Below are positions 1 to 64,000 of a DNA stretch of 64,000 bases, piece by piece. Under the pieces are notes generated by a model. It had not been told where the DNA came from. It did not search any database and was given only the letters and a program-made list of their open reading frames with translations. The stretch comes from Ischnura elegans (taxonomy: Eukaryota > Arthropoda > Insecta > Odonata > Coenagrionidae), in contig NC_060256.1 in NCBI RefSeq assembly GCF_921293095.1, positions 89,373,851 through 89,437,850 of the forward strand, read 5' to 3'. Both the position numbers and the translations under genes were made by a program. Position 1 is the first letter of the stretch. Each line of letters opens with the position of its first letter.

Positions 1-1148
1 ACCACAGAATTTGGGTGCAGTGGCAGAAAAATTTATTTTGCTTCCTTAATTATGGGGGAATAATGTATATCTTTATTTATTAAGGATAAATAACGTATAT
101 CTCCGCGGATGATTTTGAAATATTTTTTGAAGAAGGAAAAGATGCATCTTTGGTGATGCCCAGGGAATGTGGTTATAGTGTGTGGCTCTTGAGAACAAAG
201 ATACCCGTTCTGTATCGACAAAGGTGCAATGGCTGTTGAATGTACGCTAATTTAGAATAACTCGAAATTTCTAGCATCTATTTCTCGCAATTTTTGCGTA
301 ATAAACTCGATTATTTTAGACATATTTCATTTCCTAAGTATGTTATAGCGTTTACCAATCTTTCTCATTAGTAAAATATACTGGCAGCTGGATTTGGAAA
401 AAATATTCTAAGAGGTTTTTCGTGACTGAGAAAAAATTTATTGTAATGTAAGCGGTGCATGTTGATCTTATTTGCAATTTCAAGTCTTGCACAGATGCCT
501 GTTTTGACATCCTGGTTATTCACATGTTTAACATATTTTACTAACGTATAAAAGCTATAGATAGCCAGGACCTCCAAACAGGCGTATCAGTCCATCCGAG
601 AGTATGCTAATAATAGTTCTGGGGGTAGGAATTTTTTTAATAACTTATTTTCCTAGTTAAAGAATGTGTTTTGGGTTCTGCAAAATTAAAATTACAATGT
701 AAATATTACAAGAGCGACTGATCGGATCACAATTTATTACCATTCAGTTGTCTTCAATAACGATTCGCGTCTTTCATGCCGCGTTTCGAAAAAAATCGTG
801 TTCATGGAGTGGAAAAGTAGACTTTTTCAATAGTTTAATCGATGTCGTTTAAAATCTGATGATTACGGAAATTTTGGAATGATGTCATGGGCGTGATTTT
901 ATCGGTTTCAATCTGCTAAGAGGGAGATATTTTTGCAATTGCGTCCATTGTATGGAAAAACAGTAGTTTACATAGTTTGTTACTTATGTTAGTATGAATT
1001 GTGAGCCTCGGAGAAGTTGGTGACAATTAATTAAAAAGAGATCATTTGAAATTGCGTCGTCGTACTCGTAGGTCCTCCCTTCGTGGAATGGCCGGAGTCA
1101 TTTTATGCAGGCACACTCGGAGGTAGGATATCCTGTTACTTGGACAGT
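1..1148. other. non-coding, AT-rich, nothing recognised
   Basis: Open frames are short, stop-rich and show no family motif or convincing splice-bounded exon. I see no RNA gene or clear repeat here. Confidence 0.5.
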
Positions 1149-1187
1149 GGCGGTTACATATGGGGGCGCCCCCCATATGTAACCGCC
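1149..1187. repeat. perfect 18-bp-arm palindrome
   Basis: Two arms of 18 bp (1149-1166 and 1170-1187) are exact reverse complements around a 3-base centre. The arms run from GGCGG to GGGGG. The stretch is much more GC-rich than its surroundings and could extrude as a cruciform or fold as a hairpin RNA. No function is implied by the sequence alone. Confidence 0.85.
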
Positions 1188-2725
1188 CTTTGCGGGGCTG
1201 CCCGCATTGCCGATCATTGCAGAACCACGATATTAAGTTTTTTATATCATAAGATAGTAATGTCTTGTATATGCGTATAATCAGTTTAAATAAAAGTATC
1301 TTAAACTTTGCATGCAACTTGATTATTTTTCATTACGATATGGAGCTCAAAATATCTTTTATGCCCCCTTTTAAGTTTTTTCTGTATCCGTTTCTGTAAC
1401 CAAAATAGTATATAGCTTCTCATTCAAGATTGCCTTCGATTTATTCGCATGACAGTCAGCTTTTTTGGCGACTGGAAGTACATGTGGTATGATTGTGGCC
1501 GAAGAGTAGAACTTTAACTTCATAGCCGTTCGTTTTAATAAGTTAGATGCAAAACTCATTGCAATATTAAAAGCCCTCTGCGATATCTCTGATATTCGGA
1601 ATTCCAAGATAGGTTTCTTTGGATGAATTATAAATATGAGTATTAGATTTGGTAGTGCTCGCCTCCAGTCATTTCGAATCCTCTGCTTCTCATTGTCGCG
1701 ATGACTGCTCGCTGAAAAACGCATGGCGGATTGCCTGCGGGTGTGGTAAGACATACATTTCGCGTGGAGTTTTGCCCACGTGCTGGAATGCCCATTCCCG
1801 CACGAGTCGGGGTAAGTATATTCACTGCAAAGAATAATACTCCGAAACTTTCATTCTTCTTTTGTAGAATAGTGTTTTCCGAATTTAAATAAAGAAATAT
1901 CAGCAATCTTGACTATGAACTAGTATTAAATTGTTGGTAATTAAAGGGCGATGGAAACGGTAGATGATCATGGGATGGATCATAGATGATCAGGTAATGA
2001 AATATGAGACGAGTTCGTGTGATCAAGTGTGATGATATAGTCTACTCCTATGGGCATTAATTACGGTATTAATATATTTTGCGTGTTTTCGTATTGAATA
2101 GATTCGAACAGCGAAATTGCTGGCGTAGTATTATACTATCGTGAGCTTTCGTTTAATTTCATATTTTTCTCCGGGAAAGAAAATTGTATGGTTAAGCCAT
2201 TTAAATCTTATCGATTGGCATTCTTCAGCCAAATTATAAGGTGGCTATGATGATTAAATAATTACCATTGGATAATTGAATTTTCTTTGGTTTATTCTGA
2301 AAAAGCCTTTTTTGCCGATATTTGTTCGTTTTTTTTCTATGAATTTTTAATATTATTTTATTCATAATGCGTCATGTTTATTAATTAACTTTTCTTATGA
2401 AGGTTATTTATTCCTTATGCTATTTTAAATTTTCTCCGATATCATCCTGTCATGTCATTATATAAATTGAGTGGAGTAGCTGCGACTCCTCGGGATGATA
2501 ATGTGGTGGTTTCCCCTTGCCTTCCACATCGCAGTACTACAGCCGTTAAAGTAAATGTTACCACGCCCGCAGTGAAATGTGTGTCGCTGTACCGACCAGT
2601 ATGGTCTCCACCTTCGCACATGTGAAGAAGAGCTGCTGCCCTCTCCCCCGGGTGATGAGAGGCATAATTGTTGGCGGCCCCCAGTCGCCAAGTCACGGCA
2701 TCTTCACAGGTTTCGGTATCATTTA
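1188..2725. other. non-coding, possible dispersed repeat at 2440-2700
   Basis: No exon is recognisable. The part from about 2440 to 2700 is GC-richer, runs directly into the inverted-repeat unit at 2726 and looks like older SINE-like repeat sequence. I could not assign a family. Confidence 0.35.
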
Positions 2726-2790
2726 AAAGATTAGCTGATAGGAGAATTGAGTGGAGAGCTGCGTCAAACCAATCCTAGAATTGTTGACCA
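2726..2790 (-). repeat. dispersed repeat, copy 1 (inverse of 4530-4595)
   Basis: The reverse complement of this stretch matches 4530-4595 with a few substitutions. It includes the shared block GCAGCTCTCCACTCAATT. The two copies lie 1.8 kb apart in opposite orientation, which indicates a dispersed mobile repeat rather than local tandem duplication. The family is not identified. Confidence 0.7.
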
Positions 2791-3544
2791 GTGATGATGA
2801 TCATCATCATCCTGTCCAATGGTACTTATTCTCGAGATCAGCTTTTTACTAAAAGACCCAGAAAAAAAGGTATTTCGTTATCTTTTCGGTCGTTGTTAAG
2901 ATAGTTCCCAGTGCAAATTACGTTGGCGTTTGTTTTTCCAGGTGTCCTCGATGAATAAGAGTAATCCGTGGGCGTGAACCTAACCAGTCGACCTGAAAGA
3001 GATTTCTCCTTTCCTTTTCTTCGCAATGAACGATATCACTGTGACTTATTCGTGCTATTCGAGAGAAATTGAGGAATCGTCTGGGGTTTGTTTTGGTTTG
3101 CCGCCTGCGTGCCACCATGGTTTGTAATTCCTAAATTCATTTCTTTCCCAATTTAATGGCTTGAAATGAGAGTAAATATAAAATGAGCGCTAAAGTTGGT
3201 TGCTCAGTGTCCAGAGACAAGGGTCAACAATATAACACCCAGTGTCAATTTTACAATGGAAAATGGAAAAGGTCGTTGACTAAATTCTTATTAATATGTT
3301 TTAATGCAGCCCTGTTTCTTCTGCTTTGCGAATGTTACTAGTAGTATAAATTAAATTTTAAATTAAAATTAACTCCATGTAAAATTAATGCTGTCATAAA
3401 AACAAGCCGATTAGCAATCTTTCATATGCGTTAATGTCGGAGAGGAAGGATTGGGGATCAAGTGATCAGGAATATTTCAATGTCATTTTTTAATGTCGGT
3501 GTAGAAGCCGAAAATCGCGAGGTGAGGTTTTTGGATTAAAATCA

Positions 3545-3689
3545 GCTTTCTAGCTCGAGGACCGTTTATCGCAGAGAACATACGATAGCTACAAATTTTC
3601 TTTGTACAATACTTGTGATTCCTTGCTTTAAAATAAAGCAATCTTGTTATTCACAAATACAGAGTAAGTGCATAAACAATGAGAAACAA
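3545..3689 (+). repeat. 145-bp direct repeat, copy 1
   Basis: This stretch is nearly identical to 4773-4917. Both copies are 145 bp with only scattered substitutions. It contains TTTAAAATAAAGCAATCTTG. The nearly equal copies suggest a recent mobile repeat or a local duplication. Confidence 0.8.
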
Positions 3690-4529
3690 GTTTTGGGAGC
3701 AGCCAGCAAGAAAAATTTTATGAACAAGTTACCATCACCGATCATCATACATCGTGTCTTCATTTCAGCAAAAATCAGTCGCCCAAATATTTTCGCTCCG
3801 GTTTACTAGGAAAAAAAATGAGGAAAATAAAAGGAGCGACCTATGTGAAGCAAAATAAATGCAATTTTTTCGAGGAAATAACAAAATTTATAAGTTAAAT
3901 GTACAGAATTCATAAATCATTTTGAACGATATGCATAAACATAATTATCAAGTTTAGAAAACGTTCTGTGGAGATGATTTGGTAGGGTTACTGAGCGCCG
4001 AATAGTGAAACCTAATGTAGTATTTATCCATGCCTGAAACAAAGATACGTCCACTAACTGTTTATAAAGATTTTAACGGGATCTCCGTCCATTTAATTTA
4101 AGGAAAGAAAGAGGCTATTTGAAAAGGAGGAGCGAAGTATGATTCAATGCTTACTGGTCAATTGTAAATTTTTAAAATAAATTTTATTAAAATTTAAAAA
4201 AATCAAAACTGGCCAGAGCCTGATGGTTAGGCAACACACACGCGTTATCTGACTAGCCAGTTGTATAACGTTCAGGAAAAAAATGGGAAAATTGTAACGA
4301 GATGGCGAAAGACAAGGCCAAATATGACAAGCCGTTGAACATACCTGGCTCTCAATGCCCTAATATACTATATAAACATACAGCTGTGCGGTACTGAACT
4401 TCGTAATTTCATTCTATTTACAAAGCCCGTGGGTAATGAGGTAGCCAGAGGGTGGAGGGTTAGTATCAACAGGCGTCGGATGCGGTTTGACTTTTCGGTT
4501 CTAGTGCGAACAAGGGATCACGCCACCTC

Positions 4530-4595
4530 TGGTCAACAATCCTAAGATTGGTTTTTACGCAGCTCTCCACTCAATTATCGTATCAGCTAATCTTT
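4530..4595 (+). repeat. dispersed repeat, copy 2
   Basis: This is the plus-orientation partner of the repeat at 2726-2790. No coding potential is visible. Confidence 0.7.
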
Positions 4596-4772
4596 TCACA
4601 CCTCTTTCGTCTCTTTCACATCCTTCTTTACCTGTTCCATATATTTCATTTGAAGTCTTCCTTTTCCGTTCTTGCAATCTTCTTCTCCCTCGACGATTGT
4701 CTTCATCCGGCCATCACGTCTCAAAATATGGCCTATCAGGTTGTTCTGTTCTTTCATCAAGGTTTTCATGAG

Positions 4773-4917
4773 GCTTTCTAGCTCGAGAACCGATTATCGC
4801 TGAGAACATAATATAGCTACAAATTTTCTTTGTGGAATACTTGTGATTCCTTGCTTTAAAATAAAGCAATCTTGTTATTGACAAATACAGAGTAAGTGCA
4901 TAAACAATGAGAAACAA
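4773..4917 (+). repeat. 145-bp direct repeat, copy 2
   Basis: This is the second copy of the unit at 3545-3689, of the same length and orientation, 1228 bp downstream. Confidence 0.8.
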
Positions 4918-5435
4918 CTTCTCTTTTCTCCAACTCATCTTATGACTTCTTCGTTTCTAACTTGATCGATCCATTGGAAACTCATCATTCTTTTGAACCA
5001 GGTATAGTATTGCAACTTTTCAATGGATTTTCTTCCCCTCTCAATGTAGATTATGAGGTAAACTATGTTTTCAGTCTATTTTCAGCTCGTTCGGTTTTGA
5101 GTGGTTCATGGGCAAGGGATTATTTTGGGTCGTCCGCGAAGGTCTGACTCACTGATGGCATTTGCTCTCTTGGGCCGCACCGTGAGCCTCTCTACTGCGT
5201 GCGGGTGCCCAGTTTCTGACAGCCGCCCGCCCACCCGCGCAAGTGTTAAAAGCGCACGCGGAACGAAAAAGGGCTGAGCGTCTGCTTTACCTCCACCCAC
5301 CCTACTGTGACGTGCAGAAGTCGAACTCGACGCCAAACTGTCTTCCGAGGATCGACTTGGGTTGTAGCAGGGTTTCCTTTTACTGTTCAGAGTACGGCTA
5401 CAGCCTGAGTAGATCTTAATTACTAATTCAAGTAT

Positions 5436-5672
5436 ACCTGGACTAGCCACGGTGATAACTTTTACGGAGTCACCCGCAATGCACAAATTGTGCTGTGGCG
5501 CCATGCGCACGACCTGGACTGCTAGTCGCATAATATGCTCGGCAGTCCATACCACCTTGTCCGGTATAGTCCACAAATTTCGGTAGCTTAACTGGCTAAA
5601 GCACTCGGCCGGAAATTGAGGGATCCGGGTTCGAATCCCGGCCAAGACGAATGATTTTTCCTCTGCGGTTTT
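5436..5672 (+). mobile_element. composite tRNA-derived SINE, copy 1
   Basis: The unit starts at ACCTGGACTAGCC and is shared with 16041-16340. Its 3' half (5582-5649) is tRNA-like, with an A-box-like TAGCTTAACTGG and a near-perfect B box GGTTCGAATCC, that is, an internal RNA polymerase III promoter. The 5' half carries a second A-box-like stretch, TGGCGCCATGCG, so the unit looks like a fusion of two tRNA-like heads. It is not a functional tRNA because the unit lacks a proper acceptor stem. Confidence 0.65.
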
Positions 5673-6289
5673 TTCGCACTTAATTACTAAGTTACTTTGT
5701 ACTGTCCTATGTTATTTTATATTATTTTCCTTGCTGTTTAGCATTATACTCAAGTCACTGAACCAGCCATTATTAAACTTTGTATTATCATGCGCCTTTC
5801 TCTTGGGCTACAACCGTGTTGCGGTGGAAGAGCTTGCGCGTTCCTGATCCCTAGAGATGCACTGGCGGGATTTATTAATTCTATATTACTTCCGGTAGGT
5901 CCACCCATGCCAGGTAGATCGAAGGGTGGGAGCCAGACGAAAGGTAGCCGACGTGATGGTGTCGCGTAAAAAACATTGTTGGGATGGAAGTGGGAAACCC
6001 CACCAACTATCTCTTCCCTGAAAACATGGAGTACAAAAGATACTCCATGGAAACATACCTTAACCTTTCGGTAGAATACTTAAATAATGATAACTATTAT
6101 CATATGAGATTATTGTCCTACGTTATCGAGTGAACCTAGAAATATTCAATTTGGAAATATTTAGTCTCATAAGTTTAATTATAATGAGATACTTCCTAAG
6201 TATACGCTCACAAACTCAGTGATTCAATCTGAAGATTGGTTTCGATAGTTGAAGGTAGAGCTCGTCATATACTAATCCACTGGAGGAGC

Positions 6290-6425
6290 CTGGTCCTATC
6301 ACTATGCCACTTCGCTTTTCAAGAAAGTTTTTTTAGGCTGTCCGCAGGATTTACTCGGGCCTTGAATCCAGGACCTTGACTGGTACCCGAAGATGAGTAG
6401 CCTAACCCTTTACCCTCCGGGCCTA
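6290..6425 (-). mobile_element. tRNA-derived SINE fragment
   Basis: On the minus strand there is a B-box-like GGATTCAAGGCC and an upstream A-box-like region at usual tRNA spacing. No acceptor-stem pairing supports a real tRNA gene. The call is tentative. Confidence 0.4.
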
Positions 6426-7660
6426 CTCTTTAGGTACAGTCACTTTATAAAGTTTTAGGACAAAGGTCGTGGCGCCACTTCTGCTCCTCGAGGAAATTTA
6501 GTTTCCCTTACTACTTTTGTAGTAAATACCGCAAATATTTCGTTTGCGCGCGAAGATATAGTCACTCAGAGGGAGGAATTACTTGCAAATGTATAATTCT
6601 GTTTCGATTTATGCTGGATTTAATGATTACTTCGTGTGTATTGTATGCGTACTTGTCCCGGTTTTCACAGTTGGTTTTTATTATATGCATTACATATAAG
6701 ACTAAAATCGCAATAAGTCGCTGTGTCCTGGAGGCGTAAACGTGCTGCTGTGAAGGTAATAGTTGTTATATCGATTCTCCGTCGCGGAAAATATTTTTCT
6801 TGTATTTTTTCAGCTTGTTCACTCGTTTTGTATTTTAGGGTATTGTGTGAGGGTTGTTTCCTTTTGTTTGACGTTCCCTGTTAGGATTTCCCGCTTTTTC
6901 CTAAATGCAACGTGCAAGTTAATTTTCGTACGTGTGTTGTCGAACCACCAGGCCATGGCTTTGTTGATAATTTACGTTAGGTGTATGAAAGGCCAATGTA
7001 TTTAAATCTTTGAGGAGATCGAAGAGGGAATCGAACGGAAATAAGTGGTACGCTCATGGTAATCACATAACAGTCAATTACACGTATTAATGAGTTCTTC
7101 TATCTGAACATGGTTAATTGCCCTTATTTCAAAGTTTTTGGCAAAGTCCAACTTAGCATCTCTGTCCCAACCATGTAAAACATAAAGAATAAAATCAGAC
7201 GCGTGATTTTGATCACTTGAGGGCTTTGAAGACAGGCTTGTCAGTTTAGGATTTCTTATGTTCCATGATTATTATATGCAATTTCAATCTGTTTTGCAGC
7301 AAATACAATAGGTGTATTACCCTTATAAATAAATCCCCCTCTCTCATTAGCTCTATCCTTAATTTCCCTTGGCATTACACAGGGTGTCCGGTGATCGGGA
7401 AAATCGGGACTTACGCATGGATTTTTAGTTCCTGGAATTGTGCATGAATCATTCATAAATTTTACTTCAATCTGGAATTTCAACATCTTTCATTTCAAAT
7501 TCATTTCACCAAAAATTTTCCCAGTTCAACACCCATTTTTATTTCTTTTTTTTATTTTATTTTTTTTATTTGAGACAGTTTTATATACATGTATGCTGTA
7601 CAATGTGTAGATTACATTTTAAATTGCACTTTAGGAAATCATATATAACATATTTATAAT
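6426..7660. other. non-coding, nothing recognised
   Basis: AT-rich sequence with short frames only. No motif, exon or clear repeat was seen. Confidence 0.5.
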
Positions 7661-7901
7661 ATATCACAAAAATATCCCAGGTTAGGTACACACAGTAAAA
7701 GACTCAATAAATAAAAAAAACTCACAGGACTAAATTTTCGGTGGAACCATCCACCTTCCTCAGAGTTACGAAAATGACTAAAAAAAGTCTTTTTCATAAC
7801 TCTGAGGAAGGTGGAAGGTTCCACTGAAAATTTAATCGTGTAAGTTTTTTTCTTTATTGTGTTTAACTGTGTGTACCTAACCTGGGACATTTTCATGATA
7901 T
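7661..7901. repeat. long fold-back repeat built from Penelope-type tails
   Basis: The two halves are reverse complements over about 115 bp each, meeting near 7785. Each arm carries a hammerhead-like core, CTGAGGA then a GGTGGA/TCCACC stem then GAAA, at 7728-7763 (-) and 7802-7837 (+). The arm sequence resembles the tail of the Penelope-like element at 63.8 kb, including the shared run ACTCTGAGGAAGGTGG. I infer two head-to-head Penelope terminal sequences. Confidence 0.8.
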
Positions 7902-8842
7902 ACACCCCATCGAGGAACATCTTGAATATATATAATATCTATAACACTTTAAATTATGATTAATGTCTTGAGATGCCTAGTGAGATTAAGCGTAAAATTT
8001 CTATTACTAAGTGTAAGTCTTTAAATTGGGAACATAAATTAAAACATAAATATGATATTATGTAAAAGTATTAAAGTAATATTGAGTGTTTTAAAATCCT
8101 TATCTATTACAGTATTCACGAAAGATAAACCTGAAATTATGCTTGAATTTTTCTACTTTAATTGGCTTGACACCGTGTTTTTTGAAACCCATATAGGAAA
8201 TTAGTTTGGCGATAAGTGATTGCACAATCAATTTCGATTTTTTTTTTCAGTACAATATTTAGGCAGTTCGACACTTGTTTCCGTCAGTTCCGTCGTTTCC
8301 TCTTTCGCCGATCCGTGGCATCAAATAAAATGAATTCCGAAGAACCTTGTTGTTTTGCTCCCAAATCATTTTGTGTCGTCCGCGAACATCGTTCCGCGTT
8401 TGGCCCTCTTCCAACTCGTGTGAGAATTGTTGGCAGCTTACAAGCGTTTAACTGCCCTCTTAATTGGATGGGTTGAGTTTTTTTTCGAAGCAACGACACA
8501 GTGAGTGCTTCTAACAGATTTGTTACGTCCCGGCAATTTGATTACGCTTATCCGTTACACGCGCGCGAGATATTGCTGTCGACAGCAGGCGCGGGAACAA
8601 TATCTCTTAATAAGTTCCGTGGGTGGTTCTTATCATCACGACAGCTACGACCCAGTCCTTAAGTCGGATGCAATATGTGCAACTTGGGTGCTCCTCTTGC
8701 ATGATACGTGAAAAGTAGGACATGCCAACGACAAAGTTTCCACATGTTTACGTATCTTAATTTAATCTTTAATTTTCCCAATGGCATCAAGTAGATTTTT
8801 CATGCAGCGACTCCCTTGATTTGTGTGGGAGAAGATGAATGC
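7902..8842. other. non-coding, nothing recognised
   Basis: There are short frames only. The sequence around 8270-8600 is somewhat GC-richer, but neither strand shows a domain or splice-bounded exon. Confidence 0.45.
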
Positions 8843-8846
8843 TTAA

Positions 8847-9069
8847 CCCTCTATGCCCTCTATTTTTTACATGTGCACGTGCAGAGATCTGACAGAGAAC
8901 GCCCTCAGGAGGGGAAAAAACAAACTAAAAGTAATACATGAGAGGGGATTGGGTAGGCTAACTGTTACTTTGAAGTCACAATGGTATACAGAGGCCAAGA
9001 AATGAAAAAAATAACAAAAAGTGCATAAATGCGGTATGTTACCTCAAAGTCACCCTGGGGCATAGAGGG
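8847..9069. mobile_element. piggyBac-like TTAA miniature element
   Basis: A 223-bp unit lies between two TTAA tetramers (8843-8846 and 9070-9073). Its ends are inverted: CCCTCTATGCCC on the left and GGGGCATAGAGGG on the right. TTAA target duplication with CCC...GGG termini is characteristic of the piggyBac superfamily. No transposase is encoded, so it is non-autonomous. Confidence 0.8.
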
Positions 9070-9073
9070 TTAA

Positions 9074-10623
9074 ATTTTCCATATGTTCTATGCTTGTTAT
9101 TCATAAGAGTTAGGTACCGGTGTTTGAAAACTCGATTTACGTGAATGCTCTGAGAACTTACAATTATCCTAAAAGATTTTTTATAACAAATACTTCCGAT
9201 TGTTTCTCTCGTATATTTTATGTCAGTCATCAGAACGTGTCATAAAAATAGTGAAACACCCTTAGGAACGTTTAAAATCTCTTGTGTTCAATCACTGATT
9301 ATGCACTTAATGCACGTAATGTGCCTTTACCCGTTAAAATGTACTGTCGTGGGAAAAAACCGTAAAGCATATGCTTTTCTTAATTTCGTCCATCGTGTCA
9401 TCACCGCATAGTTCGTGAGTTTCTCGTCTTTTCATTAATGTGAATTCCACCGTCATTCAGCCGTTATTATCAACATGCACTTCGCTATGTTCTGAATCAG
9501 TGGTTCCATAATACTTTTTGTCTTTTACCTTATTCGGGCAAAACTTTAACGTCAAAATAAAAAGGTTAAGTTTTTATTTACGGACGAATCTCTCCCGCTT
9601 ACCCAGTCTTATTTGTTTCGAATAACTCATTAAAAACTTACGTTAAGGTGTTAAAAAGTTTCAAAGTATACAATTTAGAGCCTTGTCAACATTTGCCTTC
9701 ATGACAAATTTAAAAATTATGCCTCAACATTTTCTCATGAGCAATATCTTGATATTTGAGATACTGGCTATTGCTTATTAAGGTCTACTCTGTATGGTCT
9801 GAAAATTTCAAGATAGTGAAAGTTAGTTAGTTTAGAAAGTTTGTTAGTTAGAAACGTTAGTTTTAAAAGAGTAATTCGTCGTGAAAAAAAATAAAACACG
9901 AACGATCGAGAGGTAATAATGCGTCCTGCTTACAAATATTTTATTTTAGAATATATAATTTTATCGGGGCACAATTTTTCGTCTATCATAAAATAGGAAT
10001 CTTTGTGAAATGTGGCCTTACGTATCTCTAAATAATGGTTTATTCGATTCAAAAATTTGGCCATGGTCAAGACGCTAGAGGTTTGGGAATACTTCTCTAA
10101 ACATTTGGAAGGAATAAATATGTATATTTTATATCTGGACTCGTTACCGTAGCCATTTTTACCCCAGTTGAATACGCTGATCAGTGTTCTGACGGATACT
10201 ATGCTGAGTAGTAACATTTTAGTGGGTACCTAGCTTTGATAATATAATCTAACCCAACTTTAGGAATACAATCTAACTTATTTTTATGTTTTAAGGGAGT
10301 AGCTCTGTTTTTAGGTGGGTTTGATTGAGATCGAAGGCATCTCTAAACAACGGTAATCAATGCCTTAGACAATGTTCCTACCCTCGGGTTAGTAGAATCT
10401 CGAGAGAGACTTTCGTGCCAAGACCTCGTGGGTGAGGCAACTGAATTGATTGAGTTAGCTCGTAAAAGCTGAAAACACGATCTTTGCTCACAATTACTAA
10501 TCCGTATGAGAGTTAGGGACTGATTAAAAAACAAATAGTGGCACTGCTAGGTGAAGCTGATCTTAATTTTGAAGTTTTTATAACTGATGATTTCAGGCTT
10601 AATTGTGTGAAATCTTTCCACAA
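9074..10623. other. non-coding, nothing recognised
   Basis: No exon, RNA gene or repeat was recognised on either strand. Confidence 0.45.
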
Positions 10624-10770
10624 TGGAAAATGAAAGAATACACTTTGTTAGGTTCACTAATATATATGAAACAGCACGACCCGGCTTTCATGTAACTATG
10701 CTGTGAAACTTGGGTCGTGATTTTTCAAATATATTAGTGAACCAAACAAAGTTTGTCCTCTCCTTTTTGA
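10624..10770. repeat. imperfect fold-back element
   Basis: The arms are about 60 bp and share the core GGTTCACTAATATAT with its reverse complement, then GAAA and CACGACCC blocks. The loop is short, near 10694-10710. It looks like a fold-back miniature transposon with no coding capacity. Confidence 0.7.
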
Positions 10771-12750
10771 AGTTTTTGTTCAAGAGACTTAATTGCCATA
10801 TATCGCTCTTCATTTGCGTCGTTTCTGAGCCTGCCTTACGTCATATAACTTATCTTAACGGTCTTCATTCCTAGCACGGACAAGATTCGGTAGATTTGAG
10901 GTCAAAAATGCGTTGCCAATGCCCAATAGACGAACTAAATAAATAGGCGACTTCCGCTAGTCTTGGGGAAAGTGGAAAAAATTTAATTTAGTATCGTTTT
11001 CTGCCTTCTTACTGTTGTTCGATTTTTTAAAAATTAGTTATGTAAATCTAATTGTCATAATTATTTCGGATACATTGGCATGTTTAAGTTAGATTTATCT
11101 CTTACCGGATCGCTTTTTAAATCCTCAAAATCAATTTTATGTCCTGTTAACGGATTTCACATAGTAGTTTGATGCTTACCACGCCTTAATCATGCCTTGA
11201 ACATTAATAATAATTCATAAGTGATCCTCAAAAAAAAGGTGCTCTTATTAAGCATAAATTCACGGAGAAAGTTTAAAGGATAACACAATTGACGCTCGAA
11301 ACCGTTAATTCACCCATAAATTCACCAAAAATCACATATTTGTTTTCAGATGCGCGCCTCAAAAACCCTGTTGGCTTTTGGTATTTTGTCGTATCGATTG
11401 TCATTTTTCTTCGGTTGGAAGAATGCTTAGGCCAACTGCCTGTTGAATTCCATTCATTTCCGTTCGAATTTGGCCTGAACACAAGAAAAATGTTGGCAAA
11501 ACTCCATCCGCGCTATATCAATCAATGGGGAAGCAGGCTGTCTTGAAAATATTGAATTTAATGGCACATTCCTCTCCACCCAAACTTCACGACCGCGTGA
11601 GGGTATGTTTAACGAGCACTTTACGAAATATATTTCAGAATCTCTGTACTTGAATTTGTTCTTAATGTTCGCCACAAAATTCGTTTATCTTAAGTCGCAG
11701 AAATAGATCAAGCCTAAACACGGTGGGTGCAGTACAGCAGGGGTGTATTGCACATATAATCGCTAAATTCATTCGAAAAAGTCTTACAGAGTCGCGTCCA
11801 AAGGTGATCTTGGATGCTCCTTCTCGCTGTGTTGTAAATCTTCTCCAAGAAACTTCTGTCGTATATTACTCTGCCATTGCTTTAAAGCTGTGATCGTTCA
11901 TAAAAGAAAGAGCGATTTTGGTTTATCCCATCCTAGTGGTGAAATATCGTCATGGAATTGAATCACATATGTTTTAGAAGTCAAGCGCAGGTAAGTATCG
12001 TGGTTTTTCTTGGGCTAGGCTCATCATATAAGCGATAAAATTGAAACTAGAACATAATTTTAAATGGAATTTTCAAGAGCTACAAGTTATTCGCGATTCA
12101 ATCGTTGTGACGTCACATGGTAGCAGGGGTGAGCCCAGTGTATATATGTGGTACATTTCTCCCTACCTACCCACCACCGCGACACGTTAAGGTTATATGA
12201 AGAAAATCGTAAAGAAGAAAGATAGTAGAAACTATTTAGTGGAACGTTAAAAATGGAATAATTGATTTTGAAATTATAATCTTCATTATATTATGTATTG
12301 TTATGCTCGTTATTATAGATTAAATTGTGTAAAAGGTATTCGTTTTTACAGTAGTATCCTGTAGCTCTGATTTTTATCAATTATCCTCCCAAAATAAATC
12401 CTTGGTTCGTCCCTACATCACAGTAACTCATCATGCACCAACATTCTCCGTTAATTTGACTGTATGCGTAGATGAAAGACAAAGGCGAAGCCAACAGCGC
12501 ATCCCAGTTCTATTTTCTGTTGCTAATACAAAGTTGTCTATGTCGGTATTTTTGTCGTTCGGCAACGCCTGAAGCGTTTGAATGGATGCGAAAGCTCTTG
12601 AGCTCCTTGGCAGACTAGAGCACTGTAATTCTCTGGGTTTGCGCCTTAATCCGTGTATATTTCTGTGCAGATGTAGTTTGTTTATAATATTTTGTCTAAA
12701 AATGTTGCAGTGCAGATTAATGCCACTGCCTCTCCCCTTACAAAAGTATT
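10771..12750. other. non-coding, nothing recognised
   Basis: The longest frames are under 110 codons and show no homology I recognise. No splice-bounded exon is convincing. Confidence 0.45.
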
Positions 12751-12758
12751 GTTTCAAG

Positions 12759-13229
12759 CAGAGACGGCGCTAGTAGGTGCGGGGCTAGGGGCGAACCTTC
12801 AGTGCGGGGCCCTTCACTTAAAATATTAAACTCTATACCCCATCTAAAAACTCGAGCATTTTGAATCCCTACCACTCTCTGGCTAAGTATGCGTTCCCCT
12901 CCCAAATTCAGACTTCGTAATTACGCCGTTATGATACCATCACGCATTTGAGTTCAAAATAGTATAATACAAATTAAATTTATAATTATATTTATTCATA
13001 AAATTATAACGTAAACATAAAAAGCGCGCTTTTTACTTTAAATTACTGCATTATTATTCCTTTTTCATAATATTATTTTTTGTCTTGCACGGACTTAACA
13101 ATACAGTAATAGTTGAAATGGCGTTTTCAAACTATCGTATATTTTAATTTTTTTTCACGACCGCGGGGCCCCCCAAAGCGCGGGGCCCGGGGCAGTCGCC
13201 CCGGTCGCCCCGCCCTAAGGCCGGCTCTG
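12759..13229. mobile_element. hAT-type non-autonomous element with perfect 8-bp duplication
   Basis: The element is flanked by the exact 8-bp direct repeat GTTTCAAG (12751-12758 and 13230-13237). Its termini are inverted: CAGAGACGGCGCTAG on the left and, read inwards from the right, CAGAGCCGGCCTTAGG. The ends are GC-rich, with a right-hand GGGGCCC-rich stretch, and the core is AT-rich. The 8-bp duplication and CAG-starting ends place it in the hAT superfamily. It is 471 bp with no transposase. A related GGGGCCC-rich fragment lies near 31000-31050. Confidence 0.9.
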
Positions 13230-13899
13230 GTTTCAAGAATAAGTGTAATTCTAATATGAAATACAGAGGAACAATTTATTGCCATACTACACCGGTGACT
13301 CAGTCTAAAGTTTTGAAGTGAAAATACATTCTTGCAGTGCAAATAATCCGGTACTTTTTTTGAAAGTTATTAGATGTCGTGTCGTACTTACAGTAGGTAG
13401 CAAATTTGTAAATTTCGTACTCATGTGGCAATAAAAATGATATTTTGCTTTTGTATAATGAAATATATTTTCATATTGTTATTTCTTTATAAAATTTAAT
13501 GGTTCCCCTCTCTTGTAGTTTTCTTCTTCGTTGAATGCCTTATATCGTCTGTAAGCGTTTGCACTTTGAGACTTTTAGTAGTGGCATGGTTCGCTTCATT
13601 TTCTTGTGATTTGAGGCTATTTCACACTGAGGTTGACTGTAAAATCAGTACACGTAAAAATATTTGTGTTTTTTTTCATTTTGAGCTCTTGCAAGATTGA
13701 GATATATGGTTGATTCTAAATGTATTAAATGGCCTTTTCTGATTTTCAATATTTTAATGAGAATTTTTCCTATCCGTTTGGGAGACTTTATTACATAGAT
13801 GATGGAATAACAGGGAATTGAGAAAGGTATTGACACATACTCCGCATGTGTAACTTTCATCGCGTTATCATATTATTCAGAACATGGAAGAGCGCAAAA

Positions 13900-14040
13900 A
13901 GGGAGCTTTGTATCATAGTGGGCTTGGCCTCTGACCGAAGGGTATCAGGTTCAAATCTCGGTTGATGCCGTAAAACCTCCGCAATAAACATCGTCGAATT
14001 GCGAGGTGGCCGAGGGATAGGAACTAGCACTCCCACCCTA
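13900..14040 (+). mobile_element. degenerate tRNA-derived SINE
   Basis: A B-box-like GGTTCAAATC follows a degenerate A-box-like region at tRNA spacing. It is truncated by the TA-target element that starts at 14044. Not a functional tRNA. Confidence 0.45.
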
Positions 14041-14043
14041 ATA

Positions 14044-14701
14044 GGGTGGTTTCTTATTATTTTTTTATTGCCTAAATCGAAAGATTATTACTCCTGGAGT
14101 GCGCATTTCACGCTCTTAGATTTTCGAATGACGATATCTATTTTTCGCGATTAAACGAAAAGTGAAAATTTTCAACCGCGCGAAAACGCGACGGCTAAGT
14201 AGGAATGATGGGAAAAGTCCGTGTGACGTATTTCTGGTGCCCGCTGCCTCCTTGTGAGGTGACCTTGGGGCGAGGCTTTGAGCGCTGATACGACGCAGGC
14301 TGCTAGCAGGTAGCAGAGTACCCTGCTAGCAGGTAGCGCTTAGCTTAAATAAGGATTATTATTCCCCTATCAAACGAAGGAAACTTTCCGAACTTAGGTA
14401 ATTTTAATGTGTGATTATTAAGAGATGTTTCCCTGAGCTCTGTGCCTCATGCATGCATTGGTAATCTCAGACAATGTAAAACTCCTATCCACTCGTATAG
14501 AAGCTAGGTCCCTGTGACGTCACGTGGAGTGGAATCGCATGTGCGCCAATCTGGCCTTGTTCAAATGAGGTTAAAATTGACCATTGCCATTCGCCTAAAC
14601 TGGGATTTCTAAAACCAAATAATTTGTATATTATGAATACACTAATGGTGGCTAATGAATCGCAATCAATGCCTTTTTTTCTTTGATAAAGGAAACTATC
14701 C
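14044..14701 (+). mobile_element. TA-target inverted-repeat element, copy 1
   Basis: A 658-bp unit is flanked by TA dinucleotides. Its ends are GGGTGGTTTC and GGAAACTATCC, inverted with respect to each other. The whole unit matches 29220-29890 in the opposite orientation, including an internal CTGCTAGCAGG repeat cluster and a CACGTGACGTCACA-like block. TA duplication suggests a Tc1/mariner-like mobiliser. No open frame of note. Confidence 0.8.
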
Positions 14702-15099
14702 TAATGTATGAATAATCTCACACCTATCAAAACCAACCTAAAGTTTGATTCACTGGTTCATTTTCCTCAAATTTGAGCATTATGAAGCGGAAATACAGCT
14801 TGACATGAATTTGATTGTAGCAATCATTTTTTGGCCCTTTATTAAAACGGTTAATTTAAAAAATGTCATAACGTTAACACTATCTGATTACTTTATGTAA
14901 GTAGCTTATTTATTTATATTATTAAGGGTCACAGATTTAGCCTGATATGGTTAAATAATGTTAGATTGTGACTTTTACATCCATCGTTCGTTAGCAGGAA
15001 GACTGGTAGGGCTGGGACCGGTTGAACTTTTTATCGTCTATAAGTAGAAGTATATCTCATGCTGCGGATATTACTATGTTACGGTACACATAGCAGGTG

Positions 15100-15606
15100 T
15101 ATCTTCATTTTTAGTTAAAATGAATTATATAACATCTTCTTCTTCTTCTAACTTAGTTAAAAATCACGCGATTGATTCCAACCCTTTTATGATTTTTGGC
15201 GGAAAAAGTTTTGGTTGTTCATGATCACGCCCCCTTTTCTACGCTCCTTGAGCCGTTTGGTAACCCTCCGGGTATCGGTATATCTCGATTTTTAGGCACA
15301 ATTAATTATATTTAAACTTCTATTAGTATAAAATCACCCGATTGATTCGAACCCTATTATGATTTGTGGCAGAAACATTTCTGACTACGCCCCCTTTCAT
15401 ATGCACCTTGAGCTGTTCATTATCCCTCCGGGTATTGGTGTATCTTCATTTTTAGGCACAATTAATTATATTTAAACTTCTAGGTCAACAATCAACCGAT
15501 TTATTCGAAGCCTATTATGATTTGTGGTGGAAATAGTTATGCTCGTACGTGACCACGCCCCCTTTCGTACGCACCTTGAGTCGTTTGATATCCCTCCGGG
15601 TATTTT
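15100..15606 (+). repeat. tandem repeat, about three units of about 170 bp
   Basis: The block CCCTCCGGGTAT recurs at about 15264, 15425 and 15593. Each is preceded by an ACGCCCCCTTT then CTTGAG segment. The intervening AGGCACAATTAATTATATTT also repeats. The units are diverged but collinear, so this is a short satellite-like array. Confidence 0.8.
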
Positions 15607-16040
15607 TCCGAGCCCGACTCTCCGTCCTCTGCGATGTCCGCAGTGTCGGAACCGCGCGCGGGGACACTCTCGCCGCTGCCGGCCGCGAGTCTAGATCTAC
15701 ACCTACTCCGAGAGATGCCCTTCTCCTGTGTTTGGCGCTACACCCCCGCCCCCTCGCACCCCATCCCTCCCTCCCGTTACGCTTTCAACGCGCCCCCGCC
15801 CACCTCCTGCCCGCTAAGAATAGAGATCCCCTCCCATCCAACCCCATTCGCGCGTGCGCCACTTTGCCGTGACCACTTGTTGCAGTTTCGCGTCGACTTC
15901 CGAGAGCAAGAAAGATTGCTCGCAAAATTTTCCGCGCCCGCGAAATCGTGCGACTGTGGAAGCGTAAATACACCGCCAATGCGCTGCTGTATGAGCGACG
16001 GAATGAGATATCTGAGCTGCCGTTGAATTTGTATAAGTTG
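15607..16040. other. GC- and CpG-rich block of unknown role
   Basis: The base composition changes sharply from AT-rich to GC-rich with many CpG dinucleotides, directly after the tandem array and directly before a SINE. Frames are open for 100-130 codons, but that is expected in GC-rich DNA, and none shows a known domain. It could be a promoter-type island or part of a repeat. Confidence 0.4.
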
Positions 16041-16340
16041 ACCTGGACTAGCCAAGGGGATAACATAACGGAGTCACACGCAATGTACACATTGTGCGAA
16101 AGTTCCTAGCGAGCACCTCTAGTGTTCAAAGTTCGGGCTTTGCTCTCCGGCTGTGGCGCAGTGCGCACGACTTGGCCTGCCAGTCTCATAATATGCTTAG
16201 CAGTCCAAGCCATCATGTCCGACATTGTCCACGAAATTCTCCGGATTGGATTGACGCCTCGGTAGCTTAACTGGCTTAAGTACTCGATCGGAAATACGAT
16301 CCGGATTCGAATCCTGGTCAAGGCGAATGATTTTTTTCTC
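16041..16340 (+). mobile_element. composite tRNA-derived SINE, copy 2
   Basis: It matches 5436-5672 with the same start and the same order of blocks, plus an insertion in the 5' half. The tRNA-like head at 16261-16325 keeps an A-box-like TAGCTTAACTGG and a B-box-like GATTCGAATCC. Confidence 0.65.
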
Positions 16341-16353
16341 TGTGGAATTTTTC

Positions 16354-17003
16354 TAGGGTTCCCAATGAACCTTGAAAACCTTAAAACCGTGAATAAGCCG
16401 TGAATTTCGCACACCGTGAAAATACCTGGAAAAAGCCGTGAATTTCGCCCTAAAGCCTTAAAAATCTCTCGGTCTTGATTTTGCGATCGTACAACTACGA
16501 TTGACATATTAAAAGAAAAATGGATATTTCGATCATATTTCAAGGTCATTCACGCGCAGACATGGCCACGAATTTATCTGGACACGTATATTTGAAGCGC
16601 AATTATTGGTCCGTGTGTCATAATGACACATGGACCTTAAGCCAGTACCCAAGCCAGGAGACTGGTAACTGGTAGTCATTAACACTTGCGAAAATTCAGA
16701 CACTTCTTAACATCCCTGGCACCCTGGTCCCTCTATTTTCCCACGCACAACCTTTAGCCAGAGCTAAATTTTGCAAAAGATATGTGACGTCAGGAGAGAG
16801 AGAGCACTTTCATTGCTGCATTTGGATTCACGGTGTCTGTCGAGTTTGTTAAATTTGTGATTAACGTGCGGCCGATGATTGTTACGCGATCAATATATCT
16901 GCCTAAAATGGTTTATCTACAAACTGTGAATTTGAAGACATTTAGACCGTAAAAACCTGGAAAAAACCGTGAATTTGGTCATTTAGATTAAGTGGGAACC
17001 CTG
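16354..17003. mobile_element. hAT-like inverted-repeat element
   Basis: The ends are inverted copies of (C/T)AGGGTTCCCA. Just inside them, ACCTGGAAAAA and CCGTGAATTT motifs recur in the left, middle and right parts. The 8 bases flanking each end are similar but not identical, so the target duplication has decayed or the boundaries are off by a base. About 650 bp, non-coding. Confidence 0.6.
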
Positions 17004-17264
17004 TTTTTGCAAAATGCCGTTGGCTCGTTGTTTTCCGTGGCGTTGATTTGAAAATGTCTCCGGATGACTTGTGGATTTCACCGCATGGGATTTGTTTTCA
17101 ACGGCAGTTTCAGAAACAAAGAGTACATCTACCCTCACTGAACCTCATGGAAGAGGGTCATAAGAGAAAGAAACGAACTGACCCAATTGGTCAATTTCCA
17201 GTGTGAAGGAACTGGCGCTAATGTGACCTATAAAAATCAAATAAACTTCTTCCAGGTACTCGAC

Positions 17265-17299
17265 CTGAGGACAACGGTTGGAATACCGACGAAACTGTC
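17265..17299 (+). ncRNA. hammerhead-ribozyme-like motif
   Basis: CTGAGGA (17265-17271) is followed by a CGGT/ACCG stem and then GAAAC, one base, and GTC (17291-17299). These are the invariant parts of a hammerhead core with a minimal helix III, as known from Penelope-like elements. There are 2-3 unpaired bases at the base of helix II, so activity is doubtful. No adjacent reverse transcriptase is visible. Confidence 0.45.
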
Positions 17300-18532
17300 G
17301 TCATCAACAAATCCCAAGTGTTGAAACCAACGAGCAATGGAGACAATCAGAGCTGCCCTTTAAGTTATATCCCCAACTTATGTTTTTGGAAGCAAATTTA
17401 CGAGTTCATAATACTATATCCGCTAAAAATAGTTCTTTTTCCCATCCCCCTTAGTTCTATTCACGCGTGTACATTTTTCCGGTGACCACTTGTCCCAGTG
17501 CCACGGATGGCCAGAGAAAAATATACTCGACATTTTCATAGATACATCCATTTTTATTTCACTATACATTTTCCACCCACGATTTCTCCCGCGAAATCTT
17601 ATGGCTTCAGATCCCGTCACGGAGTAGCGTACTAATCTGTGGATCCAGGAAGATATTGCTACTGGTAAATGTCTGCAGTAAAGTGTCTGAAGGAGAAATC
17701 ATTGATGTATTTGATTGATATATCGCCATTTTACGATTACGGTGGCAAATTGAAGCAAAAACTATTTTATTTGTCATATTGCATTGTGAAAATTTATGAC
17801 GATATTGAGCATCCATTCACCTGAACTAAACGAGATTTCTTTTTTTTTTAGAAGCATAATCCACAGTATTCACATATGGTTATCAAAATAACATTTATGA
17901 TTTTTTTGTCAAAAGTTTCAAATTCCCAGATAGTTTAGCTGTTTTGCACTTGTATTTTGGTGTTTGAATCATTAGGGAACCCATCTTTCTGGTGGTCTTT
18001 GGCTAGTTTGGTGCTGGGCAAGGCTATTTTCTAAAAATGTAAGAACTTTTTAAAAACTTGTCTTGCATTAATCTGTTTTTAAAATGGCATGTTAGTTATT
18101 GATATATTTACCTCAAAGTATTGTGTACTGAAGTTCCTCTTCTGTGGTTTTTTATTCAAGCTATGAGATTCATAACTAGGTTGAATCAAGTGAGTCAAAA
18201 GAAAAGCATTTTACATCTTCAGAGTAAATGTCAGGAAGAGTATTCTAGGTTGCTGCACAATAGCCAAAAGCTTAGGCCAACCTAAATGCTATTTTTGGAA
18301 TTGGAGAAACCAATAAGAATATTTATTAATAGATTTTATTAAAATATAGTGTCGATCTTTGTGTAGAATTCAATGGGAATAAAATTCAAATGAAAATAAC
18401 ACGTGAAAACACATACCTTAGGAATCAGCTAATTGTCAGTGAAGTTTTATGGTTTAGCTATTTCTAGATCGTTTTATGAAGCTAGATTTTTTTTGTGAAT
18501 TTTTTACCTAAATCACTCTGGTCTCTTTTCAG
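17300..18532. other. presumed GCN2 intron sequence
   Basis: AT-rich sequence with no exon recognised. It ends in the pyrimidine-rich acceptor of the first visible GCN2 exon. Upstream GCN2 exons, with the kinase and the rest of the HisRS-like domain, were not found in 1-18532, so this intron probably extends beyond the window start. Confidence 0.5.
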
Positions 18533-21500
18533 GCACATTCTAGATTTGACTGGGATGTCATCCCGTGAAGTGAACCAGTCGGCTGTTGGTATAAGTCTTT
18601 CATTGGAGAAGGTGGCATTGGCGATTCACCACCAGCAGCAAGGCCTTGATGGTGCTGGGGAGTGGAGTGGAAGTGGAAGCCCTACACTGTTGCCAAAACT
18701 CTCTCCCCTCGATGTTGTCGTTTGTTGCATGGGACAAATATGTACCTTGACGAGGGAAATGGCCAGAATTGTACATGACCTCTGGTCTGCTGGGATACGA
18801 ACTTCAGCTCTGGATTCAGTGCAGGTAAGAAAGTGGTATATACCTAAATAAATAAAAGATCGTAGCACTTTTCCACAAAATATTTTTCTGTGTACGACGT
18901 GTTTCGGCTCACTGAGCCATCATCTGGTACAAGACACTGCAAACCATTTGAATATCACCTTTATACCCATGAGAAAGGGGGTTTGGGAGGATTTGGCATC
19001 TTTGAAGAAGGAGACAGGAACAGGTGTACAGAGTAGGGACAGTGGGAAAAGATACAACTGACGTGTCGTTATTTTACAGGTATGACTAGAGTCCTCCTTC
19101 CAATGTGGATTCCCCACATCCTGTTGTTGTATCTTTTCCTACTGTCTCTCCTCTTTACGCCTGTTCCCACCCCCATCTTCAAAGATGTAAAATCCTCCCC
19201 AACCCCTTTGTCAAGGGTATAAAGGTGATTTTAAAATGTTTTGCAGTGTCTTGTACCAGATGATGGCTCAGTGAGCTAAAACGTGTAGTACACAGTAAAA
19301 AATTTTGTGGAAAAGTGCTACGATCTTTTATTTATTTAAATATGCCTAACATCCACCAATTGAAGCCTGAATCTGTTGAACTTATAAGAAAGTGGTGTTA
19401 ACACTTCAGTTATACTGATTATGAATGAATGTGTTGGCCAAAGGCACATTAGGCCAGAAATATGCTTCAGGGGGTACTTGTGTGGTATGTGGGTTGCCTA
19501 CACTGATATTTGTTCCAATTTGTGCATCTGAAAGCCATGCATTTCATTAAATCAGCTATTTATTTCATTTTTGTAATGCTGAAAGTTGAATTTGTCATTG
19601 GTTAATGGCAGATACCATGAAATGTAACTGTATCACAAAATAGAGAGTCATAAGAGGAATGGAGTTTCCCTAGGCTGGTGGTCTCCTTTACAAATGTATG
19701 TATTGCTGAGAGTCGTCACCAGGAAAAAACTTTTGGGGAGACTGAAGCCCCAATAGACGCCCCCTCCTGGCTATGTGTCTAGCCATGGGTATTAGGTTTG
19801 AATCGCCCTAGGAGATTCCAAGTGAGAAAAACTTATTCTAAGGGTACTAAACTGCAGAGTTAAAATTTTTAGGGTTCAATTTGTGGTTACATGTTTGTCA
19901 TTTGGATATGTTTAACCTTTTGGGTATAATGTAACCTTTTCTTTAGCCTGGTGGGAGCAACATTCTTAACTTTTGCTAACATTTAGGAGGGGGTATCACA
20001 GCATTGCTGTCATAGTCTCAATAGAAGTGAGTACCTAAATGTAAGAAATTTCCTTGGTGCTCAATATCTAGTAAAAACATTTGAAGCCATGTTATCAATC
20101 AAATTACATCTGTTCCAAACTTTGTATGCATTGATTTTTCTAAATTTTCTCATTTCTATGTGTTGTAATTTTTATTTTCCTTCTCTTGCAGAATGTGGAA
20201 GACATTCAAGACTACTGCCAAGATTTGGGAATACCCCATATTGTTATCTTAAAAGACACAGAAACTGGTGCTGTGCGTGTTAGCACTTGGGAAAAGGACA
20301 GGTATGTATTTGCTAATTAATCAGGATTAGATATGCTACTCTTAGTATTAGCGAGGATGTGACTGGCACTGCTCTTAAAAATTTGTTCTGAGACTAGAGG
20401 CATGCAAAGGCCTGGTGGCATTATCCAAAAACACTAAAGGAATTTTCTTTTTTTTTTGCCATTATCCCTGAAGAAGGTGGATAAATTCACGAAAAATTTT
20501 GGCAATATTCTGAAGTAAAAATATTTACCCTTGAAAGGTTGCAACATATACAAAAATGGCAGGTATAATATCAATTGCCTTGTGCTTCATTATTTTGGCA
20601 TGAGTATGATGTTAGTAATTGAGGGCGTGGTCTCTTCCCACATAGCAACGAACCTCTCAGAGACGTCTCACTATGGTCTTGAATGTCTCGGAGATGTCAC
20701 AGAGATGTAATTGTGAGACGTTCAGGAGTTTTTTTAAAAACGTATTTAAATGCCATCAATGCCTTCCATATATATTTTTTGGTGAAATTCTGCTGTTGTG
20801 GTTATTAAAATCACGCCATTTAATATGGGTTTCTTATTTTCAAAAGGCCATCCATCAAAAATTTGTCGCTAAAAATGATCGAGAAAATAGGCCATAACTG
20901 TATAACTTGCATTTAATTATTTTTTGCCTAAATTTAAAGCATACCATTGTACAAAGTCTAATGAGACATCTCAAAGACTATTTTTTTTGGACGTAGTGAA
21001 ATCTCAGAGAAGTCTTAGAGATGTTTCTGAAGTTCTCAGAATGTCTCCGAGACGTAACATGTGATATTTGAGACATCTCAGAGACGTATCTGAGACGTAT
21101 TTCTGCTATGTGGGAATATCAATTGCCTTGTGCTTCATTATTTTGGCATGAGTATGATGTCAGTAATTGAGGGCGTGGCCTCTTCAATCATCCTAGATTA
21201 GGGGTGGATTTGGGGGAGGGTCACAAGGTCATGGCCCACCCAAATTTTTTAAAATTTTTATTAGCTGAGGAGTGTTAGTATCCTTGTAAAGGGGTAAAGA
21301 GAGTATATAAAAATGAATGGCTACAAGTCCCAAATTTGAGAGAAGATGGAGTTGTATTTATCATAAGAGTGTAGCATTTTCTACTGTAAAAAAGCCCTTC
21401 TCTCCGAGGAGTATTCCTTATTGCCTCGGACCCAGGTCATGACCCCCCCCCAATTTGATACTGAATTCACCCCTGTCCTAGATCTGTATTATAAAATTCC

Positions 21501-24500
21501 TGCATCAACTTTATTCTTCAATTAGATAATTTTCCAAGTCTTATGAAAAACAACTGATTTTGTTTTTTAGATCTTTACCAAAGCAATTGTGCCTGCGACC
21601 ACAATTCAATGGCTTGTGTTCCATAATTTTATGGATATCATAGCCATAGCATCTTTTGAAAAATGCATGCCAGTCACCATTTGTTAAATGAATCATCTCA
21701 TATACTATATTAGACTTGAATTCTTGTGTATGATGAGATGAAGAATAAATGTGAGTAATGATTAAAATGCCTCTTAATACACATGAATGAGTCATCAATA
21801 TAGTGGAATTTTTATCTTTCATTCTGTTGTATGACTCTGCTGGTTATCTAAAGAAGTTGGTTTTCCATATTGTACTCAGTTTTAATTCATGGTATGATTT
21901 TTATACTTCAAGGTACAATGAAAGGAAAATCAACATAAGTGAGTTGGTGGAGCACTTGCTAAAGGCCATTAGGGTTTCATCTGGGGGAGATTGCTTCCTT
22001 GGGTCTGACTCAACAGGCATGATGGGCAGTTCGTCGGATTTGAGCAACAAGGGAAGCATGGGTTGTGGAGATGGATCCACAGCATTTGCAGCCTCTGCTC
22101 CTCCCGCCACTTGTTCCAGCTCTTCTTGTGGTGCGCTTTCATCGTCTCCCTCTTCGCTCACGTCTTCAAGCTTTCCATTTTCCTCAGCTGCTGTTTCTGG
22201 GTCCCAGCCCCGTGCCTCGGTCAACCTGCATTTTGTCACTGTGGAAAAACTGGCACTACACATACGAAAAAGATATGAAAACCTGGTAAGATAACGTATC
22301 TATTCATAAACTGGATAAATAATCTACCATAGTTGCTGATAGGACTGACGTATTTAGAGAATTATTTGATTGAAAATACTTCATTCGTTCAAAGCTGTTT
22401 ATATTAACTGAACATATAAGCTGTTAAGTAACCTCAATGATTCCCTTGTTTTACTAAGTGTAATGTTCATAAGACTTCCTTCTCATTCTACCAGTGTGAC
22501 ACTTCTTTTGACTCCAGTTTTCATTCACGTAATTATATTTACTATTCTCTATCTAAGCAAATGTGGGCAATGGAAATTTATGTCAGTCAATAATTTGTTA
22601 TAAATCACCCACAGCCCAATCCTTCATGGAGAATATTACTTTAAGTTTCATCTTAAATCATTGGAGCTACTACTTGTGCAAGTTTAATGAAAATATCATC
22701 TTGGGATACCTTGATGTGGATTGATTGCCTTGGAATGACTGCCTTATGACTTCTATGATTTGACAACGCAACAAGTTTTTCAGGGAAAATCCATTTTTAT
22801 GCTCCTTTGCCAAGTCCATGGTTTAATTTGTTGGTGTCAAACTCAAATTGAGTGGAGTTTAATTGTTCACCGTTTTCTTTCATTCAAAGATGATGACTCA
22901 TCTCAGTGGAGTATTGCAAAGGTTTTCTGCCCGTGTCAGAGTTGAAGTTCTTGGGGTTCAGCTAGATGGTGCAGTAATCCGAACAATTGTTTCATTGCTT
23001 GACATGGACGGAGACGAAAAAGCATTTGAGTGTAGTGTCAGCTTAATTGTGGAAAGGTGAGTGAAATTAGAAATAATGGATATTGGTCAGTTTAGTGATG
23101 GAAAAAGGTTGGTTGAAAGTGATTTTTCAAGCAATCCATTCTTAATTGAAATGAAATGATTGATTTTTCTACAAAAATCTAAATTTGAACCACAAAGAAC
23201 TATGGATAAAAAAGATCGACAGTTCATTTTTGAAAAAATAGTTTGCATAAAAAGTTGTTTATTATTTATTTAAAAATAATTAAAAATACACATTGGCGTT
23301 GCATGAAAATATCTTTCAAAATCTACGGAGAGTACAAGCTTGAATAATCTGTTGTAACAATTAAAAATTCATGCATATTAAAGTTTTGCACAAATATTAA
23401 AGTTTAAAGATCACCGCCCTGACAACATGTACAACCCTTGTTGGCAGGTCTTTAAATAGGTATCAGGTGAGTAGAGTGGAGGCCATGCAACACCAGCCAG
23501 CAATAATGATTGAAGTGCTAGCAAAAATACTAGACACAGTGAAATATGTATCTATATCGTACCTTTATGTAATGAAATTTCACAAAAACATTCCTGATAA
23601 TGAAGTCGTAGTCCTTGTTCTATGAAACCTCCATGTAATGAAGTCTGCATGTGGTCTCCAGTTTGGAAAGCAAGCCATTTATAGTGAACATTTTCACTTA
23701 GAAACTATTTTATAATGTGATTGCATGCAATTTCAATTTGAGAATTCTCCTAGCAGTATTTTTACTAGAGTTGTGCGAATAGTATCCGCGAATACTCGAA
23801 TACTAGAAAGTATTCGATATTCGAGGTCTCGAATAATTATACTAAAGGTACGCTCTCGAATACTTTGAATTTCGCGCTGTACACTGTCATAAACTGTCGT
23901 TGGTAGTTGACTCGGAAAATTGTAAAGAACTGTAGTCGTTTAGTGCATGCAGCGCCGTTATAGGCAAGTTGACGAACTACATCAAATTTGCGGATTAGAG
24001 CGGTGAAAAGAGTTCGGCGTGGGGAGCCGAAAATGATTGGGTGAAAAAATCCGAATATCCCCAGTTTCCCCCACCAGGAGAACCTCAGTGCCGTGGGATA
24101 GTAACTACGTAGCACAATTCCCAAAATTCGCTACCCCCTTCATCCATCAGCCCTCGGCCTCCGATGCTTTCCTCCTCTCCGAAATCAAACAAAAGGTGAA
24201 AAGGTCCCAGCTCGCGCAGGGTTCGTATTACGAAGACTATACATAAATGAAAAGCTTCAAAAGAAAATATCAAGTTACACGAGAACAATAGAAATGTGTT
24301 TCGTGCCCCCTCTTTTCTCACCCACTGACCTTCTCAGCCGACCTGCTTCAAAGTTCCCAGTTTCTGGAGGTCAACTGCTGCATGAATCACCTATTAGCCC
24401 AAAAGGTGTCTAACAATGACTTTCGGCAATTGATATTACACCTTTATTGGATTGAAATATTAGTAATGTGCGCTAATTTAAAAAAGGATAAGACCAAACA

Positions 24501-26600
24501 CGACGTGTTTGTGACTTTATTAAAGCATTTTACGCAAGGAAATAAATGTTAAAATACGACAGAGACTTAGCATTCTGGCGATACACGATATGAGCAGCAG
24601 AACTTCTCGGAAGGCGATGCCATATTTTTTTCCAAAAACATATATGTATCAAGTTACAATTTATGAGTTGTGCTATAAATCTCTATTGTTACAGTCACAG
24701 ACGAAGGGATATTTTCTCAGGATATTTAGTTTCTCCCTGATAGCAATTCGAATTCATCTTCTTATCTCGTGAGAACTTCCAAAGATGGACTGAAAATAGT
24801 TAATTGAAGAAAATCCGGTGGAGAAGCGCGTGTATTTTGCAAATCGCCTCAGATATTCCGCTAGCACTTGACAGCAGGAGTGGGGGTAAAGCAAGCTACC
24901 TGTTGAAAATAAGAAGTTGGATGAAGCCGAGTATCAGAAGGGCGTTCCGATAAAATGGCGTTTGGTAGATAAGAATGCATACATCAGACAGAAATCCATC
25001 GTGGCAGTGTAAATGCCGAGACGACATGCAATCATTCTTTTGAGGTGGTGTGTCCCCTTAGAATATTTGAAAGAGTTGTTAGTTGAATCAACCGTATGCC
25101 CAATTGTTTCCATAAAATTAAAATATTCCATTTATCAGCTAAATTCCTGTTCGAATCCTTTTAAGGAAATCAAAACTACTCCCCAAAATCTTGTGTTTCC
25201 TGCTGCATAGGCAACCGAGTCAAACATACCCGCATTCATCGTTCAGTATTCGAGGTATTCAAATATGTATTCGAGCAATGATTTAATATTCGAATTCGTT
25301 ATTCGAGTTCGAGAAATCTGCTATTCGACCCATCTCTAATTTTTACAATGTGACCAAGCAGTGCAGATCATCAGAAGCAGGACCTTTATGCTTCCTTCTA
25401 ATAAACCCTCTTTGATTATGGATATTAAATCTGGTAGGTAGGCTATCAGTGTGGTATAAGGCATTAATGCTAATTCATAATTTTGGGACTGAGGGTGTAT
25501 AATCCAAAGATTCCATCATGGTTATTGAAGAAATTTTGTGAACTTAGGGCCTTGCCCCTACCTCCCCTACCTTTTGAAGTATAGATTTTTTTTGGCTTTA
25601 CGAAACTAAAGCTAAGTTCTTTAGTTCATTCGCTTGGTCAACTTGAGTTCCATGAGGATTCAAGATCCATAAAGATCAATGATATAGTTTTTAATAAAAA
25701 TTCCAGTTTCCGAAATCTTGCAATTTTGGTAGGAAAGTACTTGCCACGTCACACAAGTGTGAAGCAAAAGGCAATTTTCTGCAGGCAGTAATACTGTAAC
25801 ATGGAGACATCAAAACCTGCTGGCTCATCATGAACATGTTGGTTTTTCTGCTTGAGAATTTGAAAGGGCCAAATATTGCATGATTCATATACGTAGTATT
25901 TAATCTTTATTATAACTGTGAATATGACTATACTCAGGGCTCTCCCTTGTAGTTATAAGTGATATTTTTCTTGGAGCCTATGGCGTCAGAATCGATGGAT
26001 TCGGTATCGGTAGAATCGGAATCGAAATGTCAGAATCGGAATCGTTAAAATTTTGAAATCGACCCATCACTAGTTATTACTACATGAATCCTTGGAAGTA
26101 GGAGAGTATGTTTCATGTTTGGCTTCCTCTTGAGTCTCCTTCTATTTTCAAACTCTGTTGTGTGACAAACTATCCTGAATTTTGGTGGCAAAGATTGTTT
26201 ACCTGTTGTTTTTATTTTGAAGGATGACGTATTCATGAGAATTTGTTAGAATCTGAATCGTATTCGTATGTTTCCACTCATTTTTATTCAGCATTCAGGA
26301 ATTGGAATTTACCTTGTCAGTGATCAATTAAGAGAATATTTTTCAAAGCTGCTGCTCGTTTACTGTAGATTTTTTGGACGATCTGCTTAAATGTATGAAA
26401 TGAAATGATAATTTAAATATGTGTTTTACTAAACTAATTCCCTGTTTAATAATATCATTTTTTTTAATTCCAGGTTGCCTCGTCACAGGAAATACCTCAC
26501 CCGATTATGCGATGAAGTTCACGACTTGAAGTTTGAGAAAAATTGTTCTGTGATAGTGTTATACAGTTTAAATGACAATATTTACAAAATGCTGATGTGA
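18533..26600 (+). CDS. EIF2AK4: GCN2 (eIF2-alpha kinase 4), C-terminal five exons
   Basis: Partial gene: the 3' end of GCN2, the cytosolic kinase that senses uncharged tRNA and stalled ribosomes and phosphorylates eIF2-alpha. The exons are 18533-18824, 20192-20301, 21913-22285, 22890-23056 and 26474-26600, all with AG/GT borders. Phases 2, 0, 2, 0 and 2 are mutually consistent and give about 355 residues. Exon 1 carries the end of the HisRS-like domain (SAVGISLSLEKVALAI, then the anticodon-binding-like fold). Exon 2 has YCQDLGIPHIVILKD. Exons 3-5 hold the Ser-rich linker and the C-terminal ribosome/dimerisation domain, ending LPRHRKYLTRLCDEV and the terminal YSLNDNIYKMLM. The order matches the animal GCN2 C-terminus. 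The last intron (3.4 kb) holds a hAT element. Kinase, RWD and upstream exons are outside the window. No AATAAA was seen in the first 400 bp after the stop. Confidence 0.9.
18846..19337. repeat. long fold-back with paired hammerhead-like motifs, inside GCN2 intron
   Basis: The two outer arms are reverse complements, from an AAATAAATAAAAGATCG end inwards. Each contains CCAGATGATGGCTCAGTGAG followed by GAAAC (left arm, minus strand) or AAAAC (right arm). The motif cores are at 18891-18928 (-) and 19255-19292 (+). The unit lies only 22 bp downstream of a splice donor. It resembles 7661-7901 in design but not closely in sequence. Confidence 0.75.
20468..20503 (+). ncRNA. hammerhead-like motif, degenerate
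   Basis: CTGAAGA, then a weak stem, then GAAA and GGC, within a GCN2 intron. The core order is kept but stem II pairing is poor. Probably a dead remnant of a Penelope-type tail. Confidence 0.35.
20567..21184. mobile_element. inverted-repeat element bounded by 70-bp direct repeats
   Basis: The element at 20637-21114 has exact 11-bp inverted ends (CCCACATAGCA and TGCTATGTGGG). It is filled with GAGACGTCTC-type palindromic repeats. It is flanked by two direct copies of a 70-bp sequence, 20567-20636 and 21115-21184, which differ at only two sites. It lies in a GCN2 intron and has no significant open frame. Confidence 0.8.
21199..21475. mobile_element. hAT-type miniature element
   Basis: The ends are TAGGGGTGGATT and, inverted, CAGGGGTGAATT. 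The exact 8-bp direct repeat TCCTAGAT flanks it (21191-21198 and 21476-21483). 277 bp, inside a GCN2 intron. A related, more decayed copy is at 61065-61323. Confidence 0.85.
23766..25338. mobile_element. hAT-type non-autonomous element, 1.57 kb
   Basis: The exact 8-bp duplication ATTTTTAC flanks it (23758-23765 and 25339-25346). The ends are TAGAGTTGTGCGAATAG and the inverse of TAGAGATGGGTCGAATAG. Both subterminal regions are filled with repeats of TATTCGA. The centre has frames of up to about 95 codons, none recognisable as transposase. Located in the last GCN2 intron. Confidence 0.85.
25958..26071. mobile_element. short hAT-like fragment
   Basis: The ends AGTGAT and ATCACT are inverted and the flanking 8-mers are similar (AGTTATAA and AGTTATTA). 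The interior repeats GAATCG. It resembles the subterminal architecture of the 23766 element with a different repeat unit. Confidence 0.45.
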
Positions 26601-28047
26601 TCAATGTTATAATTAATTACACTGCAGATTTAAGTGCAGGGAATTGATTGTGCTTTTGAAAATCAACTTTTATGTATTGATTGTGGCATATTGTAACAAA
26701 TACAGGATCTCAGTGGGGGGCTCTTTCCCTCATTGGTGTATATATTTATACACAGAATCATTTTGATTTTCATTTCTTTGCCTTTCAAGCCAAGGTAGTT
26801 CACTGGCATCTAATCCCATTTACCGGTTCTTGACTCAGTGTGTGTGTGGCGATGCAAAATAATCTTCAAAAGCATCTGCCTCGCCGACTTGCCGGCTTTT
26901 CACTCAGAAATTCTGTGGATGAGTAACTACGGTAGATATCGAGTGTAAACTTACAGTGATTTCAATATTCATTGTTGGGGGTTGAGAAGATTATCCCTAT
27001 CGGCACATCTCCGTGATTGAAATGAAAACAAAACTCAAAACCTCTTCACCAAAAAAAATCTAGGAAACCAGCTGAATTTAGGCACTGGGAAAGGAATTAG
27101 AATTAACCGCACAAGAGGCAATTTGTACGAAAGGGCTTGCTGAAAGTAACGTGGTTAAGAGCAGAAAAATTATATGGTAGCATAATTTTTTATCGTGTAA
27201 ATCCCACTACATACCTCTCTGATTTTTGAAGTCCAGATCATTCAGATTTTAATTTAGGCAGTATTGTTGTTTGTGGAAGGCAGTTCTCGCAGATATTTTT
27301 TGACACTCGTTCCACTAGTTTTCAATAGTTATCACTTATTCTATCATTTGATTCATCATCAAGGGAAATAGCAACCTCAACATGGGGATAAAAATTGATA
27401 CCAAGGATTTTATAATGCGCACTACTCGGCACTTCATCTAAACACGGTTGTCACAATCTACAGGTATGACAGGATTGTCACTCCAAGTATCTGGGCAAGT
27501 TGCCTTCACTATTTCTTTGCAATGGTATTGGTAAATGCTAATAATGCATTCCCTTAGGTATGCAGAAAATTCCTAATGCAAGGTAACTCAAGAAAATAAC
27601 ACAGTGTCACTGAAGATGAGATTTGCTCGGAATGTTTCGATGGACTAATGCCTGCAATGGTTTACCCATAGCTTGTCTTTCGAAGGCCTTGACAGCTCAT
27701 GAAAAATTTCGTAGTAATCCGAAAATCTATTGTGGCATATTTAAATCTTCCACATTGTGAACGTAAGCCCCAGACACAGGGAAGGTCATTTTTATGTTTC
27801 CTCCATCCTGTTCAGGACTAAAACTGATGGAGCTTGTAATGGTTGCTTGTTAACTTTTGCCTTGATTGTTTCCCTGCCACTAACAACCAGGAATTGGGCT
27901 TAGGTGGAAAATTTGGCCACGTTCAATGTGGTCGATTTGATCAAGGTTCAATTTACTTTTTATTGTTTCAAAGTTTTATACACGGTACAAAGCACTTCAT
28001 AATGAGCTTCATCATTGTATTTATCAAACATCCTTTAACCCTTCCAC
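26601..28047. other. GCN2 3' flank / intergenic
   Basis: This contains the 3' UTR of GCN2, of unknown length. No further exon or clear repeat was recognised. Confidence 0.5.
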
Positions 28048-28164
28048 CATCCCTTAGCGAAAAAACTGTTAAAAAAAACTGTTGAAAATTTCAACAGTTA
28101 ATTGGGACAACTGTTGAATCCAACTGTAACTGTTAAAATCCAACAGTTTTTTTGCTAAGGGATG
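28048..28164. mobile_element. miniature fold-back element, 117 bp
   Basis: The terminal inverted repeats of 23 bp start CATCCCTTAGC and match with one mismatch. The interior is made of CAACTGTT-type palindromic repeats. No clear target duplication. Confidence 0.75.
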
Positions 28165-28403
28165 CCCTTGATTGTTGGGTATGTACCTATACCGGTGGTA
28201 GAAAATAACCCTATCATTCTTCATACTAGATAGTCGAGCAAAGTAAAACGCAAGCACCATGAATAAAAGTGTTGAATGGTTTAAAGTGTATTTTTTGTAC
28301 TAAAAATTAATATTATTATTACTTTTCCTCTTCTATTCTTGACCTTGTTTAACAACTTTTTATGATATTTCTTGGAGTTTAGGTCAATACAAACCAAGTT
28401 ATA

Positions 28404-28437
28404 GCCAACGTTTCGATTTATTTAAAATCATCCTCAG
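28404..28437 (-). ncRNA. hammerhead-like motif
   Basis: On the minus strand CTGAGGA is followed by one T, a GATTT/AAATC stem and GAAAC, then GTTGGC. The extra base between the core and helix II is shared with several other copies here. No reverse transcriptase is adjacent. Confidence 0.45.
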
Positions 28438-29219
28438 GGCTATGAAAGAGAAAAAAATATATAAAATATTACAAAAAAAAATATATATATTGAAGTCGTT
28501 AAAATCGGATGACATAAGAAAATAATGAAAGGTTGGCAAAAACTTAGTGTTTTATATCGAAATTATTTGATAACAGACCCAATAACAATGTTTGTAGCGA
28601 AGGACACCCGCCAAAAAAGACACCCCCAGCTACCGGCTAGCGTGCCCATATGGCATCACCTAAAAATAAATTCAAATTCCTAGTCTTGTACGAAAGATAT
28701 CACAATGCTGGTAAAAGAAACCGAAGTTGACAACATTCATTATAAGGATAAGATTAAATAGCCGAGAATCAAAAATAAAAAGGAAAAAAATCTCATTTAC
28801 TGAAGACACTTCGCCATTTTTCCTCTTTTTCTGCCTCGAACAGAGTGAGTAAGAATACCTATCATGCCACAGTCAACTGCTGGTGTAAATGCTGGCCGTT
28901 AGCACACGAACCGAATAAAGTGATGCATTGTAAAATTTTTGGCGAAGACAGAATGCTCTATAATGTTTGGGTCGGAATTTATACGCAATTCTTTAAACCA
29001 TTGCAGCTGTGCCCATGTGGGCACGCTAGCCGTTCAAGGGTTAACACTTTTTCTTGAATTTTCTTTTGTACTTGTTGTGCAATTAAAACAATGGAGTCTT
29101 TACAAAAATTACTGGCAAGAAACTCTGCTTGTGCCATCATTTACTGCTTAGTCCATCAGTGACTGGTGAAGTGTTTCAAAAATCTGATAATAAGTAGTTC
29201 ACCAGTCTATTCATCAATA
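28438..29219. other. intergenic, nothing recognised
   Basis: AT-rich sequence without an exon or repeat that I can define. Confidence 0.45.
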
Positions 29220-29890
29220 GGGTAGTTTCCGTCATCAAAGAAAACGGAAGGCATTGATTGCGATTCGTTAGGGTGTTCACCCACCATTAGTGTATTCATA
29301 ATATACAAATTATTTGGTTTTAGAAATACCTGTTTAGACGAATGGCAAGGGTCAATTTTATCCTCATTTGAAAAAGGCCAGATTGGCGCCCATGCTATTC
29401 AACTCAACGTGACGTCACATAGGGACCTATAGTTTCTTTACGAGTAGATAGGAGTTTTACATCGTCTGAGATTACCAATGATTGCATGAGGCACAGAGCT
29501 CAGGGAAACATATCTTAATAATCACATATTAAAATTACCTAAGGTTGGAAAGTTTCCTCCGTTTGATAAGGGAATAATAACCCTTATTTAAGCCAAGCAC
29601 TACCTGCTAGCAGGGTATTCAGCCACCTGCTAGCAGCCTGCGTCGTATCAGCGCTCAAGCCTTGTCCCAAGGTCACCTCACACGCCAACAGCTGGAACCA
29701 GAAATACGTCACACGGACTTTTCCCATCAATTCTACTTAGCCGTCGTGTTTTCGGGCACTTGAAAATTTTCACTTTTCATTTAATCACGAAAAATGATAT
29801 CATCATTTAAAAATCTAAAAGCGTGAAATACGTACTCTAGGAGTAATAATCTTTCAATTTAGGCAATAAAAAATTAATAGGAAACCACCC
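29220..29890 (-). mobile_element. TA-target inverted-repeat element, copy 2
   Basis: A 671-bp inverse copy of 14044-14701, flanked by TA on both sides, with ends GGGTAGTTTCC and GGAAACCACCC. Similarity runs end to end with scattered substitutions and small indels. Confidence 0.8.
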
Positions 29891-31170
29891 TATTGTGGAC
29901 TAGGCACATGGCCCCTTCGCTTAGGACGCTTAGGACTAACGAGGCGAACCAAACACTTGGGGCTCGAGGTGACGACACACAAGGAGAAGATGGAGAGAAG
30001 GCAGTGAGCTTAGAAGATACCGTATATCAAGCTAAAGTAGCTGACCCTTCTTGACGTCCCACAAGCAGAATAGGTGGCAGTTTTCAAGATAGTACAGTTG
30101 AAGGAAGGCGTAGAGTTTTTGAACTGAAGTCAACGCACTGGTTTAAAACGGAATTTCATCGAAACATTTAAAAATATCCTGAAGGTATAAAGCAACTATG
30201 AATATTTTATCGGAGAAGAAAAACATTTCTTCAAAAGGTAGAGTAATTAGTTTTAATTTCAAAAACAATATCTGGCGAAGAAAAAATATTATATACAGTA
30301 GGTCAGGAAGCGTATTGGGTATGCATGACGGCGTTGAGGGGTTAAAAACCAGATAAAAGCCAATCAAAAATAAAAATTCCACAACTTAAAAAATTTAACA
30401 ATTGATTATGGTTCTATTACATATTTAATGAATTTTCACCATGAAACTTCACTGAAATCTAAAAAAAAATCGGAAGTAAATTATTTTTGACTTAACCTCT
30501 CAAAAAATCGTCAGGATCTCTTTTATATTCTGACACCTTCATTTTTCACATAATATTTGTGCTAAGTATGTTGTGAATAAAGCAGCTAAAGAGAACCTAG
30601 AATTTTATAGTTGCAAAAAAACTTTGGTTCAAGTAATCTAAGTAATTTTTATTTCACCTTTCATGCAGTGGATACGAAACCCTAGGTCGGGCTAGCTAGG
30701 TTACACTCCTGGGCCGAGGTCTGGAAGCGTTAGCTTATCACCTCTGCACCGCAGAAGGGGTAGGACAGGAAGGAAAAAGGAAGGAGGCGCCGCCGCGATA
30801 GGAGCCCGACTACGCCTCCAATGGGATAGGGAAGGAAGGGATGGGACGAGGAATCTCGCACCGTCACAAAGGCGGGCGGGTCCTACCAAAACCATTACTG
30901 TGCCACCGATTTTAGAGGATTATCCTATGAGGAAGAATAATCCAACGATCAAATCGCTGGATATACCTTTCATTTCCTTCATGATAGACGCGAGCGTTGT
31001 GGGGGCCCCCTAAGCTCGGGGCCCTCGGCGATTGCCGACCAGCCGACCCAGCCAGACCGTCACTGATAATAACATATGTTATGTTTCCAAATATTTCTCA
31101 GCAAATTAACTTTCGAATTACGCGGTAAACAAAAAAAAATTCTACGTTACGTTCGTTGGATTATCAATAG
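29891..31170. other. intergenic, upstream of the FAM161A gene
   Basis: About 30700-31060 is a GC-rich repeat-like stretch, including a GGGGCCC-rich piece related to the hAT element at 12759. The 5' UTR and promoter of the next gene must lie here, but no TATA or other element is convincing. Confidence 0.45.
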
Positions 31171-34100
31171 ATGGCATTGTTGTTCACGGCACGAATGTTT
31201 GATCTCCGTTTCCATGATGATGTGAAGTTTAGGAAAGCGATTCCATCGTTTCCATGGTGTATTTCCAATCAAAGGATTTATGAGGCTGTCATGCCAACGA
31301 GTAACAGTGATTCATCATTTACACACTCCTGTATAAAAGTTCCTATCAACCCAAGCAGTGGGCTGCCCAGTCCATCGTATGAAAGGGAGAATGATGCGTT
31401 GTTAGTTATGAATTCTCGAAAAGACGTTGTGGTTAGTGCGTACGGGCCTATTTTGAGTAGTCCTTCGATTCCACGGACAAAGTTAAGTAAATTGTCTCCT
31501 AATATTAAGTCCTGTGATTCTGCTAGGCCTTTGAAGGCCTTCATAGACTTTTACGAAAGCATTCCGGACTACGGTGATTTGAACCACCTTTCCGATGAAG
31601 ATTTCTATCGAAAAATTCAACACCTTAAGGAGAAGCAGAAGCAATATAGCAGTTCTTTAACTTCTCAATGTGTAGAGGACGACATAAAAGACGCGAAGCC
31701 AGAGTCTCGATCGAAGGAAGTTTCATCCGTTGGATCTAATCCTTGCTCAGATTTGCATAGTGGCATTGTCGGAGTGAATTGCTTAGATAACCGGGTAAAA
31801 GAAAAGTGTACTAGTTCTTTCAAAACTAGGAAACAGTTTGTATCCAATACAAGCAGTCAAACCTTTGCCAAGAGTAGATTTGAATCGCCAAAGCGGTGCA
31901 AAGTGAAAAAGCATCACTCTTCGTTGGAGGTGTCAACGAGCGAAGAAAGTACTGTTGAGTCAATTGACAATGGAAAGATACATACAGAAAACGACGACAA
32001 TACTGTGTCCGAGAATGATGGATTTGGTTCAAAAATGTCATTAAAGAAAGCTACTGATAACAATCCACCACCGCAGAAAACTCCTCACAAGAAACAACAA
32101 AAAGAGTTGCTGAACTTATCTAGAGATTCAAGTTCAAAAAGTACGAGGAAGAATCATCCACAAGTTAGAGTAAGCTCAGGTTCTCTTGTTGATAGTGCGT
32201 GGGACAATTTCAGTATTGATGATTACTACCCAAAGTCAGGGCATTCATTTTCCGATTCAGATAGCAATCTTGATCTTAGATGCTCCGATTGTCCACCTCC
32301 AAGACAAATTAAAAGTGTTGCATGGAAAGATCCAAAAATAACTGTACCTGTTCCTTTTAATATGGTCTCCAGGTATGAACATAAATTCTCAATATAATCA
32401 TTTCATATCATCTTTAAACTTAGGCATGTTAATAAAACTTTTACAATCAATTTTGTATTTTCAGAGAAAAAGAAAATCGAGAAATATGTCAGCTCAGGGG
32501 TGAGCTTTATGGTTCCAAACGTGATTTGTCCAAGAGTGAAAGTAAAGGCTTCAAGACAAAACCCGTACCAATTGAGTCTCGTATTCCTCTCTACGATAAA
32601 ATTCTAAATGAGCAGGAGACTAGGTATGTTTTGGGTGGTTGAACAAGTCACCAAGAAATTATGAGGGCTAGTATGTTTCTGCATAATCTTTTTTCCTGAA
32701 GTAGTTACAAAAACTTGTATGCCATCCAACTTTCAATTGTCATCATAGTCGGTGTTAAATTTTGTCCTATTTAAAAAAGATAAAATTTGAATTATTTCCT
32801 AAACTTACCTCCCAGATATACCACATTTTATACTTTTTCACCCATTCGGTTTGAATTTTCACTAAATAATGTACTCTTTCCTTTTGTCTCCATCGTTGTA
32901 GCCTTTTTGTAATTGTAGTTTATTCAACGGTTGCAATCATTGTCTCAATTGTTGTAGCCTTAGACTTGTTGTGAGTTTTGTACTAAGTACCGACCGTTTC
33001 TTTAGTAATGTACTTAAATGGTACTTAACATATTTTTATATTCTGCTGTTGGTTAAATTGGAATATACCATGGAATTAGTAATTTTTGGCCTCATTAAGG
33101 ACCTTGGAATCAATGATGGGGCTTGCTCCAAGCTTGAGCAGCTTGCTGATGTGTGTGCTTGCTTCAGCTGCTTAAATTTATATTTTAACCTGTTTATTTT
33201 TAAGGAGAAGGATGGTCAAAAAACAAAGCATGGAAAATTTAAAAGCTATGATGAAGCCATTCAGTTTTGTGAAAAGAGATGAGGAAGAGAAGAGATACTT
33301 AGTTACTCATTCTTCACCTGAACTTCGCAATATTTCCAAGCCAATGAAATTATTCAAAGCCAAGCCAGTTCCGAGGAATCTTTTTAGCAGTCATGTTTAT
33401 CAGAGGATGCGTGAAGATGAATTTTACAGGTACCATCAAATTTTATATATAGTTCACCAAATAAAAATTGCACTGCTTGTTCAAACACCAGATTTTGCCA
33501 ATTAAAATTTTCATTCTGTACTCAGTCAACGCAAAATCATGGCCAAAATGCGGCCGTACTGTGGCACACCATTATGGTCATAGTGGTTTCCATCAGGGCA
33601 CCTTAACCTTTTCCCTACTCTACACGTATATATGCGTGTGGACGTTTCCTGACCCGGTAAACGACGGCCCGTATATGTGCGTGTGAGATTTTCCTAGCCA
33701 GGATAACGAAAGCCGTATATATACATTTTCTAGCTCTCCCCCTTTTAGGACGGTCGCGGGTTTACGTTGTCTTTGTCTCGGGACCCAACCCTGCGGGGTT
33801 TAGGATTTACCCTCGGAATCCGGGAGCAGGTACCCGGACCCCTCGTCCTTTATAACCCCTCTTAGCGGTGAGGGACAGCGGTCAGGCAATTCTTTATCCA
33901 GTCAGGTTTTGAAATAAATATTTTTTCATTTCTCAAGAAAAATAAACTAAGAATTGAATTATTTGTCTTTTGAGCAGCGTTTACAATTTTCGAAATTCTA
34001 CGATAAATATTAACTTATGTCTCGAGTTATGTATAAACATCAGCATGGAAATTGTTGCTGCATTAAATGCGTTAATATTGGCCTTAGAACTTCGTTTAAA

Positions 34101-37100
34101 ATTTGGCAATGCTCAGAAAAAAATAAGGAATTCAATTCAAAGTCTGCAATTTACGTGCAGGCAACAATTATCCATTTGCTAAATACATATAAGCAATACA
34201 AAAGTTGACCGCGAACCAATTCCGCAGGTATGGTCGTAAACCCGGAAAGGAGGGAGCACAACTACTCTCGGAGTCCGAGATAATGCGAAGTCCTTGCGTG
34301 GAGGGGTCGAAAAAGGTACAGCGAGACCCTTCTTAACGAATGCTCTCCAAAAATGCTCCGTACCACGAGAAAGAAGAGTCTCTTGGGGCTCAGTACGGCA
34401 GTCATGCTAAGACGAAAACTCTGCCGTCTCGAAAGGGTTAATGGTTTTGACCCCTGTCCATGATGTAGCCAAAGTGTGGCCTGCCATAATGTGGATTAAG
34501 TATGCTTAGCCACACTATGGTCTCATTTTGGCAAGCCACAATGCCCCACCCCAAATATATAAGTACTAATATAATAATTCTGTTGTACTAATATTGTAGT
34601 ACCTTGAAGATTTCAATCATCCCATGCCCATCAAGGCCACCATTCAATGCAGAAATAATGAGTTTTAGAAAACTAAATGTGAACCAAAAATTATAATAAA
34701 GCATTTAAACTTTTATTTACAATCAATATAAGTGATATGTAGGGTAGATTGCCCTCTGGTTGTCACCCTCCATGTAGTTTTCTCTGTGCAGTTAACTGTG
34801 TGATCTATAGTGGAAAGGTAAATGCGAAGAAAAGTAGTTGGTAAATGTTTATGTTTATAAGTACTTTATTATTGCAGAAAATGGACCATAAATAACATAA
34901 AATAACCTGTAACCCTTTCAATGCTATGAACATACCTGGTACGTTTGCTTGGCAGGCTGCTGTGAACGTAGGTAACTTTACATCCTCCCTGCCATATGTT
35001 CAGTGCTTTCACTGCATGAGACCGGTAGGTTTCTGAAGGGTTGGCCCCAGCGAAAGGGTTAATGGTCTCAGTGACGTCATGGCAAAATTATCAGTGCCGG
35101 AACACACTTTTCTTAACTTATTTTACAAGTGAAATACTACTCTGTGTGTTTCAATTATGTCAGAAAATACAGAATAAACAAATCGAAAAATATTTTTAGT
35201 TTGGTTAAGAATAATATTAGAAATTTTGAAGCACCAAAATTGATGAAAGTGTTGTTTGGCTATTAGGTATATCTTTTCTTAACCAGTGCCGGAATGGCAT
35301 TCTGGCACCATGACATCCCTGAATGATCTTCTAGGTTAGTCACTTAAGAAACAAAACAACATTGCAGATAGGTTGGTCATTACAATATTGCCTTGGATTT
35401 GCGACTGGAACGTGTTACCTGTCCACCTCCAGATATGTTAACTAGACCTATCGGGAAATCAGTAACAGTTAAAACATATTTATTCATTACAACAATTATG
35501 GTAGCCTAACCAATCTTCCCCACATTTCAGTATCACAGTACTCACAGTAAACTCGGGTAAACACACCAATATTAATGATATCAATAAATAATGTGGAAGC
35601 TTTTTAACTTTAAATAAATATATATTCTTTTTTCTTTCACGCACTTTCTTTATATTAGTAGAATCAACCAAATCTCAATAACTCATCAACAAACCTGTAT
35701 CAATAGCAACCAAAACAATACTTATGTTGATAAATGTTTGGTTTACCAATCTGTGGCCTTACTGAGGCGACTCAAAATGTTGCCATAGTTGCACATTTGT
35801 TTGGCAAGCAAAACTATGGCTTGATGGATGGCACCCACATAATATGGCAAACTGTGGCTAGCCGTGGCCATAACTGCCGCATGTAAACCACAATGCGGCC
35901 ACATTGTGGCCATAATTTTTGTTTTGACTGGGTAGACCATGTACATATTCTCAGATTTGATTATTTATAGACTTTAAAGTTGCCTGGGATTGATTTTTAA
36001 TTACAATAATTCATTTAGTAGAAAAGAATTTCATGTAATTGCCTCTACATTCTAGAATACATAAATATACACATTCTACCATAATTGCTAGATTTTTCAG
36101 CAAAATGACTGTGAACTAGAGCTAATTTGTAACCTCATCATTTTGTAATCATTTAATAATGATTTGAAGCAGGTTGATAATTTTCAGTAACATGTTGCCA
36201 GGCAGTGTTTTGATACGTGAAACCATTAATGTGTTTCCCAGGCAACAAATTTCATTGTAGTGTTGCTGTTGCCATGTTTCTATTTTGAATTGAAAACATT
36301 TTTCTGGTGGAAACTCATTGTGAAATGCACTGTATTTACTTAAGAAATGAGTACACTTTACTTGAGAGTCTAATTATGTAAATATTACGGTCATTGCATG
36401 TTTTTCATCTGTTAAATCAATGACTTGCTTTGCTTTATTGTGAACAATAAACTGTAAAATCAATGTTGGTACATTGTCTCATTATTTATTGAAAAATGGT
36501 GAAAAAATTTATGTGAGAAACCTGCTCTATTAAAAATGCAAAAAAGTCTAATAAAAATTACTTCAACGCTTCATGAGAGCATGGGATGCTATTATCTTGA
36601 TGAGTAAATGTGCACTACCGGGGAGTTACCCAAGTTAAAATTTTTGCAATCAGACGGTGCAGTTAGGTAGCATGAACCTGGCAGAACACAGTAATTTGAT
36701 TTGAAATATGTTTCCGACTCACTGATGTGAACAAACAAAATCGCTGGATATATCTATACAGCCTCAAATTGTTGCATATGTATATCTAATGGTGATTGTG
36801 TTGAAAGCAATGTTGCTCATATTTAGAAATCATATTACCTTTTGTGGTCCTTGCTTGAGAATGTGTTGGGCAGCTTTGGCAGCGGCGCAGTGAGGAGGGG
36901 GTTTTGGGGGATAACCCCCCCCCCCTCAGAGCTCAGATAATTTTTTAAATTTAATTAATTTTACTTAATTGGATTAGTATTACTAATAGAATAGTGTAAA
37001 TATTAATAAAATATCCCTCAGAAGGCCGCAAAACTCACCATTTTGAACCATTTATATGAAAATTTTTCTAAAGGAGGGCTCCCGCACCTCCCGTTTACCC

Positions 37101-40100
37101 TGGCGGGTATTCCACACCCGCAGACACCCCAGTATTTGCGCCTAAAAACCTCCTCTAGCCTTAATTCCTACCTGCACCCTTGAAATATACTAATGGCCAA
37201 TGAGCTGGAAAAATATGTTGACGTAATGTCATTGACTTGGGAGATGCATCAATGAATTGTGCCTCATCATCAATTATTGTATACATATTTAGTTCTTAGC
37301 CAGAATTTTGTTCTAATTTCTATGGAGCACTTTAATTATGTAATTAGGTTAGCCTTTGGTTTAGTCATGTATTCTTTAATGGTAGGACTCTGAGGAAAAG
37401 AATTCGTTCCGAAGAGCTTCTAAGATCATCTTCATTGCCACCATCAATGGCTGCACGAGAGAAGGCAAATTTGAGACGGGAAAGATTTTCAATGGATGAA
37501 GACAAAGTGGAGAGATGTTGCCGTCCCAAGCGGAAGAGGAGCAAAATTCCAAACTACAAATTGTCTCATGATATTTTACGAATGGAGCTTGAGGGGAGGA
37601 AGAATGAGAACATCACTACCACTCCACAACCATTCCACCTGGAGACTGCAATGATTCATGACAAAAAGGTACAACTTATGCTTCTCAAAAATTTCTCTTG
37701 AGAAGCAATCATAAATGTAAATTTAATCATGTTAGTGGTATTGAATATGGTTAATGAAAAATCTTTGAACTTTCCACTCAGCTTTTTTATAACTTCGATC
37801 GATTCCTACTGTATTTCATAATACCAGTCCACTAGCTGCGTCTCAAAAAATCTGTCCAGATAGCCTTACTTCAACCAATTATTTCATTTTAATTTTAGGA
37901 TCTTGATTTCCATTATTTTTTATTGATATATATTTTATGTCTTATCTTTAAAAATCTGTTTTCTCGGATTCATAACACGTTTTCACAAAAAGGAGTTGAA
38001 TCTCATTTGAGGAATTTAACTTTAGTAAACTGTTAGAATAATAAGATAAAGTGCAAAAATGTTTTCTTGTACGATATTTACAAGTAATTTTAAAAAATAA
38101 GTGAAAATCAAGTTCACAAAACAAAAATTGAGTTGTTGGCCAAGATGCGGCTTTGACAGGTATTTTGAATATGATTTAGGAAAGAAATTTCAAATAATAT
38201 GGTTCAAATATAACATACATGCATTTCTGGGCTAGAAATTCAAGATATGTCTGAATTGAATGATTTTTTGAGATTCTACTTCACGGCTAGGAGCAGTGAG
38301 GGATGGGGAAGACTCGAGTCGAGAGGTAAGGGGCATTTAGGATAGGAGCAATGGGTGGGGTGGTATGGGGGTTGGGTTCCATCAGGGACAGCAATGGAGG
38401 TACAATTGGCATGTGAATATAAATCGGATTTAAAAACCATTAAAAAAATTTGTAAGTATTTAAAATTTGTCAAATCATTCAAAAACATGCATCTGATAAA
38501 AGTGTCTTGACATTTCCACTGTTTCTTAATAATTTAAATTAAAACTTATATCATATGTATGTAAGATTTTGGGGTTAAATTCACTTTAATTACCAGTCTT
38601 GAGAAGGCGTTAGCTAAATATGATTTACTATCATTATAGTTCCAACTTAGTTTTTGCTCTTCCATTTGGTTTTTTTGAATCTTGTACCCATTTGCCGCAC
38701 ATATACCTTGAGAATGATGCTCAGTTGTTTCAATTGATGGGAATACATTAAAAAAGTGTGTGAAAAGAATAGGGTTGTTTCATTTACCATGTTCATAATG
38801 GTGGGTAAAAAACACAAGTGCCAGAATGGAACAGTATTAACTCGGAAAATTGGCTACTTGTCAATCTGATTTAGAAGAAAAAAAGTTTTAAAATTGAACC
38901 ATATCTTCAACCTGCATATCTGGATCGAAATGTCAAAAATTTGAATTAAAAATTACTTTATTGTTTGTGTTGCGTTCAAAGTTAAAATTGTAATGTGACC
39001 TCTTCTAATGGTAATTGTCTAAAGAAAATAAATCCCCTTCTTTCTTTTTTTAAGGGGAAATAGAGATCTTACTTACTTTGGTCAAACTTTTGAAAAATCA
39101 AAAAATATTACTTTTTCCATAATTTTTAAAATGAGTCGCATTGAGTGTTTTATGCTCAAAATTGGTCCTTTTTCTAAAATTTGTCCTTTGTCTTAAAAAA
39201 TATACATATATATTGGTCGTTAAACCTCAATTCAACAAAAGTTTGCTGAGTAGGGTTTCATATTTCTATGCAAATTTCTGCATACACCTCAGGCTAAATT
39301 CCCTGAGACCATTTTGTGAAAAAAAGAATTTTTCAGTGTTTTATGCTCTTTGTCTCCCTTTGTTTGCCAACCTGAAATGAGACAGACTAATATCAGCTTG
39401 GTTGTAAATGTAGTGAAAGTCATGCTCATCTACAATATGCATGATTCAGCTCTGGTTATCTCGTGAAAACAAAACTTTTGATGTTTTTTGGCATTAGTTG
39501 TTCTGTACTATGGATAATCATGATCAGCTACTCATTTGTCAGTCTGAATTGACCAGTATGAGATCTATGTACCTCTCTTCATCCCATTCACAAATCATTC
39601 TCACTAATATTACTTGATTCCCTTTTATATATCCCCTTGAGCTCAGATTTCAGTATCTCCTCGTCCCTCAGTGCCTGCTCCTGTAATTTAAAAATATTTT
39701 AAATGGTAAACACTCATGACTCTATAATTTCTTATTAATCACCGTATTACTTTGATGTTGTGTCTTTTTTGTATGATGTGCGCTGGCCTTCAACTTTCAT
39801 GAATACATCTCTGCAACGAAGGTTTGTTTCCTTCATTGCTAATTATTACATTTGCCTTTAGTCCCTCAAGTGCTGTCACTCATCTTGCAAAGCTGCGAGC
39901 CTAACCAAAGATAGAGATCGACCAGCTTCGGCTGGGCCTCTAACACTACATAGGAACAACTTGGCTTCTGTTCTACGTATACAGTCATCTAGGTAGTATT
40001 TAACTAACTAACCTCTGTTTGAAATTCAAATTGATTATGTACATGACATATTTATCACTTAAACTTCACTTTTTCCTTTCCATGATTGCAAAATGTTTGG

Positions 40101-43100
40101 CTGATGCTACATTTCACCCATTTATTGCCTATTTCAGTTGATATTACCTAATTGCAATTGTTGATTGGCTGTTTGTGTTTGCATGAGGAGCTAGCTTATT
40201 CACTTATCTAGGAATTGCACTGTTCCTTAACTTACCTGACTTATGATAAAGGCTGTATCCCATGTTAAAATTCATGAATATAGTGTTTTCACCTAATTAA
40301 ATTTGACCCACCCACCCGTGGGTCACGCTGCAGCAAATTTATGAGTTTTCTTCATTTTGTAGTTGTTGCCACTCTTCTAAGTGAGAAGTTAGAGTTATTT
40401 TATGGAGGGTACTGTATGAAATGCAACTAAAAGTTTGGTGTGATTCACCCGTGGGTCACACTCTCGCCAGACTGAGTATACCACACACAGTGGACATGAG
40501 GTTAAATTACAGGGTCGTTCCTGGTCAAGGAATTCCGGAATAAGTCTGGGGATTTGATATGATACAGGGAAATCAAGACCATACCATGACATCTCTTGAT
40601 CTCCTGTTCTTGTAACAGACGCATTATTATACCATTTATGGGTTTTGGGAATTACATGTTTTCCAAAGCATTTTGCCAAATGAAGTATCTAAAGTAAACA
40701 TGAATATATTGTATAATTTTTCATATTGTAAACTTAATAAGCTGATTTAATGACTACCAATTAAATGTAGTTTTTGATGCCTTTAATCCTAGAAAGGTAA
40801 AATCATGAAACCAAAGCATTTGTGTGTATTTTAGTTAGGCTTAATATATATCTGTGGAGCAAACATAAAAAGTATTATTTTCTCTTTAATTTATGTGACT
40901 AGGATATTCCTAAAATCCCTATCTGTTTGTATTGATCATTGGTGAAAAGTTGCTTGTCAATATAATCAGGTTCATCAGAATGAAATATTTTAGGCATGTT
41001 TCCTGTTAATGTCTTTCAATGAGACAATTTAAAAAACCCGCTTATTTTTTCCCTTTTAACTCTCACTCACAATTCCGATAATGGAAAACCCCCATCTACT
41101 GCTCTATTTCTATTTTTGTTTAATGTATAGCTTTAATGGCTCCTTATTTACATTAATACTCAATTTTATTTTGGAAAGGACACTTCTTCTGGTGCATATG
41201 GGGAAGACTTAGGCTGTAGGTGAGGGTATAGGTTTTATTTAGCTTTGTCGATCTAATATCATGTTATATCATGCTCCAGATTATATTTTTTTACCAGTCC
41301 TAAAGATTGCCACAATTTTCAAAAAGTGGTGATGGTAGTACTTATTTGGTTTGTGAACGGAAAGGTGTGGCATAATCTCAAGAAAGGGCATGAGGAGATT
41401 CACTCAAGAACATTAGACAGTTGAATTGAAGAAGTTAACAAAGTCATGGAAGATATGTGATAATCAGGTTTTATTTATCTTGCACTAAATTAGCGTTGGG
41501 CCTTATTCAAGGAAATAACTGTAGAGTAGCCAGCGACGTGTTTTCCTCAGTGGAGTACATATTCACATTTGAGGTAGGGACACTATCAAAAGCAATGCAG
41601 AGCTCTTCAAAACAGAGAAGAAAAATTGTAATTCCTGAAAAAAGAAGGTAGAAATAATTTGCTGGCCTCTGTGGCAGCGGGGTTAAGTCCTCACCTGCCG
41701 AACAAGAGGTTGCGGGTTCAAGTCCTGCCTTAGTAGGTTACCCCCATCCTGGGCATGGTTTTTTGTGCTTGTATGATAATTAAATTTGTTGAAATCCAGT
41801 ATGTACTCTTTTCGGTGGTGTGGGAATAAATAAAATAAATTAATAGAAATCCTGGACCATCAGGAGTTCTACATCCACCAGAGTTACGAGCTTAAATGCA
41901 GTAAACTGATTATTGCTGTCCTGTTCATGTCTAATTGCATGTACATATATTGCTGGGCACTAAATCACATTCATGTGTTAAAAATTAAATAGTATGTCGA
42001 TAAAAGAATGAAACAATGGATCCTGATGAATTAGGCCAAAGTTATTTTGCTTGCTGTGGGGGGAAAATGATTTTTCTCTGTGGGATATTTCTCTCTGTCA
42101 GATGTGGAAAATATTACATAAACCTTTTTTCCATAGTTCTTGATTTTTAGTGTAATTTTCAGAAATATTATTTGTTACCAATTTGTTATGGGAGCTCTTT
42201 TCACTACATCTGCGTTAATTATATTGTGAAGAAAATTTATTTGTTTTAGAAATTTTTTTGTTGCAATCAGTGCCTACCAATTAATAATATTGTAGCGGAG
42301 GAATCATCCATGACAACGGGGTTTATTTTTTTTAACGACGGAGATATTAGAGTAAATAGAGGATTGAGGAGATTGTGTTTTGAGAACGAAGTGAGAGTTA
42401 ATGTGTACGACTTCTACTGAAATAAAGGTGTTAAGTGTTCCGGAAATAAGAACAGTTGCTTTTTGTATTGGAACCCTCGCACGTAACAACTGGTGTCAGA
42501 AGGGGACGAAACATAAATTATAGTGTTTGTTATTTTTGTATGAAGCACGACTTATTTTCAATCGAAGTAGGAGCATGGCTTCAAAGGCAGCTAAGTTAAG
42601 TGAGTTGAAAGTGGCGGATTTGAAGCGCGAGTTGGCGGAACGTGACATGGAGACTAGCGGGACGAAAGCAGTCCTTCAGTTGCGACTTCGTGAGGCGCTT
42701 CAGGCCGAAGGCGTGGACCCCGAGGATTTCTCCTTCGAGATAGAAGTCGGCGCGCATGAATTCACGCATTTCCTCACTGTATTTAAAGAAGAGCGTGCCG
42801 AGTATTCCAGAACTTTGAAAGAAATTGCCAGTACTATTCGCTCGATCAAAGACGAACTGCTGGCGAAGATCTCTGAAGTAAAATGTGGGTTGGAAGACGA
42901 CGTCAGAGAATTAAAGGACAAGCTTGAAAATGACGTTAGCGGAGTAAAAGATGAGCTGGAAGCGGATGTCAACGAGATGAAGGAAGAACTGAAATACGTC
43001 ACTTCGGAAGTACAAGGCGTGCAAGAGAGATTAAGGAACGTAAAAGAAGATTTAAAAATGGTAGAAGTCGATGTAGAGAAGCGTATTGAAGATCGTCTGA

Positions 43101-46100
43101 AAACTCTCGCTCAAGAATTGACGCAAACGGGCACTGTTGGAGTATTGTCAGGACTAGCTCCTAGTATCAAGGCCGTGCGTGTAAAACCACCTACATACGA
43201 CGGCAAGATTCCTTGGTCTACTTACTTCAAGCAGTTTGAAGCCGCGGCCAACGCCAACGGGTGGACGAAGGAAGACAGAGCTACGGGCTTGATTGTGGCG
43301 CTGCGAGGAGACGCTTTGAACATTCTTCAAGCGATGCCTGACCATGAACACAGGAACTACGAGTGTCTGGTGGGCCGACTTGAAATGAGGTACGGTGACA
43401 AACACCTTCAACAAGTCTACCACAGCCAATTGCTCACTAGACGTCAAAACCGTGGCGAGACACTGCAGGAATTTGAAGCGGACATCGCGCGACTCGTTTT
43501 CTTGGCTTATCCCTCGGCGCCCAGTGAATTTATTGAGCGATTGTCAGCAGAGTCTTTCGTGGTTGGTGTGGCTGATCCGGAACTGCAGAGAGCTCTACGC
43601 TTAATGCACCCAAAAACTTTGGACGACGCACTAGCCCGAGCCTTGGAATTCCAAGCGGCAACCGAAACTTCAAAAATCCTAACTCATGTCCGAAGCACGA
43701 GCGAAGAAGAATCTCTCGAAGATAGGATCGAAAAGATCGTCTCAAAATTTTTACGGAGGACAGGACAACCCACAAAAAGAGATATACGCTGTTGGGATTG
43801 CGGGGAGCTTGGACATGTCCGTAGTCGCTGCCAAAATAGTACGATGCGGCAGGGACGCTTTCTCGATCGACACCATTGCCAGAGCAGAGCAGATCGACAG
43901 ACTACGCATCTTACTAAAATTTCAAAAATGGGTGACGATATCCGTACTGGGAGCACTCCCCCTAAAACTAAAATTTTCGTGGGCGGTCTCCCTGAAGACG
44001 CCAAGGCACAAGATCTGAGGGCCCTTTTTGAGCGGTATGGAACTGTTACCGAGTGTGACATTTTAAACAGGTATGGCTTTGTGCACATGAAGACTGATGA
44101 GATGGCCGTCCGTGCCATAGAGGCCCTGAACAATGCTGAATTTATGGGTGTCCAGATTAGCGTTGAGCAATCTTCTAGTAAGAAGAGTGGTCGTGGTAGA
44201 GGCTTTGGTCCAATGATGAGAGGTAGAGGAGGACCAATGAGGGGGATGAGAATGGGAAGAGCCCCACCTCCGTACATGATGAGGGACGGTCGTGGGGACT
44301 ATGACAGACGAGGACCAGGAATGGATGGCAGGGGCCCTGGAATGGACAGGATTGGACTGCCACCTCCACCATCAATGAGGAATGGATACTATGACAGTTA
44401 TGACAAAGGCTATGATGGCTACTACACTGCCCGAACCTGAGCGCCGCACATACCCTGACATGCTCCACAAACCCCTAGAGGAAAGGCGAAGGTAGTCCAT
44501 TACAATCGATTGGCACTTTACGAAGGTGGCAATGCAAGAGTTGAGGAGGATCAAGAGGTGAACGCACGTTGGCGGCCGAACAACATGGTCAAGGCGTGGG
44601 TAAGAACTGTTCCGGGACGAAACAGCCTTGAGGAGGGGGCAGTGTAGCGGAGGAATCATCCATGACAACGGGGTTTATTTATTTTAACGACGGAGAGATT
44701 TGAGTAAATAGAGGAGTGAGGAGATTGTGTTTTGAGAACGAAGTGAGAGTTAATGTGTACGACTTCTACTGAAATAAAGGTGTTAAGTGTTCCGGAAATA
44801 AGAACAGTTGCTTTTTGTATTGGAACCCTCGCACGTAACAATATGTATACAATTACCGATTGTTTTCCAGAAAAAGTGAAAAAAGAAACTTAAGGTGGAA
44901 AATTGCCTGTAATTTTTATTTTTTATTAATATGCTGCATATCCACGTGATTAAGCTTGAAGAGGCACTCTCTACTCTGCATGCCTTTGATATGCCATTTA
45001 ATGGCAAAGTGCTTTTGGCGCTGGTTTATTCATTGTGTGTTGGGGTTTCCGACAGGGACAGGGCTGAGCAAGAAAGGGTGAGGAGGCGTGAGGAGAGGCG
45101 TCAGAGGGAAGAGGCGAGATTGAGGGAAAGGGAGTTCCGCAAGGACCCAGCGTGGAAACTGGTCTCTGGGTGGGGAGGGGTGGAGGACGACCTTGCTCTC
45201 CGAGCGTGCACACGGAGGGAAGAAGAGCGCATCCGAAACCAGATCCATTGCCACCAAATGGAGAATATGATGAAGCGAGTTTATCAGATCCCAACTCTGT
45301 TTGAGAGACAGTCTCAGGTATTGTGACTTACGCATTTTCTTAAGCCCCCATTGTTTTTTTTAAACTTCACTATTTTACTAAATAAGGTATGTTTTCGTGG
45401 AGAATTTGAGAATCAGGTCGGCCATCTCCAACCCCATCTTGGAATTCCCTCTTCAATTTACAATAAGGCCCAATCCCTTTTATTCTGTCTATTAATCCTA
45501 TTGATCTCTTCCTCCCCCTCCTCCATCTATCAAGTATTCTTCCCATCTCCCCAATACTATTTCCCACCAGTTCCTGTTAGTCCTAATGATAACTTTATTT
45601 GGCTAAGTAACTAGCTGTTGACTCTGTGTGACTGCTTAAGTGCTGGTCATTATGTGAGGGAAACTGGCTTTGTAACTGAAGGCTCTGTTGAGCAGTGGCG
45701 TAGCGAGGGGGGGTTTTGGGGGATAAAACCCCCCAAAACCCCCCAAATAAAACCCCCCAAAACCTCAGAGAAATTTTTGAGTTTAATCCATTTTAATGAC
45801 ATTGGATCAGTATTACTTATAGAATAGTGTTATGATCAATTAAATATCCCTCAGAAAGCCGTAAAACTCGCCATTTTGAGCCATTAATCTTAAAATTTTC
45901 TGGAGGAGGGCCCCCACAACTCCTGCTTACCCTGGTGGGTATGCAATACCCTGCACCCCAAAGTATTAGTTGCGCCTAAAACTCCCCTAGCCTTAATTCT
46001 TGGCTGCACCCCTGCTGTTGAGAGACAATTCTATAGAATTGGGGAAGAGAAGTCACTGCATATTGGTATGATATCTTAGGCATCAACTTTGAGCTTGAAT

Positions 46101-47129
46101 TCACTGCCAAAGAACATTGTCAGTCCGCTCTTTTTACCTCCTCATCCCATTATGGGGATCAGGTTTATCAGTGAGGTTGACAGGCTCTTGATCACTGTTG
46201 CATGTGAAATCACTCAGAAGCGGCAACTTATGGTTATGCTTTGATTATGGCCTGGGCTATGCATAACAAGTGATTGATGAAAATTATATTAGAAGTAAAA
46301 TACAAGCAAATATAGTTTCCACAGAGTGACTGTTTAAAATGCCAACAGTTTTATTTAGAAACAATTTGCAAGCTCTCTGTGGAGACTGCAAAATTATTCT
46401 TCTGGAGCTCAGCTCCTAGTATAAATAGTAGAAGACTCATCTAGTTGTTGTTGAAATTGTACCATGCAATATTTTCCTCTGAGGGAAAGTGTCTCATGAG
46501 TGCACTCCATACTTTTCAAGAGGCCATTAATAGATTGGTTCAATTGGTACCCCCATTGTTCACTTCTTATATTTCCCTTCAAAAAATTATGAAAAATGTA
46601 TGTGTGCATTCTGAGTGGTTCTTTTATACATACATGTTTTGTGCTTGTCATTTTTACCTGGTTTGATGAATTTTTTTGTGTAGTTTTCATGCTCCTCATA
46701 GCACTAATCCTCCAGGTCCATCTCTCACGAAAAGCAGTAAAAGAAGTTTTGGATGGGAAGATGGCGAAGGAGCAGCCAAAGGATTCAAAGAGTGGAGGGA
46801 AATCCAGGAAGCTATCGGTCAAACTGCAGTCAAAGGGAGTGAATAGCATTTCGCCAACCCCAAGAGAAGAAGAAGAAGTGAAGGAGGAGGAGGACTCGGA
46901 TGAATATTATGAAAGTGATCCGGAGGACGACAAAACTTGCCATCACAGCCTTGGGGAAGATGTTGAAGAGGGCACTGGACTGGAGGACGAGATCAAAGAT
47001 GAAGTGGTTGAGGATGGGAAAGAAGACGCAAGGGATTCATCGCCCACTCATGAATCTCAAAAGTTGTTGGATTTACCGGAGGAAAATGAAGGTAGTGATG
47101 GAAAGAATGAGGTGGGTGATGTCGACTAA
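31171..47129 (+). CDS. FAM161A: FAM161A-like centrosomal/ciliary protein, seven exons
   Basis: FAM161 proteins bind microtubules at centrioles and the ciliary base. The exons are 31171-32372, 32465-32623, 33205-33429, 37386-37668, 39862-39992, 45056-45317 and 46716-47129. All borders are AG/GT. Phases join without a break to 2676 nt, or 891 residues plus stop, longer than human FAM161A. Exon 1 has a Ser-rich N-terminus and the family motif LSDEDFYRKIQHLKEKQKQY. Exons 2-4 carry the family block, with IPLYDKILNEQETR, MMKPFSFVKRDEEEKRY and FKAKPVPRNLF. Exon 6 is a charged helical region ending YQIPTLFERQSQ. Exon 7 is an acidic tail. Exon 5 rests mainly on phase and the RPASAGPLTLHRNNLASVL segment, so it is the weakest. 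The expected acidic-helix/RWPY segment before it was not found and may be lost or in a missed exon. A gag-RRM LTR element sits in the intron between exons 5 and 6. The start at 31171 could instead be 31195. Confidence 0.85.
33607..34437. mobile_element. piggyBac-like TTAA element, nested
   Basis: It is bounded by TTAA at 33603-33606 and 34438-34441. The ends are CCTTTTC and GAAAGGG, an imperfect inverted pair. It interrupts the TA-target element at 33521-35932. The interior has a GC-rich left part and no recognisable transposase. Confidence 0.6.
34913..35058. mobile_element. miniature TTAA-type element
   Basis: The ends CCCTTTCAATG and CGAAAGGG are inverted. TTAA follows the right end and TGTAA precedes the left. 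146 bp. It shares its right terminus with the element ending at 34437. Confidence 0.55.
36880..37182. mobile_element. hAT-type miniature element, diverged copy of 45693-46014
   Basis: It is collinear with 45693-46014, including GGAGGGGGTTTTGGGGGATA, TATCCCTCAGAA and the 3' CCTTAATTC...CTGCACCC end. The flanking 8-mers do not match, so this copy is older. FAM161A intron between exons 3 and 4. Confidence 0.75.
37669..39861. other. FAM161A intron, searched for a missing exon
   Basis: The family segment with an acidic helix followed by RWPY is expected about here. A short RWPSTF-like reading near 39778 lacks a usable acceptor and does not join in frame. No other candidate was seen. Confidence 0.4.
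41665..41843 (+). mobile_element. tRNA-derived SINE
   Basis: A-box-like TGGCAGCGGGGTTAAG and B-box GGTTCAAGTCC lie at tRNA spacing, followed by an unrelated body and an AATAAATAAAATAAAT tail. This is the standard SINE layout. It lies in the same FAM161A intron as the LTR element. Confidence 0.7.
42291..42488 (+). repeat. 5' LTR
   Basis: 198 bp, TG...CA bounded. It contains AATAAA in its 3' half (within CTGAAATAAAGGTG), a probable polyadenylation signal. No clear TATA box. Confidence 0.92.
42575..44440 (+). CDS. Gag fused in frame to an RRM/RG-rich RNA-binding protein
   Basis: 621 residues from the Met at 42575, chosen because the 16 residues before it lack conservation and are 5'-leader-like; the frame is open from 42527. 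Residues 5-40 form a SAP-like domain (KLSELKVADLKRELAERDM). About 65-195 is charged coiled coil. About 215-400 is a retrotransposon Gag core. Residues 406-419 are a CCHC zinc knuckle, CX2CX4HX4C. From Met 452 a second protein begins, MGDDIRTGSTPPKTKIFVGG, with an RRM at about 466-533 (RNP2 IFVGGL, RNP1 NRYGFVHM). It continues into a Gly/Arg/Met/Pro-rich tail ending GYYTART. The RRM resembles lark/RBM4/RBM14-type RRMs; the exact parent is unresolved. ATG 43928 has an A at -3, so it may be the parent gene's start. Gag normally packages element RNA; the RRM could change RNA choice. Confidence 0.88.
   Translation: MASKAAKLSELKVADLKRELAERDMETSGTKAVLQLRLREALQAEGVDPEDFSFEIEVGAHEFTHFLTVFKEERAEYSRTLKEIASTIRSIKDELLAKISEVKCGLEDDVRELKDKLENDVSGVKDELEADVNEMKEELKYVTSEVQGVQERLRNVKEDLKMVEVDVEKRIEDRLKTLAQELTQTGTVGVLSGLAPSIKAVRVKPPTYDGKIPWSTYFKQFEAAANANGWTKEDRATGLIVALRGDALNILQAMPDHEHRNYECLVGRLEMRYGDKHLQQVYHSQLLTRRQNRGETLQEFEADIARLVFLAYPSAPSEFIERLSAESFVVGVADPELQRALRLMHPKTLDDALARALEFQAATETSKILTHVRSTSEEESLEDRIEKIVSKFLRRTGQPTKRDIRCWDCGELGHVRSRCQNSTMRQGRFLDRHHCQSRADRQTTHLTKISKMGDDIRTGSTPPKTKIFVGGLPEDAKAQDLRALFERYGTVTECDILNRYGFVHMKTDEMAVRAIEALNNAEFMGVQISVEQSSSKKSGRGRGFGPMMRGRGGPMRGMRMGRAPPPYMMRDGRGDYDRRGPGMDGRGPGMDRIGLPPPPSMRNGYYDSYDKGYDGYYTART
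44465..44647 (+). pseudogene. integrase C-terminal remnant
   Basis: This is in the same frame as the gag-RRM protein but after its stop. The reading PRGKAKVVHYNRLALYEGGN and its continuation is the usual C-terminal end of a Ty3/gypsy integrase, the stretch just after the GPY/F module. It ends at a TAG inside the first bases of the 3' LTR, as in intact elements. It lacks the zinc-binding domain and catalytic core and has no start of its own. Confidence 0.75.
44643..44840 (+). repeat. 3' LTR
   Basis: 198 bp, about 98 percent identical to 42291-42488. The stop codon of the integrase remnant lies at 44645-44647. Confidence 0.92.
45693..46014. mobile_element. hAT-type miniature element with perfect 8-bp duplication
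   Basis: The ends are CAGTGGCGTAGCGAGG and, inverted, CAGGGGTGCAGCC. The exact duplication CTGTTGAG flanks it (45685-45692 and 46015-46022). The left part has repeated CCCCCCAAAA runs. FAM161A intron between exons 6 and 7. Diverged copy at 36880. Confidence 0.88.
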
Positions 47130-47413
47130 TAATGTCCCTGAGGATAATATTTGTTTGTATGTAATATAATTACCATCAAACCTGCATCATTCTTTTGTTT
47201 CATGGAGAATAGATGAACTGGTCATCCTCATGTAGTATTTATCAAGTCAATGGTGGATTTTCTGTGTTTCTTTTACTTCCTAGGTATGGGTCAATTAAAA
47301 TATAAGGAATATAATCCTCAAACTGATTGTTGACGAGTTGACTTTGTGGGAGTCCATGGATAGTGATAATTGAAACAGCAGGAGTATTTTTCCACACTTT
47401 TTTATTCTTCCTC

Positions 47414-47446
47414 GACCGGTTTCAATGCTTACACATCATTATCAAG
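47414..47446 (-). ncRNA. hammerhead-like motif, degenerate
   Basis: On the minus strand TTGATAA, then a short ATG/CAT stem, then GAAAC, CG and GTC. The 3' part GAAAC-NN-GTC is kept while the 5' core has substitutions. Confidence 0.35.
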
Positions 47447-50400
47447 AGCTGTCTAACCTAAGGAGCAGCAAGCCTGGTATTTAGGTATATTGAGGGTAGG
47501 TCTACGTGGGGTAAAATATAAAAGCAGGAATGGGGGAGGGGTTGAGGTTAGGTACTCATTTGCGGGATGTCTATTCAGGGTCATGGGATAGATGTGGAAG
47601 ATACAGTCATACATACCCCCTCTGACTGAATTCCCCAAAATGTTTGCCCTCTTTTTTATGTATCCCCATCCCCAAATTTTTTAAATGTATCTTAAGGACA
47701 AAATCTAAAGATCTGAGTCCTCTGGTCTATATCTCAGCATTTTCCTCTCTTGGCTACGGTCTCTTCTCCAACTCTTGATTTTGATTGCTCGAAGCAACAA
47801 ATTTAGTCCCTCCAACTGCTGAAATCAAGATTTTATGGCACACTTGAATTTACCAGGAGTATATTTCCTAGTCAGCACAAGGCATCATTTATCTAAAACC
47901 ACATTGTACTGTCCTGGGGTACAAGGATGGTCAACCGCAATATGGGCTCACTATCTCAGGAAGAAGTGAAGATCCAGCTTGAGTACACCGAGGTAGAGGC
48001 AAGATGAATGCCCAGTTAAGCAAGGATCACAAAAAATGTTGAGATAAAGAAGGATATGGTGAGGATATAGCATCCAAATTTTTTTTATGCCGATTTACTT
48101 TTCCTCACTGCAATGACTGATTGAATTGCATCCTATGCTTTTCAACAGAACTACATGTACCTGATGTTCAATATGGCCACTTGATATGATGGCTTCTACT
48201 CTCGTCTACTTGTAAAACAATGTTATTTGCTATGCATTTGAATCACAACTGCTCCACTCTTTCATGTCAGTGCATTTACTGAGATATTTATATTTCAAAT
48301 AACATGCAAGATGAGTACTTAAAAGTCTATGTCATTGAATATTTTGTTTTGAAAATGTCAGCTCAATCTGAAGAAAAGGTAAACATGCGTTGCTCATGGT
48401 GGAAAATGTGAGCCTAATTTAAATCATTTGCCTTATAATTAGTTGTTTCAGGCATACATTTATGAAATCTACTTGACATAATGAAAAGTAAAGAAAACTT
48501 TGTAATTCCACTCTAATATTTAATTTACGACCTAATGAACTGTTTATTCTGTCTTCTGTGCATCTGTACCAGACGATGACGTGCCACGTCAAAACCTAGG
48601 TCATACATTAAATATTTATGTAGAATTACAAAGTTTCTTTACTTTTGATTACATTTGTCTTACGCAGAAAACAATCTTGGATAATTAATCAGATATTTTT
48701 TTTGAAAAAGCGATGAACTAAAGGCGTTCAGAAACTCTATTACGATATAAAGATTGAAAATTACTTTGGCTATGATGTTAAATTTGGAGGACGAGGTATA
48801 TAATATCAATGTTTTTGCTATCTTCAGTAGATCCCTGTGGTTATTTAACCCTTCGAGTACAAGAATGGTTTTATACGTTTCGCTTGCTGACTGCGGCGTT
48901 TACCCAATTTTTTTGTTGCTACCTGCATATCTTGCCTTTGGACACTTTCCCTTGCCATAAGATGGCTGAGGGGCCTAATTCTACCAGACCAGCCCTTGTG
49001 GCAAGGGGTGCCTCCTGCACAGGGGTCTCTTCTGCACTGGCTGGCAGCTAAAATCGTGAACTCCCGCAGCATATTGGTTAAATTCCATATCCCTTGTGCT
49101 GGCTGGGCGGTAAGGCCATGGAGATGAGTGATTTTTATCTACTGGCTTATTTATCATACATTTGTGTACATTTTTCCACCGACATTTGTTTTTTTTTTGC
49201 TTTTGATTTATGTAGAGTCATATAATTCTTTGAGTTATGTGTGTAGTTTGTTTACCGAGTTTTCTCCTTCTTCTTAGTATCAGCCTCTTCCTTCATCATA
49301 CCTAGACCAACGTCATGTCAATCAGAATATGTGTGCCTTAGTATATGTAGGCACCGTCAGTCAAAAAAGTATCTCCAACATTGGAGTGGCGACACTTCCA
49401 CTCCTACACGAAATTTGATTTTCCATATTGTTGAATGTTATTCTAATCCACAATCATGAAGAACAAAATACAAGCATTGTTATATTGGATGTTTGCCAAA
49501 GTTTGGACCAATGTGACCAATCTTTTTGAATAGTGTAACTTGAAAGCAAGCAAGTGGGCATGAAAGTAAGCATATGTGTTCAGTTTTTACCTGTAATGCA
49601 TAAATATTCAGGCTATGAGTTTGGCTATGGTTGTGATATTTTTCGTGGTGTACAGGTGTATATTCGATTGATTCTACTCTTATGAAATAATAGTAATTAC
49701 ATTTGAGTGCCTTTTAGCAAAAGAAGAAACAGTTTTATAAATTAATATTACAAGATATAGTATAATTAAACAAACCAACTTCATCGCTGCAAATCGTGAT
49801 GCAGAAATGGTCCGAAGATTAATCAGTGGAAGTGACTATTACTGTATTTTGTCTCTGAATTACGGAAATATTCTGTGGTGGAAAGTGATGTGTCACGGTC
49901 AGTTAGTTTCTTAATTGTTTTTTCTGTGCAAATGCCATAATGTATTTGATCTGTAAAAGTGGTATAGTAATTACTAATAAGGATTGGATTTATAATTCAA
50001 TCCTTATTAATAATTCTGTGACTCTTTTAAGTCTCCATTCAATGAAGACTGACAGTCTAGAGTCAGCCTTTTGTAACTCTAGGAAATGATAGGTTATAAT
50101 TATTGATGGGACAGGAATTTTAACATTTAATCAAATCAACGAGAATCCATCAGTTTGAGATTTGATGAAATCTATTGATTATTGTGTGTGAACTTGTGGT
50201 GACCTTATTTAGGTCCACACTTTTTATATTACTTGAAAACACTATCAAGTCTTCTTATTGCATTAAAAAAAAATGCCAAAATAAATGTCAATTTTTTCTA
50301 CATATATATGTCTCTTCATATGGCAGTGGAGACTCAGCACTTTCATAAAATCATTTTATGCACATTTTTAACATGTTACCAGGGCAATGTTCATATTTGA

Positions 50401-51222
50401 ATAGCACATACTGGAAGTCTTTCTCATTCATGCACATAATTAAGTGTTTGTGTATCAAGCCTCTTGTTTAAAAAAACATTACTCAAATATCCTTATCCAT
50501 CCATTTGCTAAGAGAAAATGTGCCATGGTATGTTTTGCTCTGTGCAGAATTTTTACGTGTACCTAAAATTCATGTTTGCAATTAGTATAGTCATAATTAA
50601 TGAAGTGTGAATGTATGGTGTGTCTATAGCCATATTTTCTATATTAACCTAGCTGAATGTGAATGTTGTAGGTAACATAAAGTGTTTTGTAATACATATT
50701 ATGACTTGTACCTGTGTCATTTTTGTGCCTTACATATGTAAATTTTAAATTTACTGGGGTATAATACTTTGCCGGAAGGCTCCACAATAATGGATATTCC
50801 TGTACCAAAAGTGAATTTGCTTCTTGCTGTAAACTCATCCTCATGTTTCCATGGTTCCACTGTGTATCAGTACATCATTTGAACTAAAAGGGTTTATTTT
50901 TCACAAGATTACAGCTTTTTCAGTCCCAAAAAACTAACTTATGGTTCCTTGGTGAATAGGGCCATACAGGAACTAGTTCCATTGTTTTAAAATAAACCAA
51001 TGTTCGATTGAAAATAAATATAAACTTCATTTTGATAACCTACTTTGAAACAAGTAGGACATAATCTTATGCAATTCTAAAGAATAAGAGCCGCTTTAAT
51101 CTCTGTGATTAACCATTGGTATTCCATGTAGTTTCTTAAATTCCTAGGATGTATATTTAACCACACAGCCTCTCAATCATTCTCAAAGTTTTTGCGATTG
51201 TTTTTTTCCATGCCATTGTAAG
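47447..51222. other. intergenic/intronic, sparse
   Basis: This holds a hammerhead-like remnant at 48568 and a possible TTAA-bounded unit at 48849-49077. Otherwise it is AT-rich with no recognised exon, although the 5' exons of the gene ending at 51315 should lie here if that call is right. Confidence 0.4.
48568..48602 (+). ncRNA. hammerhead-like motif, degenerate
   Basis: CAGACGA, one T, a GACGTG/CACGTC stem, AAAAC and then GTC. The stem is perfect but two core bases differ from the hammerhead consensus. Confidence 0.35.
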
Positions 51223-51315
51223 GTACTTTTGGAAAATGCCACCAGCATTGCTGTGAAAGATATTGATATATTGGAGGAAATTGTTTGGAACACTTTGAGA
51301 AAATCTAGGCCATAA
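51223..51315 (+). CDS. possible terminal exon of an unrecognised gene
   Basis: A good pyrimidine-rich acceptor is followed by an in-frame 30-codon reading and stop: VLLENATSIAVKDIDILEEI, then VWNTLRKSRP. The amphipathic, acidic/hydrophobic composition looks protein-like and stands out from the AT-rich flanks. No upstream exon was identified, so gene and product are unknown. It may be a chance frame. Confidence 0.3.
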   Translation, partial: VLLENATSIAVKDIDILEEIVWNTLRKSRP

Positions 51316-51940
51316 GAGGCCACTTCAACCACCCTATATTCTTCTCTGCCCCTCCCACTTCTGGTTCCTTAACCTTTTTTTCATATGGAGAGAGGACGTG
51401 AATAGTGGCCTTTGATACTACATAATGTCTCTGTAGTTAAGAAAAGAGCTGAGCCTTAACAAAAAACTTGTTTCATTTCTTCTGCTTATTTTCTAGTGTA
51501 TAATGATTTATTTCAATTAATTCTGTTTGCCTCAAGGCCGTTAAGTTATGGACTGCCGTTCTAAGCAATGGAATATTTTTTAACATTTCATATCCTCAGC
51601 TTGTCTTTCTCGATGTTTGATACAATTAAGCTTTTGCAAACAGTGCATCTCCATGCTAGTATATATATGTAATTCTTGGCTTATGTTTAACATACTGTGG
51701 ATCATGTGATGCTTTGAAGCAATGATCTTTGGAAATTGAAATGATGGATTAAAATGGCTTGAACTGCTATCCAATGCATAATTAATTTTTGATGCTCACA
51801 AGCTGTGTCAGTCATGGTGTCCCTTTAAATTCACGTAAGTACCGATGCATATTTAGATGGATTGAGCGTATACATCTTCCTCTCATTCGAGTGCATTGTA
51901 GTTTATAAATTAATATCACATATATGTAAATAGTAAGCAG

Positions 51941-52210
51941 GTGGGGTTGGTGTGGTGGCAAGAGTGTTGGTTTCTCACCCTGCCTTCACATCCCATAGGT
52001 GGTAGAGAATTTTCAGAGACTTCCCGATCCCTGCTTAAATGTTTGAGGAGGGCACTTCAAGCACGACATCCCATCTGTTAGATGAGCTGTTTATCCGTGG
52101 TCCCCTAGGTGCCTTTCTTTAAGAGTAGGCTAATGCTGATGCTGGGTTTCTCTCCACCCTTCCCTCATGGAACAGACGACCTTAGCTATGAGTCGCCTCC
52201 TCCAAATTCC
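51941..52210 (+). mobile_element. SINE-like dispersed repeat
   Basis: A tRNA-like head with an A-box-like GGTGGCAAGAGTGTTGG is followed by a GC-richer body ending GGGTTTCTCTCCACCC. No coding. The family is inferred from layout only. Confidence 0.4.
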
Positions 52211-52627
52211 TTACTTACTTAAATCATATCTACTAATAATATCATTAAGTACACTGAAACTTAAATATATCCTGGGATTTAGTTCTGTGATGATCGGTGG
52301 TGGTTCCCAGGGAGGATCGTGGGAATATTTACTTGAAATTGGGTTAATGATGTAAAGTACTGCAGCGATTCCAATTCACATTTCCAAGATGTTTTTATTT
52401 TGGACGAAGTAAAAAATCAGCATCTCGTTGAATAAATAATTTCATCATTGCTAGTACAGTGATGACCATCCATGTTCATAAATATTTTCGTCATATCCTT
52501 GTTAAACATTTCCCGTTTGTATTAAATTAGAGGAAGTAATGGAGTTCGTGGGAGTGTGGAATTTATAAAAATGTATAGAAAGTGAATTTATATTTTTATG
52601 TTCCCAGCTCATTTAGACAATCATATT

Positions 52628-53314
52628 GTAGGCTGCATTTTCCGGGTTTCACCGCGTAGTGGTTGCGTTGGTGACAAGTTTCTCCTGCATTCCAGCAGGC
52701 GTCTTCAGGTCGAAGTGATTATGCCGTGTTTTGGCCGCCGTTATATAGGCAGCCCAGTGGTGTAGGTTCGCCCTGATTGGTCGCCTTGCGACCAATAGCG
52801 TGGGGGTGTGGGGCGAAGAGTCTCTTCCATGTGCTGTGGAGTGGGTAGCTATCCTCTTGATTGAAATTATGAGGATGTTTGGATATTTCAATCGCCTCTT
52901 GGATGATCCTCGGAAAATATCGGGATTCTCTGGCGATAGCTTTTGTTTCTTCCCAGTTGATGTCGTGTCCAGGTTCACTCAAGAGTGTGCTCAGCCACAG
53001 CCGACAGATGGAATTGTTTATTTTTCACCGCTCTTCTATGTTCTTGAATGCGGCACTTCACAGCTCTCTCGGTCTGTCCGATGTATGACATACCGCAACT
53101 GCATTCAATTTCATAAACTCCTTCGTAGGCGTGAGGTGAGATGCGGTCCTTAGGAGTCGGAAGAAGTTCTCCAGTGTTCTTAACACAGTTGAAGCGTGTT
53201 GTAACGTCAAATTTTCTGAGGAGTCTCGCGATTTTTTCACTGGTGCCAGCCACATAGGGGATTGTCGCATAACCCGTTGCCTTGGGTTACTCCGTTTTAG
53301 GACTTGGTGTCTTA
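52628..53314 (-). mobile_element. Penelope-like element, 5'-truncated
   Basis: A 687-bp insertion on the minus strand, flanked by the 15-bp direct repeat TTAGACAATCATATT (52613-52627 and 53315-53329). It encodes the C-terminal GIY-YIG endonuclease part of a Penelope-like protein: GVYEIECSCGMSYIGQTERA then a CRIQEHRR stretch (from 53253). After a frameshift near 52980 comes the family tail EPGHDINWEETKAIARES. A hammerhead-like motif follows at 52673-52708. The reverse transcriptase is missing through 5' truncation. Confidence 0.88.
52673..52708 (-). ncRNA. hammerhead-ribozyme-like motif in Penelope-like element tail
   Basis: On the minus strand CTGAAGA, CG, a CCTGC/GCAGG stem with TGGAAT loop, A, then GAAAC, TT and GTC. 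The core order and the very short helix III are as in Penelope-type hammerheads. A few unpaired bases flank helix II. Confidence 0.6.
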
Positions 53315-53391
53315 TTAGACAATCATATTCTTCAATATCCAGTCTTTATACGGCAACACCTTATGTGATGTATCTTCATGCACAGGTAATT
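53315..53391 (-). pseudogene. broken copy of the serine protease homologue's last exon
   Basis: On the minus strand the reading KVLPYKDWILKNMIV then stop closely matches the C-terminus of the gene at 59394-61832 (KVFPYKDWILKNIVV). The Penelope-like element has inserted at the end of this stretch, and the piece beyond it (52560-52627) continues the similarity into the 3' UTR. Upstream, the Cys-containing part of the exon is not recognisable. I found none of the other exons nearby, so this is a relic of a paralogue or a segmental duplicate. Confidence 0.7.
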
Positions 53392-54179
53392 GGTCGGCAT
53401 TTGATATAATCATGTTGGTCAAACATATACTACACATGTATTTGAAGGAATAGCTCATTCCTGCGGTGTAAAATTTAAATCATATGTTTAGTTTCATTTT
53501 GGGGCCTCAATTTAGTTTTAACCCACTATAGTTTTTTTATTTTTATTTATTTTTTTAGCTTTCCAATTATCTTTTCCAACAAATGCAGTTTTCATGCTGT
53601 GTTTTGCTCTTCAGGTTTAACTATTTTGTTTTTTACTCATCTTTAGTGTTTGCTTTTAGGTATGAAGTTTTCACTTTAATTTTGAAAATTTGCTGGAATA
53701 GACTTTTGCTTTATTTTGATTGGCATCTCTATGTTCCACACTTAACAGTGCACCAGGGTTTTAACTTATAAGTTACTCCGAAATCCACTTAGAATTTATC
53801 CTCAAAGCTTTCACTTCACATGATTTTGTTACCAGTTTTTAAAAGTATTTTCTTTCAGATATTTCCATCTCATTTTTGAATGCTCTTTCGTTTTTCTGTC
53901 CATAACATCAGTATCTCAGTTCTGTGAGCAGCTTTTGTTCGCTAGGGTAATTCTAGGCCCTCTATTGAAGGTGCAATTCTCTCCATTAGGTCAGTAGACA
54001 ATTTTTGAGCACCTTTCTACAGATGTGCTCACAGGTAAATGCTTATTGCAGATGAGAAAATTTTCCTTAATCGAGAGAATTTTAGGAATACATGTAAAAC
54101 TTTTTGCCATGCATGCCCTAGCTAAAAGGTGAAAACATAGTCAGCCATTCAATTTTAATGGAGAAAAATTCTCAAATAC
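53392..54179. other. intergenic, T-rich, nothing recognised
   Basis: T-rich on the plus strand. No exon or repeat I can name. Confidence 0.4.
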
Positions 54180-55945
54180 TTATTTCATAATTTATTAATT
54201 AACGGGCTGAAGCCCAATTACGAAGCTTAAAATTCTTTATAAAATGCTATAAGATTTCACAACAATGACAATAGTATACATATTAAAAAGGTAATTAAGT
54301 ATTAAGTAAGCATCTTATCTGGTAATCCTTTCAGGTACCTCATTACAGAAGGTAAGGAATCAAAAAATAGGTCCACTTTGAGACATAAATTGCCGTCACG
54401 CATTATTTGCTGCAATGGGGAAAAATGGGTATAGTTGCGTGAGTGATGGCTATTGTCAAAAAGGTTGTCACCTCTAGTGGAATAAGAAGGAACTTTCAAG
54501 AATATTTCTCTTAGTAGGACAGGGGAATCAACGAGGTTATTTAATAGCTTATACAAGAAAATAATATTAGAGCACTGTCTCCGCTTAAACATGGAAGGAA
54601 GATTAAATAGAGGCAAGATAGCAGAATAGCTATAGTCCTTATCAAATAGTCTTAACTTTATCGAAACCATACGAACAAACTTCCTTTGGATAGACTCAAT
54701 AGTATTAATGTGAGATACATAGTAAGGAGACCATACCACAGAACAGTAATCACAGTTAGATCTAACTAAAGATGTGTAAAGCACTTTATAAATTTCAATA
54801 CTATGTATTAAAGTTTTTTCCAAATCTTGAAATAAGGCCAAGAGCTCTAAACAATTTTGCCTGTATATAATTGAGATGTTGTGTAAAGTTGAGCTTGAAA
54901 TCAAATATAACTCCTAAGTCTTTTACATGGGATAGTTGTGGCAGAGTAATTCCATTTAATTTGTATTGAAATTGTAATGGCTTTTTTTTCCTATGGAAGG
55001 AGATAGTATTGCACTTTTTAATGTTCAAATCCAGGTAGTTAATTTTACACCATTTTTCAAGCCTTTGTAGGCTGTTTTGTAAAGAAACAAAGTCTATTTC
55101 AGAAAATATGGTTTGGAAAATCTTTAGGTCATCTGCATAAAGTAGAAAAGAAACTGGGTCAAGAACATCTTTGATATCATTTATAAACACATTGAAAAGC
55201 ATCGGACCCAAATGAGAGCCTTGAGGAACTCCAGAGGTAGGATAAAAAATTCTTGATTTTGAGGAGTTAATATTAACCACAAGTGATCTATTAGATAAAT
55301 AGCTTTCGAGCCAGGTATTTAGTGTGCCTGTAAAGCCAAGTGACTTTAATTTCACAAGGAGAACTTCATGATTGACTGAGTCAAATGCTTTCGAGAAATC
55401 AGTATAGATGACATCTGTTTGAGTACCATTTTCCATAGCTTTCAATAAATGGTTTTGAAAAGTTAGAAGATTAGTCAAAGTAGAGCGACCTTTAATGAAA
55501 CCATGTTGCTCTGGAATGATAATGCTGTTAATAGTAGAACTAAGTTTATCTACAACCAGTGATTCAAAAACTTTCGCTAATACTGATAGTTTGGCAATAG
55601 GGCGATAATTAGAAATAACATTTCTTTTACCCTCTTTATGCACAGGTATTATGTAAGTTGACTTTAGGGAGTCTGGGAAGATGCCACTACTGAGGGATTT
55701 GTTTAAAAGTATGAATAGTGGATACAATAATGGGGATTGACACATCTTCAAAAATAGGGGAGGAAGCTCATCAGGTCCAGATCCTTTGTTTAGATCAAGA
55801 TTACCAAGTTTATGTTCAATTTCATTAACTGAAATCATGAACGAAGCTATAGTAAAAGAAGAATGTAATGAGTAGTCTGGAATAGGAGCATTATCATGTT
55901 TTCTATACACAGATGAAAAATATTTAGCAAATAAATTGTCTATCC
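54180..55945 (-). mobile_element. non-LTR retrotransposon (jockey/CR1-like), 5'-truncated
   Basis: The minus-strand reverse transcriptase reading from about 55945 to 54302 has the motifs in order: a FAKYFSSV leader, SNYRPIAKLSVLAKVFE, TDFSKAFDSVNHEVLL, SGVPQGSHLGPMLF and the catalytic YADD. Then comes the LEKWCKINYLDLNIKK thumb-type region and a C-terminal segment with SNCDYCSVVWSP. A frameshift near 54800-54830 breaks it into two frames. Endonuclease and ORF1 are absent. The 3' end near 54180 has GGGCTTCAGCCC before an A/T-rich tail. Inactive. It ends just upstream of the acceptor of the exon at 55985. Confidence 0.88.
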
Positions 55946-55984
55946 CTCAATTCGAATTCGAACTTCACTCTAATTGTGTGCCAG

Positions 55985-56742
55985 GAAAGCACTTTTCTTA
56001 CGAGCAGTGATGTTTGGTCGAATTTTTGGGGTAAGAGTAAGGGTAGAGTTATTCTGGAGAAGGGAGGTGTCTGGTATCACAAATTGTTCTTGGAGAGTCT
56101 TCATGGGCTCTTACAGAGTATATATGCACGAGGAAAACTTACGAGTAGGTACCGTACAAGGTAAGGATTCTTTTTCTTAGGATAAAGATTGCATCAAAAG
56201 GTTCAATATTAGAGCTTGACAAAACCAGGATTCACTTCATTTGTTCCATCCGCAATTTTGTTAAGCATTTAAATCCAACAACCAATTGGGTGATTGCAGT
56301 GTCATTTTGCATAAAACAATATATGGTACTACATTTTGTGTTAGGCCTGCCATTGTGTTCAAATTGGAATATGATATTTTTCTGGATTACGAGTGGTCCT
56401 GTTAATAGTAGCCGTAGTGGCTTGTTAACTTTCAGCTTTATTAATTCCATTTATTTTTATATGAATAATTTTGAGGAATATCTGAGAGTCACATTTCATG
56501 GTTAATTACTCTACTGGGTGAACAAGTACTTAAAAATTGGGTTATTATTAAATGGTTATATTTATTCTTTTTATATCTGTTATTGTAGCTCTCAAAATGT
56601 ATGGATGAAAGTACCTGTGATCGTGGTGTGCCTTTGTCTTGCCTTGAAAAAGAAGCATAGATTTCATTTTGAACCAAAATTTGCATTGGACATCTTGCGA
56701 GAAAGTGATTATGATTTACCGGACAACTTTGATGTAACATAA
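55985..56742 (+). CDS. last two exons of an unrecognised gene
   Basis: Exon 55985-56160 has acceptor TGTGTGCCAG and donor GTAAGG. It reads ESTFLTSSDVWSNFWGKSKG, then RVILEKGGVWYHKLFLESLH, then a basic stretch with SIYARGKLTSRY. It is phase 2 at its end and joins exon 56589-56742 (acceptor TTATTGTAG), which reads QNVWMKVPVIVVCLCLALKK and ends SDYDLPDNFDVT plus stop. Total 109 residues visible, with one short hydrophobic segment (VPVIVVCLCLAL) near the C-terminus. Matching phases, good splice sites and protein-like composition support a real gene. I do not recognise the family. Upstream exons were not identified; a LINE lies directly upstream. Confidence 0.55.
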
Positions 56743-59393
56743 GCTTCAGCAAAAGAAATTATGGAATTCAACCACATCTATATGTAACTTTGTATCTTTT
56801 TTGTGTCAATTTTATCTCACGAAGCCTTTCTCTCTGTTCGCTCTGCACCCTTTAATTACATAATTCCCAAGTAAAAATTCTAGCTAGAAATTGGAAACCT
56901 CTAGTAGGATCTAGCTGCATCTCCAGTTATGTTGTTTAAAACACAATTCATGAACTTTGGAAGTGATTAAACTCTTGATTGTGGAACATTTTTATCTTAT
57001 CTTTGCTCTTTTACTCAAACTTCATGCTGTTTCCTGCTGAATCTTACAGAATTTTAGTAGGTTCCTTCTAAATCTTGCTGGATCTAGCTGGATCCTGCAA
57101 GATCTAGAAGGTCCTGCAAGTAGGTATTCTACCTGGAATTTTTTCTTGGTAAGGCATCCACATTCTATGTCCTACTCCTACCCTTTACAAGCCTGTTTAA
57201 TCAGTCACCCTGTATCTTCATTTTAAATTATACGCTTTGAAATCCTATTAATATTTTATTCTTTCCAGTGTGTCCATCTCATTTTTGTCACTCTCTGATG
57301 CCACGGGTCCCTAATCCATTCCAACAAATTTTTAATATGATATATCCAATCTCTTTGACCACATTTCACATACTTTCTTCATTTTTGCATATTTTGTTTC
57401 TACTGCTCTTCCAGCAAAAATTGATATTGCATCCCTTGGTGCAGCTGTAGGATTCATTCTATTGTTGCACAAATTATAGCTGTAGAAATTTTCATAAAGT
57501 GGCATTTCCCAACCTTTTTTTCTCTCGTACCCCTTCATATGTATATAACTAATATGTATTGTGCCCCCAAAAATGTAATGTGCACATTTTATTACATAAT
57601 TTTGCTGTGGGTAGGTGAAACTTTTAGTTATAAATAATTGTTTAAATGGAAATTTTGTTTTAAAAAACCCTATATAAAATGAATACATATTCCTGATTTA
57701 GAGATTCATAGTTCCTGGCATCCGCCATTACCAATTATTTTCGGTGTACCCCGGACTGATTTGTCGCGTACCCCCAAGGGATATGCATATGGTTGGGAGC
57801 GGCTATCCTAGAGGTACCGTAACTGTAGTCAGAAAAGATTTTGGGGAGGGTCACTTGGGGAGGGGGGGTGCACAAAAAACCATGTTTTGAACTTCTAGAC
57901 CTCTCCCTCACTACTGCCTTGGAAGTAGATATGTAAAAAAATATTGTGTTTTAAGTTTAGTCCAATTGAGTTTGCTTGGAAGGAAGAGGGAAATGAAGGA
58001 AAAAGCAGTAAATAAATGAACTCATAGCAGCTCATCTAAAATGATGCTTATCAAGGAAAATTTCCTTTTTGTGCGCTTCTTAGCACAATTCAACCGTATG
58101 TTGAGCTTAATTTTTCTGAGCTGATCAATTTATTTCTGAAGGCTATGTATTATATGCACTTACTATTTCAATTAAATGTATTTTGGGAATTTTTCCGTGG
58201 GTAATTCCAAGAAGGTCTTGTGTGCATTACCTATTCCAATCCCCAAATTTTTGCCCACCTCCCAATATCAAAAATTAAAGGATAAAAGTGAATAACTCAG
58301 CCTCTAGCTAATGGTGGTATGGTGTCATCCATGTAGGTATGTTAGAACTGTTGAAAAGGCTTATTTTTTCTATGTCTGTATATTGTACATATTTTTGGAA
58401 TATTACCCTGCTGCAAACTTCTTATCCTCCTGACACCTAGTTTACTACAATAACTTATGAGGAGCAGTCATTTCTTAGGGGACTATAGCGGCCCTATAAC
58501 TAATGTACATCATTTTGTACCTTATTTTCTCATTTTCAGTGAGTTTTGAAGAATATTTTTAATAGAGCCAGAAGGTAGACAACTGTACGATATTTCTCCT
58601 TGGTACAATTACCCTGATCCTTGTGGAAATCATGGAGTGACTTCTTAAGGGAGGTTTAATGTAATCAAGGAAATCAATAAACAGTAAATACTTGCATTTT
58701 TTGCTGTAAAATATTTATTTTTATTTAAAAAATCATTGGACTTATATATTTTTATTTAGGTGCACATTAGTGCTGTTTCTTATCAGTATTTCATGATAAG
58801 TTGCATCATTTGAGTACAGATTAAATGAAACTTTCATAGGATTCTATGTCCCATCCGGAGAAACAATCTTGGAAATAGGTTAACCTGATTATATCAAGGA
58901 AAACTTTGAAATCAAGGATGGGAGGAACAAAAGGAAGTATAGACCATTTATAAATACATTGGTTCTTTTCCCCATATACATATGTATTTCTCATTAAGAA
59001 GATATCAACATAGGTTTCTCCTTCCATGGGTTTAATCTTGTCTTGGTGAAGCTTGGTAAAATCGATTTCTGTGTTTTTTCTTTCATAATAATGTGTTTTG
59101 ATGAATAATTTCTATGTCAAGTGTAGCATTGGAAAGATTTTTTTTAAATGTGTGATTACACCTTAATTTATCATCCATTTTACTGTAGCACTCATACATA
59201 CACATCCACTCATAAAAATCAAAGGGTAACACAGTGTGTGAGGTTTCCATATACCTATCTTCATGCATTGTCTTTCCTCTTTTGGTATATACACAAGTCC
59301 GAGCGTAATCTCAGAAATTGTGTTATACTAGTCACAGCCGACTGAAGATGAATCTGAATAAAATGAATTTACACCTTTATGTCCCCAGTTTTT
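56743..59393. other. intergenic between convergent genes
   Basis: This contains the miniature element at 56867-57149 and the 3' flank of the minus-strand protease homologue. The rest is AT-rich without exons. Confidence 0.45.
56867..57149. mobile_element. miniature inverted-repeat element
   Basis: The ends are inverted: CCAAGTAAAAATTCTAGCTA and, read inwards from the right, CCAAGAAAAAATTCCAGGTA. The interior is filled with GATCTAG/TCTAGCTGGATC repeats. 283 bp, non-coding. Confidence 0.7.
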
Positions 59394-61832
59394 TCAGACA
59401 ACTATATTCTTCAATATCCAGTCTTTATAAGGGAACACCTTAGTGTACAACTCTCCTGCAAATCTGGCATTGCATGGTGCACCACCTTCGGAAAATATTC
59501 CAGCCTGTGGATAAACAAGAAATGATATTAGGATAGCTCAATGATTGTGCTTCCATAAAAAAATCTGATGGACTTTTATCAAATTTTATCGAGAGATGTT
59601 TGATATTGCCACCGGAATGAGGAATGGATCATTGAGGTACATATATGCTAATCCAGCCTATCTCCATATTTTCAATCTTATTTGAGAATTCCACTTACTT
59701 GGACTGCCTTCTCACCCGAAGAGGACTTGATTATTTCTACCAGCGGACCACCCTTATCTCCATAACATGAGGATGGATTGGATCCAAAGCACATTTGAGT
59801 CTCCGCCAAAGGCTGCAGTGGTATTGGTAAATCACAAAGACCTGAATTATTCTGAGATAGAGGGCCGAACTTTGGTATGCTGGTTGAAGGAACTCCTCCT
59901 GTGGAAAAATAGAATTCATTTAGTAGGCACCATCTTCACTTCAAATATGGTATACTAATTGTAAGTAATAAAATATTTATTTTTTGTATTTTTTATTATC
60001 ACTTTGACTATAGCTGTCAGACCCAAAAAACTAGTTGCTGTTGTGAAGTAGTTTTGCCATAAACTAGATTGTGCTTTCAACTGTAATAGGACATGAGAAA
60101 TTCCTCTACATAGTCACCCGCAGTTGAAGTGTTTCAATGCTAAAGTTCTTTTGTACTTAAGATGCATAATTCTCTTCTAAGGTTTACGTATAAATATTTC
60201 ATAATTGACAATTTTTGACACAACTGATGGCATTCAGGAAAGATCAGTGATTACTAAAATGATTTAGTTATTGTACATGCCATCAATTGCACAAAAGGTT
60301 AATATACATAGGAAATGAGAATTTTTCTAAACCCCTTGTAGCTATTTGTATTCAACTGTTAACAGTGCCAACAGTACTCTGAATTTTAAAAAAATACCAA
60401 AATTCATTCAATGCTCTGTCCGTTTGATTTTCTGGCTTATTAATTTTTTGCTATATTTTGACATTTATAAAAACTTGAGTTGGAATAGAATCCTCAACTA
60501 ACTTCCATGTAAGTTTAGTATCATATACAACCAACTCAAAATTTAGCTGTGCTATTCTCATTATTATTTACATATACCTATTATCTGAAGTTGTAACAAA
60601 ACACAAATAACCTAGATACTTGTAATTGATATTTACAGTGATTAACTTATGTACGTGGGGAATCTTACTTGGGTAATTTAGTTAACCCAACATTGAACAA
60701 TAATGTCATTATTACTAGATCTCTATTCAAATGTCATGCGAGCAAATATTTCTTTTTCTAAATATTTTGAATCATATGTGATGTTTAATTACAACACTTA
60801 CTAAATTAATAAAATGATTTCATTGACTTATGTTGCTCTAACTCCAGCTATGACCACCATGAAAGAGACAATGTATGCAATCTCCCACCACACCACCCAC
60901 ATTGGTGCCATGGTTCCTCACTAGTGACTACCTACAATATACAAACTAGCTGAATATAGGTAGTACAGATACATAGCAATGGGAATGGATAATTTTCCTC
61001 TGTCAATTGAAGTCCAACTAATCTGTTGCCTGGTTCCCCTTATTCACACTATGTGATCGCAAGCATGGGCAGATTTAGGTGGGGCACTATAGGGGTCATG
61101 GTATGTTTCATATGAGACATATGTTTCAAAAAGTTTTAATCTTCAATAGTTTAATAGTTTTTGTATCCTTAAATGTCTAAAGTTGTTCAATTTCGTATGT
61201 TGTTAAGAATGAAAAATTTAGGCTCCCAAATTCATAAAAAATGGGTATTTTAAAAACATTTACACATACGGGAGAATACCCAGGTCATACCCCCCCCCAA
61301 ATTTGATGCTGAATCCACCCCTGATTATGAGATTACAGTTATGAGGTTATTTAATGGGTCTACTCCCTTCTCTGCACTTTTCACAAAAAATAGACCTTGT
61401 ACAAATATTTTCTCCATATAATAGAGGGCTTGTGGTGTTGGTACTCACGTGAGCCATGCGTCCTCCAGCCTGCCATAATGAATTCTGCTGAGTCAGGTGA
61501 TGGGGCGTCTGGGAGGCAAATAGGTCTTATGCAATCTTGAAAAAAAATATCATCATGTTACTGAGAATCCAGGAAAGAATGGCGTAGATCAACATTTGGT
61601 GTGAGTAGCTTTCACGAGATTTTATTCTTGAGGGCTTCACATATTTACCTAACACCTACCTGAAAAATCAGGAATGCTTGATTCCAAACGAATAAGGGCA
61701 ATATCATTCTTCAAGAATGGATAGTTGAATGTATCATGGACTATGATCTTCTCTATGCTGTAGTCGAGAGGAAGACCAGTCTCCTGAGAATACCCAGCTG
61801 ATCGGTCATGTTCACCTAGCCTCACAATTTCA
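59394..61832 (-). CDS. trypsin-like serine protease homologue, last four exons, Ser to Lys in active site
   Basis: Minus-strand exons 61832-61660, 61535-61449, 59898-59699 and 59504-59394, in order of translation. All have AG/GT borders and compatible phases (1, 1, 0), giving 189 residues to the stop. Exon 1 reads EIVRLGEHDRSAGYSQETG, then IIVHDTF, then NDIALIRL with the catalytic Asp. Exon 2 has CIRPICLPDAPSPDS and AGWRTHG. Exon 3 has CFGSNPSSCYGDKGGPLVEI, where the usual GDSGGP is GDKGGP, so the nucleophile is lost. Exon 4 ends AGIFSEGGAPCNARFAG and YTKVFPYKDWILKNIVV. It resembles the easter/phenoloxidase-activating-factor type of arthropod secreted S1 proteins, whose non-catalytic members act as cofactors. 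The His-bearing and any CLIP-domain exons lie beyond 64000. A Penelope-like element occupies the upstream intron. Confidence 0.85.
61065..61323. mobile_element. hAT-like miniature element, decayed
   Basis: It is similar to 21199-21475, with shared GGTCAT blocks, C-rich right part and CACCCCTG end. No matching target duplication. Intron of the protease homologue. Confidence 0.55.
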
Positions 61833-62066
61833 CTGCAATTAAAAATTTTTTTTGTAAAATACCCACTTATGCATATTAAATTTTTCCAGAAATATTTCAT
61901 TTTCTAAAAATATCAGGGATGGAGGCAAATTTAAGAGAAAGAAATTGCTTTGTGCAGTATGTAAAAGTTAATATAATATAGATAGACATAGGCAGATTTA
62001 GGGGGGGCTCGTGCCCTACTCCAGATGCTTAAAAAGACTATATTTTTAATACTACTATTTAAAAAA

Positions 62067-63913
62067 ACATGCCCCACTGGAAGGCCTCTCTTTGTCTGAC
62101 ATCTCCATCCTTTCCCCCCCAAACCCATGTACTCCACATTTTTACATTTTGCCAAAAGTACATAAACCCAACCACCCTGGCCATCCTATTGTCTCATCTT
62201 GCAACTCACCCACGGAAAGAATATCTGCATTCATTGACTATTACCTCCAACCACTAGTTTTGTCTCTACCATCCCATATCAAAGATACCTATAACTTCCT
62301 TGACCGTCTCCAATCCACTCCAATTCCTCCTGACACCCAAATTGCCATGGCCACCATAGATGTCACTTCTCTCTACACATCCACTCCTCATTCTGAAGGT
62401 CTTTCCTCCCTCCGCCACTTCCTTTCCCAACGCCCAGCTCCTCATACCCCTAGCACTGACTTCCTCTTAGGCCTAGCTAATATCGTCCTAACGCACAATT
62501 CGTTCTCATTTAATAATAAGCATTATTTACAAATCAAAGGTTGCTCAATGGGTAGTAGATTCAGTCCCTCCTATGCAAACCTCTACCTAGGCCACTTTGA
62601 ACAAATTTTCCTTTCCCAACATCCATTGAAACCCCTCCTTTGGCTTAGATTTATTGATGACATATTCCTCCTATGGCCACATGGTAATGATTCCCTCAAC
62701 AATTTTATTGCTACTCTCAATTCCTCATCCTCTCTTTCCTTCACCTCAACCATTTCTAATTCCCAGATTACCTTCCTTGATGTTAATATCTATCTTCTCA
62801 ATAACAAATTACTCACCTCTGTCCATGTAAAACCCACGATTAAGCAGCAGTACCTTCATTTTAGCAGTTGTCATCCTTCCCACACTAAACGCTCCCTTCC
62901 CTATTCCCTTTCCATTCGAGGCCACCGTATTTGTAATAATCCTGATGCCCTGAATAATTTTCTTCACAACCTTCACCGCTCCCTCCTCCAGAGAGGCTAC
63001 CCAGAGTCCCTCCTGTATAAAAAAATTCTCAAACAAAGATGCCCCCCAGAACCATGCAATAGAAACAAACCACGTGACCTTTCCCTCTGCACCACTTACT
63101 TTCCTGGAATACAATCCCTGCAATCTATCCTCAAAGACCTCTTCCCTATTCTAAAAAATAATAAGTTGACAGCCAATCTTTTTGCCAAACCCCCTACTGT
63201 CACATTCAGACGGCCTGCAAACCTTTCAAATTTATTCCGCTCAACGAACCCCTTACATAAGCCACCCACTACTCCCAATAGTACACCTTCGCCCTGCGGT
63301 CGTCCTAGATGCAAGACCTGCCCAATTTTTACCCCTCCTTCTATCCCTAGTCATCTCGTCTCCTGTCCACCACCACCCCCTGCGGCCTCTTGTACTTCCA
63401 AGAATGTAGTTTACCTCATTCAATGCCAACACTGTCCCTCCTTTTATATAGGCAAATCCTCAACCCCCCTTAACCTAAGAATCAATAACCACGGGGCATC
63501 ATGCACTTCCTCTGACTTTGCGTCCTTCCCGGTGGCGAAACATGCGGGCACTCATCAGTGTCAATTCAATGATTGTTATAATGTATCAGTTTTAGCCTCC
63601 CTTCCCCCCACAGACCACCCACTCCGACTTAATTCCATTGAATTAATATGTACATATGGCTATTCAAAGCATTTCTTCCTCCCGGCTTAAATATCAACGG
63701 ATAATCCCTTAATTGCCTCAGCACACTATTTTCCCCCCTCTTTGGACCCTACCCCCCCCTATTTCCCCTTCCTTCAGCTATCCTTTACCTACAGTCTCCT
63801 ACCTAACTCTGAGGAAGGTGGTAATACGCCACCAAAAATTCAGTACTTACTGTGAGTGTTTTTTATCTTTTTTTAGTGTGTTCTGTGATTCTGCCCAACC
63901 TAGGTTTTTTTAC
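62067..63913 (+). mobile_element. Penelope-like retroelement (RT plus GIY-YIG), 5'-truncated
   Basis: It is flanked by the 13-bp direct repeat ACTATTTAAAAAA (62054-62066 and 63914-63926). An uninterrupted frame runs from the element's 5' edge to the stop at 63690 (532 residues from 62092). It has HFYILPKVHKP, IDVTSLYTSTP, GCSMGSRFSPSYANLYL and the catalytic FIDDIFLLW. A Cys-rich linker (CGRPRCKTC) and a GIY-YIG nuclease follow (NVVYLIQCQHCPSFYIGKSS). The N-terminal RT part is missing. It ends with a hammerhead-like motif at 63809-63845. The open frame and clear target duplication suggest a young copy. It is in the intron of the minus-strand protease homologue, antisense to it. Confidence 0.92.
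63809..63845 (+). ncRNA. hammerhead-ribozyme-like motif in Penelope-like element tail
   Basis: CTGAGGA, one A, a GGTGG/CCACC stem, AAAA in place of GAAA, then GTA. It lies about 120 bp after the RT-endonuclease stop codon, where Penelope-like elements carry hammerheads. The G-to-A change in the GAAA box would be expected to impair cleavage. Confidence 0.55.
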
Positions 63914-64000
63914 ACTATTTAAAAAATGTATATTATAGGATAGAAGTTATAAATATTTACTTATTTATAACTTTATATTAAAATTAAGAGTATATTTCAT

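Follow-up and report, generated by a model that had tools for sequence, protein, structure and literature searches.

An open reading frame in the damselfly Ischnura elegans runs from a retrotransposon gag region into an RRM, and the locus raises the question of how a host-type domain came to stand in the place of pol. The window, by which we mean the whole stretch of 64,000 nucleotides that was analysed, has a GC content of 37.8%, compared with 38.0-38.9% for I. elegans chromosomes in the available text of PMC9975421.

Structure of the element

The element spans 42291-44840 (2,550 bp). The paired LTRs, target duplication, primer-site-like motif and purine tract that the initial annotation had placed around the chimaera were all located (42287-44844), with the last two lying near the LTRs, and the chimaeric element is a real LTR element.

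42287..42290, no strand: left target-site duplication ATAT, read from the sequence
42291..42488, + strand: 5' LTR, TGTAGC...GTAACA, 198 bp with 4 mismatches to the 3' LTR
42491..42502, + strand: primer-binding-site-like TGGTGTCAGAAG, from the sequence
42575..44440, + strand: intact Gag-RRM fusion frame, 621 aa, an open reading frame
42575..43831, + strand: gag part with SAP (42596-42700), coiled-coil-like stretch, capsid region and CCHC knuckle (43790-43831), from Pfam and alignment with 12 gag relatives
44630..44639, + strand: polypurine tract GAGGAGGGGG, from the sequence, 3 nt from the 3' LTR
44643..44840, + strand: 3' LTR, 198 bp, paired with the 5' LTR
44841..44844, no strand: right target-site duplication ATAT, read from the sequence

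Both LTRs start with TGTAGC and end with GTAACA, giving TG...CA ends. The ATAT duplication is weak on its own because it is only 4 bp long and lies in AT-rich low-complexity DNA. The primer-site-like motif is presumably complementary to the 3' end of tRNA-Leu.

The frame linking gag to the RRM was described from the outset as uninterrupted, which it is over all 621 aa. In the fusion, Pfam recognised the domains SAP (aa 8-42, E 1.5e-9) and RRM_1 (aa 467-528, E 6.7e-15). The zinc knuckle at aa 405-420 scored under the Pfam cut-off (14.5 versus 20.8 bits), and its residues C406, C409, H414 and C419 were invariant across the 13 aligned rows, the window among them. Retrotrans_gag was absent among the 25 of 32 Pfam matches listed for the window, and the capsid region was assigned from the alignment with gag relatives. 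The proposed make-up of this Gag from SAP, coiled coil and CCHC motif was accordingly borne out for the SAP domain by Pfam and for the knuckle by its invariant residues, while the coiled coil was assigned solely from weak coil-type Pfam matches.

The loss of pol except for an integrase tail was also recovered, the tail starting at approximately 44467 and ending in a stop at 44645-44647 and being identified by eye against P0017 rather than by a profile. The gag relatives, which we take to be Ty3/gypsy elements, carry an Asp protease and Integrase_p58_C, and P0017 is the sequence that the integrase tail in the window resembles. By the likeness of its gag and integrase parts the element is assigned to the Ty3/gypsy (Metaviridae) type, the reverse transcriptase being absent from this copy.

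The captured segment and its donor

43832..43927, + strand: linker with the 5' capture junction, from CpG content and residues common with P0122
43928..44432, + strand: coding sequence taken from the host lark-like gene, running from codon 1 to the first base of codon 169 and including the RRM at 43973-44158, from comparison with P0123, Pfam and fold
44432..44433, + strand: junction of an internal deletion that removed 44 nt from the host sequence, from comparison with P0123, length estimated at the protein level
44433..44466, + strand: out-of-frame host continuation EPERRTYPDML, from comparison with P0123, right edge approximate
44467..44647, + strand: C-terminal tail of integrase, QTPRGKAKVVHYNRL...EEGAV stop, recognised visually from its likeness to P0017 IQKLPRGKPRVVHFNRL, start approximate

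The donor is a single-RRM I. elegans lark-like protein, isoform X2 (P0123, 274 aa), which has 96% protein identity to the captured segment and whose gene probably lies on chromosome 11. Met 43928, suggested earlier as a plausible start of the host protein, corresponds to the host start codon in P0123. The accompanying claim that the captured protein is complete and ends at its own stop did not hold. A gap of 44 nt, which by comparison at the protein level covers GPPPPPPILGTRDR and two bases, shifts the frame and thereby creates a new TGA at 44438-44440, and the last 80 codons of the 274-aa donor are absent from the captured segment. The missing 44 nt may go back either to a jump by reverse transcriptase or to alternative splicing, the latter being suggested by the closeness of the right edge of the gap to an exon boundary that P0156-P0158 (ending ...SRDR) indicate.

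ORF fragments P0139, P0140, P0142 and P0156-P0158 suggest that relatives have exon edges ahead of KTKIFVG and QSTGKK, the intron positions being taken from these relatives and not from the donor gene, and the window reads through both edges uninterrupted. Since no break occurs in the captured segment at the sites of these apparent introns, it probably arrived through RNA, for which this continuity is indirect evidence. The original proposal that a captured host RRM gene stands where pol should be is supported both by the presence of a donor in I. elegans and by continuity over the apparent introns of relatives.

A second I. elegans protein (P0122, 198 aa), whose gene probably lies on chromosome 12, is 99% identical to the captured segment. 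G20, S83, S84 and R108 and the shortened end are common to P0122 and the window and absent in P0123, and the leader of the captured segment is also present in P0122. The captured segment therefore occurs in at least two places, provided that these are not alleles of each other. The annotation of P0122 begins only at the in-frame ATG that corresponds to 43844 and contains no gag. P0122 could represent either a gagless processed retrocopy of the ordinary kind or another allele of the window locus. From 43844 onward, 26 of 28 residues are common to the linker and P0122. The linker may derive either from a gag/pol remnant or from the host 5'UTR. Its CpG observed/expected ratio (1.39 over 43841-43927) resembles that of the element (1.18 in gag), unlike the RRM part (0.50).

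Proposed route of capture

A sense-strand host sequence of spliced type, with introns inferred from relatives, lies inside an LTR element and is fused in frame to a Gag from which pol has been lost. Very probably this is a retrocopy mediated by the LTR element via template switching and mobilised in trans, in which a host lark-like segment was fused to Gag. Beside the anatomy, donor and second protein observed here, the account includes template switching, mobilisation in trans and translation of the fusion, which we infer. Spliced mRNA of the lark-like gene with its single RRM would have been packaged by a damselfly element of Ty3/gypsy type together with the genomic RNA of that element. While the minus strand was being made, the reverse transcriptase would have left the integrase tail for the mRNA near codon 194 and then returned to the gag RNA immediately downstream of the CCHC knuckle, so that host sequence replaced the gag tail, protease, reverse transcriptase, RNase H and most of the integrase. 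The product would be non-autonomous: it has LTRs, a primer-site-like motif and a purine tract, and its Gag continues without a frame change into an RRM protein that lacks its C-terminal end. This chimaera would have inserted as one piece, using enzymes that a relative with pol provided in trans.

A two-step variant of the capture is rather unlikely. Here a plain retrocopy with the 5'UTR leader and the 44-nt deletion, equivalent to P0122, would have formed first and later been taken into an LTR element as a transcript or as DNA. It would account for an annotation of P0122 that begins at the ATG equivalent to 43844 and lacks gag, and for the deletion, leader and derived residues that P0122 and the window have in common. 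However, it requires one additional step, and the CpG content of the linker is element-like rather than that of the RRM part, although 5'UTRs are sometimes CpG-rich.

Constraint and age of the fusion

Relative to P0123 the captured RRM part carries six substitutions and one residue made by the frameshift. Four of the six alter positions that are conserved among 19 relatives, namely 20 (R or K in 17 of them) and 83, 84 and 160 (T, G and R, respectively, in 18 each), while positions 61 and 108 are variable. The four changes at conserved positions look like relaxed constraint, and the suggestion of the initial annotation that the RRM might serve in RNA packaging or in a host RNP was not supported.

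With one generation a year and a substitution rate between 2.8e-9 and 1e-8 per site per generation, the divergence between the LTRs (K = 0.0205) corresponds to a rough age of 1.0-3.7 million years.

That the Gag-RRM protein is a selected functional product, its RRM picking RNA cargo for the element or the host, is compatible with capture and improbable. The 621-codon frame has stayed intact despite 2.0% LTR divergence, for which a rough neutral model gave a chance of approximately 4% at an assumed rate of one indel per 8 substitutions, rising to 42% when only nonsense changes were counted. The RRM core is also predicted to be well folded (pLDDT block means 91-95 over residues 21-80 of 170). 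Against this stand the four substitutions at conserved positions and the absence of gag from the annotation of P0122, and an intact frame would also be expected in any recent copy of an active master.

A further idea, which we regard as very improbable, is that the Gag-RRM is made and forms particles that select cellular mRNAs via the RRM, and that lark-like mRNAs repeatedly enter LTR elements owing to an association of the transcripts, or of the proteins they encode, with Gag. P0246, in which a lark-like RRM is joined to the integrase-tail domain DUF5641 without gag, was offered as an example of such repeated entry.

Relatives of the gag region

An assembly chimaera is extremely unlikely, as the same derived segment occurs in a second I. 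elegans protein: P0122, on another contig, has 26 of 28 linker residues and the same short end, and the element has an LTR-to-LTR structure with a target duplication.

The first reading would have failed had the RRM been part of gag in all related elements. Among 21 gag relatives bearing the CCHC knuckle, 18 stop at EN or within two residues after it, three run on otherwise and none runs into an RRM, indicating that the RRM is not ancestral to gag and is, as first supposed, foreign to it. No protein with both a SAP or retrotransposon gag domain and an RRM was found among the 120 of 173 matches listed or among 93 matches to residues 395-621 (both by precomputed Pfam). On the strength of these relatives and matches it is extremely improbable that the RRM was an ancestral part of this gag family.

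P0162 has an RRM with an RVT_2 stub, the stub being below the cut-off, and is without gag. A query of viral contigs with the fusion gave 15 stretches that match a pattern, none of them a relative. The neighbouring exon-like frame 45054-45323 had no match in a PDB sequence search.

Comparison with known systems

In acute transforming retroviruses host coding sequence is fused to Gag, pol is replaced and the virus is mobilised in trans. The damselfly element has the same Gag-host fusion in place of pol and would likewise have been mobilised in trans; it differs in that no env was seen in this copy and in its cargo, an RNA-binding protein in an insect genome.

LTR-mediated retroposition in metazoans, as described by Tan and coworkers and summarised in the available text of a review (PMC5408686), joins spliced host mRNA to LTR-element sequence by template switching and integrates the copy with LTRs. 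This resembles the fusion, copying and integration proposed here, and the damselfly element has the host frame in frame with gag, retains its cis signals and has a derived segment that recurs in one more I. elegans protein. Bs1 of maize, as far as the available text of PMC13317346 and PMC7264820 describes it, similarly has transduced host gene segments in a hybrid frame of an LTR element, taken from three donors, while the damselfly element is of Ty3/gypsy type, from an insect and with a single donor (96% protein identity). Bdelloid rotifer LTR elements carry an additional ORF3 downstream of pol, and for their DEDDy-like ORFs the authors favour exchange between elements over host capture (available text of PMC5408684); the damselfly segment differs in replacing pol, being fused to gag and being host-derived.

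Among the open-licence PMC papers that literature searches turned up, neither a Gag carrying an RRM in an LTR element nor a comparable gene capture was recognised, and a search there on odonate gypsy elements gave no paper. The best reading by analogy would be an event of the Bs1 or Gag-onc type with a new cargo, the kind of gene theft itself not being unprecedented.

Implications

The locus offers a clean animal case of a Ty3/gypsy-type element transducing a host gene, with the host frame in frame with Gag as in Gag-onc retroviruses. In this case one can name the donor gene, the cis signals that were kept and another protein in which the derived segment recurs. A reference-annotation gene model called "RNA-binding protein lark-like" has the leader and derived segment of the chimaera and may be no ordinary host gene. 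If the chimaera is multicopy, capture and amplification would become datable and selection on an RRM-bearing Gag testable.

Structure of the element and neighboring repeats

The following repeats were found in the window.

42291-44840, compact LTR element, delimited by its LTRs and flanking duplication
41670-41760, probable SINE immediately upstream of the element, recognized by eye from a tRNA-like box A/box B sequence
54801-55910, minus strand, reverse transcriptase frame (Pfam RVT_1, E 3.6e-35), by eye probably of LINE type
62092-63690, 532-aa frame with Pfam matches to RVT_1 (E 3.4e-7) and then GIY-YIG (E 6.2e-4, under the cut-off), a layout that we take to be that of a Penelope-like element

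The LTRs of the compact element are 198 bp each with four mismatches between them, both copies start with TGTAGC and end with GTAACA, and ATAT adjoins the element on either side. The motif TGGTGTCAGAAG, presumably complementary to the 3' end of a tRNA-Leu, stands 3' of the 5' LTR, a purine tract precedes the 3' LTR, and between the two lies a single open frame of 621 codons. The initial annotation had described an uninterrupted frame, LTRs, a primer site, a purine tract and a 4-bp duplication, all of which were recovered, and its view that pol is gone except for an integrase tail was likewise borne out, as the protease, the reverse transcriptase and almost all of the integrase are absent. When the element was compared by BLASTN with the 64-kb window, the only matches were itself and its own LTRs.

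The gag region

Gag occupies residues 1-419 of the fusion frame and includes an N-terminal SAP domain (Pfam, E 1.5e-9), a long coil-like stretch and a capsid region followed by a CCHC knuckle. The SAP domain of the initial annotation is thus firm, while its coiled coil has weak Pfam matches only and its knuckle scores under the Pfam cut-off. Invariant residues occur throughout the capsid region in 13 aligned rows, in which C406, C409, H414 and C419 of the knuckle are also invariant. Retrotrans_gag was absent among the best 25 of 32 Pfam rows for the window, and against its cut-off of 24.1 bits the gag relatives P0017 and P0002 scored 24.2 and 21.9 bits, respectively.

Gag relatives among the matches listed had 34-52% identity, covering no more than 72% of the query, and many belong to the beetle Aromia moschata, in which this gag precedes aspartic protease and integrase domains. 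Past its integrase tail, the Aromia gag-pol protein P0017 also weakly matches a macro domain (E 0.0024) and a CCCH zinc finger (E 0.0016), both under the Pfam cut-off, which are possibly further captured domains. A CCHC with the spacing searched for is present in 21 relatives, of which eighteen have a short tail closing in EN plus at most two residues and three (P0076, P0086 and P0089) extend differently, P0086 and P0089 towards protease. The RRM might have been part of gag in related elements, as the initial annotation had allowed; none of these 21 runs into an RRM downstream of the CCHC.

The captured gene and its junctions

Fusion residues 452-621 match a family of single-RRM proteins that are called lark-like or RBM4-like in insects. 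Among solved structures, the RRMs of RBM4B, RBM30 and RBM14 came nearest by sequence and were also the top three in the fold comparison. The RRM core (residues 21-80 of the captured protein) was predicted with block means of pLDDT of 91-95, and the Gly/Arg-rich tail has no confident predicted fold.

A complete RRM and Gly/Arg-rich protein with its own stop had been proposed. Although the RRM is whole, the gene itself is incomplete and the stop is new, because 44 nt (a length inferred from the protein) are absent after ...GYYTAR, which shifts the frame to a TGA at 44438, and the host protein continues for 105 further residues. Out-of-frame host sequence (EPERRTYPDML) extends as far as approximately 44466. 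There the integrase tail QTPRGKAKVVHYNRL starts, and its frame closes at 44645-44647.

Homology to short ORF fragments of RRM relatives starts just before KTKIFVG and stops just after ISVE (P0139, P0140, P0142) or runs from QSTGKK to SRDR (P0156-P0158). From sequence comparison, these limits are read as putative exon edges of the relatives, and the window is uninterrupted across the places of KTKIFVG and QSTGKK, which suggests that the captured part passed through RNA. CpG observed/expected was above 1 in gag (1.18), linker (1.39) and LTR (1.43) but 0.50 in the captured part, a contrast that fits a gene-body origin of the captured part and does not decide that of the linker.

Origin and implications

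Two lark-like proteins of the damselfly Ischnura elegans far outscored the remaining matches to the captured part: the parent P0123 (274 aa, isoform X2, 96%) and P0122 (198 aa, 99%). Their contigs fit chromosomes 11 and 12, respectively, as tabulated in PMC9975421. P0122 has the same leader and derived end as the chimaera; it starts at an in-frame Met matching window position 43844, within the linker, of which 26 of 28 residues are common to both. The window and P0122 share one derived copy as ancestor rather than descending separately from the host gene, because G20, S83, S84, R108 and the end ...TART are derived relative to the parent and common to both. V61 and K160 occur in the window only. 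The window copy and P0122 could even so be alleles of one locus.

Capture of a host RRM gene by an LTR element is very probably the correct account. Its simplest form would be LTR-mediated retroposition, in which a spliced host mRNA would happen to be packaged and the reverse transcriptase would switch templates twice in the course of cDNA synthesis; a review (PMC5408686) describes the process and credits Tan and coworkers. In a less probable variant of capture, a processed retrocopy of the lark-like gene, represented by P0122, would have formed first and later been taken into the element. Lacking protease, reverse transcriptase and almost all of the integrase, the element would depend on a relative's enzymes for mobility, and it could still produce Gag of its own in the form of Gag-RRM. 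That the fusion additionally has a selected role is improbable. The LTRs have diverged by 2% and the frame is still intact, but four of the six RRM-part substitutions strike conserved positions, and an intact frame would be expected anyway in a copy made from a master active until recently.

Gag-host fusions replacing pol are classic in retroviruses. Among LTR elements, host-gene transduction is known in plants, by Bs1 (PMC13317346, PMC7264820), and in animals (PMC5408686). A Gag-RRM fusion in a Ty3/gypsy-type element was not recognized in the literature searched, nor by annotated domains among the best 120 of 173 matches or a further set of 93. In P0246, a 366-aa protein from a 12.7-kb contig, a lark-like RRM with a Gly/Pro-rich tail is joined to DUF5641 (E 9.2e-25), which we take to be a domain of BEL/Pao integrase ends. 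A second LTR superfamily may here have captured a member of this host gene family independently, or the gene model may be a fusion. In I. elegans, the chromosome 12 gene model P0122, 'RNA-binding protein lark-like', may itself be a mobile-element product.
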